A stretch of DNA of 64,000 bases from Marasmius tenuissimus. Lineage: Eukaryota; Basidiomycota; Agaricomycetes; Agaricales; Marasmiaceae. This document shows, piece by piece, positions 1 through 64,000 of the stretch; position 1 is the stretch's first letter, and the number at the start of each line of letters is the position of its first letter. The position numbers were made by a program, and so were the translations under genes. The stretch spans positions 1-64,000 of the forward strand of contig JAQOTA010000025.1 of the NCBI GenBank assembly GCA_029532415.1. Reading direction: 5' to 3'. Under the pieces are notes generated by a model. The model was not told where the DNA came from. It searched no databases and was given only the letters and a program-made list of their open reading frames with translations.

Positions 1-1853
1 ATCCTCTCGCAATCATCGCTCCCTGACAGTGAGCTCAAGAAGTTGCGTGTCATGAAAAGTGATCGTATTATGGTCAGTCTATACCGGCAAAGCAGCAAGA
101 ATGGTATTGACCTCTCCATTAGCTGAAATCCCTGTACGAGATCATATCGTCGCGATCTCAAGTATTTCCCGCGACTCAGAACGTGCGAGATTCATTCATG
201 TGCACGCTACCAGTTTATTGAACTGAATTCATTAACTTTAGATCTCCACCCTCGCACTGATCACAATCACATTATCGACTGTCCAGCCATTGACGCTATC
301 TCCTGCTCACCACCTGGAACCCCTCTTGACATCCTTGCACACTCAACTCTCGCCGCTCGTCGTTCATTCCGATTCTGCCCTTGAGGGCCCTCATAACGAT
401 GTCTCAGTTGGACAATCGTCCACGCAGGACCACAGCTCACCAACATTATTCCATGGCGTTCACTTTGAAGTACTTCAAGATCTCCTCGGCCTGTTCGACT
501 CTTACTTACTCAAGCGGTGGGCGGCGGGTAGCGAGGAGGGCTCCGATATCGTTGATCGAGCACGAGAAGATTGGCTTGCCAAAGGGTTGATCGGACTAGG
601 GATTCGCGCAGAAGCGGCCTGCGCTCATGCTCGCGCTCAGCTGGACGAACGGTTTGCTACCGCCGATGAGTCGGAGCCCTTCGTTGATTTGGGTACGTGA
701 TCTTTCTGGTTCTGATGAGATCATCAAGGTTCTAACAATCACTTCTCGATAGCGTCTGCATCTAAATGCATCGACCTGGCATTACGAATCCTCCTCAGCC
801 TCACTCATTCGGACTCAGACTGGAGTAGCACCATCGTCCACGATCCGATCGCAGTGACATTCATCATAGGTGAGATTTGCAGAGCGGACGATGTCCGATG
901 GCGGAGTTGGAATAACACCCAGAATGCCACCCGAGGTACCCGCTCTTCTAGGAAGGGGAAGACCCCGGTGAAAGAGGAACCAGAGGATTGGATTATGGAA
1001 AGTGATCTCCCAAGTGACGACGGGGACGGAGACGTGAAGGGACTACTAAAATCCCGCAATGGGACGGGAAATGAGCGTTCTCAAGCTCAAGCATTGGATC
1101 GTCTATGCCTTGCACTGGGATTATTGATGAACATCGTACAAGAAGTGCGGGTGGCGAAGGATATACTCAGGGAAGCTGGTGCGGTTTCAACTCTGCTTTG
1201 GCCTTCATTCATTGGCTGACACTACTCCGATACTCCGACCTGTAGAGTTCGATCCTGGATGTATCCATAAGCTGCAGCCCTGCATGTTCTCATGCAAATG
1301 TTCCAATGCGACAAGCGTCCTCGATGTCCTCGCTGGCGTGTATCAACATCAGTTGATTCCGGCGCAGGCCGTGACGTCCAGTTTCCCCAATGCGAATGTG
1401 AAGCGCGAGTCTTCCCCTCCCTCACGGAACGGACGTATGGATCAATCATTGCCACCGAAGGCTGACGTGGAAAAGGCCGAAGCAGAAGCGGACGCTTCGT
1501 TCCTTTTGGGCCACCTCTCTGTACTTTTTGGTCTCCTCATGATTGGGAATCTTGCCAATCAGGTGGCCATTATGGAGGCTCTACCTGCAGAGGCTTCAGA
1601 TTCGGGATCGAACCGGAAGTTATCTCGACATATGAAGCTCGACCGGATGGTGGACAATGCGAAGACTCTCGCGGCGTTCTATGAGAAAGTCACACAGGTC
1701 GTGGAAGTTGATAGAGATGGATCTGGGTCGGAGCATGGGGATCTTCCACCAGGTGACTCCCGAATGGATAACCGCCTCGAGGACATCAGTGGGGGTGTGA
1801 ATGTGGCTCGAAAGGTCGTTTCGTTTTTGGAGGGATTAAGGGATGATCGATGA
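1..1853 (+). CDS. WAPL-like cohesin-release protein, 5' end cut off by the window
   Basis: Predicted exons 1-72, 123-182, 242-692, 753-1178 and 1246-1853 join in phase to 538 residues ending at TGA 1851-1853. The gene is already open at base 1, so the N-terminus lies outside. The C-terminal part resembles the WAPL domain of Wings-apart-like proteins: a helical repeat with LCLALGLLMNIVQE (exon 4), a Cys-rich MFSCKCSNATSVLDVL stretch and the hydrophobic LLGHLSVLFGLLMIGNLANQ (exon 5). WAPL is known to release cohesin from chromatin with Pds5 in the nucleus; that role is inferred from the resemblance. An acidic/basic linker after exon 4's start looks disordered. Introns are 50-67 bp. It could be another ARM-type protein, but the order of motifs favours WAPL. 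Confidence 0.6.
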
Positions 1854-3009
1854 GCCCATGTGGATCGTGGCCACTGATCGTACTCATCTTCATATTTTCA
1901 TATCGACGGCGACCAGACTATTATATCCTCCTTCCTTGCTGTAGCTATACTCTAGCCTTGGCCTCGCCTTGCAACGGCGACTCCACACCTAATATAGCGC
2001 GGTCGCCGGATCCCCATCTAGGGACGGAGTCTATGTTTGAAAACTTGTTGTTGGGGCCCGTTAGCACATCCCTCAATCCTAGACTCCTTATGGCTGGACC
2101 ACCGAATTGAGCGGCTATATCTCTTTGCAGTCCACGTATCCCGACGACAGCCTTGGTGTCCCTAGCCAAGGTAAGGCTTTCAAGAACTTCGGTCTTCCAT
2201 TTGAGACTTCGCACGCAGAAGCCACTATACCACGAGAGAATCGCACAATCATTCCTGGCGCATCGGGAAGGACCGAACCCAAGAACTTCGCTGGAGTGTT
2301 TATTCCGAATTAGTCGTGCGTAAATCAACTGATAAGATGCTTGATATCAATCAAGAATCATAATGTGCGCCCTGGTTGTAGCCCAGCAGAGCCTAGGCTT
2401 CTTGCAATTGACCCTACCCTTCTGTGTATGTGTAAGCACTAGGAGAGGGTCGGTAACCTGCAATAACTCCGAGACGTCAGCTTGCGCTTATCCATCCTCA
2501 AACTCTCCCTGTCACCGATACTTGCGAGACCTGAAACCCTTCTCAAGTGGTAAACCTGACTCGATATCCGTGTTTGATTCGGGTTCCTCTTCGGGAACTA
2601 TTACTGAACCATACTCCTTTTCCCCAGAGGGTCACCGTCTGCTCTCTCCTGGACGATGAATGTGCAATGTGCGATTTTGTAGGACATTGACGGGTCCTTT
2701 ACCACCCGGTCGCGTGGTCCTCCGTTTCTTTCGTATGTCATAGAAGAAGCGTCTGGCTATGTTTCAAATCTCGTGTCGGAAGCGACGGCCCATGATGCGA
2801 GTAAACAAAAGGTTAAAAGGACGATCATCCAGAACCTGGCCCATGATTCGGCCCCTCGAGCTACAAACAAAGTCACAGGGCTTATAGCACCCTATAGCAC
2901 TCGCCCAGTGAGTTCTCGATTTGGTTCGACGAGATTGTTCCCTCCTTACTCAGAAGTTTCAGAAGTTTTACACGTTTTACACCCACTCCACCCAGCTTCC
3001 AACCCACAT
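1854..3009. other. Gene-free stretch between the WAPL-like and F-box genes
   Basis: Both strands hold only short open frames without recognisable domains or coherent splice chains. The last ~100 bases, with CA/CT-rich runs before 3010, probably hold the F-box gene's promoter and 5' leader. I see no RNA gene or mobile element. Confidence 0.5.
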
Positions 3010-4745
3010 ATGGCAGCCCTTCCAGACGAGATATATATCGCTATATTCCAGTTCCTTTCCCTACGAGACGTGGTGAACCTGAGGCAGGTGAGGACTAGGC
3101 CCTTTCAGGACACCCTTCAATCCCTTGTTGAATATGACGCGACGCCCGGCTGGTCATCCGACAGGTATCACACCACTTCGGCGACATCACCAAGTCTCGG
3201 GAGCTTTGGAATCGCCTACTTCGCCGAGAAATTCATGCCAAGCGTAGAATTCCTGTTCCCGGATTGGAGAAGAATGGCATTGGCGCGCTTAGTGCCAGGG
3301 AGCTAGAGATCTGTGTTCAACGGTCGTTGAAACTCCATCGAAATTGGACGTCGGAGTCGCCGGTTACAACAAGGACATCGACAGTGTCTGCTGGCGGTGT
3401 CGAACCTGCTCCATCCATGCGGGTTATATCGCTGGACTTTATTACAGTAGAAGGACTCCCCCATCTATTTTCTGCTTCTTTGCGACAGGACGTGGCGCCT
3501 CGCATGTTTATGTTCGAGTTGTGGGCAATCAATCTTACTAATGACAGTGGTTTGCACTGTGTTGCCAGGAGGGAAAGTGTGTTGGGAGGGGGGTATGCTG
3601 TGAATAGGCACAGGAGCGTGATGAGCGGAACGTTAGCTATTAAATCTGCGGCGAGGTGAGTAGACCCCCTTTGAACGGACTTTTGACAGAATGTCATGGA
3701 CTTACAGATTCGGAATCACAGCATCGACATCTTGGGCTTGGACCCCTCTAAAGAACCCGAGCAGGCGTTTGTGACGCTGAACACCATAGAATCATCGCAA
3801 GCCAAGAGCGTCCTGTCTTTTATCGGGACGACTCTTGTCATTCGAGGACTCAACGATGAGGTCAGAATACTAGACACGACACGACCGACTCATAGAGTGG
3901 AGTTGAGGCACCCACAACCTGTATTACCAGCCAATCAGGTGAGGCATTGAGGAGTCTCGGGAGTGGCAACATGAGCTCACGTCTTTGACCTCGCGTAGCC
4001 GAAAGTCTTTGAAACTGTCATCGATGATGATTACATCCTCCTCATACAACCAACCACCCTGGAGCTTTACTCCCTAGAGGGATTCCGGAATGGCGATAAC
4101 GTCCAGTTCCTCTCCCCAATCACCGTCCACACCTTCCAATGGAGGCTCGACAGTTGTCGAGTCGAACGAGACATTAAGCACGCTCATGTTTCCCATCCGA
4201 GTCAACCCCCTCCCATAAACATTCTTCTCCGATTTTCAAGTTTATTCCCATGGCCAGTCAATCTTCTCCAACACTACGTCCTACATCCCAACCGTCACTA
4301 CACACCTTCAATCCCCGTTAGCCTGTACAATCTACCCTATCATTTCCCCCCGATCCTACAACAGACGATCTCCTCACCCATCCGTCTGTTCGCAGTGAGC
4401 GACGTCGCGCTCGGTTCTTACGGGACTGGTGTCTGGATAGACAGTCACACCGAAGATTACTTCCACCAGGGCGAAGTAGGTCAGCGGTTAGCTGGACACA
4501 TGTTGTCGCCCGTGAGGGACGGACCCCCCGCAGAAGGCAGGGAGAGTTCGTATAGTTCGACCTCGAACGACCCAGAACAGCCGGAATTCTCGGATAAAAG
4601 CACACAGTCACAAGCGTCCACAGTATACTATGTGCAAGAAACCGATGACTGGACTCGAGTAGCCGTAGATGAAGCTGAGGGTCGTATTGCTGTGGGTTCT
4701 GCGTTGGGTCGTATCGTCCTTTACGATTACGCCGAGCGGGCATGA
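3010..4745 (+). CDS. F-box protein
   Basis: Exon 1 (3010-3087) encodes an N-terminal F-box, MAALPDEIYIAIFQFLSLRD, the Skp1-binding motif of SCF ubiquitin ligases. Exon 2 (from 3165, phase 0) continues with RQVSHHFGDITKSRELW, the usual end of an F-box helix bundle. Later exons (3708-3938 and 3999-4745) encode a beta-rich C-terminal part of the kind found in many mushroom F-box proteins, ending with a repeat-like GRIAVGSALGRIVLYD. Substrate binding is inferred for that region. One junction is doubtful: the strongest donor of exon 2 (GTGAG at 3656) leaves phase 2 while exon 3 needs phase 0. Weaker donors at 3600 or 3618 would close the frame; otherwise a small indel has damaged the gene. TGA is at 4743-4745. 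The gene converges on the UBX gene, 191 bp away. Confidence 0.7.
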
Positions 4746-4936
4746 GTCGCAGAGACGCGATGAAGATAGACTGCATGTGTAGACGAAGTTCAGTGGCCAC
4801 CTTGAAGGTGCCCAATCATAGATTCCGCGTTAGTATCATATTGTTACAATATCGAGTACAACAACTTTTCCATACGTTCCGTCCTTCGGCCTGAACTTAT
4901 CCATCGATCAAGGTGTGGCAATAAGAACCTAGATAA

Positions 4937-6444
4937 TCAAGACGAATCAGCCTCCGACAGAAGTGTTAAAATCGAATCTGATCCGCTGACCGCAGAGGGT
5001 GTGAGACCAAGATCTCTAAGTGACTTCGAGAAGTCCGAGGGCGAGAACGTTTTCCTGTCAGGGCATGGGAAAGGATCAGACATTAAATGACGGTGGGAAG
5101 GACTGTTTGGTTCACCTCGGGAAGTGTTGCGCGATCGTAACGGTGTCAACATTAGCCGCAAGATTTTGCGCAGCAATGAATTCAGCCACCTCTCGTAAAG
5201 CTAACCAAGGCAATCAGTTCGGGTGTGCCCCGGAATGCAGGAAATTGGCAGGAAAGTGGGGTGCCGGGTGCGGATCAGAGGGAAGGTTCACTCACGCGCA
5301 TCGCTAGAAAGAGTCGTTGTATACGGTTGACCGCCTGTGGACATCCGTATCTGCAATCGCGTCTCTTTAAAATCTCGACCTGCCACCCCAGACGGCGCTG
5401 ATGGTGATGCAGCGGCTGCAGGTGCGGGTGCAGACCCACTGTCAGGTAGAGGTTTGCCTTCCCGAAGGGCCTTTTCTCTAGCTGCTTTCTCAGCACGTTC
5501 CCGTTTATCGGCCTCGATCTGCGCCTTCACTCTGGCACGTGCTTGCTGCTCCTCAATCTTGTCTGATGCATGAATGGTGGTTAATAAAGGATTCATGACT
5601 GGTGTGGAATCGTGCACCTCGTCGTTTCTGTTCTGCTTCCTTGATGGCCTCTTTTGCCTTCAAATCTTCCTGAATCTTGCCCATATCCTAAATTGTCGAT
5701 GAGATCAAAAGGCTTCGAGGAGAATTATTGCTTCTGTCACGCACCTTTCCTGCCTTGCGTCTCAACGCCTCATTCGCCTTTTGATCAGCAGCATCTTCGA
5801 CCGCTTTCTTTGAACGCTTGTCTGCCATTTTAGCCCTCAATTCAGCGAGACGTTCCTTTTTCTCTTCTTCCGTCAGAGGTTTGATCTACCGAGGCATCGG
5901 TGAGTCTGAATCGATATGGGAGACGAGAGCCCGGTGCTTGTACCTCTTCAGTAGACTCCTCAAATTGATCGTGGCCACTCTTCTCAGCATGGAAATTCGC
6001 GAGCGCAGTGTTCTTGAATATCTTTCCACATTGAGAGCATTTGATGCTCTGATTGGGTACTCTGTTGAGTGAAAAAGAACGAACAATATACATAGCTACG
6101 AACCTTTGCTTCCTGATCCACTGCACCAGCACCCATCTGACTCCTCAGGAACTCCGCGTCTTCATCGTCCTCGTCGACATCCATAGCACCACCCGAAGCA
6201 CTCGGCCGCGATGCTTCCGACACCGAGTCGAGAGAGGGTACGGGTTTCCCTTCATTCTCGAGAATATGGTCCATCGCTGGTTGCAATCCTCGATTGCCGG
6301 TAGATTTGAGGGCCCCTGCATCGATCGTGACAATAATGCTTGAGTAGGCGGTAAGAAAGAATGTGATGCATGGAATCGAGACATACATTCAACGCGAGCA
6401 GAGTCGAATCCCATTCCAAGAAGGGTGTCTTTGTCTCCTGCCAT
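4937..6444 (-). CDS. UBA/zinc-finger/UBX protein, UBXN1 (SAKS1) type
   Basis: Eight exons (6444-6387, 6315-6104, 6048-5944, 5885-5745, 5687-5618, 5562-5296, 5200-5116, 5054-4937) join in phase to 351 residues. Order of parts: an N-terminal UBA domain (LLGMGFDSARVEWAL, then GLQPAMDHILEN); an acidic linker; a C2H2-like finger (CSQCGK, then FHAEKSGH); a charged coiled coil rich in Lys, Arg and Glu (about residues 130-220); an Ala/Pro linker; and a C-terminal UBX domain that begins near RDFKETRLQIRMSTGG and ends at SILTLLSEADSS. Proteins of this type bind ubiquitin through UBA and the Cdc48/p97 ATPase through UBX, acting in proteasomal degradation in cytosol and nucleus. Divergent from the NOPCHAP1-like gene, with 383 bp between starts. 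Confidence 0.85.
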
Positions 6445-6549
6445 GGTCTAGATGTATTTCAAAGGTTCAAAAGGTGAAATTGCTGGTCGTCGGTATCCCG
6501 AGATGGAGGTATTAGAGAAGAAAGAGTCTCACGGCATGACAATAAACTG

Positions 6550-6567
6550 ACGCGTCGCCCTACGCGT
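6550..6567. promoter_or_regulatory. Two MluI cell-cycle boxes (ACGCGT)
   Basis: ACGCGT occurs at 6550-6555 and again at 6562-6567, starts 12 bp apart, in the divergent promoter between the UBX gene (ATG at 6444, minus) and the NOPCHAP1-like gene (ATG at 6828, plus). ACGCGT is the MCB core bound by Mbp1/Swi6-type MBF in yeasts and conserved in many fungi. Function here is inferred. Confidence 0.4.
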
Positions 6568-6827
6568 ATGCGGAGTTTAAACGCTTACATAAGCGGACAC
6601 TACCAAAAGTGGATATTGTTTGGCATGATGTGTCCTTTATTATATCAGCGTCTATTTTTCGAAAATTTTCCGGCCCCCATTCTCTCCCTGGTCCCTCATC
6701 ACGTCGTCACAAAGACTGGCGAGAGAACCCCACCACACTTCTACAAGCTGGCTTTTGAATTCATTCAATCTGAATCACAACCCTTCGACACGATTACGAC
6801 GACGATACTCACATTTACGACCAGGAC

Positions 6828-7798
6828 ATGCAATCTCATGGTATCGAGAGGCTTGAAGTAGAAGATGAGGAGGCCAGGGTGAGGAGGTTCCGTGAGTTTT
6901 GGCTTTTCAACTTGTTTTGCTTTCATTCCCTAATGAATTTGACCTGAAAATCTTCCCCTTTACCTTGCTGTGCTATTGGCTTGGTAACCTGCACAGAACA
7001 CACTTTTGAGAAATTGAATGAATCGTCCACAGCGTCTTCTTTTCCACCAAACTCGGAGTTCAAATTTGATTTTGGGGAGAGGAAGACGTTCCCGGTTGGT
7101 CCTAGTCCACGTAGGTCTTATCCTGTTGTTCAAAGACAAGGAGGCGAGCTTATCTTTGTGTGCAGTTCTATCTCGTGTCCAGGCATTTCTACCCCAGATG
7201 GAGGCATCGAACGCAGAACTAGCTCAACGAATGGAGGCTGATCCCGCGGGCGTGGATATCGAGAATATATCTGAGGGGACGGAACAATATATCGAAATGG
7301 TACGCAATCCTGATCCTATATCACGCCTTGGAGTCACCCTGATTCGAACACTCCTTTTTTAACAACATTCTACTTGGTGACATTGTTCTTGAATGTCTTA
7401 ATCTACCCTCAATACGAATTTACCCGTCGCCACCGCAGAATCTCGGCCTGGGTGTCTTTACGACCAAGCCATCTGGTGGCACCGAGATGTCGCCCTCTAC
7501 CTCGGAAAGTTCAGATTCCATGTCAACAGAGGACGACTCGGACCAGGAATACGATTCAGACTCGTCCGATGAGTCTGGGATAATCTCTTCGTTTCTACCG
7601 CCCCACTTGAACGCAACGAACGCCCGGATGGTGAAGCCCCTACCGCGTCGAAGCTTGTCTGACAGGTTCCAGCAACAACAGCGAGACCGAGTGAAGCCCC
7701 ATATTGTTGAACTCCGCGCCGGTTCACAGTCGGATTTGAGGCTCGACGGGCACTCGGACGACATGACGGTAGACCATCCTACATCCGTTTCTTTGTGA
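6828..7798 (+). CDS. NOPCHAP1/C12orf45-like protein (DUF4598 type)
   Basis: Exons 6828-6891, 6997-7110, 7166-7299 and 7439-7798 join in phase to 223 residues. The core LSRVQAFLPQMEASNAEL, followed by an Asp/Glu-rich DIENISEG and YIEMNLGLGVF, is the signature I recall for the NOP-protein chaperone NOPCHAP1, which links C/D-box snoRNP proteins such as NOP58 to the R2TP/RUVBL assembly machinery. The C-terminal half is low-complexity and acidic (Ser/Asp/Glu-rich around residues 120-150), typical of nucleolar assembly factors. The acceptor at 7164-7165 was chosen over that at 7181-7182 because only it keeps the LSRVQAFLPQM frame. The start ATG is the first in frame before exon 2 but is not independently supported. 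Confidence 0.55.
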
Positions 7799-8299
7799 TT
7801 GCTCCCTTTTACGCCATTGCCTCTCTTACCTTGCTCGGCGTTCTACCTCACCCTCGATCTTTTCATTTACACGCTTTCTCATCTCTGCGTTCCCTGCGTG
7901 GGTCCTTGTAAGATTAGTATCAGGAGTCGTTGGAAGTTTCTTGTCGATGAGAGTGGGAGTGGCTTAGCTCGTAGACCCCATGTATGTACCATATTCAGCA
8001 CGTTTTTCCGCCCATACTTTCCGATGTCCATTTGCTTGTCCCGGGTGTTCTCGTCGATGGTGATCTTTTTCCGTAGGTAATGTCTTTGTATTGAGTAGCT
8101 CATAGCGCCCCACTCCATCTTCCTGCTCTACCTAATATCAATGCTTTGAATTTCACGATCCTCCGTTTGAAGCCGGTGCTATGGGGGCATCAGAGTAGGC
8201 AGTGCCAGTGGCGTTCGTTTTCGGCCCTAAAGCTTCTTCCGGTTTACTGAACTCCCGGATGAGACAGAGAAACCATGATGTCAGAGTTTATCGAACAGG
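7799..8299. other. Gene-free stretch between the NOPCHAP1-like and SDR-like genes
   Basis: Pyrimidine-rich sequence directly after the stop at 7798 is likely 3' UTR. No supported gene lies here on either strand. Confidence 0.5.
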
Positions 8300-8306
8300 T
8301 ATAAAT
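8300..8306 (+). promoter_or_regulatory. TATA box of the SDR-like gene
   Basis: TATAAAT lies 73 bp upstream of the ATG at 8379 and is followed by a CT/CA-rich leader. Confidence 0.45.
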
Positions 8307-8378
8307 CCGAGCCGTTCTCTGACAACTCCCTCTCACATTCATATCCCTCACTAATACCACACCACCACCACTCAAAAT

Positions 8379-9223
8379 ATGGCACGAATTTTACTTCTCG
8401 GAGGACATGGCAAGATCGCCTTGCAAATGACCAAAATCCTCGCATCTCGAAACCATACAGTAACGTCTATTATCCGAAACCCTGACCACGCCGAAGAGAT
8501 TCGAGCTTTGGCACCAGATTCGTCGAAGAGAGACCTCATAAAACCGGTCGTTGCGTCTATCGAAGAGGCAGACGACGAAGTGGCGAAGAAATTGATGGAA
8601 AATATCGATTGGGTTATTTGGTCTGCAGGTATGTTCCCCTCATTTCGCTGCCAAATCGAAGAGCTGACCCTTCGTTGCGTTTTTCAGGTGCAGGCGGGAA
8701 AGGCGGAAAAGAACGAACGAAAGCTGTCGATGAGGTGGCTGCGAAACGGTTCATCGCGGCTGCTATGGCTGCTCCTTCTCCTACCAAGTTCTTGATGGTT
8801 TCGGCCAACTGTTCGAGGCGCAAACCCGCGTCGTACTGGTCAGAAAAGGATAAGGAGGCGTTTGAGGGTGCTTGGAAGGCTATACCGGATTATTGTGAAG
8901 CCAAAACCGAGGCTGACGAGTTCCTGTTCAATGAGAGTCGGAAGTTCGTTCAGGGCGGCCGGAAGAAGTGGCAAGATATTTGCTTGAGGCCTGGTACTTT
9001 GTCAGACGACCCCGCAAAGGGAAAGGTCGACTTGGGACGAGCCAAGGCATATGGGAAAGTTCCCAGGGACGATGTGGCAGCCGTCGCTGTGGAATTGCTG
9101 GAGCAGTCGGACGATGAAAACAAGAACGCCGGTGGGTTGTGGATCGACTTGATCGCGGGAGATGAGTCAATTGGTGAGGCTGTGGGAAGAGTGTTGAAGG
9201 AGAAGATCACTTCGAGGGATTGA
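8379..9223 (+). CDS. NAD(P)-binding atypical SDR / NmrA-like protein
   Basis: Two exons (8379-8628 and 8688-9223) with a 59-bp phase-1 intron give 261 residues. The N-terminus RILLLGGHGKIALQMTKIL is a Rossmann strand with a GGxGxxA dinucleotide loop, followed by a second strand HTVTSIIRNPDH and IDWVIWSAGAGGKGG after the third strand, as in the NAD(P)-binding family PF13460. The middle holds FLMVSANCSRR and a Tyr-Cys-Glu-Ala-Lys stretch (YCEAKTEADE) in place of the classical YxxxK helix. The C-terminus resembles other small epimerase-like fungal proteins (LRPGTLSDDPAKGKVDLG, then VPRDDVAAVAVELL). Cytosolic, since no signal or membrane segment is visible. Substrate unknown. It has its own TATA box and is unrelated to its neighbours. 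Confidence 0.8.
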
Positions 9224-10220
9224 ATTTGACTCGGAAGTGAAGAGTGAAGTGTAACATTACTGTAAAATACTTGGCTTTGAAACTGAAAGCTTTTGATCAT
9301 GACCTCCCCGAGCGTACGGAATATCGGCCCTGGAGGGATTTCCGGACATTCGTCTGACTAACTTCCAAGGCGAAGGACTGTGAACTTGGCTTCAGCTTTG
9401 ATCTGAATGCGAATTACCTCCACCATCGCATTCATGCGGGTCTGCAAGGACACGCGCTGAGACCCCGATGGAACCCAAACAACGATAGGCCGTGATCGGC
9501 ATGAACTGTGCAGGGAGAGGTCGACCCCACAATTTCTTGTACTGTACTTCCCGAGCTTGTAAATACGTCAAATTATGATGTGCTCTCACCATGATACGTA
9601 TCTCGCAGCTCGCTACTTATATATTGAAGCCCCAGGGTTGTGCTCGACCCTCTGTCTTTGGTGCGAAAATAGCATCCTTTCGATCCGATTGCCTCGCCTA
9701 AAATCCGAGATTGAGTACAGTTGACTCTGTCGATAGCATCCTATTGAATTCATATGATCGACTTGCCGTTCGACACCATTCTCCACAATATTCCACCTAC
9801 TCGACTGACCGGTTGAAGCTAAGTTCGGTTCTGATTTGCTAGCCAGCCTCGTTTTGCTAATTTGGTGTGATAACGACGTCAAAAGCCACCGCCAACCCTT
9901 CGCTGCACGTACAAAATGGTCCTTATCGATGTCTGTCGGAGTGGCTTCATTCAAGGGACGCGCTTTCAACGTGTTACGTGAATCTCTGGTCCGCAGCAAC
10001 GGGGTGAGCCTGCAGGCTACTCAGCAAGCGACAGAATACTTACCTATTTTGCTCAAGTTCACCATTTCAAGTTGGAAAGGATCGATTGTGAGCGCGAACG
10101 TTTCTCTTTCGACGCGTTGAACGTGTCCGTCGCGTGGGGGGTCGCGAAGTGGTGCCATATTTCGCGTAGTTGATTTGATGGCGATATGATTGCAATGAAT
10201 TATGTAACGCACAAATTTCG
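9224..10220. other. Gene-free stretch, 3' flank of the SDR-like gene and upstream region of MET6
   Basis: About 1 kb with no recognisable gene. Overlapping open frames on both strands between 9600 and 10280 match no family I know and have no consistent splice structure. MET6 regulatory sites probably lie at the right end. Confidence 0.5.
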
Positions 10221-10221
10221 A

Positions 10222-10227
10222 TATAAA
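10222..10227 (+). promoter_or_regulatory. TATA box and pyrimidine-rich core promoter of MET6
   Basis: TATAAA is followed by a long C/T run (about 10240-10300) up to the ATG at 10305. This arrangement is typical of highly expressed fungal housekeeping genes. Confidence 0.5.
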
Positions 10228-10304
10228 CCAATCGATTTTGCATTTTTTTGCTTCCCCCACTTTTCCTTTTTTTCTCTTTCATCTCTCATCTCTTCTTTTC
10301 AAAA

Positions 10305-12953
10305 ATGGTCGCATCCAGTGTTCTTGGATTCCCTCGTATCGGTGAGCCTTGAACTCATTGTTAGTTGCCACTTCTCGATACCGTGCTGACATTTTACTCG
10401 GAACACCAGGTGCCAACCGTGAAATTAAAAAGGTTGTCGAGGCTTACTGGGCTGGCAAGGTCTCCGCTGAGGAGGTCACCAAAGTCTCTGCTGAGGTCAA
10501 GAAGACCAACTGGACTGAGCTCAAGCAGCGTGGTGTTGACTTCATCCCCAGGTGTGTTTTAATTTTTTTCCCCTTCCACGGGCTGGATCGATGAGTTGAT
10601 CATGACCCTATCAGCGGTGACTTCTCCCTCTACGACCATGTTCTTGACCACTCTGCCGCATTCAACGCGATTCCTAAGAGGTATCAGGGTCAGGGACTCA
10701 ACGCCCTTGACACCTACTTCGCTATGGCTCGTGGACACCAAGCGAACGGTGTTGATGTTCCCGCTGGTGAGATGAAGAAATGGTGAGTAAAGATAGCATC
10801 AGGATGAGCATCACAGTCTGATTTCCATCAGGTTCGATTCGAATTACCACTTCCTCGTTCCCGAGCTCGACGATTCGACCGAGTTCAAGCTCAACTACAA
10901 CAAGGCTCTCGAGGAGTACAAGGAGGCCAAAGCCCTCGGTGTCACCACTCGCCCCGTGGTCCTTGGACCCATCACTTTCCTTGCCCTCGCTAAGGCCACC
11001 AAGGAGGCCAAGGAGGGTTTCCAACCCATCTCCCTCCTCCCCAAACTCCTTCCCGTCTACAAGCAGCTCTTGACTGAGCTCAAGTCGGCTGGCGTCGAAT
11101 GGGTCCAACTCGATGAGCCCATCCTCATCACCGACCTTGGTGCTGGATTTGAGTCTCAGTACGCCTCAGCTTACCCTGAGCTCGTCTCTGTTGCTCCCAA
11201 GATTCTCCTCACCACCTTCTACGGCCGTCTCGAGACCAACGTCAACTTCCTTGCCAAGCTCCCCATTGCTGGTCTTCACATTGACCTTGACCGTGCTCCT
11301 CAACAGCTCGACGCTGCCGTTGCTGCTGTCAACTCTACCTCCATTGTCCTCTCCCTCGGTGTCGTCTCCGGACGTAGCATTTGGAAGACCGACTTCGCTG
11401 CCGCTCTCAAGCTCGTCGAGAAGGCAGTCTCGGCTCTCGGACAGGACCGCGTCCTCGTCTCCACCGCTTCCACCCTCCTCCACATCCCTGTCACCCTTGC
11501 CAACGAGAACAAGCTCACTGAAGAGCAGAAGGACTGGTTCTCGTTCGCTCTCGAGAAAGCCTCTGAGGTTGCTACCATCGCCGCCGCCGCTTCCGGCTCG
11601 CAGGACTCCAAGGTTGCATCTGCTATCGAGGCCAACCGCGCTTCCGTCGCCAAGCGTCGTGACTTCGAGAAGAACTCCGACGACTCTATCCGTAAGCGTG
11701 TCTCCTCCATCAAGCCTGAGGATTACGAGCGCAAGAACCCCTTCGCTACCCGTCGTGAGGCTCAGAAGTCACTCAACCTCCCCAAGTTCCCCACCACTAC
11801 CATTGGTTCCTTCCCTGTATGTTTTGTCTCATCGATGGTATGACTCCCGCACTCACGTAATGATCTACAATCTACAGCAAACTAAGGAGATCCGTCAAGC
11901 TCGTGCCAAGCTCGGCAAGGGCGAACTCAGTGAGTCCGAGTACGACGAGTTCATCAAGAAGGAGATCGAGTCTGCTGTCAAGTTCCAGGAGCGAATTGGT
12001 CTTGACCTCTTGGTTCACGGAGAGCCCGAGCGTAACGACATGGTTCAATACTTCGGAGAGCGTCTCAACGGATTCGTCTTCACCCAAAACGCCTGGGTGC
12101 AGAGCTACGGTTCTCGGTGAGTTGAAATAGATCATTGTTTCTCTAGGCTAAGAACTAACGAGCAACCAATAGTTACGTCCGACCCCCCATCGTTGTCTCT
12201 GATGTCAGCCGCAAGGGACCCATCACCGTTCAATGGAGCAAGTACGCTCAGAGCCTCACCAAGAAGCCCATGAAGGGTATGTTGACTGGACCTGTCACCA
12301 TCCTCAACTGGTCCTTCCCTCGTGTCGACATCAGCCGTGAGCTCCAGGCTCAGCAGCTCGCCCTTGCTCTCCGTGATGAGGTCGTTGACCTTGAGGCCGC
12401 TGGCATCAAGGCCATCCAAGTCGACGAGCCTGCTATCCGTGAGGGTGTAAGTTTTGATCGCACTATCTTGCGACAACCTTTGCTGATGTTTGCTCAACTC
12501 TAGCTCCCTCTCCGTCGTGCTGACTGGGATACCTACCTCGGATGGGCCGGAAACACCTTCAAGCTCTCCACCGCCGGCGTCAAGGACGAGACCCAGACCC
12601 ACTCTCACTTCTGCTACTCCGACTTCGACGACATCTTCCCTCAGATCCAGCGTCTCGATGCTGATGTCATCTCCATCGAAGCCTCCAAGAGCGACTTGAA
12701 GCTCATCAACACCTTCAAGCGCTACGGCTACTCCAACAGCATCGGCCCTGGTGTCTACGATGTCCACTCCCCTCGTGTCCCCGGAGACGCTGAGATCCAG
12801 GAGCGTCTCAAGGCCATGCTCACTCACCTCGATTCCACCCTCCTCTTCGTCAACCCTGACTGTGGTTTGAAGACCCGTGGCTGGAAGGAGACCGAGGCGT
12901 CGCTCATCAACCTCGTCAACGCTGCCCGCTGGGCACGGGAGAACCACGCCTAA
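10305..12953 (+). CDS. MET6: Cobalamin-independent methionine synthase
   Basis: Seven exons (10305-10341, 10410-10551, 10615-10782, 10832-11816, 11878-12116, 12173-12446, 12504-12953) join in phase to 764 residues, the normal family length. The enzyme transfers a methyl group from methyltetrahydropteroyl-glutamate to homocysteine to give methionine in the cytosol. The N-terminal barrel begins [17 protein letters not shown]. The C-terminal catalytic barrel carries the zinc ligands expected for the family: His and Cys in [13 protein letters not shown], Glu in [11 protein letters not shown], and the late Cys in [11 protein letters not shown]. Asp in the VDEPAIREG loop is also kept. Wobble positions are strongly C-rich, consistent with high expression. 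Exon 7 was the left end of a tandem duplication; a truncated copy lies at 33317-33538. Confidence 0.97.
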
Positions 12954-13620
12954 ATTGGTGTTTTCACTCTCCTTTCCATTCTGGAAACTCATGCGCTTCA
13001 ACAGCGCCCGCAGAATCGTTAACTTATAGTTTTGATTAGAGAGTTACTCCCCCTCCTTTCATTCTCTCTCTCTCTGGCGGAAGGCCCTGTGGGTGGTTCA
13101 TCACAAAAAAATGCTGAGTTTTCACGTTTGTCGAAGTTTCTTGTTCGGGGGACCTCGGGGATGGGGGGTTGTCCCAAGGTGTATTAGGAAATAGGGAAAT
13201 TTAATCGTATACCGTAGTGAAGTCGAAGGATTTCAACATCCACTTGTATTATCTTTTCGTTCCGGCATTGGTTTTTGACACTGTAGCACATATTCACACA
13301 TACTTACATAGCATCAATATGACATTGTTTGTACTCTACTTTCGCGATGTGAAGACTGAAACTGAGGATTGCGCCGGGCGGGCGTCCGGATCCTGTGCGA
13401 TGCACGCGTCGTGACACAAAGACGGCGACCTCTCGATTCCTGAACCTGAATAGACTTTCCGATATCTCTAAAAACTCCTTGACTCGACTGGAGGTTTGTG
13501 CACTTGAAATATACGTCAGTCAGCAGACAAGTGGGCTTCTTTTTCTTTCTCAGGCGGCCTCGTGGCTGTTGTAACTCTTTCTTCAACCACCACTACGAAC
13601 TTTGAGATTTCTTTTGGACC
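12954..13620. other. MET6 3' region and TPR-gene promoter
   Basis: No gene is supported. It contains a CT microsatellite near 13065-13075 and, from 13239 on, sequence shared with the downstream duplication unit (33539-33884). Bases 12781-13238 are missing from that second unit. Confidence 0.6.
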
Positions 13621-15180
13621 ATGTCTCAAAATACCCGGGGCCGTGCGCAATCTCTGAAAGATGAAGGCAACAAACTCTTTATCGCGAAGAATTTCGATGC
13701 TGCAATGGGGAAGTACGACGAAGCCATCGCGCTCGATGATCGAAATCCAATTCTTTTCGCGAACCGGGCTGCTTGCAGACTGAGTCTAAGGAGGTATGGC
13801 TCTTCAGCTGGTCCTGGTTGGATTGCGATGCCTGACTTTGCGGGACGTAGATATATGGACGCGGTGGCTGATGCAGCCAAGGTATCAGACTTTTGTCAAA
13901 GTCACGTTTTCTCCAGGTTTAAATGCGTTTCGAATAGGCCACTGAGCTTGATCCGAACTATTCGAAAGCTTGGGCAAGGCTTGGAACCGCGTACGATGTT
14001 AGCCCAATTCTGATCTTCGCTCTGCCCGGTAATCGTTCAGCTGAACCCCCCTTTTTTATGGATTTGTTTGATAGGAACTCCGTCAGTTCGACCAAAGCGA
14101 GGAATATTGGAAAAAGGCTCTGGAGACGCTCCCGCGGGGAAATCTCACGGAGGCTGAACTCAAGCAGAAAGAACAGTACGAAAAGAACCATGCTGCTTCG
14201 AAGCGTTCCATGGAAGACATGAAGAACGAGGCGAAACATTGCGTATCGGGGACGACAGCTTGTCCCAAGAACCAGATGCCTGGAGTACGAGCTTTGGAGA
14301 TGAAAGCCCAATTGGAGCGTGAACGGAAGTACGATAGCAGTGTGGGTGTCGGACCTTTCCTCTTGATGTTATGCAGAACTCAACATCCGTTGTCTAGGCT
14401 TGGGCAATTGCCAGTGCATATGAGCAATTTCAGAAGGGGACGAAGCAAATGGACGACTTTAGGACCCATGGGCCCATGATGGCCATGTTCAACGTCCAAT
14501 CAATCGAAAACATTACCAATGCGGTTCTCTGCGACCGTCGCGTTCTTCAATGTACTGATAGTGCTTGGGTTGAAAAGGTCAGAAGACAAAGTATGTATTG
14601 CGGGGTCCGTGTGTCTGAAAATTTTCACTGATATTTTTTCAGTTCAAGGGGAGACAAGATGTACCGGAGCCTGGACGGAGGATGGGCCTGCGGCCCTTAT
14701 GCAAGAGGCAAACAACCGGCGAATTGAAAGAGGATGGGACCACGTTCGGCAAGCCGTTGGTACTACCATTCGGTATGGTACAAGATATGTCTTGAGAGTT
14801 TCATTTTAATCGCACCCACACAGCTGTTGGATTCTTTTCGGGATTCTGCACAGCCAAATGCAACACCACCACGTCGCCGCGCTCGAGCTCTACGGAAGAG
14901 CCCTCGAGGTTATGAGATGGGGCCGGAGGGAATGGAGTGGTATCTCCGCTGAGAATCGTGGGGTCATCTTTCTTGATTCGTTTATGCATAGCGTTCATAG
15001 TCTTTATCTGGATGCACTGGTACAGGTGCATTGTTCCTTCAAGTTTCTTCGGGCTCGTCTGGCTGATAGCTGTTGACCTAGATTGCTTCGAGCGAGAAGG
15101 ACGTTGGGAAGCTGGAACGTTTGGAAGAGCTTCAGGAAGAGGCGGTCAAAGTCATCAACAGTATCAATGGGAACCCGATA

Positions 15181-15185
15181 CCACC
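15181..15185 (+). repeat. Left target-site duplication of element 1 (ccacc)
   Basis: The same five bases are at 32189-32193. The undisturbed paralogue has a single ccacc at the matching exon-8 position. Confidence 0.9.
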
Positions 15186-15334
15186 TGTTGAGGCAGAGGT
15201 CCTGCCCACGCAGTGGCAGCATGGGACAGATTAGCTCACCTGGAGATAGGCTTAGAGGCAGCAACGAGAGCAGTAAAAGTACTAGTATTGCATGTAGATA
15301 CAGAGCTACTTATATACTATACAGAGGTGGCTGT
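15186..15334 (-). repeat. Element 1 left LTR, first part
   Basis: This part matches 31931-32079 of the right LTR. The LTR breaks off where element 2 inserted after gctgt (15330-15334) and resumes at 26251. Confidence 0.93.
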
Positions 15335-15853
15335 TGATGAGCCAGCATAGTTAAAGTGCACAGTGGGTATAACGAAGTAAACCTCACATGGGTAATACAC
15401 AGAGTGTTCTTGTAGTCTTGAGATGCTTGAGAAGAGGTGATAATCGAGTAGATTGTCCTAAGGCTTAAGGCCTTTCGTCCAGTCTTTTATACATAAGTTT
15501 CTGGTACATGTAATGAGTATTACACTAACTGAAACTACTACTAGATGTAGGTATTCGGCCCTAAAGGCGTAAAAGACATTAGTACTGTGTAAGTACTTCT
15601 ACCATGAATGGTAGTATGCTTGGTGAGCATAGTCGTGTTTGCCTCATGTATTGGAGACTCTACTTATGCTATTGGATAGCGACTGTCTATAGTGTCATTT
15701 ATGATGAAACTACTAGGTACGTAGTGAGATACGTAGACAGAGACGTAGTACTTGCATGAGGACGCAAGTGTTCTAGAGGCGTAGCTCTATAAATAGTGTG
15801 ACGTGTAAACAACATGTCAACAGTGTATCACATGATATCCATCATGTTCAACA
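15335..15853 (-). repeat. Element 2 left LTR (3' LTR in element orientation)
   Basis: 519 bp. Identical to 25727-26245 except two sites that are CG here and TG there (GATACGTAG versus GATATGTAG; GTGACGTG versus GTGATGTG). The adjoining purine tract in element orientation lies at 15854-15863. Confidence 0.95.
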
Positions 15854-16911
15854 CTCCCCCTCACTAAGTTCATCATGCGATCATGGAACTAGTGAAATGT
15901 CAATCCTAAAGATTGCCTGAACAATTCGAACTTTGTTCTGCCAAGATTCTTCGTAAGAAGATCAGCAGGTTGTTTAGCAGTTTCAACGAAATAGATTCGA
16001 GTCTTTCTGTGTTCCACTGCTTCCCTGATGAAATGATATCGATTGTCGATGTGTTTTGTTCTTTTATCAGTAGCTTCATTGCTGCTGAGAAAGATAGCGC
16101 CTTGGTTGTCGCTAACACATGGAACAGATCGAATAGGGAAGTTCAATTCGTTCAATAACGACTTCATCCAGCAAGCCTGACGTGTACAGTCAGATAGAGC
16201 CATATACTCTGCTTCCGTGGATGATAATGCAACCGTTTTCTGTTTCTGAGAGACCCAGCAAACTGGTGCATTGGCAAGCTTTACGATATATCCAGTCTGT
16301 GATCGACGATCATCTTTATCAGTTGCCCAATCAGAGTCAGCAAAGGCAAGTAGTCCTTGGTTGGATCTACCATCGTAAATGAGTTCATACTTTGCAGTGT
16401 GAACAAGGTATTTCACGATGTAAAGTGCCTTCTGGAGGTGTTCCTGATTAGGATTAGCTCCATACTGTGACATTTTGATTACAGCAAAGGATATGTCTGG
16501 TCTCGTTCCGAGAGCCAAATAAAGTAATGATCCGATAACTGATTGGAATCTATGCCTAATCTCGGGATTAACCTCCCCCTGGTTTTGGGTTGGGTTATAG
16601 CCTTCTGGCAAAGGCGTATATGCCGTCTTGGCGTTCAGAACTCCGAATTTACGAATTATCTTTTCAAGATAGTCTTGCTGATCAAGGATCAGTCTGCGAT
16701 TCTTCCGATCTCGAGTAATTCGCATTCGCAGAAATTCTGTTGGCTCGCCTAGATCTCGGCATTCCCAGATTTTCATGAATTCGCTTTTTAGTCTATTGAC
16801 AAGGTTGCGATCAGGACCCATGAATAAAGCATCGTCGACATAGACGACGGCAATGACCATATTGCCATTCTTGTTGAAGACATATACGCCAGCATCGGAT
16901 AAGCATCGTTT

Positions 16912-17097
16912 TGTTAGAATCGGGTATTGGGAGGAGCCATGGACAGGGCTCACAGGGACGAGGACGGCGGTTAGACGGACTCGGGACGACGACGATCGAC
17001 GACGATGGAAGGGAAAAAGATAGAATGTATTGATTACATACGCAGTACGGTATGAACAGTCCGGTTCCCGGACTCGGGCCGAGACCAAAATCTAACA
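16912..17097 (-). repeat. Element 3 left LTR
   Basis: 186 bp, identical base for base to 18459-18644. Confidence 0.95.
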
Positions 17098-17241
17098 CTC
17101 CCACCTGGTGAGGGCCGAGAAAGAATGAAAGGCTCCCACCGAATCAAAGAAACAAAGAACGGAGCAAAGGCTCCCACCGAAAAACTCAAACCAATACCAA
17201 CTGACAACCAACAACATCCAGTTGAAGTCCACAGCAGTCAC

Positions 17242-18339
17242 TCAAGTGTGAAGAGCGGGAAAGCTAGAACCAGATGAAGGAGACCCTGCTCGTGGGCGAC
17301 CAACAATATGGGCCTTGTAGCGGGGCTTGATATCCTTCTCCTCGATCATACTGATGGTGCCATCATGGGACCTGAAGTATACCCAGTTGGCACCAAAATC
17401 GGGGGCTGTAGCCTCCAGATCACCATTGAGGATGGCTTCAAGGACTTCAGGCGTGTGTTCCTGACCAGCGACGCTCGCCTGACCAGCAACTTCTGCCTGA
17501 TTACCAGAGCTCTCCTGGAGATCAGAACGTGGAGCTCCTCGGATGACCCAGTCCTTTACGTTCTGGGGCATGTCGTGTATGCAGCGATCTGCGATGTGTC
17601 CAACCAGTCCGCAACGCCGGCACTGATCTTCAGAAACCGCAGAGCACCACCGGAAACGCTGACCAGGTGGGGGACGAGACCCTCCAGCACTCCCACCGTA
17701 TCGCCCACCACCAGAAGATGGGTAGCCAGAGCGGGCTGCATTAGCAGACTCCTGCTTGATGGCGGGAACCTCCTCACCATCATTCTCGCCTGAGAGATCA
17801 GCTTTGGCAAGCATGACGTCCTTGACAGACTTGAGATCAGGATTACCAAGGCCATAGAGCTTGGCACGAGTCTCGAGATCGCGACATTGGGCAACCATGA
17901 GGCACATGACAGTCTCGTCGGGCTGAGGAACACCTAGGTCCTTGAGACGCTTTGCAGCAGACTCAATGCTCTGGATGTATGCGGAGACGGGGTAGTCGAG
18001 ATCGTGGGTGATGGATATGAAGGTCTTGTAGGCAGTAACCATGGCCTGAAAGTTCTTCGAGTCGAAGGAGTTACAGATCTTCTTCCACGAAGCAAGACCA
18101 GAAACCTCTTCTTCGATGAGGTAGCGATACTCGGGGTCGACAAGGTTTTCGAGGATGAAACAGAGCTCATCGTCGATCGGCTTCTTGCCGTCCGGGACTG
18201 CTTCAGCAAGCTCGGTAACGTAACCGGCATTGATAGCGTTGAAGAACTTGTGATAATAGATCTTCTGAACACGGAAATTTTCCGGAGTGAGCCTCTTCCG
18301 AGAACTGATGAGGGCAACGTGGGTGGGGTTGATGGTCAT
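17242..18339 (-). CDS. Gag protein of element 3
   Basis: Uninterrupted 365-codon frame. The N-terminal two thirds are helical and copia-Gag-like: WKKICNSFDSK followed by YPVSAYIQSIESAAKRLKDLG, the pattern of UBN2-type capsid domains. After a Gly/Ser/Pro-rich linker comes one zinc knuckle C-x2-C-x4-H-x4-C (CRRCGLVGHIADRC, near residues 240-253), which binds RNA in nucleocapsids. About 110 more residues follow the knuckle, ending after a Ser/Pro-rich tail; no protease DSG or DTG motif occurs. The Gags of elements 1 and 2 lack this knuckle, so they are unlikely to be the parents. The frame is intact and the LTRs identical, so the gene could still be expressed. Confidence 0.9.
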   Translation of the reverse strand: MTINPTHVALISSRKRLTPENFRVQKIYYHKFFNAINAGYVTELAEAVPDGKKPIDDELCFILENLVDPEYRYLIEEEVSGLASWKKICNSFDSKNFQAMVTAYKTFISITHDLDYPVSAYIQSIESAAKRLKDLGVPQPDETVMCLMVAQCRDLETRAKLYGLGNPDLKSVKDVMLAKADLSGENDGEEVPAIKQESANAARSGYPSSGGGRYGGSAGGSRPPPGQRFRWCSAVSEDQCRRCGLVGHIADRCIHDMPQNVKDWVIRGAPRSDLQESSGNQAEVAGQASVAGQEHTPEVLEAILNGDLEATAPDFGANWVYFRSHDGTISMIEEKDIKPRYKAHIVGRPRAGSPSSGSSFPALHT

Positions 18340-18444
18340 GATGGGGAAGGGTTTTTAACTGTTCGCACACGCCGACACAGAGAGAGAAAACCGGTGAAAA
18401 AGAGTGTGAATGGTGATTTTGACAGGAATAGGCGCTAAGGTGGC

Positions 18445-18458
18445 CGGGGCCCATAACC
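18445..18458 (-). other. Primer-binding site of element 3 (half-tRNA initiator Met type)
   Basis: In plus orientation GGGGCCCATAACC abuts the LTR start at 18459. It equals the anticodon-loop region of eukaryotic initiator tRNA-Met (GGGCCCATAACC), so the minus strand is complementary to the 3' end of a tRNA 5' half, as in Drosophila copia. Confidence 0.8.
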
Positions 18459-18644
18459 TGTTAGAATCGGGTATTGGGAGGAGCCATGGACAGGGCTCAC
18501 AGGGACGAGGACGGCGGTTAGACGGACTCGGGACGACGACGATCGACGACGATGGAAGGGAAAAAGATAGAATGTATTGATTACATACGCAGTACGGTAT
18601 GAACAGTCCGGTTCCCGGACTCGGGCCGAGACCAAAATCTAACA
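18459..18644 (-). repeat. Element 3 right LTR (5' LTR in element orientation)
   Basis: 186 bp, identical to 16912-17097, followed by the target duplication cgttt at 18645-18649. Confidence 0.95.
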
Positions 18645-21600
18645 CGTTTGAATCCCAGACGTTTCATGGATTCAGTACACTGACGCCACCAGGCACGAGA
18701 AGCCTGTTTTAATCCGTACAATGCTTTGCGTAACCTCCAAACCTTGCTGGAGTCCGTAACGAAGCCTTCTGGTTGTTCCATGTAGATCTCCTCATCTAAG
18801 GCACCATAAAGAAATGCTGTTTTAACGTCTAGCGCAGAGATCTCCCAATCTTCAAGCGCTGCTAGTGCCAATAGAAGTCGTACGGTTTCGAATCGTACTA
18901 CAGGAGAGAACAACTCGTTATAGTCTATCCCTTGTTTCTGCGAAAATCCTTTCGCAACAAGTCTTGCCTTCTTTCGGCCATCAGACTTGATGTCAAATAC
19001 CCAGCGGGATTTCACTGCTTTTCGGCCTTTGGGTAGTGTGACCACATCAAAGACGTTTCTATCTTTGAGTGATTGTAATTCCAGTCTGCATGCTGTTTCC
19101 CAAGATGGTCGTTCATCTTTAGGACGCTTCTGGACTTGTTTGTATGTCCATTCACGAACGTTATCATAACTACTGGCTTGAAGACCATATAGTTGATGAC
19201 CGTTATTCAGCAAGTAAACCAAGTAATTTTCTCCCCCTTGCTGAGCAAGATCGCTCATATCGTCATCCGTGTCCATAGGAGCGGCTGGATCAGGAACCCT
19301 ATTTGGTATTGTTTCAGGTTCATTTGTCGGATTAATCTGACTTTGCCAGCGTGCTTGAGAATCGATATCGCGTTCGATCTCAACAGGATGTCGATTTCCG
19401 TAAACATTAAACAGACGGTTGGGAGTTACTCTATTCCTTGGAGGGTTTCTTCTGACAGCTGCTGGTGGAGGAGCTCGTAAGTTCTCCCACTCATCATAGT
19501 CAGCTTGGCGAAATCCAAATGGATTTGTCGAACCAGAAGAACCAGCAGACCGTGGATCCGGACCATACTGATTAGGATTGTGATCGGAGCCTTTCGGTGA
19601 TCCGAATCCATCAGTATTTGGATGATTGCCGTTGTGCACATCATCGCTTTTATCATCCGGGACAGGATCCAAGGGAGGATCTCCTCCAGGTTGATGATCG
19701 TCATCATCTGATCCTGGTAGAGGTGGAGGATTAAAGAAATCATCATTATTGTGATGATCTTCATGGCCATCATATGGGTACGTTGGAAAGGGTATAGACC
19801 GGACAGGTTTGTCGGTTTTATCAAACTCTATGGATCCGGGCACTTCTTTCTGACATTTAGGAAACCAGTTCTCATCGAAAACTGCTTGTGGAGTAATGTA
19901 TACAGAACTGTTGGTTGTTCGAAAGAATCGATAAGCTTTTGATCCGCTCTCGTAACCAATGAAGATCATTGCTTCAGAGTGTGGAGCAAGCTTATTTTTA
20001 CGTTTCGGTATGTATGCATATGCGCCACATCCGAACGTCCTGAAGTATGAAACATCAGGCTTCTTATTTTCAAACAATTCAACTGGAGTTCTGTATTTCC
20101 TCAAACGAATAGGAGTTCTATTGTAGATATGGACGGCTGTGAGAATTGCAAATTCCCACCAGTTTTCAGGCGCACAAGCCTGAAAGCGCATGGCTTCAGA
20201 TTTTTCTCGTAGTGTACGATTAAATCTTTCTGCTCGTCCATTCTGTTCATGCACGTTGGGAGAACCTCTTTGTGGAAATATTCCTAGAGAGTTATACCAG
20301 TCCCATTGTTCATTTGAAAAGAATTCTCCCCCTCGATCGAAATGCATATGTTTGACCTTTTTATTAGTCTGGCGCTCTACAAGAGCTAGCCAATTGCGCA
20401 ATTTCTGATCTGTATTGCTCTTTTTACGAATTGGATATACCCATCCGTATGATGTTGCATCATCGAATAAGGTTAAAGCATATTCGTTTTGATAGTAAGA
20501 GCGAGTTGGATATTCTATCAAATCTCCGTGCACGAGTTCAAGAGGCTCCTTAGCTCGTTTTGAGGATAAAGGGTACGATTTAGCAACCATTTTGCCTTTG
20601 GCACATCCTCAGCATGGTTTCGTTTCTCCCTTCGAAGTAACCAACTTCATTGGAAGCCCTTTAACATTATCCATTAATTTTCCTAAGACTCTGGGATCAC
20701 AGTGTCCCATACGTCTATGCCATAATTCAGAAGTATTGAAAGATACAACAGATGTGAAGGAAGTTTCTCCCACAAGAACCTTCGCGTTCATCCATCGTAA
20801 AGGATCATCTTTATGGCTTGGGTAAAAGCTCATTAAAAGAGAACCATCTTTCTTGCTCCGGATCAAAGTCTCTGGAGAGTCCAGTAAAGTATAGTATCCT
20901 ATACTCCGGAACTTCCCACTAGAGATTAAACGATGTGGGCTGTCGGGATTATACATCACTGGGTATAACTTTGTGACTTGTGTCACTCCTGCGCTATTGG
21001 TGTGTCGGATGAGGACAGTACCATAGCCTACTATTTGCACATTTGCTTTATCACCCGCTGATGTAGTAAGACCTATTGGCATTTCCAAGGTCTGATAGTC
21101 TGAGAAATCCGTTTTATACGGAGTCATATGCGCTGATGCCCCACTATCAAGTAGCCAGGCATTTCGCGTATTTCTCACTTCACAATCACTCGAAAATGCA
21201 GCAGAAAACGACTTATATTTCGTCGTTGCATATACAGAAGTAATACTACATTTCCTTGGTACTGAGTTCCTTAGGATATGATAGTTCTGCATTGAGGATT
21301 TAGTGAAAGTTTGACTATTAGAACTTTGAAAAACTTGCCAGTCTCCACGATCGTTGCTTTCAGCCCAATCATTATCAACTCCTTCAAGGCCATCTCCATA
21401 GTCACCATCATCAAAGTACCGTTCATGCCATTGAAGCGGTTCTTGATTCTGACTTTGGAATGTTTGACGAACAAGATGTTCTCGACTTGTTCTGAGTTCT
21501 TCTTGATAACGTTGATTAGCGGCCTCTTCAACTTCTATCCAAGCCTCCAATTGGCGTCTATAGTTCTGCCACTGAACGAATCTCGTGGCTTGATATGGCT

Positions 21601-24600
21601 GATTGTTATTGACAACCAAAGTGATATTGCCAATACTTGTGCCATCAGCAACATGTAAAGGCGGTCCATTGGTCCTTAGTCCAATTACTGCAGGTCCGTA
21701 ATTCTCAAATTGAGAGTTTCGGGGATCACTTGGAGATGTAACCCAAGGGTCAACCTCAGGTTGTTCATCTACCGGACTAAGTCTTTCCGGTTGATCTGGT
21801 GGAGCAGTAGTTGGGCGAGAAGGTACATCAATGTAATCATCCTCTAAGGATTGTACGCCATAAAAAGATTCGGGAGAGCTTGGAGGAGTGTGGACGATTT
21901 GGTCCTGCCATTGTCGTACTCGAGGTGGTGTAGTTGCGGGGCGATTTATGTATTCATGGGTAGTAGGGACTGGAGATTTGGAACGATTAAGTGACTCGGC
22001 TAATTCCATGAAATCTCCAGGGTATGTTCTTGGTCGTTCATTGAAGCGACTACCCTCAAGTTCTCTTCGAGGAATATCAGCCTGAGTCATGGGAACAGAC
22101 ATTCTAATGTTGTTCATCCATTTGTACAAGTGCGTATGCCAATTATGAACATCCTGAAGACTGAGGTGAGGGATGAAGCGAACCCAGCGCCTATTAAACC
22201 CTGGTTGTCTCCATTGAGATGTTCTAAATTGACTCGCTCTTATGTCTGTCGTTCCAAATAACCATTTCCCTTCAAGACCAAGCTTGACTAACGAATGCCA
22301 GAAGATAGGATTCATCACTTGTACAGGAAGTGTGAAGTTCTTCTTGTTGACTCGGAAGGCTTCATCCACCGAAGTTGAACGAGGATTTTTCACTCGTTGA
22401 ACAAAATCTTCAACGGTGCTGATCCAATTTTTATTATTGATTTCAGCTATAACCGTCGATAGGTGTTGAAGGTTCCAGGTTTGGTATTCGTAATGAAGCG
22501 TGAACTTGGTATCTTCTACTGTTTCCACATGTAATATCCTTTGTTGTATGCGCAATTCATGAAGAGCTTGACGAGGTGTCATGTTATGCACTGCATCTCT
22601 TCTAATAGCATACATAACGACATATTCTCTGGTCTTGATCAGAATCCAGATCCAAAGATTGTGGTCTGGTATACTGCGTATTAATTTATAACGCATTCTG
22701 ATCATGGATTCCTTTAGTGCTATGTCGTTAGTTGTCTGATCTCCGAAGTCTCGGAATTCTTCGACAACAGGAATTGGGAGTCTAATCCCGTTTATTATAT
22801 GTGGTCTATTATTCCTAAGGTTAACTCGTCGCATCATGTTGTCATGTTGTTCTTTGTATTCTTGTAAGAATCGCCATTCAACTTTTCTATTGATGAGAGG
22901 TGGCTCTTTTATGTCATCTCCATCTTGAGAATAGTTTTCTGGTCTGAACAAATGAACAAAATCGGCGTGGTTCCTAGGAAACATAGAATTTGCCCATGGT
23001 CCATAATCGTCAGGAGGTGTTGAAACAGTTACACGTATGTCTTCTTGTGTGGGTGATGCTACTTCGAGATTCTCACCTTGGTCAACTTCGTCCGCAGGCG
23101 AAGTATGATTAGGTGTCGCCTCTCGTCGTGGCATTGTGAAGATGATTTCTTCATTACTATGCGCGCCATAAGAGTATTCAGAACATGTATGACTATCATT
23201 TGATGAATTATCAGATGAAGAGTCACTATCAGGTTCTGTCGGAGTATCAGAGATGTACACCAAAGATGGTATCTCATCTCCATCGCTGTCTATGTTTGAA
23301 TTGGAAATTGTAGCTGAAGCGATAGCTTCTTCTACTTGTCGAACTTGTTCATCTAGTTGAATAGTTCGTCTATTGTTCCATTCTTGAACAGAGATGTGTC
23401 GTACAGGACGACCTTCTCTATCAGCAGCGATTCTCTCTTCTAGGCGTGCCTGTTGAAGATCATACGTGTTTTGGAACGGGTTTGGTGCAGATGTGCTACC
23501 GGTGGGGTAGTGGTAGGACATATGAACGTTTACTGGCCCAGCCATTTCGCGTTCAAAAACTGAGCTAATTTGCTCGTTTACTGCATTGATTCGTTTCTGG
23601 TATTCAGAAGGTTTCTCAGAAGGTTCAAGTACCGCAGTGTGCGATTGTTGCCCTCCTTTTTGAGTATCCTTCTTCTTTCCTTTGCCTTTTCCTTTGCCCT
23701 TTCCTCCTTTCTTCTTTCCTTTCTTGGAAGAAGATCCACCTTGGTTCTGATTGTTCTGGTTCTGATTATTGTTTTTATTATTGTTCTTCTTTTGATTTGT
23801 AGAATTACCAGAACGAGACTGATCAGACCATTTAGGAGGAGAGTTAAATCTATTAACACCAGAAATTTTGGCGTTATGGGCAGTATAGGCAGCAGGACCA
23901 GAATGAATCCCATTCCTTCTATTCCATTCATTCGTTATTGCAGCAATCAAATCGGTAGGTTTGAGTTCTTCCTTCTTCATACGGGATACTTGCTGCTTAA
24001 AGAGCTGCCAGCGCTTTTCATTAAGCTTGGCTGTGATCATTAAGCACAGCAAATCGTCCGAAATATCTACTCCATGATCCTTAAGTTGATCCCGAACAGT
24101 CAACATGTAACTGATTCCGGGGACTGGATTAAGGTGTTCAGGAAGTTGGACGTTATGCAAGTCCGTATATAGATTCATCATCTTTGAAGAAGACTGAACC
24201 CCAAACGTAGATTTGAGTTTAGATAAGGTTGAGACTACCGAAGTTTTATCAACATGCGCGTCGTGAGCACGACGAGTTCGCATTTTGATAATACCAATTA
24301 CTTTGTTACGCCTTGAAGTCCACTCAGCTAGAGCGGTAGCTTCTCCTGAAGTAGCAGGAGAAGATGTTTCAGGCATTTCTTCATCCAAGGCTTGAGGTAT
24401 GCCTTGGGTAAAGAGGTAACCTTCAAGTAATCGAAACCAATCTTCAAAGTTCGAACCATCATCTAGCAAAACTGGAATGATACTAATTCCTCCTGACCCA
24501 GCAGGAAAGTTGCTGTCCGCAACCTGAGAGTACAACGGTTCCGTATTGTAGTTATAAACTTCTACAGAATTTTCCACTTCCGTTCCTAGAGTATATCCCG

Positions 24601-24715
24601 GCGTATTGCGAACAAACGTCGTTGGAGGATTACCACTTGGGGAATGAGAAGCAGACCTTGATCCTGATTGAGACATATTGAGGTCTGCCAAAAGTCCCGT
24701 GAGCATACTCTTCAA

Positions 24716-25713
24716 ATATAGAAGGGTGGAGCCAAGAGAGTGTCAATCGACGAAGGCTTCTAAGAAGCACCCATAAATAAATAGGGTTTGATGCACACCG
24801 AGAAATGCTCCAAAGGTCTAGGACTTTTAACAGGCTGTATGCGTCAAGCAGATCATGGGGTGTACCACGTGCAGGTAGTGCAGGGGAGTTAATCTGGCTA
24901 CGAAGCCCTGCCCAATTGCTAGGGTCTTACAACGTTCCCAGTGTGTATCGGTGTCTGGTGTCCCATCATGCTATCTGGTCTCAACCCCAGACTAGCAAAA
25001 GTATGAGTGATCAGCTCATACTGTCCGAATGACCCATTGAAAGTTATTATTAAACCTAGTCATTCATATGAATTGAGTTCATGCACCCTCTGCCTTAGGC
25101 ATGTCGGTGACCAGAAAGCAATCATAGGTGAGCTAGAGTTTAACAATAACGTAGAAGAGAGGGGTCATCGGGAAGGGAGTCCCTGTACATACTAAAGTGG
25201 CCATGTGATACCGTAAAACTGTATAGTATCAAAACCTAGTTGTAAGGAGATCAAATCTCCCAGCATGTATTTCATGCCCGGTCTTTCGACCGTCAGGAAT
25301 CATGGCGAGTTGGTTTATAAGCACAACCCCATAGACCCCTAAACGATGCCTCATGGTGAGGATCATCGCCAACCATTGGTTTTCATCGGCATTAGGCAGT
25401 GATAATATAAGATCAAAGCCCAATCCGGGTTATCAGCAGGGAGACAGAGCCGCTTACGCGGATAGGTCTATGCCGAAGAAAATGAAGCCAAGACAGTATG
25501 TACATGTGTTCGTGCAACATGCAACAGTACAGGGACGTAGTGGATAGGTGTAAAGGGAACTAACAACCCTTGACCTTGACACCAGACGATGACAAGCCCG
25601 ACATCACTAGAGACTTCCATAACCCATGTAGGTTACAGGTCGTCCGCTAGGATGGTGGCGACACACGGGAGCTAGGCTACTCCGATCATAACATCGACCT
25701 GACCACCGCTTGC
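24716..25713 (-). other. Long untranslated leader of element 2
   Basis: Between the primer-binding site and the gag start lie about 1,000 bp with only very short open frames. Element 1 has about 315 bp and element 3 about 105 bp at the equivalent place. It may hold packaging or dimerisation signals; no specific motif is recognised. Confidence 0.6.
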
Positions 25714-25726
25714 GGGGCCCATAACC
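25714..25726 (-). other. Primer-binding site of element 2 (half-tRNA initiator Met type)
   Basis: GGGGCCCATAACC in plus orientation directly against the LTR start at 25727, the same 13 bases as in elements 1 and 3. Confidence 0.8.
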
Positions 25727-26245
25727 TGATGAGCCAGCATAGTTAAAGTGCACAGTGGGTATAACGAAGTAAACCTCACATGGGTAATACACAGAGTGTT
25801 CTTGTAGTCTTGAGATGCTTGAGAAGAGGTGATAATCGAGTAGATTGTCCTAAGGCTTAAGGCCTTTCGTCCAGTCTTTTATACATAAGTTTCTGGTACA
25901 TGTAATGAGTATTACACTAACTGAAACTACTACTAGATGTAGGTATTCGGCCCTAAAGGCGTAAAAGACATTAGTACTGTGTAAGTACTTCTACCATGAA
26001 TGGTAGTATGCTTGGTGAGCATAGTCGTGTTTGCCTCATGTATTGGAGACTCTACTTATGCTATTGGATAGCGACTGTCTATAGTGTCATTTATGATGAA
26101 ACTACTAGGTACGTAGTGAGATATGTAGACAGAGACGTAGTACTTGCATGAGGACGCAAGTGTTCTAGAGGCGTAGCTCTATAAATAGTGTGATGTGTAA
26201 ACAACATGTCAACAGTGTATCACATGATATCCATCATGTTCAACA
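25727..26245 (-). repeat. Element 2 right LTR (5' LTR in element orientation)
   Basis: 519 bp, partner of 15335-15853, with TpG at the two sites where the left copy has CpG. Target duplication gctgt follows at 26246-26250. Confidence 0.95.
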
Positions 26246-26250
26246 GCTGT

Positions 26251-26359
26251 AGCTACTATAACAGGAGTGACTAGGAATAGCATAGATCATAGTGAAACGA
26301 TTGAAGCATATATGCGGCCCGATACAACGGTCCATATATCCGGTAGTCTGGATTCAACA
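26251..26359 (-). repeat. Element 1 left LTR, second part
   Basis: 109 bp matching 32080-32188 of the right LTR with two differences, both C/T at CpG. The polypurine tract (CTCCCCCTCGC in plus orientation) follows at 26360. Confidence 0.93.
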
Positions 26360-26433
26360 CTCCCCCTCGCTAAGTGCAGCACAAGTAGAGCACGAAGTGT
26401 CTATTCGGACGAATAAAATTCAAGTCCAAGATG

Positions 26434-29400
26434 TTATCTAAAAGCGGAGAACTTGACATGACCCAAATTCTTGGTAAACATGTCTGCAGGATTGTAGGCA
26501 CCGTCAATAAAGAAAAGATCGACCTTGCAGTCTGAAACACATTCGCGAATGTAGTGATAGCGAATATCGATGTGTTTGGTGCGACGTTCTTGAACTGGGT
26601 TAGAGGCGATGAAAATCGAGCCTTGATTATCTCCACATATGGGTACGGGAGTCATATCAATCCCAAGTTCAGAAAGTAACTGTCAAATCCACACAGCCTG
26701 ACGACTACAGTCGGATAGCGCCATGTATTCAGCTTCAGTGGATGAAAGCGCAACAGTCTTCTGGGCGTGTGATTGCCAACAGAAGATGCCACCTGCCAAT
26801 TTGAAGAAATAGCCCGTGATCGACCGACGCTTGATAGGATCAGCAGCCCAATCAGAATCAGTGAATGCTAGTAAACCTCCGTCAGAGGCTCCATCATAGA
26901 CCAATGCATAGTCTGGAGTTCCTGCAAGATAGTGACAAATATAAAGCGCCTTCTTCAGGTGATCTTCTGATGGATTAGCAGAGAATTGAGAAAGCTTTGT
27001 AACAGCGTAGGCAATATCTGGACGAGTGCCAAGCATGATATACAGAAGTGATCCAATCACTGATTGATATCGAGCGCGACGTTCAGGATCAACAGGACCT
27101 TCGTTGGGTTGTGGAATATAGCCGGCAGGAAGAGGAGTATCAGTTGCTTTTGCATTCTGCATGCCAAATCGCTTCAAGACCTTCTTTAAGTAGTCGGTCT
27201 GGTCAAGAAGGATTTTACGGCCTTTGCGACGAATACGCATGCACAAGAACTCTTTAACTTCTCCAGGATCACGGCATTCCCAACGAGCCATAAACTCGGC
27301 TTTCTTCTTTTCGACAAAGGCTTTGTTTGGTCCAAGGAATAATGCATCGTCGACATAGATCAAAGCAATACATTCTTCACCAGTCTCACGATCTTTGCAG
27401 ATGAAGAGACCTGCATCGGAAGTTAAGCGTTTAAAGCCCATTACTTCCATGGACGAGCTGAGGGCACGCCACCACTCAAGAGCAGCTTGCTTCAGTCCAT
27501 ATAATGCACGGCGAAGGCAATAGACTTTGCCTTCCTGACCCTTAACCTTGAAACCTTCAGGTTGATCCATATAGATCTCTTCTTTAAGTTCACCATAAAG
27601 GAAGGCGTTCTTCACATCCAATGCCTGAATGTGCCAGTTTTTGAGAGCTGCTAGTGCGAGCATCATCCGTACAGTTTCAAACCGCACAACTGGTGAGAAG
27701 ATCTCATCAAAGTCAACACCTTCGACCTGAGAGAAACCCTTGGCAACAAGTCGAGCTTTCTTTTGACTGTCTGACTTAACGTCAAACACCCATCTGTTTT
27801 TGACAGCCTTGCGACCTTTAGGTAGGTCAACCAATTCGAAGACCTTGCGCTTGCGAAGAGCCTCTAGTTCATCGCGGCAAGCGGCCTTCCATTCTCTCTG
27901 CTGCTCAGCTGGCAGCTTCAGTATGTCACGGAGAGTCCACTCTCGAACGTTAGACATATCGGTGAGGTCATCGTGAACAGGAACTGCCCAATTTAACAGA
28001 TAAATCACGAAACCTACTCCCCCTTCCTGGGATAATTGTTGCACTAAGCTATCGGGCTGACTCCCCCTGGAGTTACACATGGTAGACAGACTGGCACGAT
28101 TAGTCCCAGGAACTTTTCTGGGTCTGCCTTTCCTACGAGTAGTAGGTGGATCCATGGGTTCTCTATCACCCGTGGCATCCCTCCATGTAGAATTTTTCTC
28201 CATATCACGCACAATGCGCGAGGGATTATTTGGGTCTTGTTGTTCACCAAATACATTATCAGGTTGCTTAGTACCCGTCCGTTTCCTGCCTGAACGCCTT
28301 GGCGGCGGAGACTGCTCTTTACCACCCACAGGTGTAGGTGGCCTGGGAGGCTGGAACGGAGGATCAGGATCAGAGTGTTGACGTTCACGCTGAGGTACAG
28401 TACCATCTCCATCATCGTCATGAGGAGATTCCGATCGCTTTGGAAGGTTATCGGGAGGATAAAGATCGTCATCAGACGAATCATCATCACTATCCGAAGA
28501 GAAGTTGGGATTTTCACCCAATACCGGCGGTATTTCTGGGATTTCATTCACCGGGGTAAAGCCATGCGGTTTCTTATCAGAACACTTCGGGAACAAATTT
28601 TCATCGAACAGAGCAGTAGCGCTTTTGAAGATAGCATTATTGGACATCTTCATGAAGACATATCCTTTCATGCCCTCCTGAAAACCGATGAAGGTCATCA
28701 GTTCCGAACGCGGAGATAACTTGTTAACTCGACGTTTTTCTGGAATAAACGCATACGCTGCACATCCAAAGACTCGAAGATCCGAAACATCCGGTGCACT
28801 GCCATGCAACTTCTCATGCGGGGTCAACCAACGTAAACGCTGGGACGGCATCCGATTGTGAAGTGCAACAGCGTGCAACACATAGAATTCCCACCAAGAA
28901 GGTGGAAGACAAGCATCAAAGCGAAGAGCTTGAGCTTTCTCGACAATGGTCCGATTGAACTGTTCTGCACGACCATTCTGTTCCGGCGTGTATGGAATGC
29001 TGGTCAGAATTTTGATACCGTGCTGTTTTAGTACATCATCGAAAGCATCCGATTTGTACTCTCCCCCTCCATCGGACATCCATTCCTTAATATCAACACC
29101 GAATTGTACCTTCACCATAGCGATAAAGTCACGGAGCATCTTGACAGAGTCAGATTTGCGTCGCATGAGCATTGTCCAGCCATGTGAAGTACAGTCGTCG
29201 ACAAACAACATATACCATTTGTATTTGTGGTACGACTCAGTGGGGAATTGTTTGAGGTCGGAGTGGATTTTCTCAAAGGGTTTCGAGGCACGGGTAGTGG
29301 AGTCAGGGAACGATCTGGAGTGTATTTTTCCTTCTGCACATCCTCGGCATAACCGGGTTTTCTTCGGTTTTCGGTCGAATTCCGGGAAGTTCTTAGTATG

Positions 29401-31602
29401 CTTCCGAGCTTTATCCAGAGCTTTGTCTGAACAATGTCTGAAACGTCTGTGTAGAACTTTGTAGTCAACTTTATCCATAGTTGACTTGGCCATTAAGCTG
29501 CGAGCAGAGGCTTTCTGCGAGCTAACCCAAAAAATGGTTTGACCAGGCATAAGCAGGTAAGATACCAATGATTGGCGTTGACCCTTTTGGTAAAAAGCCA
29601 ATTTGCTAGACGATCCGCGTACTTGCAGACCACCTTGCAAGAATTCTCCAAGCGAGAGAAGTCAAATTGACAGAAGTGGAACATAATAGACAGGATAGAG
29701 TCGCGTAATGCGTTCCTCCATGCGACCGTCAGATCCTTCAACAGAATGAGAGATGAACACAGTCCCTTTCCCCTTAATTTGGATAGGGTTGTCCTTCTGT
29801 GCAGTGTTAAGCTGCGGTCCATTGTTCATAGGTTCATACTCGGCAAAATCTTCGAGATCATAAGTGAAGTGCGATGAGGCACCCGAATCGACGATCCACT
29901 CTTGCGAGCTTCCAGTCGCCTTCTTTCCCTTACAATTGGCACATGTGGCAAAGTGATCACCAATATATTGCGCAAATTTCATACGGGACACGATATTCGA
30001 ACTACTACGTTTAGAAGCAGCTAGTAAAGCGGCGCACTGTAGGTTCGTATCAGTGTTAGAAGAAAGACTGAGATAAGGCACTTGCCTGTCATCGTCAGAT
30101 TCCCCAGATCCGATGGAGACCGAATCGTACTCAACATCATCGGAAAAACCAGCGGCATCTGCAATCTCGCTGTCAACGTCCATGGCACTTCCACTCGCAA
30201 TCTCCGTACGCAAAGAATCATTAACAGCGTTCAACGCGATACGATCCTCACGCTCAGAGTCGGAGTCCTCATAGAAAGAATCATAGAGGTCGTAAACCTT
30301 CTCAACGCTCTTAGCACGCTTTGCAGGTGGAGCAGTGGAGAAGGGACCATCAATACGATGCTTGAGGGAGGAAGAGGAAGCAGCCGCATATCCCTGTTCC
30401 ATTGGTTCAAGGACATGGGCATACTTGGGAACACCAAGACGATCGGCAAGACTGCGAGCAGCCTGAGCATTCTCAAAAACAGTACCACCAGAGGTAGCAC
30501 CGGAGAAACACTGCATGTGGAGTGGATCCCGGGATCGGTCTGCGGGATGTACAACAGATGGAGTATCAGGAACGATGGGGGGTGAGGAGATGGACAAATG
30601 AGAGAGGGACGCGATATGAGAATGACCCTTGTGAGAGGAGTCACCCTTGTTGTCCTGAGAATCACCCTTCTTCTTCCTGCCACGTCGGTTGTTCTTCTTC
30701 TTCTGGTCGTTGTCGTTCTTAGACTGGTTGTTATTGTTAGACGACAACGAAGGAGGATTAGACTGTTGGTTAAACTTTGGGTCCTTGTCCTTCTTTTTGA
30801 CAGAAGAAATGCGCGACGCGAGAGGAGCGGGTTTCCGAGCTTCGTAGTGGTTAATGACAGCATCACAAGCCACTTCGAAAGTAAGATCAGCTGGCAAGTT
30901 ACCATTGGTAGCAAATTCGCGAGCGTTCGACCAGCCCTGTGGTAGAACGGAGAGGAGGAGCATGGCTTTGATAAGATCAGAGAGACCGATATCGGCTTCA
31001 TGGAGCTGTCCAAAAAGGAGTTCGAGTCGAGCTATTTCAGGAATGGGGTTACCACCAGACAGACGGAATTCCATAATGGACTTGAAGTCCGCCCAAACAG
31101 AGACAGAAGTCTGTTGGCCATAACGAGCCTTAATCTTCTCCCAAGCATTCCAAGCCATATCATCATCCTCGATAACACTCTGCACGGCAATGGTGGTGGT
31201 GGCACGTAGTGCACCCATGGCTTTGAATTCATACTTCTTCCAACGTCGATGATCCTTCTCATGCCTGAGAAGATCCTTCTCGTACCTTTCCAAAGCCTTA
31301 GCATACTGCTCAAGATCAGTAGTGTACTGCTGCATCTGCGCGTCAGTAGGAGAGACGGTCTCCGTACGTGTAGTTGCTTCAGTTGTAGTTGTAGCAGCAA
31401 TAGTGACAGTGCAAGTAGTTGCTTTAGGTTTGGTCGGTTCTTAAGGTTTCTCGGGTGCATCAGGTTCAGGATCGTCGTTGGTGTAGTGGTCGTAGAACTC
31501 GTTGATCATGGCATAGGTACCAAGACCCTTGGACCACTTGCGCCAGTTGACACCACTGAAGACCTCAACGGTAGGGATAAGGGTAGACATAACAGGAGCC
31601 AT
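26434..31602 (-). pseudogene. Gag-pol polyprotein of element 1 (three in-frame stops)
   Basis: One minus-strand frame of about 1,720 codons broken by TAA at 31441-31443, TGA at 29662-29664 and TGA at 26683-26685, with no frameshift. Start is taken at 31602 (MAPVMSTLIPTVEVFSG). Order: Gag with VNWRKWSKGL; basic Asn/Lys-rich segment; C-x2-C remnant and protease DSGAS near residue 572; pre-integrase with RRFRHCSD and CRGCAEGK; integrase with HSDLKQFP, SDGGGEYK and NGRAEQFNRT; RT with YVDDALF near residue 1416; RNase H with DSDWAAD, SSTEAEYMALSDC and TKHIDIRYHYIRE. Normal copia length and order. At both TGA codons an Arg (CGA) is a plausible ancestor. It probably cannot make full polyprotein. Confidence 0.92.
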
Positions 31603-31917
31603 AGCGATCTGGAGTAATAAAACAATGATCAGCATATGTTCATCATCATAGGCAATGATAAAAGAAATCACTGCACGGTCAACGGCGATAGCCATCGATC
31701 GTTGTTGAGGACACAGTCCACCATCGTCAAACATCAATGAAGATGTCGACTTCACAGGTCCAGAACCGGTGTTAACGGTCTGCCCATCACGACAACAATT
31801 AAGCAGTCACAATGGTTATCGAGTGCAACGACCACAACAGCGCATCATCATAGGCAGCACACAATAAAGGTGCACATCCTAGAGAGCTGCCATCGCAGGG
31901 CACATCGACAGGGCACC

Positions 31918-31930
31918 GGGGCCCATAACC
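31918..31930 (-). other. Primer-binding site of element 1 (half-tRNA initiator Met type)
   Basis: GGGGCCCATAACC in plus orientation directly against the LTR start at 31931; identical to the sites of elements 2 and 3. Confidence 0.8.
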
Positions 31931-32188
31931 TTTTGAGGCAGAGGTCCTGCCCATGCAGTGGCAGCATGGGACAGATTAGCTCACCTGGAGATAGGCTTAG
32001 AGGCAGCAACGAGAGCAGTAAAAGTACTAGTATTGCATGTAGATACAGAGCTACTTATATACTATACAGAGGTGGCTGTAGCTACTATAACAGGAGTGAC
32101 TAGGAATAGCATAGATCATAGTGAAATGATTGAAGCATATATGCGGCCCGATACAACGGTCCATATATCCGGTAGTCCGGATTCAACA
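31931..32188 (-). repeat. Element 1 right LTR (5' LTR in element orientation)
   Basis: 258 bp. Differs from the rejoined left LTR at four sites: TTTTG versus TGTTG at the tip and three C/T changes at CpG. Target duplication ccacc follows at 32189-32193. Confidence 0.95.
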
Positions 32189-32720
32189 CCACCTCGAGAG
32201 AGCGATCCTTCCTTCTCGGCAGCATACTATTACTATCCCAGGGGCTATGCTTATTCGTGAGTTGCTGCGGCGCAGACATCTTGATAGGGATAGTAACCGG
32301 ATTCTCAATGCCATTTTCATCAGTATGAAAGGGCTTTACTACCGAGAGAAGGCAGGACTCACAACGGATCGAGCTGAAGCCAAACGCTTGATGCGAGAAG
32401 CTGGCAAAGCTTATATGTCTGCCTCCGAGAACTTTTCTGAGGACGACGAACTTTATGCTTGTGCGTGGTCGATTCAAACGTTCGATCCATTCGAGAACTG
32501 ACATGTCTTTCCACTAGGGAACATGTCGATCGCACTGGACAACATGGTACGAGGATCCGGACCTCCTCATGACTCGATGGATTGCATGACAAAGGTCAAG
32601 GCTGCTCTGCCCAAAATCCAGAAGATATGGGGAAAGTCTGCGCTGGTGCTGCGGGGAAGGGATGCTTTGATCCAGACGCAATTCAAACACGAAGCAGCTA
32701 TTCGTCGCCAATTAGCCTGA

Positions 32721-33316
32721 AGAGGATTAGAAGCGTTACAAGGAAAAGCTTTGTATCAGTGTTGTCTTGAACGCTTACAGCTTTATGACTGCCCATCTAT
32801 CGACATGTATGTATCTACACGACATCTTGAACCAAATGATTGTATGCTCTTTCTCCTCTGCCTAGCTGACAATACCCGCAGGATTTTCCTTGCTTGAGCT
32901 GGACTGCAGTAAATTATGCGTGAGGGTAATCCGCGCATAGTAGTTTTGACTCCTGACAAGTCCGCTTTGGCCTCTGACTATGATCCCCAAGTCAAAGTAC
33001 GTGATTAAGCCTAGAGAGTATGAGAATCGGCAGCTGCATACAATCTCAGGCCGTTAACGCACGAAGAGCGAAGAGTACTTGACGACCTCAACTCCAAGTC
33101 GGAAGGAAGTCGGGGCCAAGTCGGGCTGCGGCAGGCGTCCCGCTTCGGCCCGTTCATTAATTTCTAGATTACGTAAAATCAACAGGTTGACCTCCACTTG
33201 CTTTGACCACTGGGTGGCGACTGTACTTGTTTTGCTATCTTATACGGAGTCGTCGATGTGCCATCACAAGCACTCGCTCACAGGTATATTAGGGCCTGAG
33301 CTTGAGCTCTAGAGCA
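32721..33316. other. 3' flank of the disrupted TPR gene, up to the duplication junction
   Basis: No gene. It aligns along its length with 35969-36567 (for example ACAAGTCCGCTTTGGCCTCTG in both), with many substitutions and indels. The junction with the MET6 fragment is near 33316. Confidence 0.7.
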
Positions 33317-33538
33317 ACTTCGGCTCCACCGCTGGTGTCAAGGACGAGACCCAGACCCACTCTCACTTCTGCTACTCCGACTTCGACGACATCTTCCCTC
33401 AGTTTCAGCGTCTCGATGCTGATGTTATCTCCATCGAAGCCTCCAAGAGAGACTTGAAGCTCGTCAATACCTTCAAGCGCTGCGGCTATTCCAACAGCAT
33501 TGGCCCTGGCGTCTACGATGTTCACTCCCTTCGTGTCC
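33317..33538 (+). pseudogene. Truncated MET6 exon-7 fragment
   Basis: About 74 codons equal to MET6 12565-12780 with scattered substitutions (for example Arg for Ser in the EASK region and Cys for Tyr in FKRYGY). The reading frame has no stop but both ends are cut: there is no upstream exon, and the 3' coding end and UTR are deleted, so it lacks the second zinc Cys and cannot be an enzyme. It marks the left breakpoint of the duplication. Confidence 0.9.
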
Positions 33539-33884
33539 TCCACTTGTATTATCTTTTCGTTGAGGCATTGGTTTTTGACATTGTAGCACATATTCACACA
33601 TACCTACATAGCATCAATATACTCTACATTTGGGACTTGAGGACTGAAATTGAGGATCGCGGTGAGCACGGTGTACGCGTCGCGACCCGAGGACGGTGAC
33701 CTCTCGATTTCCGAACTTTCCGACGCTTCAAGAGCCTCCTTCAAGATTAGACTGGAGGTTTGTGTATTTGAAATGTACGTCAGTCAGCAAGCGGGGTTCT
33801 TTGTCTCTCAGGCGGCAGCCTCGTGGCTGTTGTGTTTCTTTCTTCAACCACCACCACCACCACGAACTCTAAAATTTCTCAACT

Positions 33885-35968
33885 ATGTCTCAAGATGCAC
33901 GGGGCCGTGTAGAGTCCTTGAAAGATGAAGGCAACAAACTCTTTATCGCGAAGAAATTCGATGCTGCGATTAGCAAGTACAGTGAAGCCATCGCACTCGA
34001 TGATCAAAATCCAATTCTTTTTGCAAACCGGGCTGCTTGCAGGCTGAGTCTAAGGAGGTATGGTTCTCCAGCTGGTCTTTGTTGGTAGAATGAAGTGACT
34101 GAATTTGCGCTCGTAGGTATATGGACGCAGCGACTGATGCAGCCAAGGTATAAGATTTTATCAAAGTCATGTCGTTTTCAGGTTCAAACGCGTTTCGAAT
34201 AGGCCACTCAGCTCGATCCGAACTATTCAAAAGCTTGGGCAAGGCTTGGAACCGCGTACGATGTCAGTCTGTCTTTGAACTGCGCTCTGTCCGGTGATCG
34301 TTCAGCTGAAACCCACTTACGGATTTGCTGGACAGGAACTTCGCCAGTTCAATCAAAGCGAGAAATGTTGGAACAGGGCTTTGGAGACGCTTCCGCGGGA
34401 AAATCTCACAGAGGCTGAACTCAAGCAGAAAGAACAGTACGAAAAGAACTACGCTGCTTCGAAGCGTTCCATGGAAGACATGAAGAACGAGGTGAACGAT
34501 CGCGTAATGAGGACGACAGCTGGTCCCAACAACCAGATGCCTTCGGTACGAGCTTCAGAGATGGTAGCCCAATTGAGACGTGAACGGAAATATGATAGCA
34601 GTGTGAGTGTCGGACCTTTCTTCTCGACCCTGTGCAAAACTCAACTTCCGCTATCTAGGCTTGGGCAATTGCCAGTGCATATGATCAGTTTCAGGAGGGG
34701 ACGAGGCAAATGGATGACGTTAGGACCCAAGGGATGATGGCCATGTTCAACCTCCAATCGATCGAAAACATGACCAATGCAATTCTCTGCGACCGTCGCG
34801 TTCTTCAGTACGCTGATAGTGCTTGGGTTAACAAGGTCAATAGACAAAGTACGTATTATGGGACCCGTATATTGAGAAAACTCACTGATCTGTTCCCAGT
34901 ACGAGGGGAGACAGCATGTACCGGAGCCTGGACGGATGCTGGGCCTGCGGCCCTCATGCAAGAGGCAAACAACCGGCGAGTTGAAAGAGGATGGGACCAC
35001 GTTCGGCAAGCCGTTGGTACTACCATTCGGTATGGTACAAAATATGTCTTGAGAGTTTCGTGTTAATCGCTCTCATACAGCTGCTGGATTCTTTTCGGGC
35101 ATCTCCAAGGCGGATTGAACCAAAACCCAGTTACCGAACTCGAGTTCTTGGGAAGAGCCCTCGAGGTTATGAGATGGGGCCGGAGGGAATGGAGCGGTAT
35201 CTCCACTGAGAATCGTGGGGTCATCTTTCTTGATTCGTTCATGCATGGTGTTCAAAATCTCCACATGGAAGCACTGATGAAGGTGCGTCGTTTCTTCAAG
35301 TTTCTTCGGGCTCGTCTCGGCTTATAGTTGTTGACCTAGGTTGCTTCGCGCGAGAGGGACGTCGGGAAGAAGCTGCAGCGTTTGGAAGAGCTTCAGGAAG
35401 AGGCGGTCAAAGTCATCAACAGTATCAATGGGAACCCGATACCACCTCGAGAGAGCGATCCTTCCTTCTCGGCAGCATACTATTACTATCCCAGGGGCTA
35501 TGCTTATTCGTGGGTCACCGCGGACGTTTTAATAGGGATAGTAACCGGATTCTCACTGCCATTTTTGTTAGTATGAAAGGGTTTTACTACCGAGAGAAAG
35601 CAAAACTCACAACGGATCAAGCTGAAGCCAAACGTTTGATGCGAGAAGCTGGCAAAGCTTATATGTCTGCCTCCGAGAACTTTTCTGAGGATGACGAACA
35701 TCATGCTTGTGCGTGGTCGATTCAAACTTCCGATCCATTCGAGAACTGACATGTCTCTCCACTAGGGTTCATATCGATCGCACTGGACAACATGGTATTA
35801 GGATCTGGACCTCCTCGTGACTCGATGGATTGCTTGACGAAGCTTAAGGCTGCTCTGCCCAAGATCCAGAAGATATGGGCAAAGTCCGCGATGGCGCTGC
35901 AGGGAAGGGATGCTATGATCCAGACGCAATTTAAACACGAAGCGGCTATCCGTCGAGAGCTAGCCTGA
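33885..35968 (+). CDS. TPR-repeat protein, intact downstream copy
   Basis: Ten exons (33885-34057, 34117-34147, 34203-34262, 34336-34602, 34659-34848, 34900-35029, 35081-35282, 35340-35509, 35536-35708, 35766-35968) join in phase to 532 residues. Residues about 10-110 form an STI1/SGT-type TPR array: LKDEGNKLFIAKKFDAAISK, NPILFANRAACRLSLRRY, LDPNYSKAWARLGTAYDELR. Arrays of this kind often hold Hsp70 or Hsp90 C-terminal tails; the partner here is unknown. Later parts have no domain I recognise: a Lys/Glu-rich linker, WDHVRQAVGTTIR, a conserved RALEVMRWGRREW, a Tyr-rich YYYYPRGYAYS and a helical C-terminus. No signal peptide or membrane segment. It probably supplies the function lost in the upstream copy. 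Confidence 0.8.
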
Positions 35969-36567
35969 GGAAGATTGGAAGCGTTACGAGGAAAAGCTTT
36001 GTATCAGCGTTGTCTTGAACGCTTGCAGCTTGATGGCTGCCCATCTATCGACACGTATGTATCTACACAACATCTTGAACCATATGCTTGAATAGTCTTC
36101 ATTCTCTTCTGCCTAGCTGGCAGTACCCGCGGGAGTTCTCCTTGTCAATATTTGAGCTGGACTGCAGTGACTTCTGCGTGAGGTCGAGTCCGTGCAAGGT
36201 AGTTTTGACCCCTGACAAGTCCGCTTTGGCCTCTGACTACGATCCCCAAGTCAAAGTACGTGATTAAGCCTAGAGAGTATGAGGGCTGGCTGCTGACTAC
36301 AATCTCAGGATGTTAACGTATGCCGAAGAGTACTTAACAACCTCAATTCCAAGTCGGAAGGAAGTCGGGACTCAGTCGGGCTGCGGCACTGCGGCAAGCG
36401 CCCCGCCTCGGCCCGTTCATTAAATTCAGGCTACGTAAAGTCAACAGGTTAACGTCAACTTGCTTTGACCGCCAGGTGGCGACTGTACTTATTTTGCTAT
36501 CTCATACGGAGTTGTCGATGTACAACCATAAGCCTTCGCCCACAAGTGTATCGTGGGGTTGAACTCC

Positions 36568-37057
36568 AGAGCAAATCCGGAGGGGATATGTTCAGCATGG
36601 ACGGTGGGGTGACCTAAAGGTCAAGGCTTAAGGTCCAAAAACATTCGAGGGCTCAAGCAATGCACATAGGCAAGGAGCAGTTGGTTTCCATAAAGGCTTA
36701 TCTCACACCCTTCGTATACCGGCAGCTGGGACGCCTTGTTCAGTCGCTTAAAGTTAATTGGCCTCATGCTGGGCTATCCGATTAGACCGACATCAGGATT
36801 CCAATCTTACTCCTGCAAGTACCTCAGCGAGCTTCTTCGAAGCTCTCACCGTTGGTCAGGGGATTTATCACACGCCTGATTGACCCAATTGAGGCGAAAC
36901 TCAGAGATGACACTGATGTCTGTCTAGATGTTCAGTTTATCCGCCGCACGCAGCTCCCTCCCTCGGAAAACCTTCACTAGCGAATCGAGGAATATCCGAC
37001 TACTTTGCGACTCGGACACATGGACTCCGTCGGACCGCGTTACTTGGGTAGGACAGG
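36568..37057. other. Gene-free stretch upstream of the BIM1-like gene
   Basis: The right end of the duplication is near 36567. No frame with a recognisable domain lies before 37100. Confidence 0.5.
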
Positions 37058-37058
37058 A

Positions 37059-37064
37059 TATAAG
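37059..37064 (+). promoter_or_regulatory. TATA box of the BIM1-like gene
   Basis: TATAAG about 36 bp before the ATG at 37100 implies a very short 5' leader. Confidence 0.4.
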
Positions 37065-37099
37065 GACGGCCACGAAAAGCATGAGCTCCACCAAGAACC

Positions 37100-38113
37100 A
37101 TGTACAAGCTTCTCGTCCTTACTCTCGCTGCCTTAGTCGTGCGTGTCCTCGGACATGCCAGGGTAACCACTCCCACTCCTCGTAAGGTGAGGACCTACGT
37201 ACGATGAACAAGATGCAGTTCATGCTAAATCACTCCGCTGAACAGCTCAGCACAGCGGCTCAGTCTGCCTGTGGGCCCGCCGTATACAAGGTTTTGACTT
37301 CTGGTAGGATTTGTGCAGCTCCATTTCCTATTCATCGATTTTAACTACTTTCCAACAGACCTGACCGGTCCTGTAGGCAACAAACACCATTCAGTGTTTC
37401 ATTCTCAGACCTTTGACATCTTATCATTTTATAGCTTGAGAACGCAAAGGCGAAGATTGACGCCGACTACAACGAAAAGGCGTGCCATCTGTACTTCTGT
37501 CGGGGTGCTCAGGTGTGAAACCCCTCAACTTTCATTCCACCGTCTGTTTTACCATCTCAACATCATCTTGCAGTACGAAGACAATGTTGACAACACCCGG
37601 GTCTACGAGCCCAACACTGTCGTCCCTTTCCATGTCGATATCGTCGCTCATCACACTGGCTGGGCTGTAAGTGACCCTCCGTCCCAAGGATCCGGCTCGA
37701 TTCACGATAACTTACTCATTTCTCCTCCGACACGATAGAACGTTTCCGTCGTGAACCTCGCCACCCAAGCACCGATTGCGCGACTCTTCACCTGGCCCGT
37801 ATACGCGAACGAGTCCGTTGGTCCTGCCAACTGGCCCAAAAACGAATGTGAGTGATCGCTTTTGGCATTGCTCGCGCTTTTTTTCGTTGCTGACCCGCCC
37901 GATCAACCAATAACTTTCTAGCTGACTTCGAGGTAACCGTCCCGGACTTGGGTACTCAGTGCAGCCAGCCCAACGCTTGTGCTATCCAGTGAGTGTCACC
38001 CTACTTTGTGATTGCTCTCAAATTACTCATGCGTTTTCCGATACAGATGGTGGTGGTACTCTGGCTACGGCAACAAACAGACATACATGAACTGCGTCGA
38101 CTTCACGCAGTAA
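37100..38113 (+). CDS. Secreted LPMO-like copper protein, BIM1/X325 type
   Basis: Eight short exons (37100-37186, 37246-37303, 37359-37372, 37435-37512, 37574-37666, 37739-37847, 37922-37988, 38047-38113) join in phase to 190 residues. An 18-residue signal peptide (MYKLLVLTLAALVVRVLG) precedes His19, which becomes the N-terminal His of HARVTTPTPRK, the copper-brace residue of this fold. Further family marks are SACGPAV, the CHLYFCRGAQYEDN segment, VVPFHVDIVAHHTGWANVS with a His pair, FEVTVPDLGTQC and the aromatic CAIQWWWYSGYGN..NCVDF end. Known relatives bind copper at the cell surface or outside the cell (Cryptococcus Bim1, X325 proteins) rather than oxidise polysaccharides. No GPI tail follows the domain, so it is probably freely secreted, unlike GPI-anchored Bim1. 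Confidence 0.75.
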
Positions 38114-38610
38114 ACAGGAGAGACGAGCGAGGGAGTTGTGTCGTAGGACGAAGTGATTTTGTGCATCGTAAATACTTCCTTCTCTGATTCCTTAGCACGA
38201 GGTAGCGTGTACTGGAGGTTTTTAGAATCTGTTGATCAATGGCTTTTTTCTGAGTTCGTCGCAGGAGCTCTAAACACAATGGTACCGGGTATAACGGAGG
38301 TGGTATGGTCACTAAGGCTACTGAGTAGCTATAGACTAGAGCGACGTCACAGTATCTGAATTTTGAAGCCAGTGTCACGTAGGCACCGGTCCGAGAGCTG
38401 TTGGCAGCACACTGCGCGTCGTTGTTGGCAGGCTTGAGCGACAAGCGGGGAAGCATCCGTGAGTCCATACAGCGCGTATCCAATCTTCAGCGAGTGAGCT
38501 TCTCTAGAACATCAATCGAAAGCGATTACACGTACTGTCGTACAAGTACCATACTTTCTAGTAAATTAGGATTATAATAGATCTATAGTACTTGACACAT
38601 CCCAGCAGAG
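38114..38610. other. Gene-free stretch between convergent genes
   Basis: Only short open frames lie here; this is probably the 3' UTRs of the BIM1-like and tRNase Z genes. Confidence 0.5.
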
Positions 38611-41600
38611 CTAGCGAGTAGCATCGACCTCCATAGCTGCCTCCAAGTCTTCATCCTCGCCCTCCTCAGCGACTGTCTGCTGGAAACTTGACTCCAGGGC
38701 AGGAAGGTAGTAATTTATCTTCCACATGTCCGCAATCCTCGTGTCAGCGTGGTCGAAAGCAATCGCCACCACGCCTCTATTTGGATCGAAACCGGCAACT
38801 TCTTCCACCTTCTCAGCTCCTGGTTCGGACTGCCACTGTTGTGCCTTGTATTTGATTAACTTGGGATACCGAGCGGAGAAGTGAGTGAGCAGGATGTTGC
38901 GGGCTTTCATGCTAATGAAATAAGTAGTGAGCCTGTGAGCAGTAAGGAAGTAGGAGTTGAACGTACCGTCTTCCAATCTCGAGAGCTTGACCGAGTGTAC
39001 TGTGTGCCTTCTTCGCGGCCATTTCTTCTTGGTCATCCGCCATCGTTGCTTCATGAATAAGAACGGTTGGGGAGGGTGAAGCGTAAACGAGCGAGTCTGA
39101 GGGCATGGTGTCACCCGAAAATCTAGCAAAAGGGTTCGGACAGAATTCGAGTGAACAAGTGGATGCAACGTACACGATACTCCAGCCGTCGTTGTGCCGA
39201 ATGATCGCTCCATATGCCCTTGTTCGATGGCGAACATCAACGGTGTTGAAGGCCTGCAGACCGAGACTTTCACACATAGCACGAGCATTCTTTCTTGACC
39301 TGGACGAGAGAAGTTGATCAGTTATCAGTTGGCTTGTATGCGAATCTAACTCACAGTTCGATATCCAACCACGACTCATCTCCACCAATCTGCCACATCC
39401 CTGAAGTCGGATATGGCATATTTCTCCAGTGCAACGCAGGACTGAGGATGGTCACCACTCCGTTCTTCGAAGGATCATCAAAGATTCCTAGATCTTGAAG
39501 GTCGGATAACTCTCGGAGGTAGAGATGAGCGGCGCGGATGCCAACGAGATAGAGAGGTTCTGAGGGCTCTGTAATTAACTGGACCATTCATCAGTCGGCA
39601 GCTACACCCCAATGCACAGAGGGAAACCGACCTCTTTCCGTTTCCTGAGAAGGTTGGCGACACCCATGTGATGATCCCCATGGATATGGCTTATAAAGAC
39701 GGCTTTGAGGTCCTTCAAAACTTTCTGAACGTTTTCCTCTTTGCTTTCGTCAGTCCCGAAATGGCGAGCGAGTTGGCCCCATGTTCCCTCCCCACAGTCC
39801 AGAAGGATGTTTCCGTGATTGGGAATCATGATCAAAGTCCCAGAAACTACATTTGGGGTCAGACAGTGCCAAAAATACAAGATAGATACACCCAACGTAC
39901 CATTCCTGTACTTGTTGGGAATCGCACTTCCTGTACCCAACGTAATGATCCGAACATCCGCCCCGGGACACTCAGGATCGTTGCTCTTCTGTCTCTCCCT
40001 TTCCATCCCCGCCACGCGTTTCTTTGCCTCTTCGAACCGAGCTTGAGTATCTTCAGAGAGAGAAAGACCCTCCGAGGAAGTGACCACATGATGGAACCGA
40101 TCCACACCCTCGGTTTCTACTGTAGGTGCAGTTGGTGGACGAATGCCCATGCACTGATTGGTGACCATTTGATGCACGTTAGATGGGAGACCTTGGACAC
40201 CTGTGGAGGGTAGGGACCGTTAATCCGGACACTGGAGGGTTTGGGCGAGGTACTGACCGGAAAGATCTTTCTTCGGGGTGAGCGAATAGCTAGGAACTCG
40301 GAATATCCCCGAATCCAGCTGAGATAGACGGAGTTGGCCGTACGCAGCGCTAGTGAATGTGACAGGGTCTGGGGAGTGTTCTCGAGATGCCACGATATGC
40401 TTTCGAGAGGTATTTCAGTCGAGGTAGTCAGTTGAGTTTGAACCATCAGTACGCACATGAACGTTCTCAGAAAACCCGTTCATAAAAGCCTTGTATCGTT
40501 TGTCTTCCAAAACCCCATGGCCACAGAGATGAAACACAGAACGGACGGCGTATTCTGAGGTATCCTCGTTGGCACTCGACCTGAAACGCTTGAAGAACGA
40601 CGAATCGACGAACGGCTCGGTGACCGAAGTGATATGGGCCGGGGTGGGTATATCCAGTATCAAGACCGCCTGCAACGAAGTAATTGAGAAAATGGTCGCA
40701 AGTATAATTGTGGCTAGAAGACGCACACCAGGAGGGTCGGGTCGTCCAATGATTTCCTCGGGGTTTACTGTCCTCGTCACTTCTTTCGTCTTTGTATTGC
40801 CCTTTTCGTCGACACCATCGTCCACCCGAGTCGTGAAGGTGATACTTTTCCCCTGAGTCAATTGCAATCGTAGCTTTCCGTTTGGAACCCCAAGCTCTTT
40901 TGCCTTCTCAGCGTTGAATTTGCCTCGAACGCGCGGACCAACGACAATGTAGGACGCCCCAACCGGCTTTTGGGTGAACTCCGGAAGTTGAGAATGGAAG
41001 CCACGCGGGACAGACGGTCTCCGATATTCATCGAGCTATCTGAAATGAGCAAAAGAACGCGTCGATAATACTGTAGAAACGCGACTCACATTCGTTGAAT
41101 CTCCTCCCTTCGGCTCTTTCGTTTCCTTCACAGTCTGGTTACTTTGCCTTTTCCCCCGTGGTTTGGTCTTTTGTACAGCAGCCTCTCTAGCCTTTGGTGT
41201 GGCCGGAAACATAGTGTCTATCATCAGACTCCGCAATGCCTGTGCCTCTTCCTCCGAGCTTGCAATAGCTGATTCGACGTCTGTGTGCGGCCGTTTCGCA
41301 GGAGGTTGGCCATCTGTGTCTCCTGAGTGCTTCCTCTTGCCGTTTTCTGTGGCCGCAGTGTCTGCTTGTGTAGGAACGTCCGGAGTGGATGGGTAGACAG
41401 GAATGCTGTATACGGTGATATTCTCATCCTTGTAGATTGGATCCGGCGTAGACGACGAACACGGTAGAGATGATGGTGTCTCCAAAGGGAATACCGGCAT
41501 TGAGTTTCTGATGTAAACCTTTGAGAAACAACCTCAGGAAAGCAGGTATTGTGACTCACCGGTAAGTGTAGGAGCGCATCGCTGCCATATAATGCTTCAA

Positions 41601-41924
41601 TCCAGGTGGGCCCACGACGTCTAACTTTGGTATCGTTGCATCTGCAAAGCTCATAAGTAGCCCTAAACATGAGTGAAGTCATTCAGCAAAACTGGAGGGA
41701 AAAAATAGCTTGGAGAACGCACCAGGCAATCCTCCAGCCCTCTCAGTCGATGCAGCGGTAAAGAATAAGCCCTTTGTCCTTCTCCAATTCCTTTTGCTTT
41801 GTAAAAAAGCTCGACACGTATTTTCGCTTGCATTGAAAAGGTATTTATACGAATCAAAAGTGAGCACAATAGCAGGTTCAGTGTCCGACGAGACCGTCGA
41901 GAGGACAGATGCGTTCCAGATCAT
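38611..41924 (-). CDS. TRZ1: Long-form tRNase Z (ELAC2/Trz1 type)
   Basis: A minus-strand gene of many exons starting with MIWNASVLSTVSSDTEPAIV (41924-41723), then 41662-41560 and 41507-41090, ending at TAG 38611-38613. The enzyme removes 3' trailers from tRNA precursors in nucleus and mitochondria. The N-terminal half has the degenerate beta-lactamase fold of long tRNase Z (TKGLFFT, LLMSFADATIPKLDVVGPPG) and a disordered linker with a basic KRKHS/KRPH stretch. The C-terminal half carries the working site: GTGSAIPNKYRN (the PxKxRN loop), LLDCGEGTWGQL, the zinc motif HIHGDHH, IVYSGDTMPS, and LLTHFSARYP. The tail is acidic. All key metal ligands are present. Divergent from the PIG-P gene with 235 bp between starts. 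Confidence 0.93.
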
Positions 41925-42159
41925 ATTCCTGCTGTCGATGGCTCTAGTGGCGATACTTTTTCGGAAGATCCTGGTGAAGAGCGGGAACGATGGACGCTGA
42001 CCACATGGAGAGGAAAATCTTGACCAGAGAAGGCTGGCCAGTTTTGACTCGAAGCGCGTGGTCGCGGAAATTGAAGGTGCAAATATCGCGTAAACACAAT
42101 TTCGCGGCTTGTTCAGTGACCATAACGTTGACCGAGGTCCAGAATCGACATTTTCCTCA
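41925..42159. promoter_or_regulatory. Shared divergent promoter of tRNase Z and PIG-P
   Basis: 235 bp between the two start codons with no other gene, so regulation is probably shared. No TATA box is evident. Confidence 0.4.
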
Positions 42160-42717
42160 ATGAACGGCGCGCAAACTCCGTATCACGCCTCTCCAAAGGA
42201 TCATCGGTCTAGGGCACCAGAATTCTACGGCTTTGTCGCGTGGACCTCGACATCGTTTCTGTTTGTGGTATTTCTGCTTTGGGCTCTCCTTCCGGATGAG
42301 TATATCCTATGGCTGGGTATAGATTGGTATCCCAACAGGTGAAGTCCAAGCTTACTCGTATGAACAGAACAACCCCAACCGTTCACCCGTCTAGGGAATG
42401 GGCATTGTTACTACCCGCATATTCCATATTTCTGGTGTTGCTCACATACTGGATATACATGGCCTTGACGATCTTTGGTACACCTTCATTCAATGACATT
42501 TCGACCATTGCAGGTGCGTAGCTGACTTTCATCTACTCCATGTCATACTGAGATGAGTTCCAAACCAGATTCACGCGCTCAGTACCCTCCTCACGAAAAT
42601 GGGCACACTTCAGGCTATCTCGCCTACACGGATAGCAGTGCTGCAGATCGTTTATATGATATTCCGATAGGTCTCGTCAATCGAGTATTGTACGAATCTA
42701 GACGCCGTGAAGAATGA
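42160..42717 (+). CDS. PIG-P, subunit of GPI-GlcNAc transferase
   Basis: Exons 42160-42338, 42395-42513 and 42569-42717 join in phase to 148 residues. The domain starts at EFYGFVAWTSTSFLFVVFLLWALLPDEY, with one membrane helix, then LGIDWYPNREWALLLPAY and a second helix (SIFLVLLTYWIYMALTIF), matching the two-helix PIG-P family. PIG-P belongs to the ER-membrane complex (PIG-A, C, H, P, Q, Y) that adds GlcNAc to phosphatidylinositol, the first step of GPI-anchor synthesis. The C-terminal 45 residues are polar. Start chosen as the first ATG in frame ahead of the domain. Confidence 0.88.
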
Positions 42718-45592
42718 AGGTCGGAGCGTTTCTGGCGCTGGAGGCAGGGTGTCAAGCTCTGTGTGATGAGCAACCCACCTCAATGTTATCTTTCCCGAAT
42801 CCTAGGGCGCTCCTTCGTCATGCTCATCCACTTAGTCGTTGCCTCGAGCTCGACTTCTTATCCACCCATCATCCGTATCTTCATCTCTGACTCGGAACTC
42901 TCGAACTGAGAGGAGTTTGGCCTCGAAAATTCGAGGCTCTAGCTTGGCCTTGGTTTATCTATGTCGTGCTCGAGGCGAACGTCAATTAGGGGGGTCGCAC
43001 GAGGCACTGGGGGCGTTCTGTTTGGAACGGTCAGTCGTCATTGTGTCTTTTTATTTTTCAATCTGAAGCTCACCTCTTGTTCTCAGGGCTGAGTCTACGG
43101 CCTCGCTCTTCCAGCCCCGCCGTTTCCTACAAATTTCTGGTGATATGAGGGTCGACGATCCACAATTTCCTTCATCTTTCTCCCCATTATTGGACGGCTG
43201 GGACTTGTGGATAGACAGGAGTCGATTTGAGGACTTTGAGGCGGACTAGTCGCGTTGGGAGGGAACTGGTTGGGAGGTGGACTTGGAGGGGAATCTAACG
43301 TTGTGGGATGCGCATACTGGGGGAAGACACAATCGGTAGTGGTCGAGTTGGAGGGGCAGACCTGGCCCGTCCGAGCAAGGTCTGAGCTCAGGTGGGGTTT
43401 CGGCATTCTTAGAGGGCGTACGTTCCACGACCTTTGGATTGGAGAGAGGTGCTTCTCCACTTCAGGTATGTGACCTTCTGACGTCTCCATTCATGGCAAC
43501 CTGATACTGACATAACTTAGACCAGATATGGTTCCCAGCCAGCTCCAGGCCTTGACGACTACGAAAATACGATGGATTTGTGGGGAACTAGGCCTTATAG
43601 GCGACGTGGATATTTCTGATCGAACACACAAGTCCTTAGGTAGACAATGTTGCTACAGAGCGAATAGAACTCGAAGCTTGTGTCTACGCCGAAAACAATA
43701 GTCAGAATAAGTATCTTTGGTGACTGCCGATCGACTCTGTTCGCTTGAAGATCAGGGATTCAGGAACTTACCATACCCAAAGGTTCTCTGATCGGACAAC
43801 AACAATAAAGCTGCACGGCGCCGCGATATTCACTTTGAACGAATGGTCAAACTAAGTATCTAATAATCATCCAGGATGCGCATGCCGACCTTCTAGAAAA
43901 CAAGTCCAGGTACGCCGGACTACGACTAGGAAACCCCGTCATGGATCATACAAAAGAGTCTCCAGAACTCGCACAACACTCATCATTCCCTGTAGAATTG
44001 GCACAGTCGCCCCATGCTGGACCCTCATCATTGCGATCATCTACCCCGCGTTTTGTCAAGGGCCGGGGTCGCAGCGGTATGATTAAAAACAAGAACTTTT
44101 GACTTATAATTGACTTGTACTTTGCGTCGGAGAGACTCATTTAATCGCTCATATTGTATGTATGTAAGTACAACGTACAAAGTCGAGATGCCGCCCTGAG
44201 AAAAACAGAGAACAAGAACAACCCCAACATGGTCGTGAGGCAAAGGCGAGAGAAAAAGAAGGTACCGGAGAAAACCTTGGCTCGCGGACGTGCTGAATGG
44301 AAGCCATGGGTGATTGTGAAGCCTCGCACAATACAATAACTACTGAAGGAATTCCAGGAATTCTGGGGAGACTGGGAGAAACCACGCAGCCCGAACTGCA
44401 AAGTCGGGTTTCGGCTTGTACCCGACGCAAAGTAGAACCTAGAATACAAGGTGGCAGTCAGAAGGAGAAGAACAATAAGCGCCCCCTTTGAGCCACGAAC
44501 TGGTTCGATTCGGCTCTACCGGCCCGATCCTTCCTGGACCTTGACGTCGTCGTCATAGGTCGTCATCTGACAGTGACTTCGGCATCGTCGACGACGAGCA
44601 GCTGCACATTGTCAATGCTGCCGGTGCTGAGCGCTGATGAGCTGGATATTTTGCACTTCCTGAAAAGGTATTTCCTCGTCATCGCATTTCTTGATGGTCT
44701 CGAGCCCGATTGGAATTTGTTGTCCATCTCTTTTGCCGCTCATAGCGACCAGTCTCCAGACCAAGTATGAACTCAACGACCACCAGCAGATGGAGAGTAA
44801 TAGAATCGATATACAACAGGACTACTACAGCATGAATTGCTCAACGTGTCGATGTCAAGCTGGATTTGGGCTGGGAGCAACGTGAGTAGCTACGTTTCCT
44901 ATCCCACTTTTTCGTTCTGAATGTTGCACCCAACCGTCTGTGCAGGTCTATGCCGTTCTCCACAGTCTTGAAGGGAAACTACGTTCTTCCGGTGCGAACC
45001 TAGTGATTGATGGACACGATAGCAAGTTCACCTAGGCCAACAGAGGCCAACAGCCGACCCGTCACGATCATCCCCACAATTCTCCAGAGGCTCGCTGAAA
45101 ACCCAATCCGAGTACTACTCTGTAGAAGGCATATCCACGAATTTGTCGCACATTGAGCTCAAAACGTTTTTGTCGACCAAATCTGACGTTGTTTGACAAC
45201 GATAACAAGAACTACGTGAATAGACGATAGCTCCCCTGCTCCAGTCAAGTTCCGGCTTTAATCTCCAATAACACCACCCGACATGCATCACGAATTACTC
45301 AGGCCCTTGTCCCGAGAAGAATTTCCTTCCACAGAATACAATGGCAAGGGCGGGAGATGAAGTAAATGAACTGGTTCGTCTTGATCAACAGCGAACACAA
45401 ACATAGAACAACACTTATTGTCCTCCACAGGTCTTTTGTTACAGCAACCTTTATAACGGCGGGCCATCGAGCGAGGATGGACCAGTCAGAGCCAGCCTCG
45501 ACATCATCTGCACGTCCACCGAAAGCATCCTTTGTCACGACACACCTACCCTAATCATATCTTTTCCCTAATATTCTCCGACGATAATAATC
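42718..45592. other. 2.9-kb gene-poor region
   Basis: No frame matches a known domain and no consistent exon chain could be built. A Pro/Ser-rich frame on the minus strand at 43095-43490 is the longest but has no family signature. No LTR, tRNA or repeat array was recognised. Confidence 0.45.
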
Positions 45593-46999
45593 ATGGCACC
45601 TGTCCTCGTCCACCCCGTTGATATCCAACTTCCTCTCCCTCTTACTCCCACTAACGACTCGCACGACACCAGAACGCGCAGGCGCTCCTCTACCTTCACC
45701 ACCATAACCAATTGGGCGTCAGCCGTCCAACCCGGTTCACCTGCCCCGCTCTCCCCAGTCAAGCGCCGCCGTCCTTCCCTACGTCGTCAAGTTGCCTCTA
45801 ATTCCTCCTCACCGTCATTTCTTTTTACGAGTACTCACAAGCCCGATCTGACAAGCTGGGGATACACATCCGTCTTCGTCCACCTTCCAGTAACCCCCGA
45901 AACGCCCTCGCCATTCCGTGCCCCTGAGCCGATTGTAGCTGACGCACCTGCGAAATCTGGTAACGGACTCAAGAAGATCAAAAGCATGGGTATCCTGCGC
46001 CGTAATCGTACCAAGTCGATCGTTGGTGAACCCGCGGCTGCTCCTGCTCCCGAAAACATCCCTCCTGTTCCGCGTCCTCGAACCCGCTCTCGCTCCCGAT
46101 CTGGATCCATGTCACCCACGAAACCTATCATGAAGCGTCCCGGCCATGTAAAATCAAAATCGGTCTCTGCTACGACCCCCACGAAGTCCAAGTCGAGATC
46201 GAACAGAAACCATCCACCTCTCCCGCCATCTCTTCAGAATGAATTGATGCTCATGCAGTTTGCGAGTGGAGGAACCCTCGAAGCGAACGCACAGAAGTTG
46301 ATGAAGGAGCGATCGAAGGCAGACGGTCAGGGTGTAGCCCCCAAGGCCGTCGACGCTGTTTTCAGAGACGAGAATGGAGTTATGTGGCTCGACGAAGACG
46401 AGCCTATCGAGTACGAGGCACTTCTCCCCACCAACCCACCCTCTTCTCCTCCCGCCTCTCCTTGGGTTCAGTTCTCTTCCTCCAACGCTCATCTACCTGC
46501 TTCACCTGCCATAGGTGCCATTCAGGCTGACGAAGACCCGGTTCGGAGGGGCTCTTTGGCTAGTTTGTCGCCGACCGAACATGAGCTACAAGGTGCTGCA
46601 GCGGCTGTTGTACGACCTGCCTCGCCTTCTGCTTATATCGGTACTGCCGTCGGTCTCCTCCCTCCCCCCAATTCTTCGTCTTCCGTGGACAGAAGCGAAC
46701 GGAGGAGAAGACGGAGGCCCGCTCCGCTTAAATTGCACTCATCCTCTTCCATTCCCACGACGGCTGCTCAAGGCTTCGAAGATTCCTTCGAGCCTTCTTC
46801 GGCGGAGGCAGCTGCACTCGCAGCTGGGATGTACCGCCATACTCATCGGCGGGTTGGTAACTCCAGGAGGGCGAGCGCTGCAGAAGTAGTTGGGAGTGCT
46901 CCCGCGGACGTTCTCTCGTTCGACGTTGCTCGTGGCACTGGCAAGGGGCGGAAGATGAACTTGGCGAAGAGAGCGAAGGCTTTGTTCGGTTTGGAGTAA
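45593..46999 (+). CDS. Disordered conserved fungal protein of unknown function
   Basis: Intronless frame of 468 residues. Composition is dominated by Ser, Pro, Arg and Ala, with basic Ser/Arg runs (RPRTRSRSRSGSMSPTKP, KSKSRSNRNH), a short basic motif IKSMGILRRNRTKS, a more ordered patch (NELMLMQFASGGTLEANAQKLM, then AVFRDENGVMWLDEDEPIEYE) and a C-terminal helical tail MNLAKRAKALFGLE. The SP/TP sites suggest phosphorylation. The ordered patch and the tail are the likely conserved, functional pieces. No signal peptide, membrane segment or catalytic motif. The uninterrupted frame and C-rich wobble positions argue for a real gene. I do not recognise a named family. Confidence 0.75.
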   Translation: MAPVLVHPVDIQLPLPLTPTNDSHDTRTRRRSSTFTTITNWASAVQPGSPAPLSPVKRRRPSLRRQVASNSSSPSFLFTSTHKPDLTSWGYTSVFVHLPVTPETPSPFRAPEPIVADAPAKSGNGLKKIKSMGILRRNRTKSIVGEPAAAPAPENIPPVPRPRTRSRSRSGSMSPTKPIMKRPGHVKSKSVSATTPTKSKSRSNRNHPPLPPSLQNELMLMQFASGGTLEANAQKLMKERSKADGQGVAPKAVDAVFRDENGVMWLDEDEPIEYEALLPTNPPSSPPASPWVQFSSSNAHLPASPAIGAIQADEDPVRRGSLASLSPTEHELQGAAAAVVRPASPSAYIGTAVGLLPPPNSSSSVDRSERRRRRRPAPLKLHSSSSIPTTAAQGFEDSFEPSSAEAAALAAGMYRHTHRRVGNSRRASAAEVVGSAPADVLSFDVARGTGKGRKMNLAKRAKALFGLE

Positions 47000-47624
47000 G
47001 GGAGTAGGATCATGAACATTAAAACCTGCACACTTTCTACTATGCCCACTCACCGTTATGAGCAAGACTCGATTTTAATTTTCCATTTCTCCTACTCTTT
47101 TCACTCTCCTATCATGAAAACGTTGCTTATGCCTTTTTCTGTCTCTATCTCATGTATCTGTGTCTCTCGTATCCTCTCCTTTCAACCGCCCATCCTTTCT
47201 ATCGAATCTCTATACAATACCCACACTTGTCACGACTTGTAGCTTCCACAACTTTTGTATCCCTTCTATTCCGCATCATCGCGATCTCCTGGCGTCTCGT
47301 GTCTCGCATTGTCCACATACCCCCACGTACGAGCCTGGTGTTGCGTCTTTCTGTATCTTTATCACCTATGTGGCTTAGAGCCGTATTTAATCTGAAATTT
47401 GAATTGTTGTCGCGGTTGCAAACCGATCTATCATTTTGGGGATTTGTCAACCTGGCGTGTTCAACAGTCTGAAATTGGTATTTCAATATCAATCCTCCAA
47501 GTTGAGGAACCCACAAACGAAGCTGCAGAGATGATAGAACAACACTACTGGGCTATGGGCGCCTAAATTCTCTCACAAGAACGACCATGTCCATGGCCGC
47601 GTCCCTCACAACACAAGTAGCTCG
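47000..47624. other. Gene-free stretch before the large membrane protein gene
   Basis: A T/C-rich 3' flank is followed by the promoter of the next gene. The 19 bases at 47556-47574 recur at 51677-51695 downstream of that gene. Confidence 0.5.
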
Positions 47625-47632
47625 TATAAATA
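47625..47632 (+). promoter_or_regulatory. TATA box of the large membrane protein gene
   Basis: TATAAATA lies 57 bp before the chosen ATG at 47682. Confidence 0.45.
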
Positions 47633-47681
47633 CCTCAATAGTTCTCGCATACCCATTGCCTATAACTTGAAATGCGTCTCG

Positions 47682-50600
47682 ATGATTGGGACCTCGTTCC
47701 CGGAAAGGTTTAGTACGTTCAATACTAGGTTCACCTGCCCCGAGCTTATACCCACGGGGATTCAAACCAACAGAGTTTTTTTCCCTATAGAGCTATCATC
47801 GCACGATGCTGAGGTCTGCAAAGGAATGTCACATCCAACTAACTTTGGCGATACTCTCTCAAGCGGAATCCAGGATGTTGCTGCCCTTCTCCCTCTGCTA
47901 GGGACAGAGCAGTGCGAGCGACATGTAGGTACTGCTCTGGAAAAGGGCTATTTATATGCAGCAGCAACACCTCTGTCGATTTTTGGAAGCCTTGGAATAG
48001 TAAAAACGGCCTTTTCGACTCTCTTGGCCACCACCAAACCTTTTTACGGCGGCAGTTGGTTGGATGACGCCGGATTTGGCACCACAGGGTCGGTCTCTTC
48101 TATGGTCACCCTGGCAAAGGGCACGCAACACTATGGAGCGGAAGTTCAGCTGCAACGGTTGATGAAGGAGCAGCATATCGATGATCCCGAGATGGTGGCT
48201 GACATTGAGTGGTTTGGTTGGCAGAGGAAGAAAACCGTGGACCGTCCCGCTTTCTCATACGTGCGTGTACAATATGCTTAGCGAGATACTTCGGATTGAC
48301 ACACTCCTGTACAGCTCCCCCCCTTATCCTGGAATGTCGCCCTCACCTTGACGTCACTACTCTCATCGCTCGTCAGCATCTCTCCTTATCTTTATCTCAT
48401 ACACAACAGCTGGGGGCGTGCAACGTTATGGTTGTTCCCCCTTTTACGCTCCTTCGGTGCTTTGTTGTGCGTAGTCTCAGTGCAGCTTGCACTCCAAATC
48501 AGGATACACCGTATCACCACGACCAGTTTGCTACTTATGAAGGCACGCAGACGATCACCTCTTCCGGCCGAGGAAGCTATCAAAGACAAGGAAATGCTCC
48601 TGGAGTCACGGTTGCGCAACCTCCGAACTCAGCTGGGTCGCCGTTCTGATCCGGAGCAGCAACTCGCTAGTGGAGCGGGACACCAGACAGATATCCAAGA
48701 CGAGGCTGAGGCCCGCAGTCGATCCCAGGATGTCCTTCTGCTCCTCCTCCAGGCCATTCTCGTTGTTGGGATGGACATGATAATCGCTGGTTATGTTGGT
48801 TGTTTCAACATGGTCGGCCGAACGAACGTAGATGGCGGCCCATACGTATGGTTCGGAATGGAAACCATCCTTGCAGTGCTTCGGATTGTTTTGTGGGGTT
48901 GGAATCCCCTCTGGGACGAGGGCAGTACAGGAATGACTATGCGACTGGCGTTACGTCCCAAAAACCTCACATCTGATGTGAAAACTTCCATCTCTCCGGC
49001 TAATCCTGCACAGAAGGCCTTCCGACCTCACGATCCGCCAGAGGGAAGCGATCCAGACATATCAGACCTTCACCTCTCGCCTTTCCCGCTCATAACTTCT
49101 CCCCAATTTCTTTCGCAGTTCACTATGGCTGCCATGTTTGCGGGGACATGGCGGCAGGACGAGAAAGATTCCTTGATTGTTGAGAACATTGAGGATTTTC
49201 TCGCTGCTGCTACGCCATACGTAGGTCCGCTACGTCGACTGGAGTTGGAGGAGCTGAAGGATATCCTGCTGTACTGTGGGATCGTTCCCAACGGTGACAG
49301 GAAGCTTCTCTGCATGACTGCTTGCCGAAACGACTCGCGATGGGCGTCAGTTACCATATTTGTCGATGGAGGCACTCCGTACGCTACCTACATCTCGCGT
49401 TCCCGCGATCTTCCTGGAACTCGCACGCTCCGAGTGACTCTGGAGAATGAGGTGCAGTCCGATTCGGTCGCAGTTGTCGACCAACGAACACTCGATCTTC
49501 TCATCGACTATTCTTACCGCTTGTTCAGCCGGCTGTGTTCAGTCGATACCTCGATTAATCAACTACCCTTATCATGGACTATTACCCTTCCTCCCCTTCC
49601 CAACTCGGAAAACATGCGCCAGTCGATCCTCTTGACTGAACAGGACAAGGCGTACATCCGAACACGCCAAATACAGAACCTGAAAGGCGATTACTGCATG
49701 ATGCGAGGTGACCTACTTCTTGGAGTCTTCCCACTCAACTGGACGGCAAAATGGCATGATGAGATGGTCGAATGGGCACTCTTGCTCGAGAGCGCGGTTA
49801 TGGAGGCGTACCTTTGCATACTCGACCATCAATTCGTTCAGTCTACGTCGTTGTCACCTACTCACTCCCGCCGAATTGCTTTAGAGTGGGTCCGCAGTAT
49901 GGAGGACCGGATTTTGTCGGAGAAAGAAGGGTGTCGGAGAAGACGAAGAGCTACAGACCCGACGTTGTTTTTCCAGTATGAGACGACGTATGATCTACTA
50001 GTACGGGAACTTCGATCCCTACGCCAACTGCCTATCGGTAGTACCGTGCTAGAAAGCTGGAAAGGGCTGATTGCTACCATCATGGATCAGCCCAATGAAT
50101 TACCTGCCATCCCGAGACTGTTTAAACTCCCGCCAATTCAACGTTTAGAGAACCTCAGCCACTTCCTTCTTCCCCGCTTCGCCATGGATAGCCCCTGCGA
50201 ATCAAATGTTCCCACCTGGATGTATCATAACATGATTGCATCTCTGCGGTCATCGCTGTACCGTCTACGGGACGCTAGAGCATCAAACTTGCATGAACGC
50301 ATCGATCCATGGGGTCCAGATTCCCCTGAATTCAGTCCGCCATACACGTGTGTTCATGAACTGTCAGAAAGAACCTTGAACGCATTGTTCGAGCAGTTCG
50401 AATCAATTCAGATGATCGAACTTCGTGATGCCTACTCCAGGGAAACGCTCTTCCTTGACGCTCCTCACTCTCTCCCTTCCTCACAAACACTCACAACAGT
50501 GGCTTTCTGCAAGACGTGGTTTGGTACCGAAGTTACCCAGTTGTTCATTTCTGTTCTGCAACGACACCCAGGGATACTATGTCTCGCGTTCGACGATTGT

Positions 50601-51134
50601 GCCTTCATCGACAGAACTCTCATCGATAACAGCATTACCACAAACCGCCGGAAGTGGAAAGAAGACGCGAAGAGTCACGGTGTGTTCAAATATAGTGTCG
50701 GATGTGAGATCCGTCCTGGGGATCATGAGGACTACTACGACCCATTTGATATCCACCACCATGATATCCTGTTATCCGAACTCGCGGACCTTTTTGCGAT
50801 GATATATATACCTCAGGATGGAGAGATTGTTCTGAGTCTCTCGCTACAGGCGTACATAGAGGATATCACTCTCGTTGCTTCGCTCAGGCCCTCGGACGAA
50901 GCTGGAGAGACAGGTGGCTCCGACGGCGCCCTCATGATCCAAACCGATGTTGAGGCGTCCTTCGAATTCGAGTCCATCTCGTTCAAAGGGTTCCCCAAGG
51001 TCGAGGCGGGTTGCTATGAGCTTCGTATTCGACTTGCTCGTAAGGCGCAATACTTGTTCAGGGAGCTCACAATAGATTTTATACCGGGGACTGATGGAGT
51101 AGAGCCTCCTGGCGAGCCCGCCGGAGCAGAGTAA
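47682..51134 (+). CDS. Large multi-pass membrane protein of unknown function
   Basis: Two exons (47682-48260 and 48315-51134, phase-0 intron of 54 bp) give about 1,132 residues. The first 130 residues include TCPELIPTGIQTNRVFFPIELSSHDAEVCKG-type sequence and LLPLLGTEQCERHVGTALEKG, which I have seen in many uncharacterised mushroom proteins, usually in multi-gene families. Hydrophobic segments lie near residues 100-125, 205-225, 232-258, 325-345 and 358-375. The remaining ~700 residues are soluble-looking, with no enzyme motif recognised. Membrane location is inferred from the hydrophobic segments. The start was chosen as the first in-frame ATG after the TATA box; an upstream ATG (47671) is in another frame. 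Confidence 0.8.
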
Positions 51135-51676
51135 AAGTTGGGAGCGGACGAGTAGGCTACTTCTTGGATGCACAGGTAGTTCTCCAACACGATTGATGTC
51201 GAGTCCCATCTGTTTTTTGCACAACAAAAATCTCAGTATTCCACACGGTCCTGCGACCAGTCTATCTAATCTTATCGCACAAGGTTCCAAGGTGAGTTCT
51301 AGTCGAATTCAATCGGTATGAAATCGTTTTTGTGCATCGGAGGGCGTCATCTGGGTCCCAAAGAGCGCAAAATTCTTCGACGCAAGATTGGTCTTGTCCC
51401 GATCTGCCCTGATGCGGAGAACGAGGGATCATGCCGGGGTCTGGATGTGAGTCTGCCTTGTAAAAATTTGAAGGATATGAGCTGTACGTATTCTCGCGCA
51501 TTGCTAAGTCCCTGGAAGTTGATAAGACCGAAGGCTCTGATATGTACAGTTGCCAGTCCTATACAATAGCATACATACATCGAAGTCAAAAGTAGAAATG
51601 TCGTGGACGGTGGACTGGGGATGTACTTGGGCGGCACGTGACGACTTTCGCTGTCAGTTCGGCGTCCGCCCAGTTT

Positions 51677-51800
51677 TGGGCGCCTAAATTCTCTCTCCGC
51701 GACGACCATGACCCTACGTTGCCTCTCGAACGCACAAGCGCCTCACCGGCCATTACCTGAAACGCAGCGCGCTCGAGATTGGATTGGATTACCTACATGA
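51677..51800 (+). repeat. Diverged copy of the membrane-protein gene's upstream region
   Basis: The 19 bases TGGGCGCCTAAATTCTCTC at 51677-51695 equal 47556-47574, and ACGACCATG plus a GAAA(T/C)GC..CTCGA.GATTGG motif follow in both places. The coding part is not repeated here, so this is a promoter fragment or the relic of a lost paralogue. Confidence 0.6.
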
Positions 51801-52364
51801 TGGCAAGCTTGTGGACTCCGGCCTCTCGATGAGTTTTTTCTTCACAGGTGAATTTCGACCCTAAAAGTGCATCGCCGCGTCACCTCCAGCTGAAGCTGCG
51901 TACGTTGACGTTCCACTTCGGGAGGCATAGTGCTCGCTAAACTATTCCAGGATTCTCTATCCCCTTCGCGATCTCTCGACGAATTTGCACTCTTTGGGTA
52001 GAATCGGATGACGTCTCACGAGCGTTCAAATATCTTGGACTTATATCGCCTTCAATAAGGGCTCTCCTTGCCCGATCGCCTTGTGCTTGTGCTAGGGCTG
52101 TGTTGTCTGTGGGATACCAAGGTTCTTGTCGTATTCACAGAGAGCCCTGTCGTGGGGGAAATGCCGCGATGGACACCGCCAACTGAACACCGTTCAAGTG
52201 TCAGTCAGGTTCAGCTACGCTGTACAGGACAAGACACAACAGGGTCTAGGGCCTGTAATACGAACCCTCCTTCTCTGGTGTCTTGGCAATAACGGGCGGC
52301 GCGGAACAGGATTCAAATCTCAACGGGCAGATAAGTACCAGCACCCTGTAGACTGTTGCGCGCC

Positions 52365-53190
52365 CCTGCATCTAGAGCAATTAGGACAACACTGAGACTC
52401 GGGAGAAAGTGAAGCACGTTACAGAGGTTCGTCATCCCGAGCTGTTTTTCTGTAATTCATCTACCCATGTTTTGCATAGATCAGGCATGTTCTGACCTCG
52501 AGGCTCAGGATCAGGAATCGCGTTACTGCTTGTTGCTGGGCTATGTTTCCCGGACGACATGGTTGAGTCATGAGTATTGACGTTCGTACCTATGTCGCAA
52601 GGTCTCCGGACCCGGTACATTTGACTCGACCGCTACGACACTCAGCCTGTCTACCTCCGATACATGGATGCACGTACAACTCAACTCCTCACCTTCCTCC
52701 CTCTTCTTGGAAAGTGGTAAAGATCCTTGTGCGATCTGCTTGTTCTAAAGCAGTAGCAAATACCAAGCTTCTCGTCGTGGAGGGAACGCTGTGACGAATA
52801 CCGTCACTTGACGTCGAGGTTCAGCTACAGTACCCTTACGAGTCTGAGTCGTGCCCTGCATCTAGAGCGGTTCGGACGGTACAATCGGAGAAACAAAAGC
52901 ACGTTGCAAAGGGAAGTGTGCGTCATTTCGAGCTGTTTTCCTGAAATTCATTATTCATATACCCTTGTTTTGCATAGATTAGGCCTGTCCTGGCCTTGAG
53001 GACGCTAACGCCCGCGTATCTGGAGTGACAGGAGAAACATGAGCCGCTTGGCCATGTTTACCGGTTGACATGGTTGAGTAATCGATGTTGTTCTCACTTC
53101 CGCAAAGAGGTCCTCAGACTCGGTGCCGTTGGTTCAGCCACTGCAACCCCTGTCTACACGCCTGATGCCTCCGATACGCAAGTGTTTGAC
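52365..53190 (+). repeat. Imperfect direct repeat, offset about 490-510 bp
   Basis: Sequence at 52365-52680 (CCTGCATCTAGAGC.., GTTTTGCATAGAT.AGGC, GACATGGTTGAGT) is repeated at 52855-53190 with many substitutions and indels. No coding capacity is conserved between the copies. Confidence 0.65.
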
Positions 53191-53899
53191 TTTCCGTAGG
53201 GTTCCTGGGAGTGATAGCGATCTACGAGATACGTGCGACAAGGATGAAGTCATGTCGATCTTTGGAGCAAGAACATGATCTCGTGCTGCGCCCATGGACC
53301 CGCAGCAAGCTATAGCCGGGCATTTCTCACCCTACGTCGAACCGTCGTATCTGAAGTTTGACCTCTCGCTTTGTACTTTGCGTCGGGTTCTTCAAAATAA
53401 TGGACGGATGGTGAAGCTAGGAGGATTGTCAAGATGATCGACTTCCGTACGAATTTTGTAAAGGTTTGCGGGTGGTCCAGGTATGTGATTTTGAACGTTT
53501 CCCGACTCAAGGACGGGCCTATTTTAGAAACTCTGCATTACTCCACCTCGATCCAATTTACTGTCTCGGTGGGAACTTGGCGTTTAGAATGGACGAGTTG
53601 GCAATCTAAATCGGTACTCGCGTCTTTCCCGGTGCTCTTTTACTGTTACCTCCGCAATTACTCGTACGATATGTCCTCGCAATCATAGAGCTGTGAAGCA
53701 TGGCAAAGGTGTAGATGCCAATGAGTACAGGCTTTCCAAACGGGGAGGGGATACAGTACGAGCATGCTTGTTCTGAATCCTATGACGCAGATGATTTTTT
53801 AGATCGAGGAAATGAATAACCGAGAGGCTTGCACGGAGATGCCGAGTGCGGCCCTGTTACCCCGTGTGATTTCTGAAGTGCAGAAGCAGCACAAAAACT

Positions 53900-56800
53900 A
53901 TGTTTATCGTGACAAGCTGGACCCTTTACATCTCCTCACTCATCGTTGACGACCTCACTGTCGTCTACAGCGACGAGGAACTCTTTCTCGACGAACTTGA
54001 GGACTTGAGCGTTGGCCCAGCCTCGTGGCATGGCCCCCGTGACGGCAGTGCTTTGAATCTGATTCTTCCGTTCCGTCCTCATCATCGCACCTCTTCCTCC
54101 AACCTCCACGGTGACCGCAGTGATTGGGATGCAGGACCTCCCACCACGCTCTCAGTCTGTTCTACAGACGAGGAGTCCTGCTCCTTCGTTCCAGGTGCGT
54201 CTTTTATGTTTCTTGAACACTCATTAGTCTCTGAAAGGTATAATTTCATTGTTCAGTTCAAGGCTGGCAGACTATTTCAAAAAGTCACCAACATACGCGG
54301 CAAAATAAAATTTACGAACTCATCATCACGAAAGAGCCACGACGATTCCATCACCGGCCATCCATATAACACCGGGGGTCATCATCATACCTCGCGTTCA
54401 ATGGATTTCACCTCTCATATTGCGGCGAAACCATTCATGTCACAACCAATGCTTTCTCTCCATCATCAACCAAATCCTCAAGCTCACCAGAATGTGAGGA
54501 ATGCCGACCTTCGCAATCCTCGCAGTGGCAGGGAGTCGTTCTCATCGCAGTCGGAGGGGTCGTCTGCAGACTCGTCGCCAATTCGAACCGAGACCACTTT
54601 ACCAAGGTCATCGCAGAAACACGCTATCGCTGTAGGAGTAGGAATGGTGCACGGTGCCACCACCGCGGTCAGCGTTGCGGTGGGTAGCCATCATGGGCTG
54701 GGAAAAGGTGCAACAGACGGACTGCCTCAATCTCAAACCTCCTTGTCGTCGACCAAACAGCCTTACCCTGGCTTGCCGCCCTCATCTCATATGAATGGCT
54801 CGTCTCGATCTTCTCGACTTGCGGAATCGGGTACCAGAGCGATTTCACGGAATGGAGATAGGGATGAGCGGGCGAGGACAGCAGATGACAAACGTGTTGG
54901 AGGTGTGAGTACTAGCAGTACAGATCAGCTCAAAATCAAGGGCCAGGTGCGTTTGCTTGTTCTAAATCTAATTCAGTACGTTTCAGCTGATGCAATTCCA
55001 GAGTACACCCCAAGTAAATTCGAGTTCAGTCTCTTCGTCAAGGAAGGGGAAGGAAGCCGAAAATGTCGCTAGCTCACCCTCATTATCGTCTGCTAAGGTA
55101 CTGGGTACTTCAGAGATACCTTCTACTTCGACTTTTCCACCATCACCGACGACGCCAGCATCTCGAGCCACCACCAGACCCTCTGTATCAATTTCCACTA
55201 TTTCAACCAGTACAGCCTCATCAAGCGCTACCGTTACCCCTCGCAATAATCAGAATCCTAAAGCGCAGCACGAAATCCCACCGGTTCCGTCGATGCCCCG
55301 GCCCAGCGCGATGTCTGTTCCCACACCAAGTTCCAGTAGTGTTACCGGCTTCTCTAAATCCTCCTCATCAGATGCTGCAGCGTTTGCTTCTTCTATCCCT
55401 CGTTCCGAATCTCCATCAGAGATGGAGTCGACGTCCCAGCAAACTCAGCAAACCCCTGTAGGAGCTAGCAAGCGAAGGTCGCTCATGACACCCAAACTCA
55501 CGTTCCCGCTTCCCGGTCACAAGAGGTTTAGTCTTACCGATGGGGATTCGGCGAGATTGTCACCCTCTATTATCATCCGTCAACCCGCTTGGCCGATCCT
55601 TCATCTTCCACCTAGCACGCCATCTACCTCGGGGAGGCCCCAAACAAGTCCTGGGGTCACTGATGCGTCATCAAACACTGCCGGAGTCATTAGACCTCCC
55701 GGCAGAAGACCCAGTTCAAGTAGTACAACTGGGCCGAAGCTACGGCATATGCCGGCCCTTACCATGGACGGCGCTGGTGAGCCCGAGGAGCCTGACGAAG
55801 AGGATATTGCTGAGGAAAGCGAGAGCTCCGAGGAAGAAGGTGGAAATACCAGCTCGGATGAGGATGAAGACGATGATGGGTACCAAAGTGCACGGACGAG
55901 CACTTCACAACAGGAGAGGGGAAATACGAGAACGAACCCAATCTCCGTTCCACCGCCACCCATGCCTCTCAGCAGAGAGGGAGCTGCTACGCCCAAAGCC
56001 AACCCTTCACGGACACCCCGATTCGGACAGTTGGGGAACGTTGCGCACGACTACTTTTCTGGAGTGTTTTCTCCTTCCACGCCTTCGACCGTGTCAACGA
56101 AGACGCCTAAGCCGCAGGCGTCGTTCTACGTGACTCCTGCCTCGACACCTTCTGTCCCGCCTTCCGCTACGCCTGGGACGAATCCGCCCACTCTTCCGCC
56201 GCTTATGGCGTCAATTCCAATGTCCTTCCCACCATTCAACTTATCACCATCTACCCCGGTCGCACGGACGCCTTTTAATGGACATAAAAGGGCGTCGAGG
56301 AGCATGTTTGATTTATCTGCATCGCTTGCAGAGACGGATGGCGACGGCGTACTCGATCACTGTGTTGGTATCAGTAGGAAACCGTCTTTGATACAGCCCG
56401 CAGAGCAAATTAAAGCTCGTGCGCGCGAAGAACGCGAAAGCAACAAGGAGAAAGAATCCGCGGACCGACCGACCGATGTCGATGCCACACCCGTCCCCCC
56501 ATCATCATTAGCCTCAACCTCAGTGGCACCTATACCTATACCCATACACACCCCCAAGCCAATTGCATTACACACCCCGATGGAGGAGATGAAGACTCTT
56601 GCTAGTTTGATTCCTGGCGCGACCTCAGGAACAGCACGTTCAGCATCGTTGAAAAGACGAAGGTCGATGCCTTTGTTCACGCCGAGCTCGCCTCCTCCCC
56701 CTTATCCTACGTTCTTCCATCATCCACCTCAAAGCCTTGCGGGCGCGATGGCGCCGCCAGGTACCGAGACACACGCAGATCCGCCACCGCCTCCACCGCC

Positions 56801-58251
56801 GCCGCTACACGAGATACCTGAAGGGAGGGAGGAGTTGCCCGGGTATTCGAATGCGATTTACATACGAGCTGTCATGCCTCGCAAGATGGAGTTTACTAAG
56901 CCTTCCGTTCCGGCGAGAGACCGAAAGTGGCGGAGAGTCATCTGCGAATTGGAGGGGACTGCGTTTCGGGTGTACGAGTTCAAGCAAAAGGGCGTTGGAG
57001 GTGCTGGAAAGGTCAAGGAGTGGTGGGAGAGGAAAGTCGGTGTCGGTGATGTGAGCGGTGGGGTGGGGATTGGTGGGGGGATGGGAGGGAACGTTGGGAG
57101 TGCAGGCGTCAGCGTCGTTCCCGATGGAAACGGAGGGGCGAGGATTGGGGTACGTGTTTCATTCATGACTGATATGACGACTAGGAGCTTATGATTCCCC
57201 TTTGTGAAGAATGCGACGAACTCTGACGACATGACTGAGGAGGAGAGGGCGAGGAGAAGGAGAATGCAGAAGATTGATGTCACTGATGGGACACATGAGG
57301 ATGGGTCACCAAAGCCACAGGCGACTATGGAGGTTCGTATACCTGCGTCACCGCCAACACAATCCTCGACGCGTGGAAGGGCTGCTGAGCCAGATCAGGA
57401 AGGCAACAAACCGAAACCGCCCAGCAGGTCCCGGTTCACATTCCTCAAGCCCGGAAAATCAGGGAAATCGCATTCAAGGTCAAATAGCGAGGCCCCGACG
57501 AGGGAAGGCAGCCTACTTGGTGGCGATACGCCACCAACGAGGTCGTCTCTCAACCTCCCGCGGCCTTCGGTGAACTCGTCCAGGTCTGGTGGATCGGATG
57601 AGATCACGGAGGAACCTAGAGTAAGACCTAGGAACTCGCGACAGTCCCTATCTACGGCCTCTCCACGACAGTCGCTCAGCACACAGAGCAGTCACTCGAT
57701 GATGAGACCCTCCGTCGTCACCTCTCAATCTGATCCTACGAACACCAGCACCACATCCGGTGCGATACCCATTTCCCAACTCACAGCGGCCTCCAGCTCC
57801 AGCTTCCTGGGATCTCAGACGACGCAAGAATGCCCTCTTCCGGATCGTGATTGCCTGATGAAAACGTATACACTGCAGAACGCTGAGTCAGGGTTGGGCA
57901 ACGATTACATCAAGCGGAAGAATGTGATCCGAGTTCGCATGGATGGAGAGCAGTTCTTGTTGCAGGCGAAGGACGTTGCTAGTGTCATTGAGTGGATAGA
58001 GGGCTTGCATTCAGCTGCAAACATTGCGTTGGATTTGGATGAGAGGCCCATGCCAAGGGGGCCACTATTTCCTAGGTGGGTTGTCTGTTTGAATATTCTT
58101 TTTCCTGATGTTGACGGTAGGGATTGACAGACGAAGACGCCGCCGACAGAGACGGAACACTGTGGAAGGGAACGGAAACAGGGATGGAGGCAATGGTGGC
58201 AACTTGAACGGGGGGAGCACAAATACGGGAGCTTTAGATCCCCGCTCATGA
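53900..58251 (+). CDS. PH-domain protein with long disordered regions
   Basis: Exons 53900-54946, 55002-57149, 57210-58075 and 58131-58251 join in phase to 1,393 residues. Most of the chain is Ser/Pro/Thr-rich, with an acidic run ([18 protein letters not shown]) and a poly-Pro run near 56785. The PH domain is at the C-terminus and is split: [17 protein letters not shown] with [21 protein letters not shown] in exon 2, then [20 protein letters not shown] and [20 protein letters not shown] in exon 3, separated by about 270 low-complexity residues. A basic RRRRRQRR tail follows. PH domains bind phosphoinositides or proteins at membranes; the cellular role is not known. The 5' end is uncertain; further upstream exons are possible. 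Confidence 0.75.
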
Positions 58252-59717
58252 CCAGGATAAGGCAAGGATAAGGACTTTATGTATGTACTTCTGGATGTAC
58301 TCTTTTTGCTTATGAGCCCCCCGCTTTTTGTTATCGTTTTTTGAATTCACGCTCAGCTACAATTATTTTCTCCATCTTCATTGCATTTCTTGTTTTATTA
58401 CCATATCTCTCATGATTTTTGTTCTGCCTAAAAGAACATTCTACTAATTGCTACAGCTACTGTCTACGTACTCTCCTGTTTCTTTCTGACTGTTACACTA
58501 CGTACTACTTTCCAGTTGTAGCATAGATTCACTCCTTAGCTCTATATAACTCTGTTGTTTCGTTGTAATTGCAATGAGTTGCTTGACGCGCTTCGTAGTC
58601 GCGTGCTCGCGGATGCTATTCCAATTTCCCACGTACGCGTCAGTCACGCGATGATCATGTGCCTAAACTTCTGACAGATGATTGCTGAACGGTGCTTGAG
58701 CTTAGTTCCGACCATCACCACCATCCCCGCTTTCAACGCTTGAAATCTACCTCTTTCTGACAACCTCCGTCGGAGCACTCACGTTATCCTGTTCATGCCA
58801 GTAAAGTTGTCGGCGTATCATGATTTCAAACACATCATTTGTCATTGTTCTTCTCGAACATTTTCCAAGAGATCAAACAATCTGGGACCTCAGAACTATC
58901 AAATCAATCCTTTCAGCCCTGTTTTAGCCAACTTTGATGAAAGCAAGAGCTCATTTACTACCACCTTCTCGTCTTAAAGGATTTTTCATTCCCGAACGCT
59001 CTATTCTAAGGATCAATGTAACGTGAGACTCAAAGACGGTCCCAGTCTCATGAAGCGCGGCTTGGGTGACCGCGATACACGATCTACATCAACCGATGTT
59101 GAGGCTGTCAGGTAATCCATGATACCATCTTCGTTTGCACCACTCTTACATGATGTCCGGAAATACACCATGATTCGCAGTTATCATCCCAGGAAAGTGT
59201 AATACATCGCGCCAACTTGGTTGACAGTTGTCTCGGAATTTCGAGCATTGCTCTGAACCTTACTAAAAGTAATCGGGGGCCTTTCGTTCTACGGGTGATA
59301 CCCGTCTTTGGACTCGACTGGTACTCTCAAAACAAAGAATCAAAATTACGGTCAGGCATTATCCAGGAATTTAACGTCTGCGACAGCGACACCATTCTCG
59401 TCCACAGATATACTTCGAACGATACTGATACGAATCGAGTGCTAAATCCGAGTCAAAACTTGTCTAAAAGGCGCCGAACTTTATCTGCATCAAATTTAGA
59501 GGTGAAGATATTGGGAACTGTCTCGAGCTCGGGTATTGATACTGATACCAATCGGAGCGATCAAACGATCATTAGAACTATCGTCTATGTAGCATCGCCC
59601 GAGCCCCCAGACGATTTTGGACAACCTGGCAGCTCCTGAAGAGGAAGGCTCAGGTATTTAATCCCAGGGTATCCGCTTTTTGGTGTCTCCAAAAGCTCTC
59701 CATCCAATTTCAAGTTT
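58252..59717. other. 1.5-kb gene-free stretch
   Basis: T-rich 3' flank of the PH gene followed by unassigned sequence. A 140-codon frame at 59217-59639 has no ATG start and no recognisable domain. Confidence 0.5.
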
Positions 59718-61368
59718 ATGGCGACGAGCATCGAAGAACAGATTGCACCTTTCCTCAGTTTTCAAGCTTGCGTGGTCCAGACGGTGTCTACGCTGTCGGT
59801 GGGCGAACATCAACCTTGAGCTCAACTGCTGACTGTACTAATGTCAGAGCCCTTATACAGGTCTTGTGTCTGGTCTATGGTGAGCGTCATTTATATCTGC
59901 GACAGCCCCAGAAATGAGGCTGTATGGTTGATATTTCTGTTGTTCACAGGAATCTACATGGTGATATTTGGCCTAGCAATTCGCGTTCTCTATCGTTGCG
60001 ACACGCCCTCTTCAAAACTCTATCTAGGATTCACCCTTGTTCTCTTCGCACTCACAACCTTCGCCAATGTTATGGCCATCTGGAAGAACATCGCAGTGTC
60101 TCGGCACACATTTGATGTTGTTAAGACAAAGGAGTACCAACGATTGGTTGATTATCTGGCCCATGACCAGGCACTCAACGTCATATTGTGGGTTCTTGTC
60201 CTTACTTGAGTCAGTATTCCCTTGACTTGCTCCCTAGTATATGTGAAAACCTAACGTTCACCTTGACGAAGTGCGTTTTTCTCGAGAAACTCTAGTCGTT
60301 TGGTACTAGCTGATGCAGGTTCTCGATGTTGACTAGCGCGATAACCGATGTAATGCTTGTAGGTCAAAGGGCCTCTACGCCGCCCGCCTAGTCCTTGATT
60401 TGCATTATGCCCACAGATTCACCGATGTTATATCATCTGGAGTCGCCACAAGCTGATTCTCTACCCTCTCCTTTTGTGCTCACTATCAATTGCTTGTAAG
60501 TGTTCAGATCCTGTTCGACCCTGGTCGCTTTGTATCGCTACGGATTACTGCCATACTGACCCGCCCCAGGTATAGGAACTGCTTCTGTAATTCTGGGCGG
60601 CATAGGGGTGAGGGACGTTGATGTGCCCTCCAATCAACGTTTATACGACCTTGACAATGCAATCAGCAGTCCATGGATAATCACCGTCGCTGTCTTTAAC
60701 TTGATATTGACGTTCATGACTGGTATGCAGTCGTGCTGTGGCCTTCACGGACTGTCCATATATGAGCTTACTGACCCCATCGTCGCCGCTGGTAGGAGGC
60801 CGAATTTGGTGGATAAGTCGCGAGGCGCAGAAGTTTATGAAGAAGGACCTCCGGATGGATTATAATACCTTAGTAGCCCTCATGTGAGTGCCGACTATCG
60901 TCATCTCGGACCCTGTGTCGACTGTGGCTGACCACTTATCCCGAAAAAATCTGTGACTAGACTTGAGTCAGAGCTTCTCTATTCGTTGACGTTGATAGCT
61001 GTTGTGGTGTTTCAACTGTTCCTCCTACCGAGTGGCCACGGCTTTGCTCCAATAGACATCGGGGCTGCTTTCGAAGCAGTAGGGGTACGTCGCTAGCCTC
61101 TTTTGCCTGCGATAAATAATCATCTTCACGCTGTTGCTAGGGTCTGGCCCCCACACTAATCATCGTACGATCGGCATATGGCAAGACGGTTGAAAGCGTC
61201 AACCAAGTGGTCTCGACATTGCAATTTGCCGACGGTCCCACCTCTGCCACTCGAAGTGCGGGTGAAGCCTCGAGAGTCCGAGCCACTACCGTTGACATGG
61301 GTCGTCCTCGGGGCGGATTGAACGGAATGCCAGAGCCGCCGTTGGACAATGAGGCGAACACAGTTTGA
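59718..61368 (+). CDS. Multi-pass membrane protein of a mushroom-specific family
   Basis: An intron-rich gene starting MATSIEEQIAPFLSFQACVVQT and ending at TGA 61366-61368. Clear pieces: the helix IQVLCLVYGIYMVIFGLAIRVLYR, the helix LYLGFTLVLFALTTFANVMAIWK, the short motif RCYIIWSRHKLILYPLLLCSLSIA, the loop and helix GGIGVRDVDVPSN..SPWIITVAVFNLILTF, a helix near 61000-61045, and the signature GLAPTLIIVRSAYGK before a polar cytoplasmic tail. About seven hydrophobic segments are expected. This matches a large family of uncharacterised agaricomycete proteins with receptor-like topology; ligand and role are unknown. Exact splice sites for the middle exons (60200-60420) were not fully resolved. 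Confidence 0.7.
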
Positions 61369-61614
61369 ACGTGGTACTTACTACTCACATGGTGAGGATG
61401 GACACTCAGACTCAGTTAGCTGCTGTGACTCTGCCCACCTTCTCGCGTGTCTTATTCGGTCATTTTTCTCTTTATTCCTTCATCCCAGCCCCGTTGCTTA
61501 TCTAAGGCCATTGGATATTTTGTTGCTTCGTACTTGGTTGAATTATATAGAGTCTAGATGGCCTCCGTGGGCCATTAGTTCTCAAACAAACCACCGCGGC
61601 GGCTCGTGCCGCAC

Positions 61615-63938
61615 TCAACTTGAGCTAGGAAGATCGAACGGCGACCTATCCAAGTGGCACACCGTGCCCTCTTTTGGCAACGTCCCTTCGATAAAATACT
61701 CCCGAACTACATCATGCATGCAGGTGGTGGGGATTCCGAGAGTCGAGTGCTGCGAGGGAACGAGTAATGACGCTCAAATTGAATCTGTCGTAGGTGAGGT
61801 ATGTATGAGCCATTACTCACCCCAGGAGAATCCTGCGTCAGAACGACAGATCCCGGAAAGTTCTGAGAAACCTTTATCGCTCCGGACGGCAGCGATAAGT
61901 GAATCTCGATAACGAGATCGGACTTGGACGAAGCGGCTATGAAGATGACTCACGATGCATGGGCCGTTACTGGGTCTGATCAAAGATGCTCAGACTGAGA
62001 GTTGCCAGGTCTGGGAGCCTGCCATCTGCTTACCTGCAGTGTTCCCGATGAACAGGATGGGGAAACTGGTGTTACCGGCGATGGGACCTAATAGACCGAC
62101 CTGATATAAGAGCAGAATCACTTGGAAAAGGAAAGCCGTGAGTTTCACCTCTGAACCGTGCTTTTGGAATCTCTGACGACCACCCACTTGTAGCGCAGAA
62201 AAAAAGTCAGCACGAGTTCATGAGCCTGTTGAGGGTTCAGGAATTCGACAACTTACTTGCACTGAATCCGGACACAAGAGTAGATCGACCCAAACGACGA
62301 AACCTCTGCGCTCCTCCGATAATGCTGATAGGCAGCTTCAAGCTCCGGTGGTACAGCATCTCCGTCATTACATATGTACGCCGCATTCGCCTCCGGATTG
62401 GGAGCGAATTGTCCAAAATTGGAAGCATCACCACAATCACACTCGAACGGCGGATCCTTGAATGTGCTATAAAACACCGTCGCATCTCCTTCCGCTAACG
62501 CCTGGAGACCTTCCGCCAGGGAGTGCCACATCCCAGGATTGAGTAAGCCCCCAAGGAAGAGGTGGTTTCGAAGAAACGCGTAGTCGATTAGCCCGTATGA
62601 CGACGAGCCGTTCGTCCACACAGGGATCGGGGATTCGAGTAGGTCTCTGAGTATCCCCGAGAACTTGTCTTCAATCGCTTCAACTGATTCTTCGTAAAAT
62701 GGACAGGAGGTGGGGTCGGCTTCCTGGCATGCTCTGAAGAACCAGTTGAGGGACTCATCGGCGTCCTGGAGGCCATTCAGCCAGGTTGCTAGATGCAGGG
62801 ATCATTCACTGGTGACTCGGAGTGGTTGCGAGGCCGTATACTGACCGGTGTAGTAGTCTTCATCATCAGGCACTCCATCGAGAACCATACGTTCAACCTT
62901 GTCCTGTACACTTTCGACTCAGCCCACGCGATTGAGGTTAGACCAGCAATGGTACTTACAGGAAACATCGAAGCGAACGTGTACCCAAGAGTACATCCGT
63001 ACCTGTGGGATAAAGGAAAATCAAGAATCCTTTTGATAAAGTGAGCGCTATCGACTCACGAAAACCCCCAGTACATCAATTTCTCCTTCCCATGAGCTTC
63101 TACAATCTTCAACATATCCCGGGCAACAAATTCCGTATTCATGTACGGCAAATACTCTTTCCCTCTCTCATACGCCAGAGCACCCATAGTCTTGGTATGT
63201 CCCCAATAACTAGCCACATTCTCCGAAGACGAGTGATTCAATTCCGTGAGAGGGCGATAGTTGAACGCTCGTTCCGCCGGAGTCTCGTAGAACTCAATCC
63301 GAGGAGTCGAGCGTTGTACGCCTTCAAGAGATCTTTAAGTTAGATGGAACGGCTCCGAGGTCAGTATGCTCACCACGAGGATCGAATCCAACCACATCAA
63401 ACTGAGGTCCTAAAACCGCCCGGTGTCTAGTGCCAAGATCAAGTACATGCCCGACCCCACTCACGCCTGGGCCTCCGGGGTTGAATAGCACAGGACCGCG
63501 ATATTCTGGGCTGTCTTTCGATACATTCGCAGGTAAGCGGATGAGAGCAATGGCTGCCGTCGAGTTACCCTCCGAGCTTTCATCATCGTGGTAGTAGTCG
63601 AGCCGCACCTTTTCAGAGCGTGAATTTTAAACAAATGAGTGAGAGGGCCCGCGATCGTATGTCATTCGACTGACCTGTAGACGAGTACATTGGTAATCTC
63701 CTGTGTAACAGGGAACCCATTGAAGATCCTGAGAAGGTTGTATCTACACAAAACAGTGAGTTCGGCTCTCGAGTGAGTAGCTCCCGGACACTAGCGTCGG
63801 ATCTGGAGGGGGTTTAAATCGAAAACTTACATTACCCCACGACACTTCAGTCCAACCTTGTGTGTTGTTATCGTCGCGAGCCAGTGCAAAGTGCAACAGC
63901 AAGCATAGACTAAAGAGGCGCATTTGTCGAGTAATCAT
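61615..63938 (-). CDS. Secreted alpha/beta hydrolase, tripeptidyl aminopeptidase-like
   Basis: A minus-strand gene of about ten exons. The start MITRQMRLFSLCLLLHFALA is a signal peptide (the second Met gives a cleaner one). Then come LDYYHDDESSEGNSTAAIAL, the oxyanion-region GPVLFNPGGPGVSG and FDVVGFDPRG, the nucleophile elbow YWGFSYG formed across an intron near 63010-63060, VERMVLDGVPD, a helical lid rich in Cys, and the C-terminal TAP-like half with GPIAGNTSFPILFIGNTADPVT (catalytic Asp) and SVVLTQDSPGHSTLG (catalytic His). The chain ends EGTLPKEGTVCHL..PSSS, TGA at 61617-61615. The family cleaves short peptides from N-termini or related esters; substrate is unknown. A full Ser-Asp-His triad is visible. 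N-glycosylation sites (NVS, NTS) fit secretion. Confidence 0.85.
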
Positions 63939-63983
63939 GTGGTATGTGCAGTAACCTGATTCAACTTTCGAGTCCTCCCGCCC

Positions 63984-63994
63984 TCTATATATAA
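63984..63994 (-). promoter_or_regulatory. TATA box of the hydrolase gene
   Basis: TATATATA-type sequence (CTATATATAAA in plus orientation) lies about 50 bp upstream of the minus-strand ATG at 63938. Confidence 0.5.
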
Positions 63995-64000
63995 AGGCAG

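What the first reader, a model, noticed from the sequence alone, without database searches (positions are those of the whole stretch)
16912..18644. Young gag-only LTR element (TR-GAG-like) with identical LTRs
The 1.7-kb element has intact LTRs, primer-binding site, purine tract and an uninterrupted CCHC Gag frame, but no enzymes. Gag-only elements are named in plants (TR-GAG); I do not know of a described basidiomycete family. Its Gag has a zinc knuckle that the Gags of elements 1 and 2 lack, so its enzyme donor is likely a third family elsewhere. Selection to keep Gag would imply cis-packaging of its own RNA.
Basis: partly seen in the sequence, partly recalled or inferred. Interest (0 to 1): 0.75.

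Follow-up and report, generated by a model that had tools for sequence, protein, structure and literature searches.

The report
Gag-only Copia retrotransposon in a fungus
A short jumping gene in what appears to be a mushroom-type fungus carries only the gene for its protein shell and must borrow its copying enzymes, yet that shell gene is kept intact by selection, which suggests that the shell serves its own RNA.

Summary
Window 16912-18644 (sense on the minus strand) is a 1733-bp LTR element: identical 186-bp LTRs, 5-bp TSD, PBS, PPT, one intact 365-aa Copia-type Gag (PF14223, one CCHC knuckle, predicted Copia capsid fold), no enzymes. It sits inside the reverse transcriptase of a Copia element.

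Seven places were found in the genome: 3 full copies and 4 solo LTRs, each with its own TSD. LTR pairs are identical within each copy, but the copies differ at 13 Gag sites, 12 of them synonymous (expected fraction 0.32, P about 1e-5). So the lineage kept Gag while replicating. A second gag-only family shows the same (15 of 22 synonymous); a third is a decayed relative.

Stand-alone Gags of this kind occur in Marasmius oreades (58% identical end to end) and Mycena. No Gag-Pol relative was found in the genome or among larger database proteins, which argues against a chance deletion. The PBS matches the spliced initiator tRNA-Met anticodon arm, as in both Copia elements of the window and hundreds of other sites. 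The enzyme donor was not identified; cis-packaging is inferred. It works like a plant TR-GAG element.

The parts
16907..16911 (.). target site duplication CGTTT, left copy
   Evidence: flank comparison
16912..17097 (-). 3' LTR, 186 bp, TGTTAG..CTAACA
   Evidence: identical to the other LTR
17098..17106 (-). polypurine tract AGGTGGGAG next to the 3' LTR; GTGGGAG-type motifs recur upstream
   Evidence: sequence; motif recurrence (D2)
17107..17241 (-). 3' untranslated stretch, no room for pol
17242..18339 (-). Gag ORF, 365 aa plus stop; 12 of 13 variable sites among 3 copies synonymous
17581..17622 (-). CCHC zinc knuckle CRRCGLVGHIADRC, inside the block WCS.....QCRRCG..GH....C..DMP..VKDWV..G.P whose letters are invariant in 10 aligned relatives
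17782..18312 (-). predicted two-lobed capsid domain (Gag residues about 10-186), closest to the Drosophila Copia capsid
18340..18444 (-). 5' leader between PBS and Gag
18445..18458 (-). primer binding site GGTTATGGGCCCCG, complementary to the spliced anticodon arm of an initiator-like tRNA-Met
18459..18644 (-). 5' LTR, 186 bp
18645..18649 (.). target site duplication CGTTT, right copy
15335..26245 (-). host Copia element 1 (519-bp LTRs 15335-15853 and 25727-26245, 99.6% identical); the gag-only element splits its RVT_2 domain

Best explanation
This is a non-autonomous Copia-type LTR retrotransposon that encodes only its capsid protein (Gag). Proposed cycle: the LTR drives an RNA that is both the Gag mRNA and the genome. 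Gag assembles a Copia-like capsid and, through its zinc knuckle, prefers the RNA it was translated from. Reverse transcriptase and integrase of a resident autonomous Copia element are taken into the particle in trans. Synthesis is primed by the 5' half of initiator tRNA-Met, and integration leaves a 5-bp duplication. Shown here: the anatomy, the TSDs, several independent insertions, complementarity of the PBS to the spliced tRNA, a predicted capsid fold, purifying selection on Gag, and related stand-alone Gag proteins in other mushroom genera. Inferred: enzymes in trans, the identity of the donor, use of a half-tRNA, and cis preference. Cis preference is the simplest reason for selection on Gag, because with freely shared Gag a broken copy would move equally well and the frame would decay.
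Confidence: 0.8

Rival explanations
1. Chance recent internal deletion of an autonomous Copia element, spread a few times while the parent supplied everything.
For: Small copy number (3 full); the PBS is the same as in full Copia elements.
Against: No Gag-Pol relative in the genome or among larger database proteins. Related stand-alone Gag proteins in Marasmius and Mycena. Synonymous excess across lineages that mostly diverged before insertion.
Confidence: 0.05
2. Gag donor in a mutualistic pair: the element supplies Gag, in bulk or of a special type, to an autonomous Copia partner as proposed for RLG_Quinta and RLG_Cereba in wheat; selection comes through the partner's success and not through cis-packaging.
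For: Wheat precedent (PMC11302176, passages read). The two Copia elements in the window have no CCHC motif of the standard spacing while this Gag has one.
Against: Shared benefit is a weak selective force at copy level (reasoning). No pol-bearing element with a homologous LTR was found. In the loci held, the profile of this Gag family scores no autonomous Gag better than E 0.005 (L014).
Confidence: 0.2
3. The family is the Gag half of a two-part element whose pol is encoded by a separate, gag-less LTR element with related ends.
For: A gag-less partner is known in barley (BARE-2, cited). An element fragment on C22 shares the exact LTR end and PBS, GATTCTAACA-GGTTATGGGCCCC.
Against: The body of that element could not be recovered and only its terminus and PBS clearly match.
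Confidence: 0.1
4. Domesticated Gag gene of the host.
For: Intact, selected Gag frame.
Against: LTRs, PBS, PPT and a different TSD at every place; in the window it lies inside a transposon.
Confidence: 0.02

Closest known systems
TR-GAG elements of plants (Chaparro et al. 2015, not held; cited in PMC8704663, where AT5TE33540 of Arabidopsis is reported to transpose in ddm1)
   Same: Short LTR element with a single Gag ORF and no pol.
   Different: In Arabidopsis the TR-GAG is highly similar to a potentially autonomous element; here no Gag-Pol relative was found, and the host appears to be a fungus.
RLG_Quinta / RLG_Cereba pair of wheat (PMC11302176, passages)
   Same: Gag kept for a long time without RT and INT; PBS shared with autonomous elements.
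   Different: Identified partner with identical LTR termini and a related Gag; Quinta also encodes a domain of unknown function. Here no partner identified.
Gag-only Copia families of the brown alga Ectocarpus (PMC12477816, passages)
   Same: Copia family with a single gag-like ORF.
RLG_Sabrina_SA and RLG_WHAM semi-autonomous elements of wheat (PMC9744471, passages)
   Same: Gag retained, RT and INT absent.
   Different: They also carry a protease, are Gypsy, and exist in thousands of copies.
Drosophila copia
   Same: Best structural match of the capsid and best PDB sequence match of the profile (8vvw, E 0.0088). Priming by a 5' half of initiator tRNA-Met is recalled for copia.
   Different: Autonomous Gag-Pol element.

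Membership tests
TR-GAG (terminal-repeat retrotransposon with GAG domain) | two LTRs with TSD | tested here: met
TR-GAG (terminal-repeat retrotransposon with GAG domain) | PBS and PPT present | tested here: met
TR-GAG (terminal-repeat retrotransposon with GAG domain) | single Gag ORF, no PR, IN, RT, RH | tested here: met
TR-GAG (terminal-repeat retrotransposon with GAG domain) | more than one insertion (mobile as such) | tested here: met
   3 full copies with different TSDs
TR-GAG (terminal-repeat retrotransposon with GAG domain) | plant host, as described | tested here: not met
   host inferred: the nearest named Gag is from the fungus Marasmius oreades; the host species itself was not identified. 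It works like a TR-GAG but is not filed among the plant families
Copia superfamily (Ty1/copia, Pseudoviridae) | Copia-type Gag / capsid fold | tested here: met
Copia superfamily (Ty1/copia, Pseudoviridae) | integrase before reverse transcriptase in pol | not testable with these tools
   no pol is present
Copia superfamily (Ty1/copia, Pseudoviridae) | PBS complementary to an internal part of tRNA-iMet and 5-bp TSD, as in copia (recalled) | tested here: met
   use of a half-tRNA itself is not shown
Autonomous/non-autonomous pair of the Quinta-Cereba type | partner with same PBS, LTR termini and PPT | tested here: inconclusive
   PBS shared by many; similar tips in element 2-type LTRs, TGTTGAA..CTCAACA; no partner with homologous LTR found
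TRIM | no coding capacity | tested here: not met
   selected Gag ORF

The most novel reading that the evidence does not exclude
A capsid-only retroelement lineage that has persisted across mushroom genera (this fungus, Marasmius, Mycena) as an independent replicator: its Gag has no known Gag-Pol counterpart, is kept because each RNA must be packaged by its own capsid, and the element hires enzymes from whatever unrelated Copia element shares the tRNA primer and LTR tips.
Probability: 0.4. Interest if true: 0.8.

Novelty: new variant of a known kind. Interest (0 to 1): 0.6.

Why it matters
Gag-only LTR elements are described in plants and a brown alga, in the cases read here with a recognisable autonomous relative. 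A fungal lineage with an orphan Gag that is still under selection makes a concrete question testable in a small genome: does capsid protein act in cis on its own RNA while enzymes are shared? It also suggests that some proteins of agaric fungi now named only hypothetical or CCHC-type domain-containing may belong to mobile elements.

Tried and rejected
Enzyme donor by LTR: the element as DNA query finds only 7 places. Donor by LTR end plus PBS: 4 exact places, 3 of them this element and one on C22. The C22 lead has a 188-bp LTR (by eye), with a solo LTR of the same kind on C28 (L073), but its body is interrupted and was not recovered. Pattern AACANNGGTTATGGGCCC was written wrongly by me (two extra N) and says nothing. 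The alignment set one copy in the wrong orientation; one search replaces it. Viral contigs: 38 pattern matches, no relative.

Other gag-only loci: of the 30 PF14223 loci held (L011-L040), 5 had direct repeats over 60 bp; L012, L013 and L024 are gag-only; L021 has an ORF that I read as integrase-like (no family search) and was dropped; L016 (63 bp) was not followed up. The PF14223 search scored only 150 of 501 candidates, so this is no census. F4 (L072) is LTR-flanked but has no Gag that I could find.

Host species: not identified. Site preference: flanking ORFs listed for the 6 other places, not interpreted. Rfam and the ARAGORN tool gave no tRNA; ARAGORN with introns allowed did.

Literature: the library holds open-licence papers only. 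In the listings I saw no gag-only LTR family of fungi. Lists were whole (12; 9; 0; 2), and cut (10 of 12; 12 of 13; 12 of 381; 12 of 552; 12 of 1326). For most papers I saw only the title and the start of the abstract. Passages, not whole texts, were read of PMC9674265 (Marasmius oreades transposons; no occurrence of gag or copia in its main text), PMC12477816, PMC8704663, PMC10067951, PMC11302176 and PMC9744471.

Full report
What is there. The element at 16912-18644 reads on the minus strand: 5' LTR 18644-18459, PBS 18458-18445, leader, Gag 18339-17242, 3' stretch, purine tract 17106-17098, 3' LTR 17097-16912. The LTRs are 186 bp and identical; the repeat finder reports 187 because the next base agrees by chance. 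TSD is CGTTT. It lies in the reverse transcriptase of Copia element 1: the two RVT_2 pieces on either side match profile positions 2-144 and 149-242. Element 1 (LTRs 99.6% identical) itself lies in the 3' LTR of element 2. So there are three nested insertions, and the gag-only one is the latest.

Copies. In the genome (71 Mb, 70 contigs, unnamed) 7 places were found: 3 full copies (C57, C32, C19) and 4 solo LTRs. Each has a perfect 5-bp TSD of its own: CGTTT, TTATA, GAATC, GGCAG, GATAT, GTATT, TTTTT (I read the duplications from the flanks printed). Three solo LTRs are 99-100% identical to those of the full copies; the fourth is 95%. Searching with Gag finds the same 3 full copies and nothing else at E up to 0.001.

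Age and selection. In each of the 3 copies both LTRs are identical. Between copies the LTRs differ at 1, 1 and 2 sites and each difference is in both LTRs of its copy, so it was copied during reverse transcription. Counting LTR differences as post-insertion changes would predict 4 within-pair differences; 0 are seen (P=0.018). A second estimate, from the synonymous divergence, predicts about 18. The Gag frames differ at 13 sites, all transitions, 12 synonymous; random transitions in this gene are synonymous in 0.324 of cases, P=1.2e-5 with each copy in turn as background. 8 of the 13 sites are part of a CpG in at least one copy; for CpG transitions alone the synonymous fraction is 0.333-0.344 and P 1.7e-5 to 2.5e-5, so CpG mutation does not explain the excess. 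The single replacement (I against T) is in the window copy.

Relatives elsewhere. One search found 3 proteins, one of them the window's own; the alignment search found 10 in all. The M. oreades protein is 359 aa, 58% identical over the full length, with the same end. The letters of WCS.....QCRRCG..GH....C..DMP..VKDWV..G.P are invariant in all 10. With the candidate length raised (about 520-1660 aa by the tool's 0.55-1.75 rule for the 947-letter query), 5736 candidates gave none at E up to 0.01. A Gag-Pol protein as similar as the Mycena metata Gag (E 9e-32) should have been seen if it shares words with the query. The genomic surroundings of the outside proteins could not be read.

Other gag-only elements in this genome. 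F2: L012 and L013, 355-bp LTRs AGTC..GACT (no difference within L012, one within L013), TSDs GGATG and CAGTG, 279-aa Gag with two knuckles. The copies differ at 22 Gag sites, 15 synonymous against 6.7 expected, reached in 3 of 20000 simulations. As DNA query F2 gives 40 scored matches of 97 candidates: 2 full, and more than 20 at 89% or more that cover LTR only. In that list no two matches are spaced like the ends of a 4-10 kb element; the one close pair, on C23, is F4. F3: on C30, about 1.56 kb, 143-base LTR match 93.7% identical, TSD GTCTT, PBS with one change, Gag decayed but hit by the A2 profile at 3e-19. F4: L072, identical 342-bp LTRs about 70% like F2, no Gag seen: a TRIM-like form. 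F1 and F3 share Gag ancestry and a PBS, and both end in a GTGGGAG tract; their LTRs do not align convincingly. F2 Gag is also hit weakly by the A2 profile (4e-11 and 7e-12).

Primer. GGTTATGGGCCCCG is the reverse complement of CGGGGCCCATAACC. In the two initiator-like tRNA-Met genes examined, of 12 pattern places, this stretch is broken by a 15- or 30-base intron in the anticodon loop; none of the 12 places shows it unbroken, so the PBS fits the spliced tRNA. That the gene is the initiator rests on the A1-U72 pair and the ATCGAAAC T-loop, a recalled rule. Both Copia elements in the window have the same 14 bases, and CAGGTTATGGGCCC occurs 444 times against 2 for the reversed control.

Mechanism. 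The data fit an element that makes its own capsid and borrows enzymes. Selection on Gag in two families says that Gag of the copy matters to that copy, which I read as cis preference (about 0.6 by itself). The mutualist reading, as in wheat Quinta and Cereba, remains open. The donor is unknown; element 2-type LTRs (TGTTGAA..CTCAACA, same PBS) have similar tips and are plausible.

Against my reading. Few copies; no donor; no expression; low-confidence model outside the capsid; outside relatives seen as proteins only; the own-genome searches score only the best candidates; the host is taken to be a mushroom-type fungus from its nearest protein relatives, not identified.

Noticed in passing
L012 967-2815 and L013 967-2815 (C30, C35): Second gag-only family with LTRs AGTC..GACT instead of TG..CA, two zinc knuckles, and more than 20 LTR-only matches; the stretch after its 5' LTR does not match the initiator tRNA PBS.
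   Followed up: partly
L072 (C23:2385600-2387420): LTR element without a visible Gag, identical 342-bp LTRs related to those of the gag-bearing F2 family; five listed places share the 3' internal part at about 70%.
   Followed up: partly
L075, L076 and 10 more places, 11 of the 12 on contig C10 at 4.62-5.13 Mb: A cluster of initiator-like tRNA-Met genes; the two read have introns of 15 and 30 bases in the anticodon loop, and the three bases after CATA vary among the 12.
   Followed up: partly
window 15183-32189: Nested insertions: element 1 sits in the 3' LTR of element 2, the gag-only element in element 1.
   Followed up: yes
window 13239-15186 and 33539-35447: Long direct repeat, 83% identical, flanking the nest, not explained.
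   Followed up: no
L031, L033-L040: Copia Gag loci without any CX2CX4HX4C motif in the stretch held.
   Followed up: no
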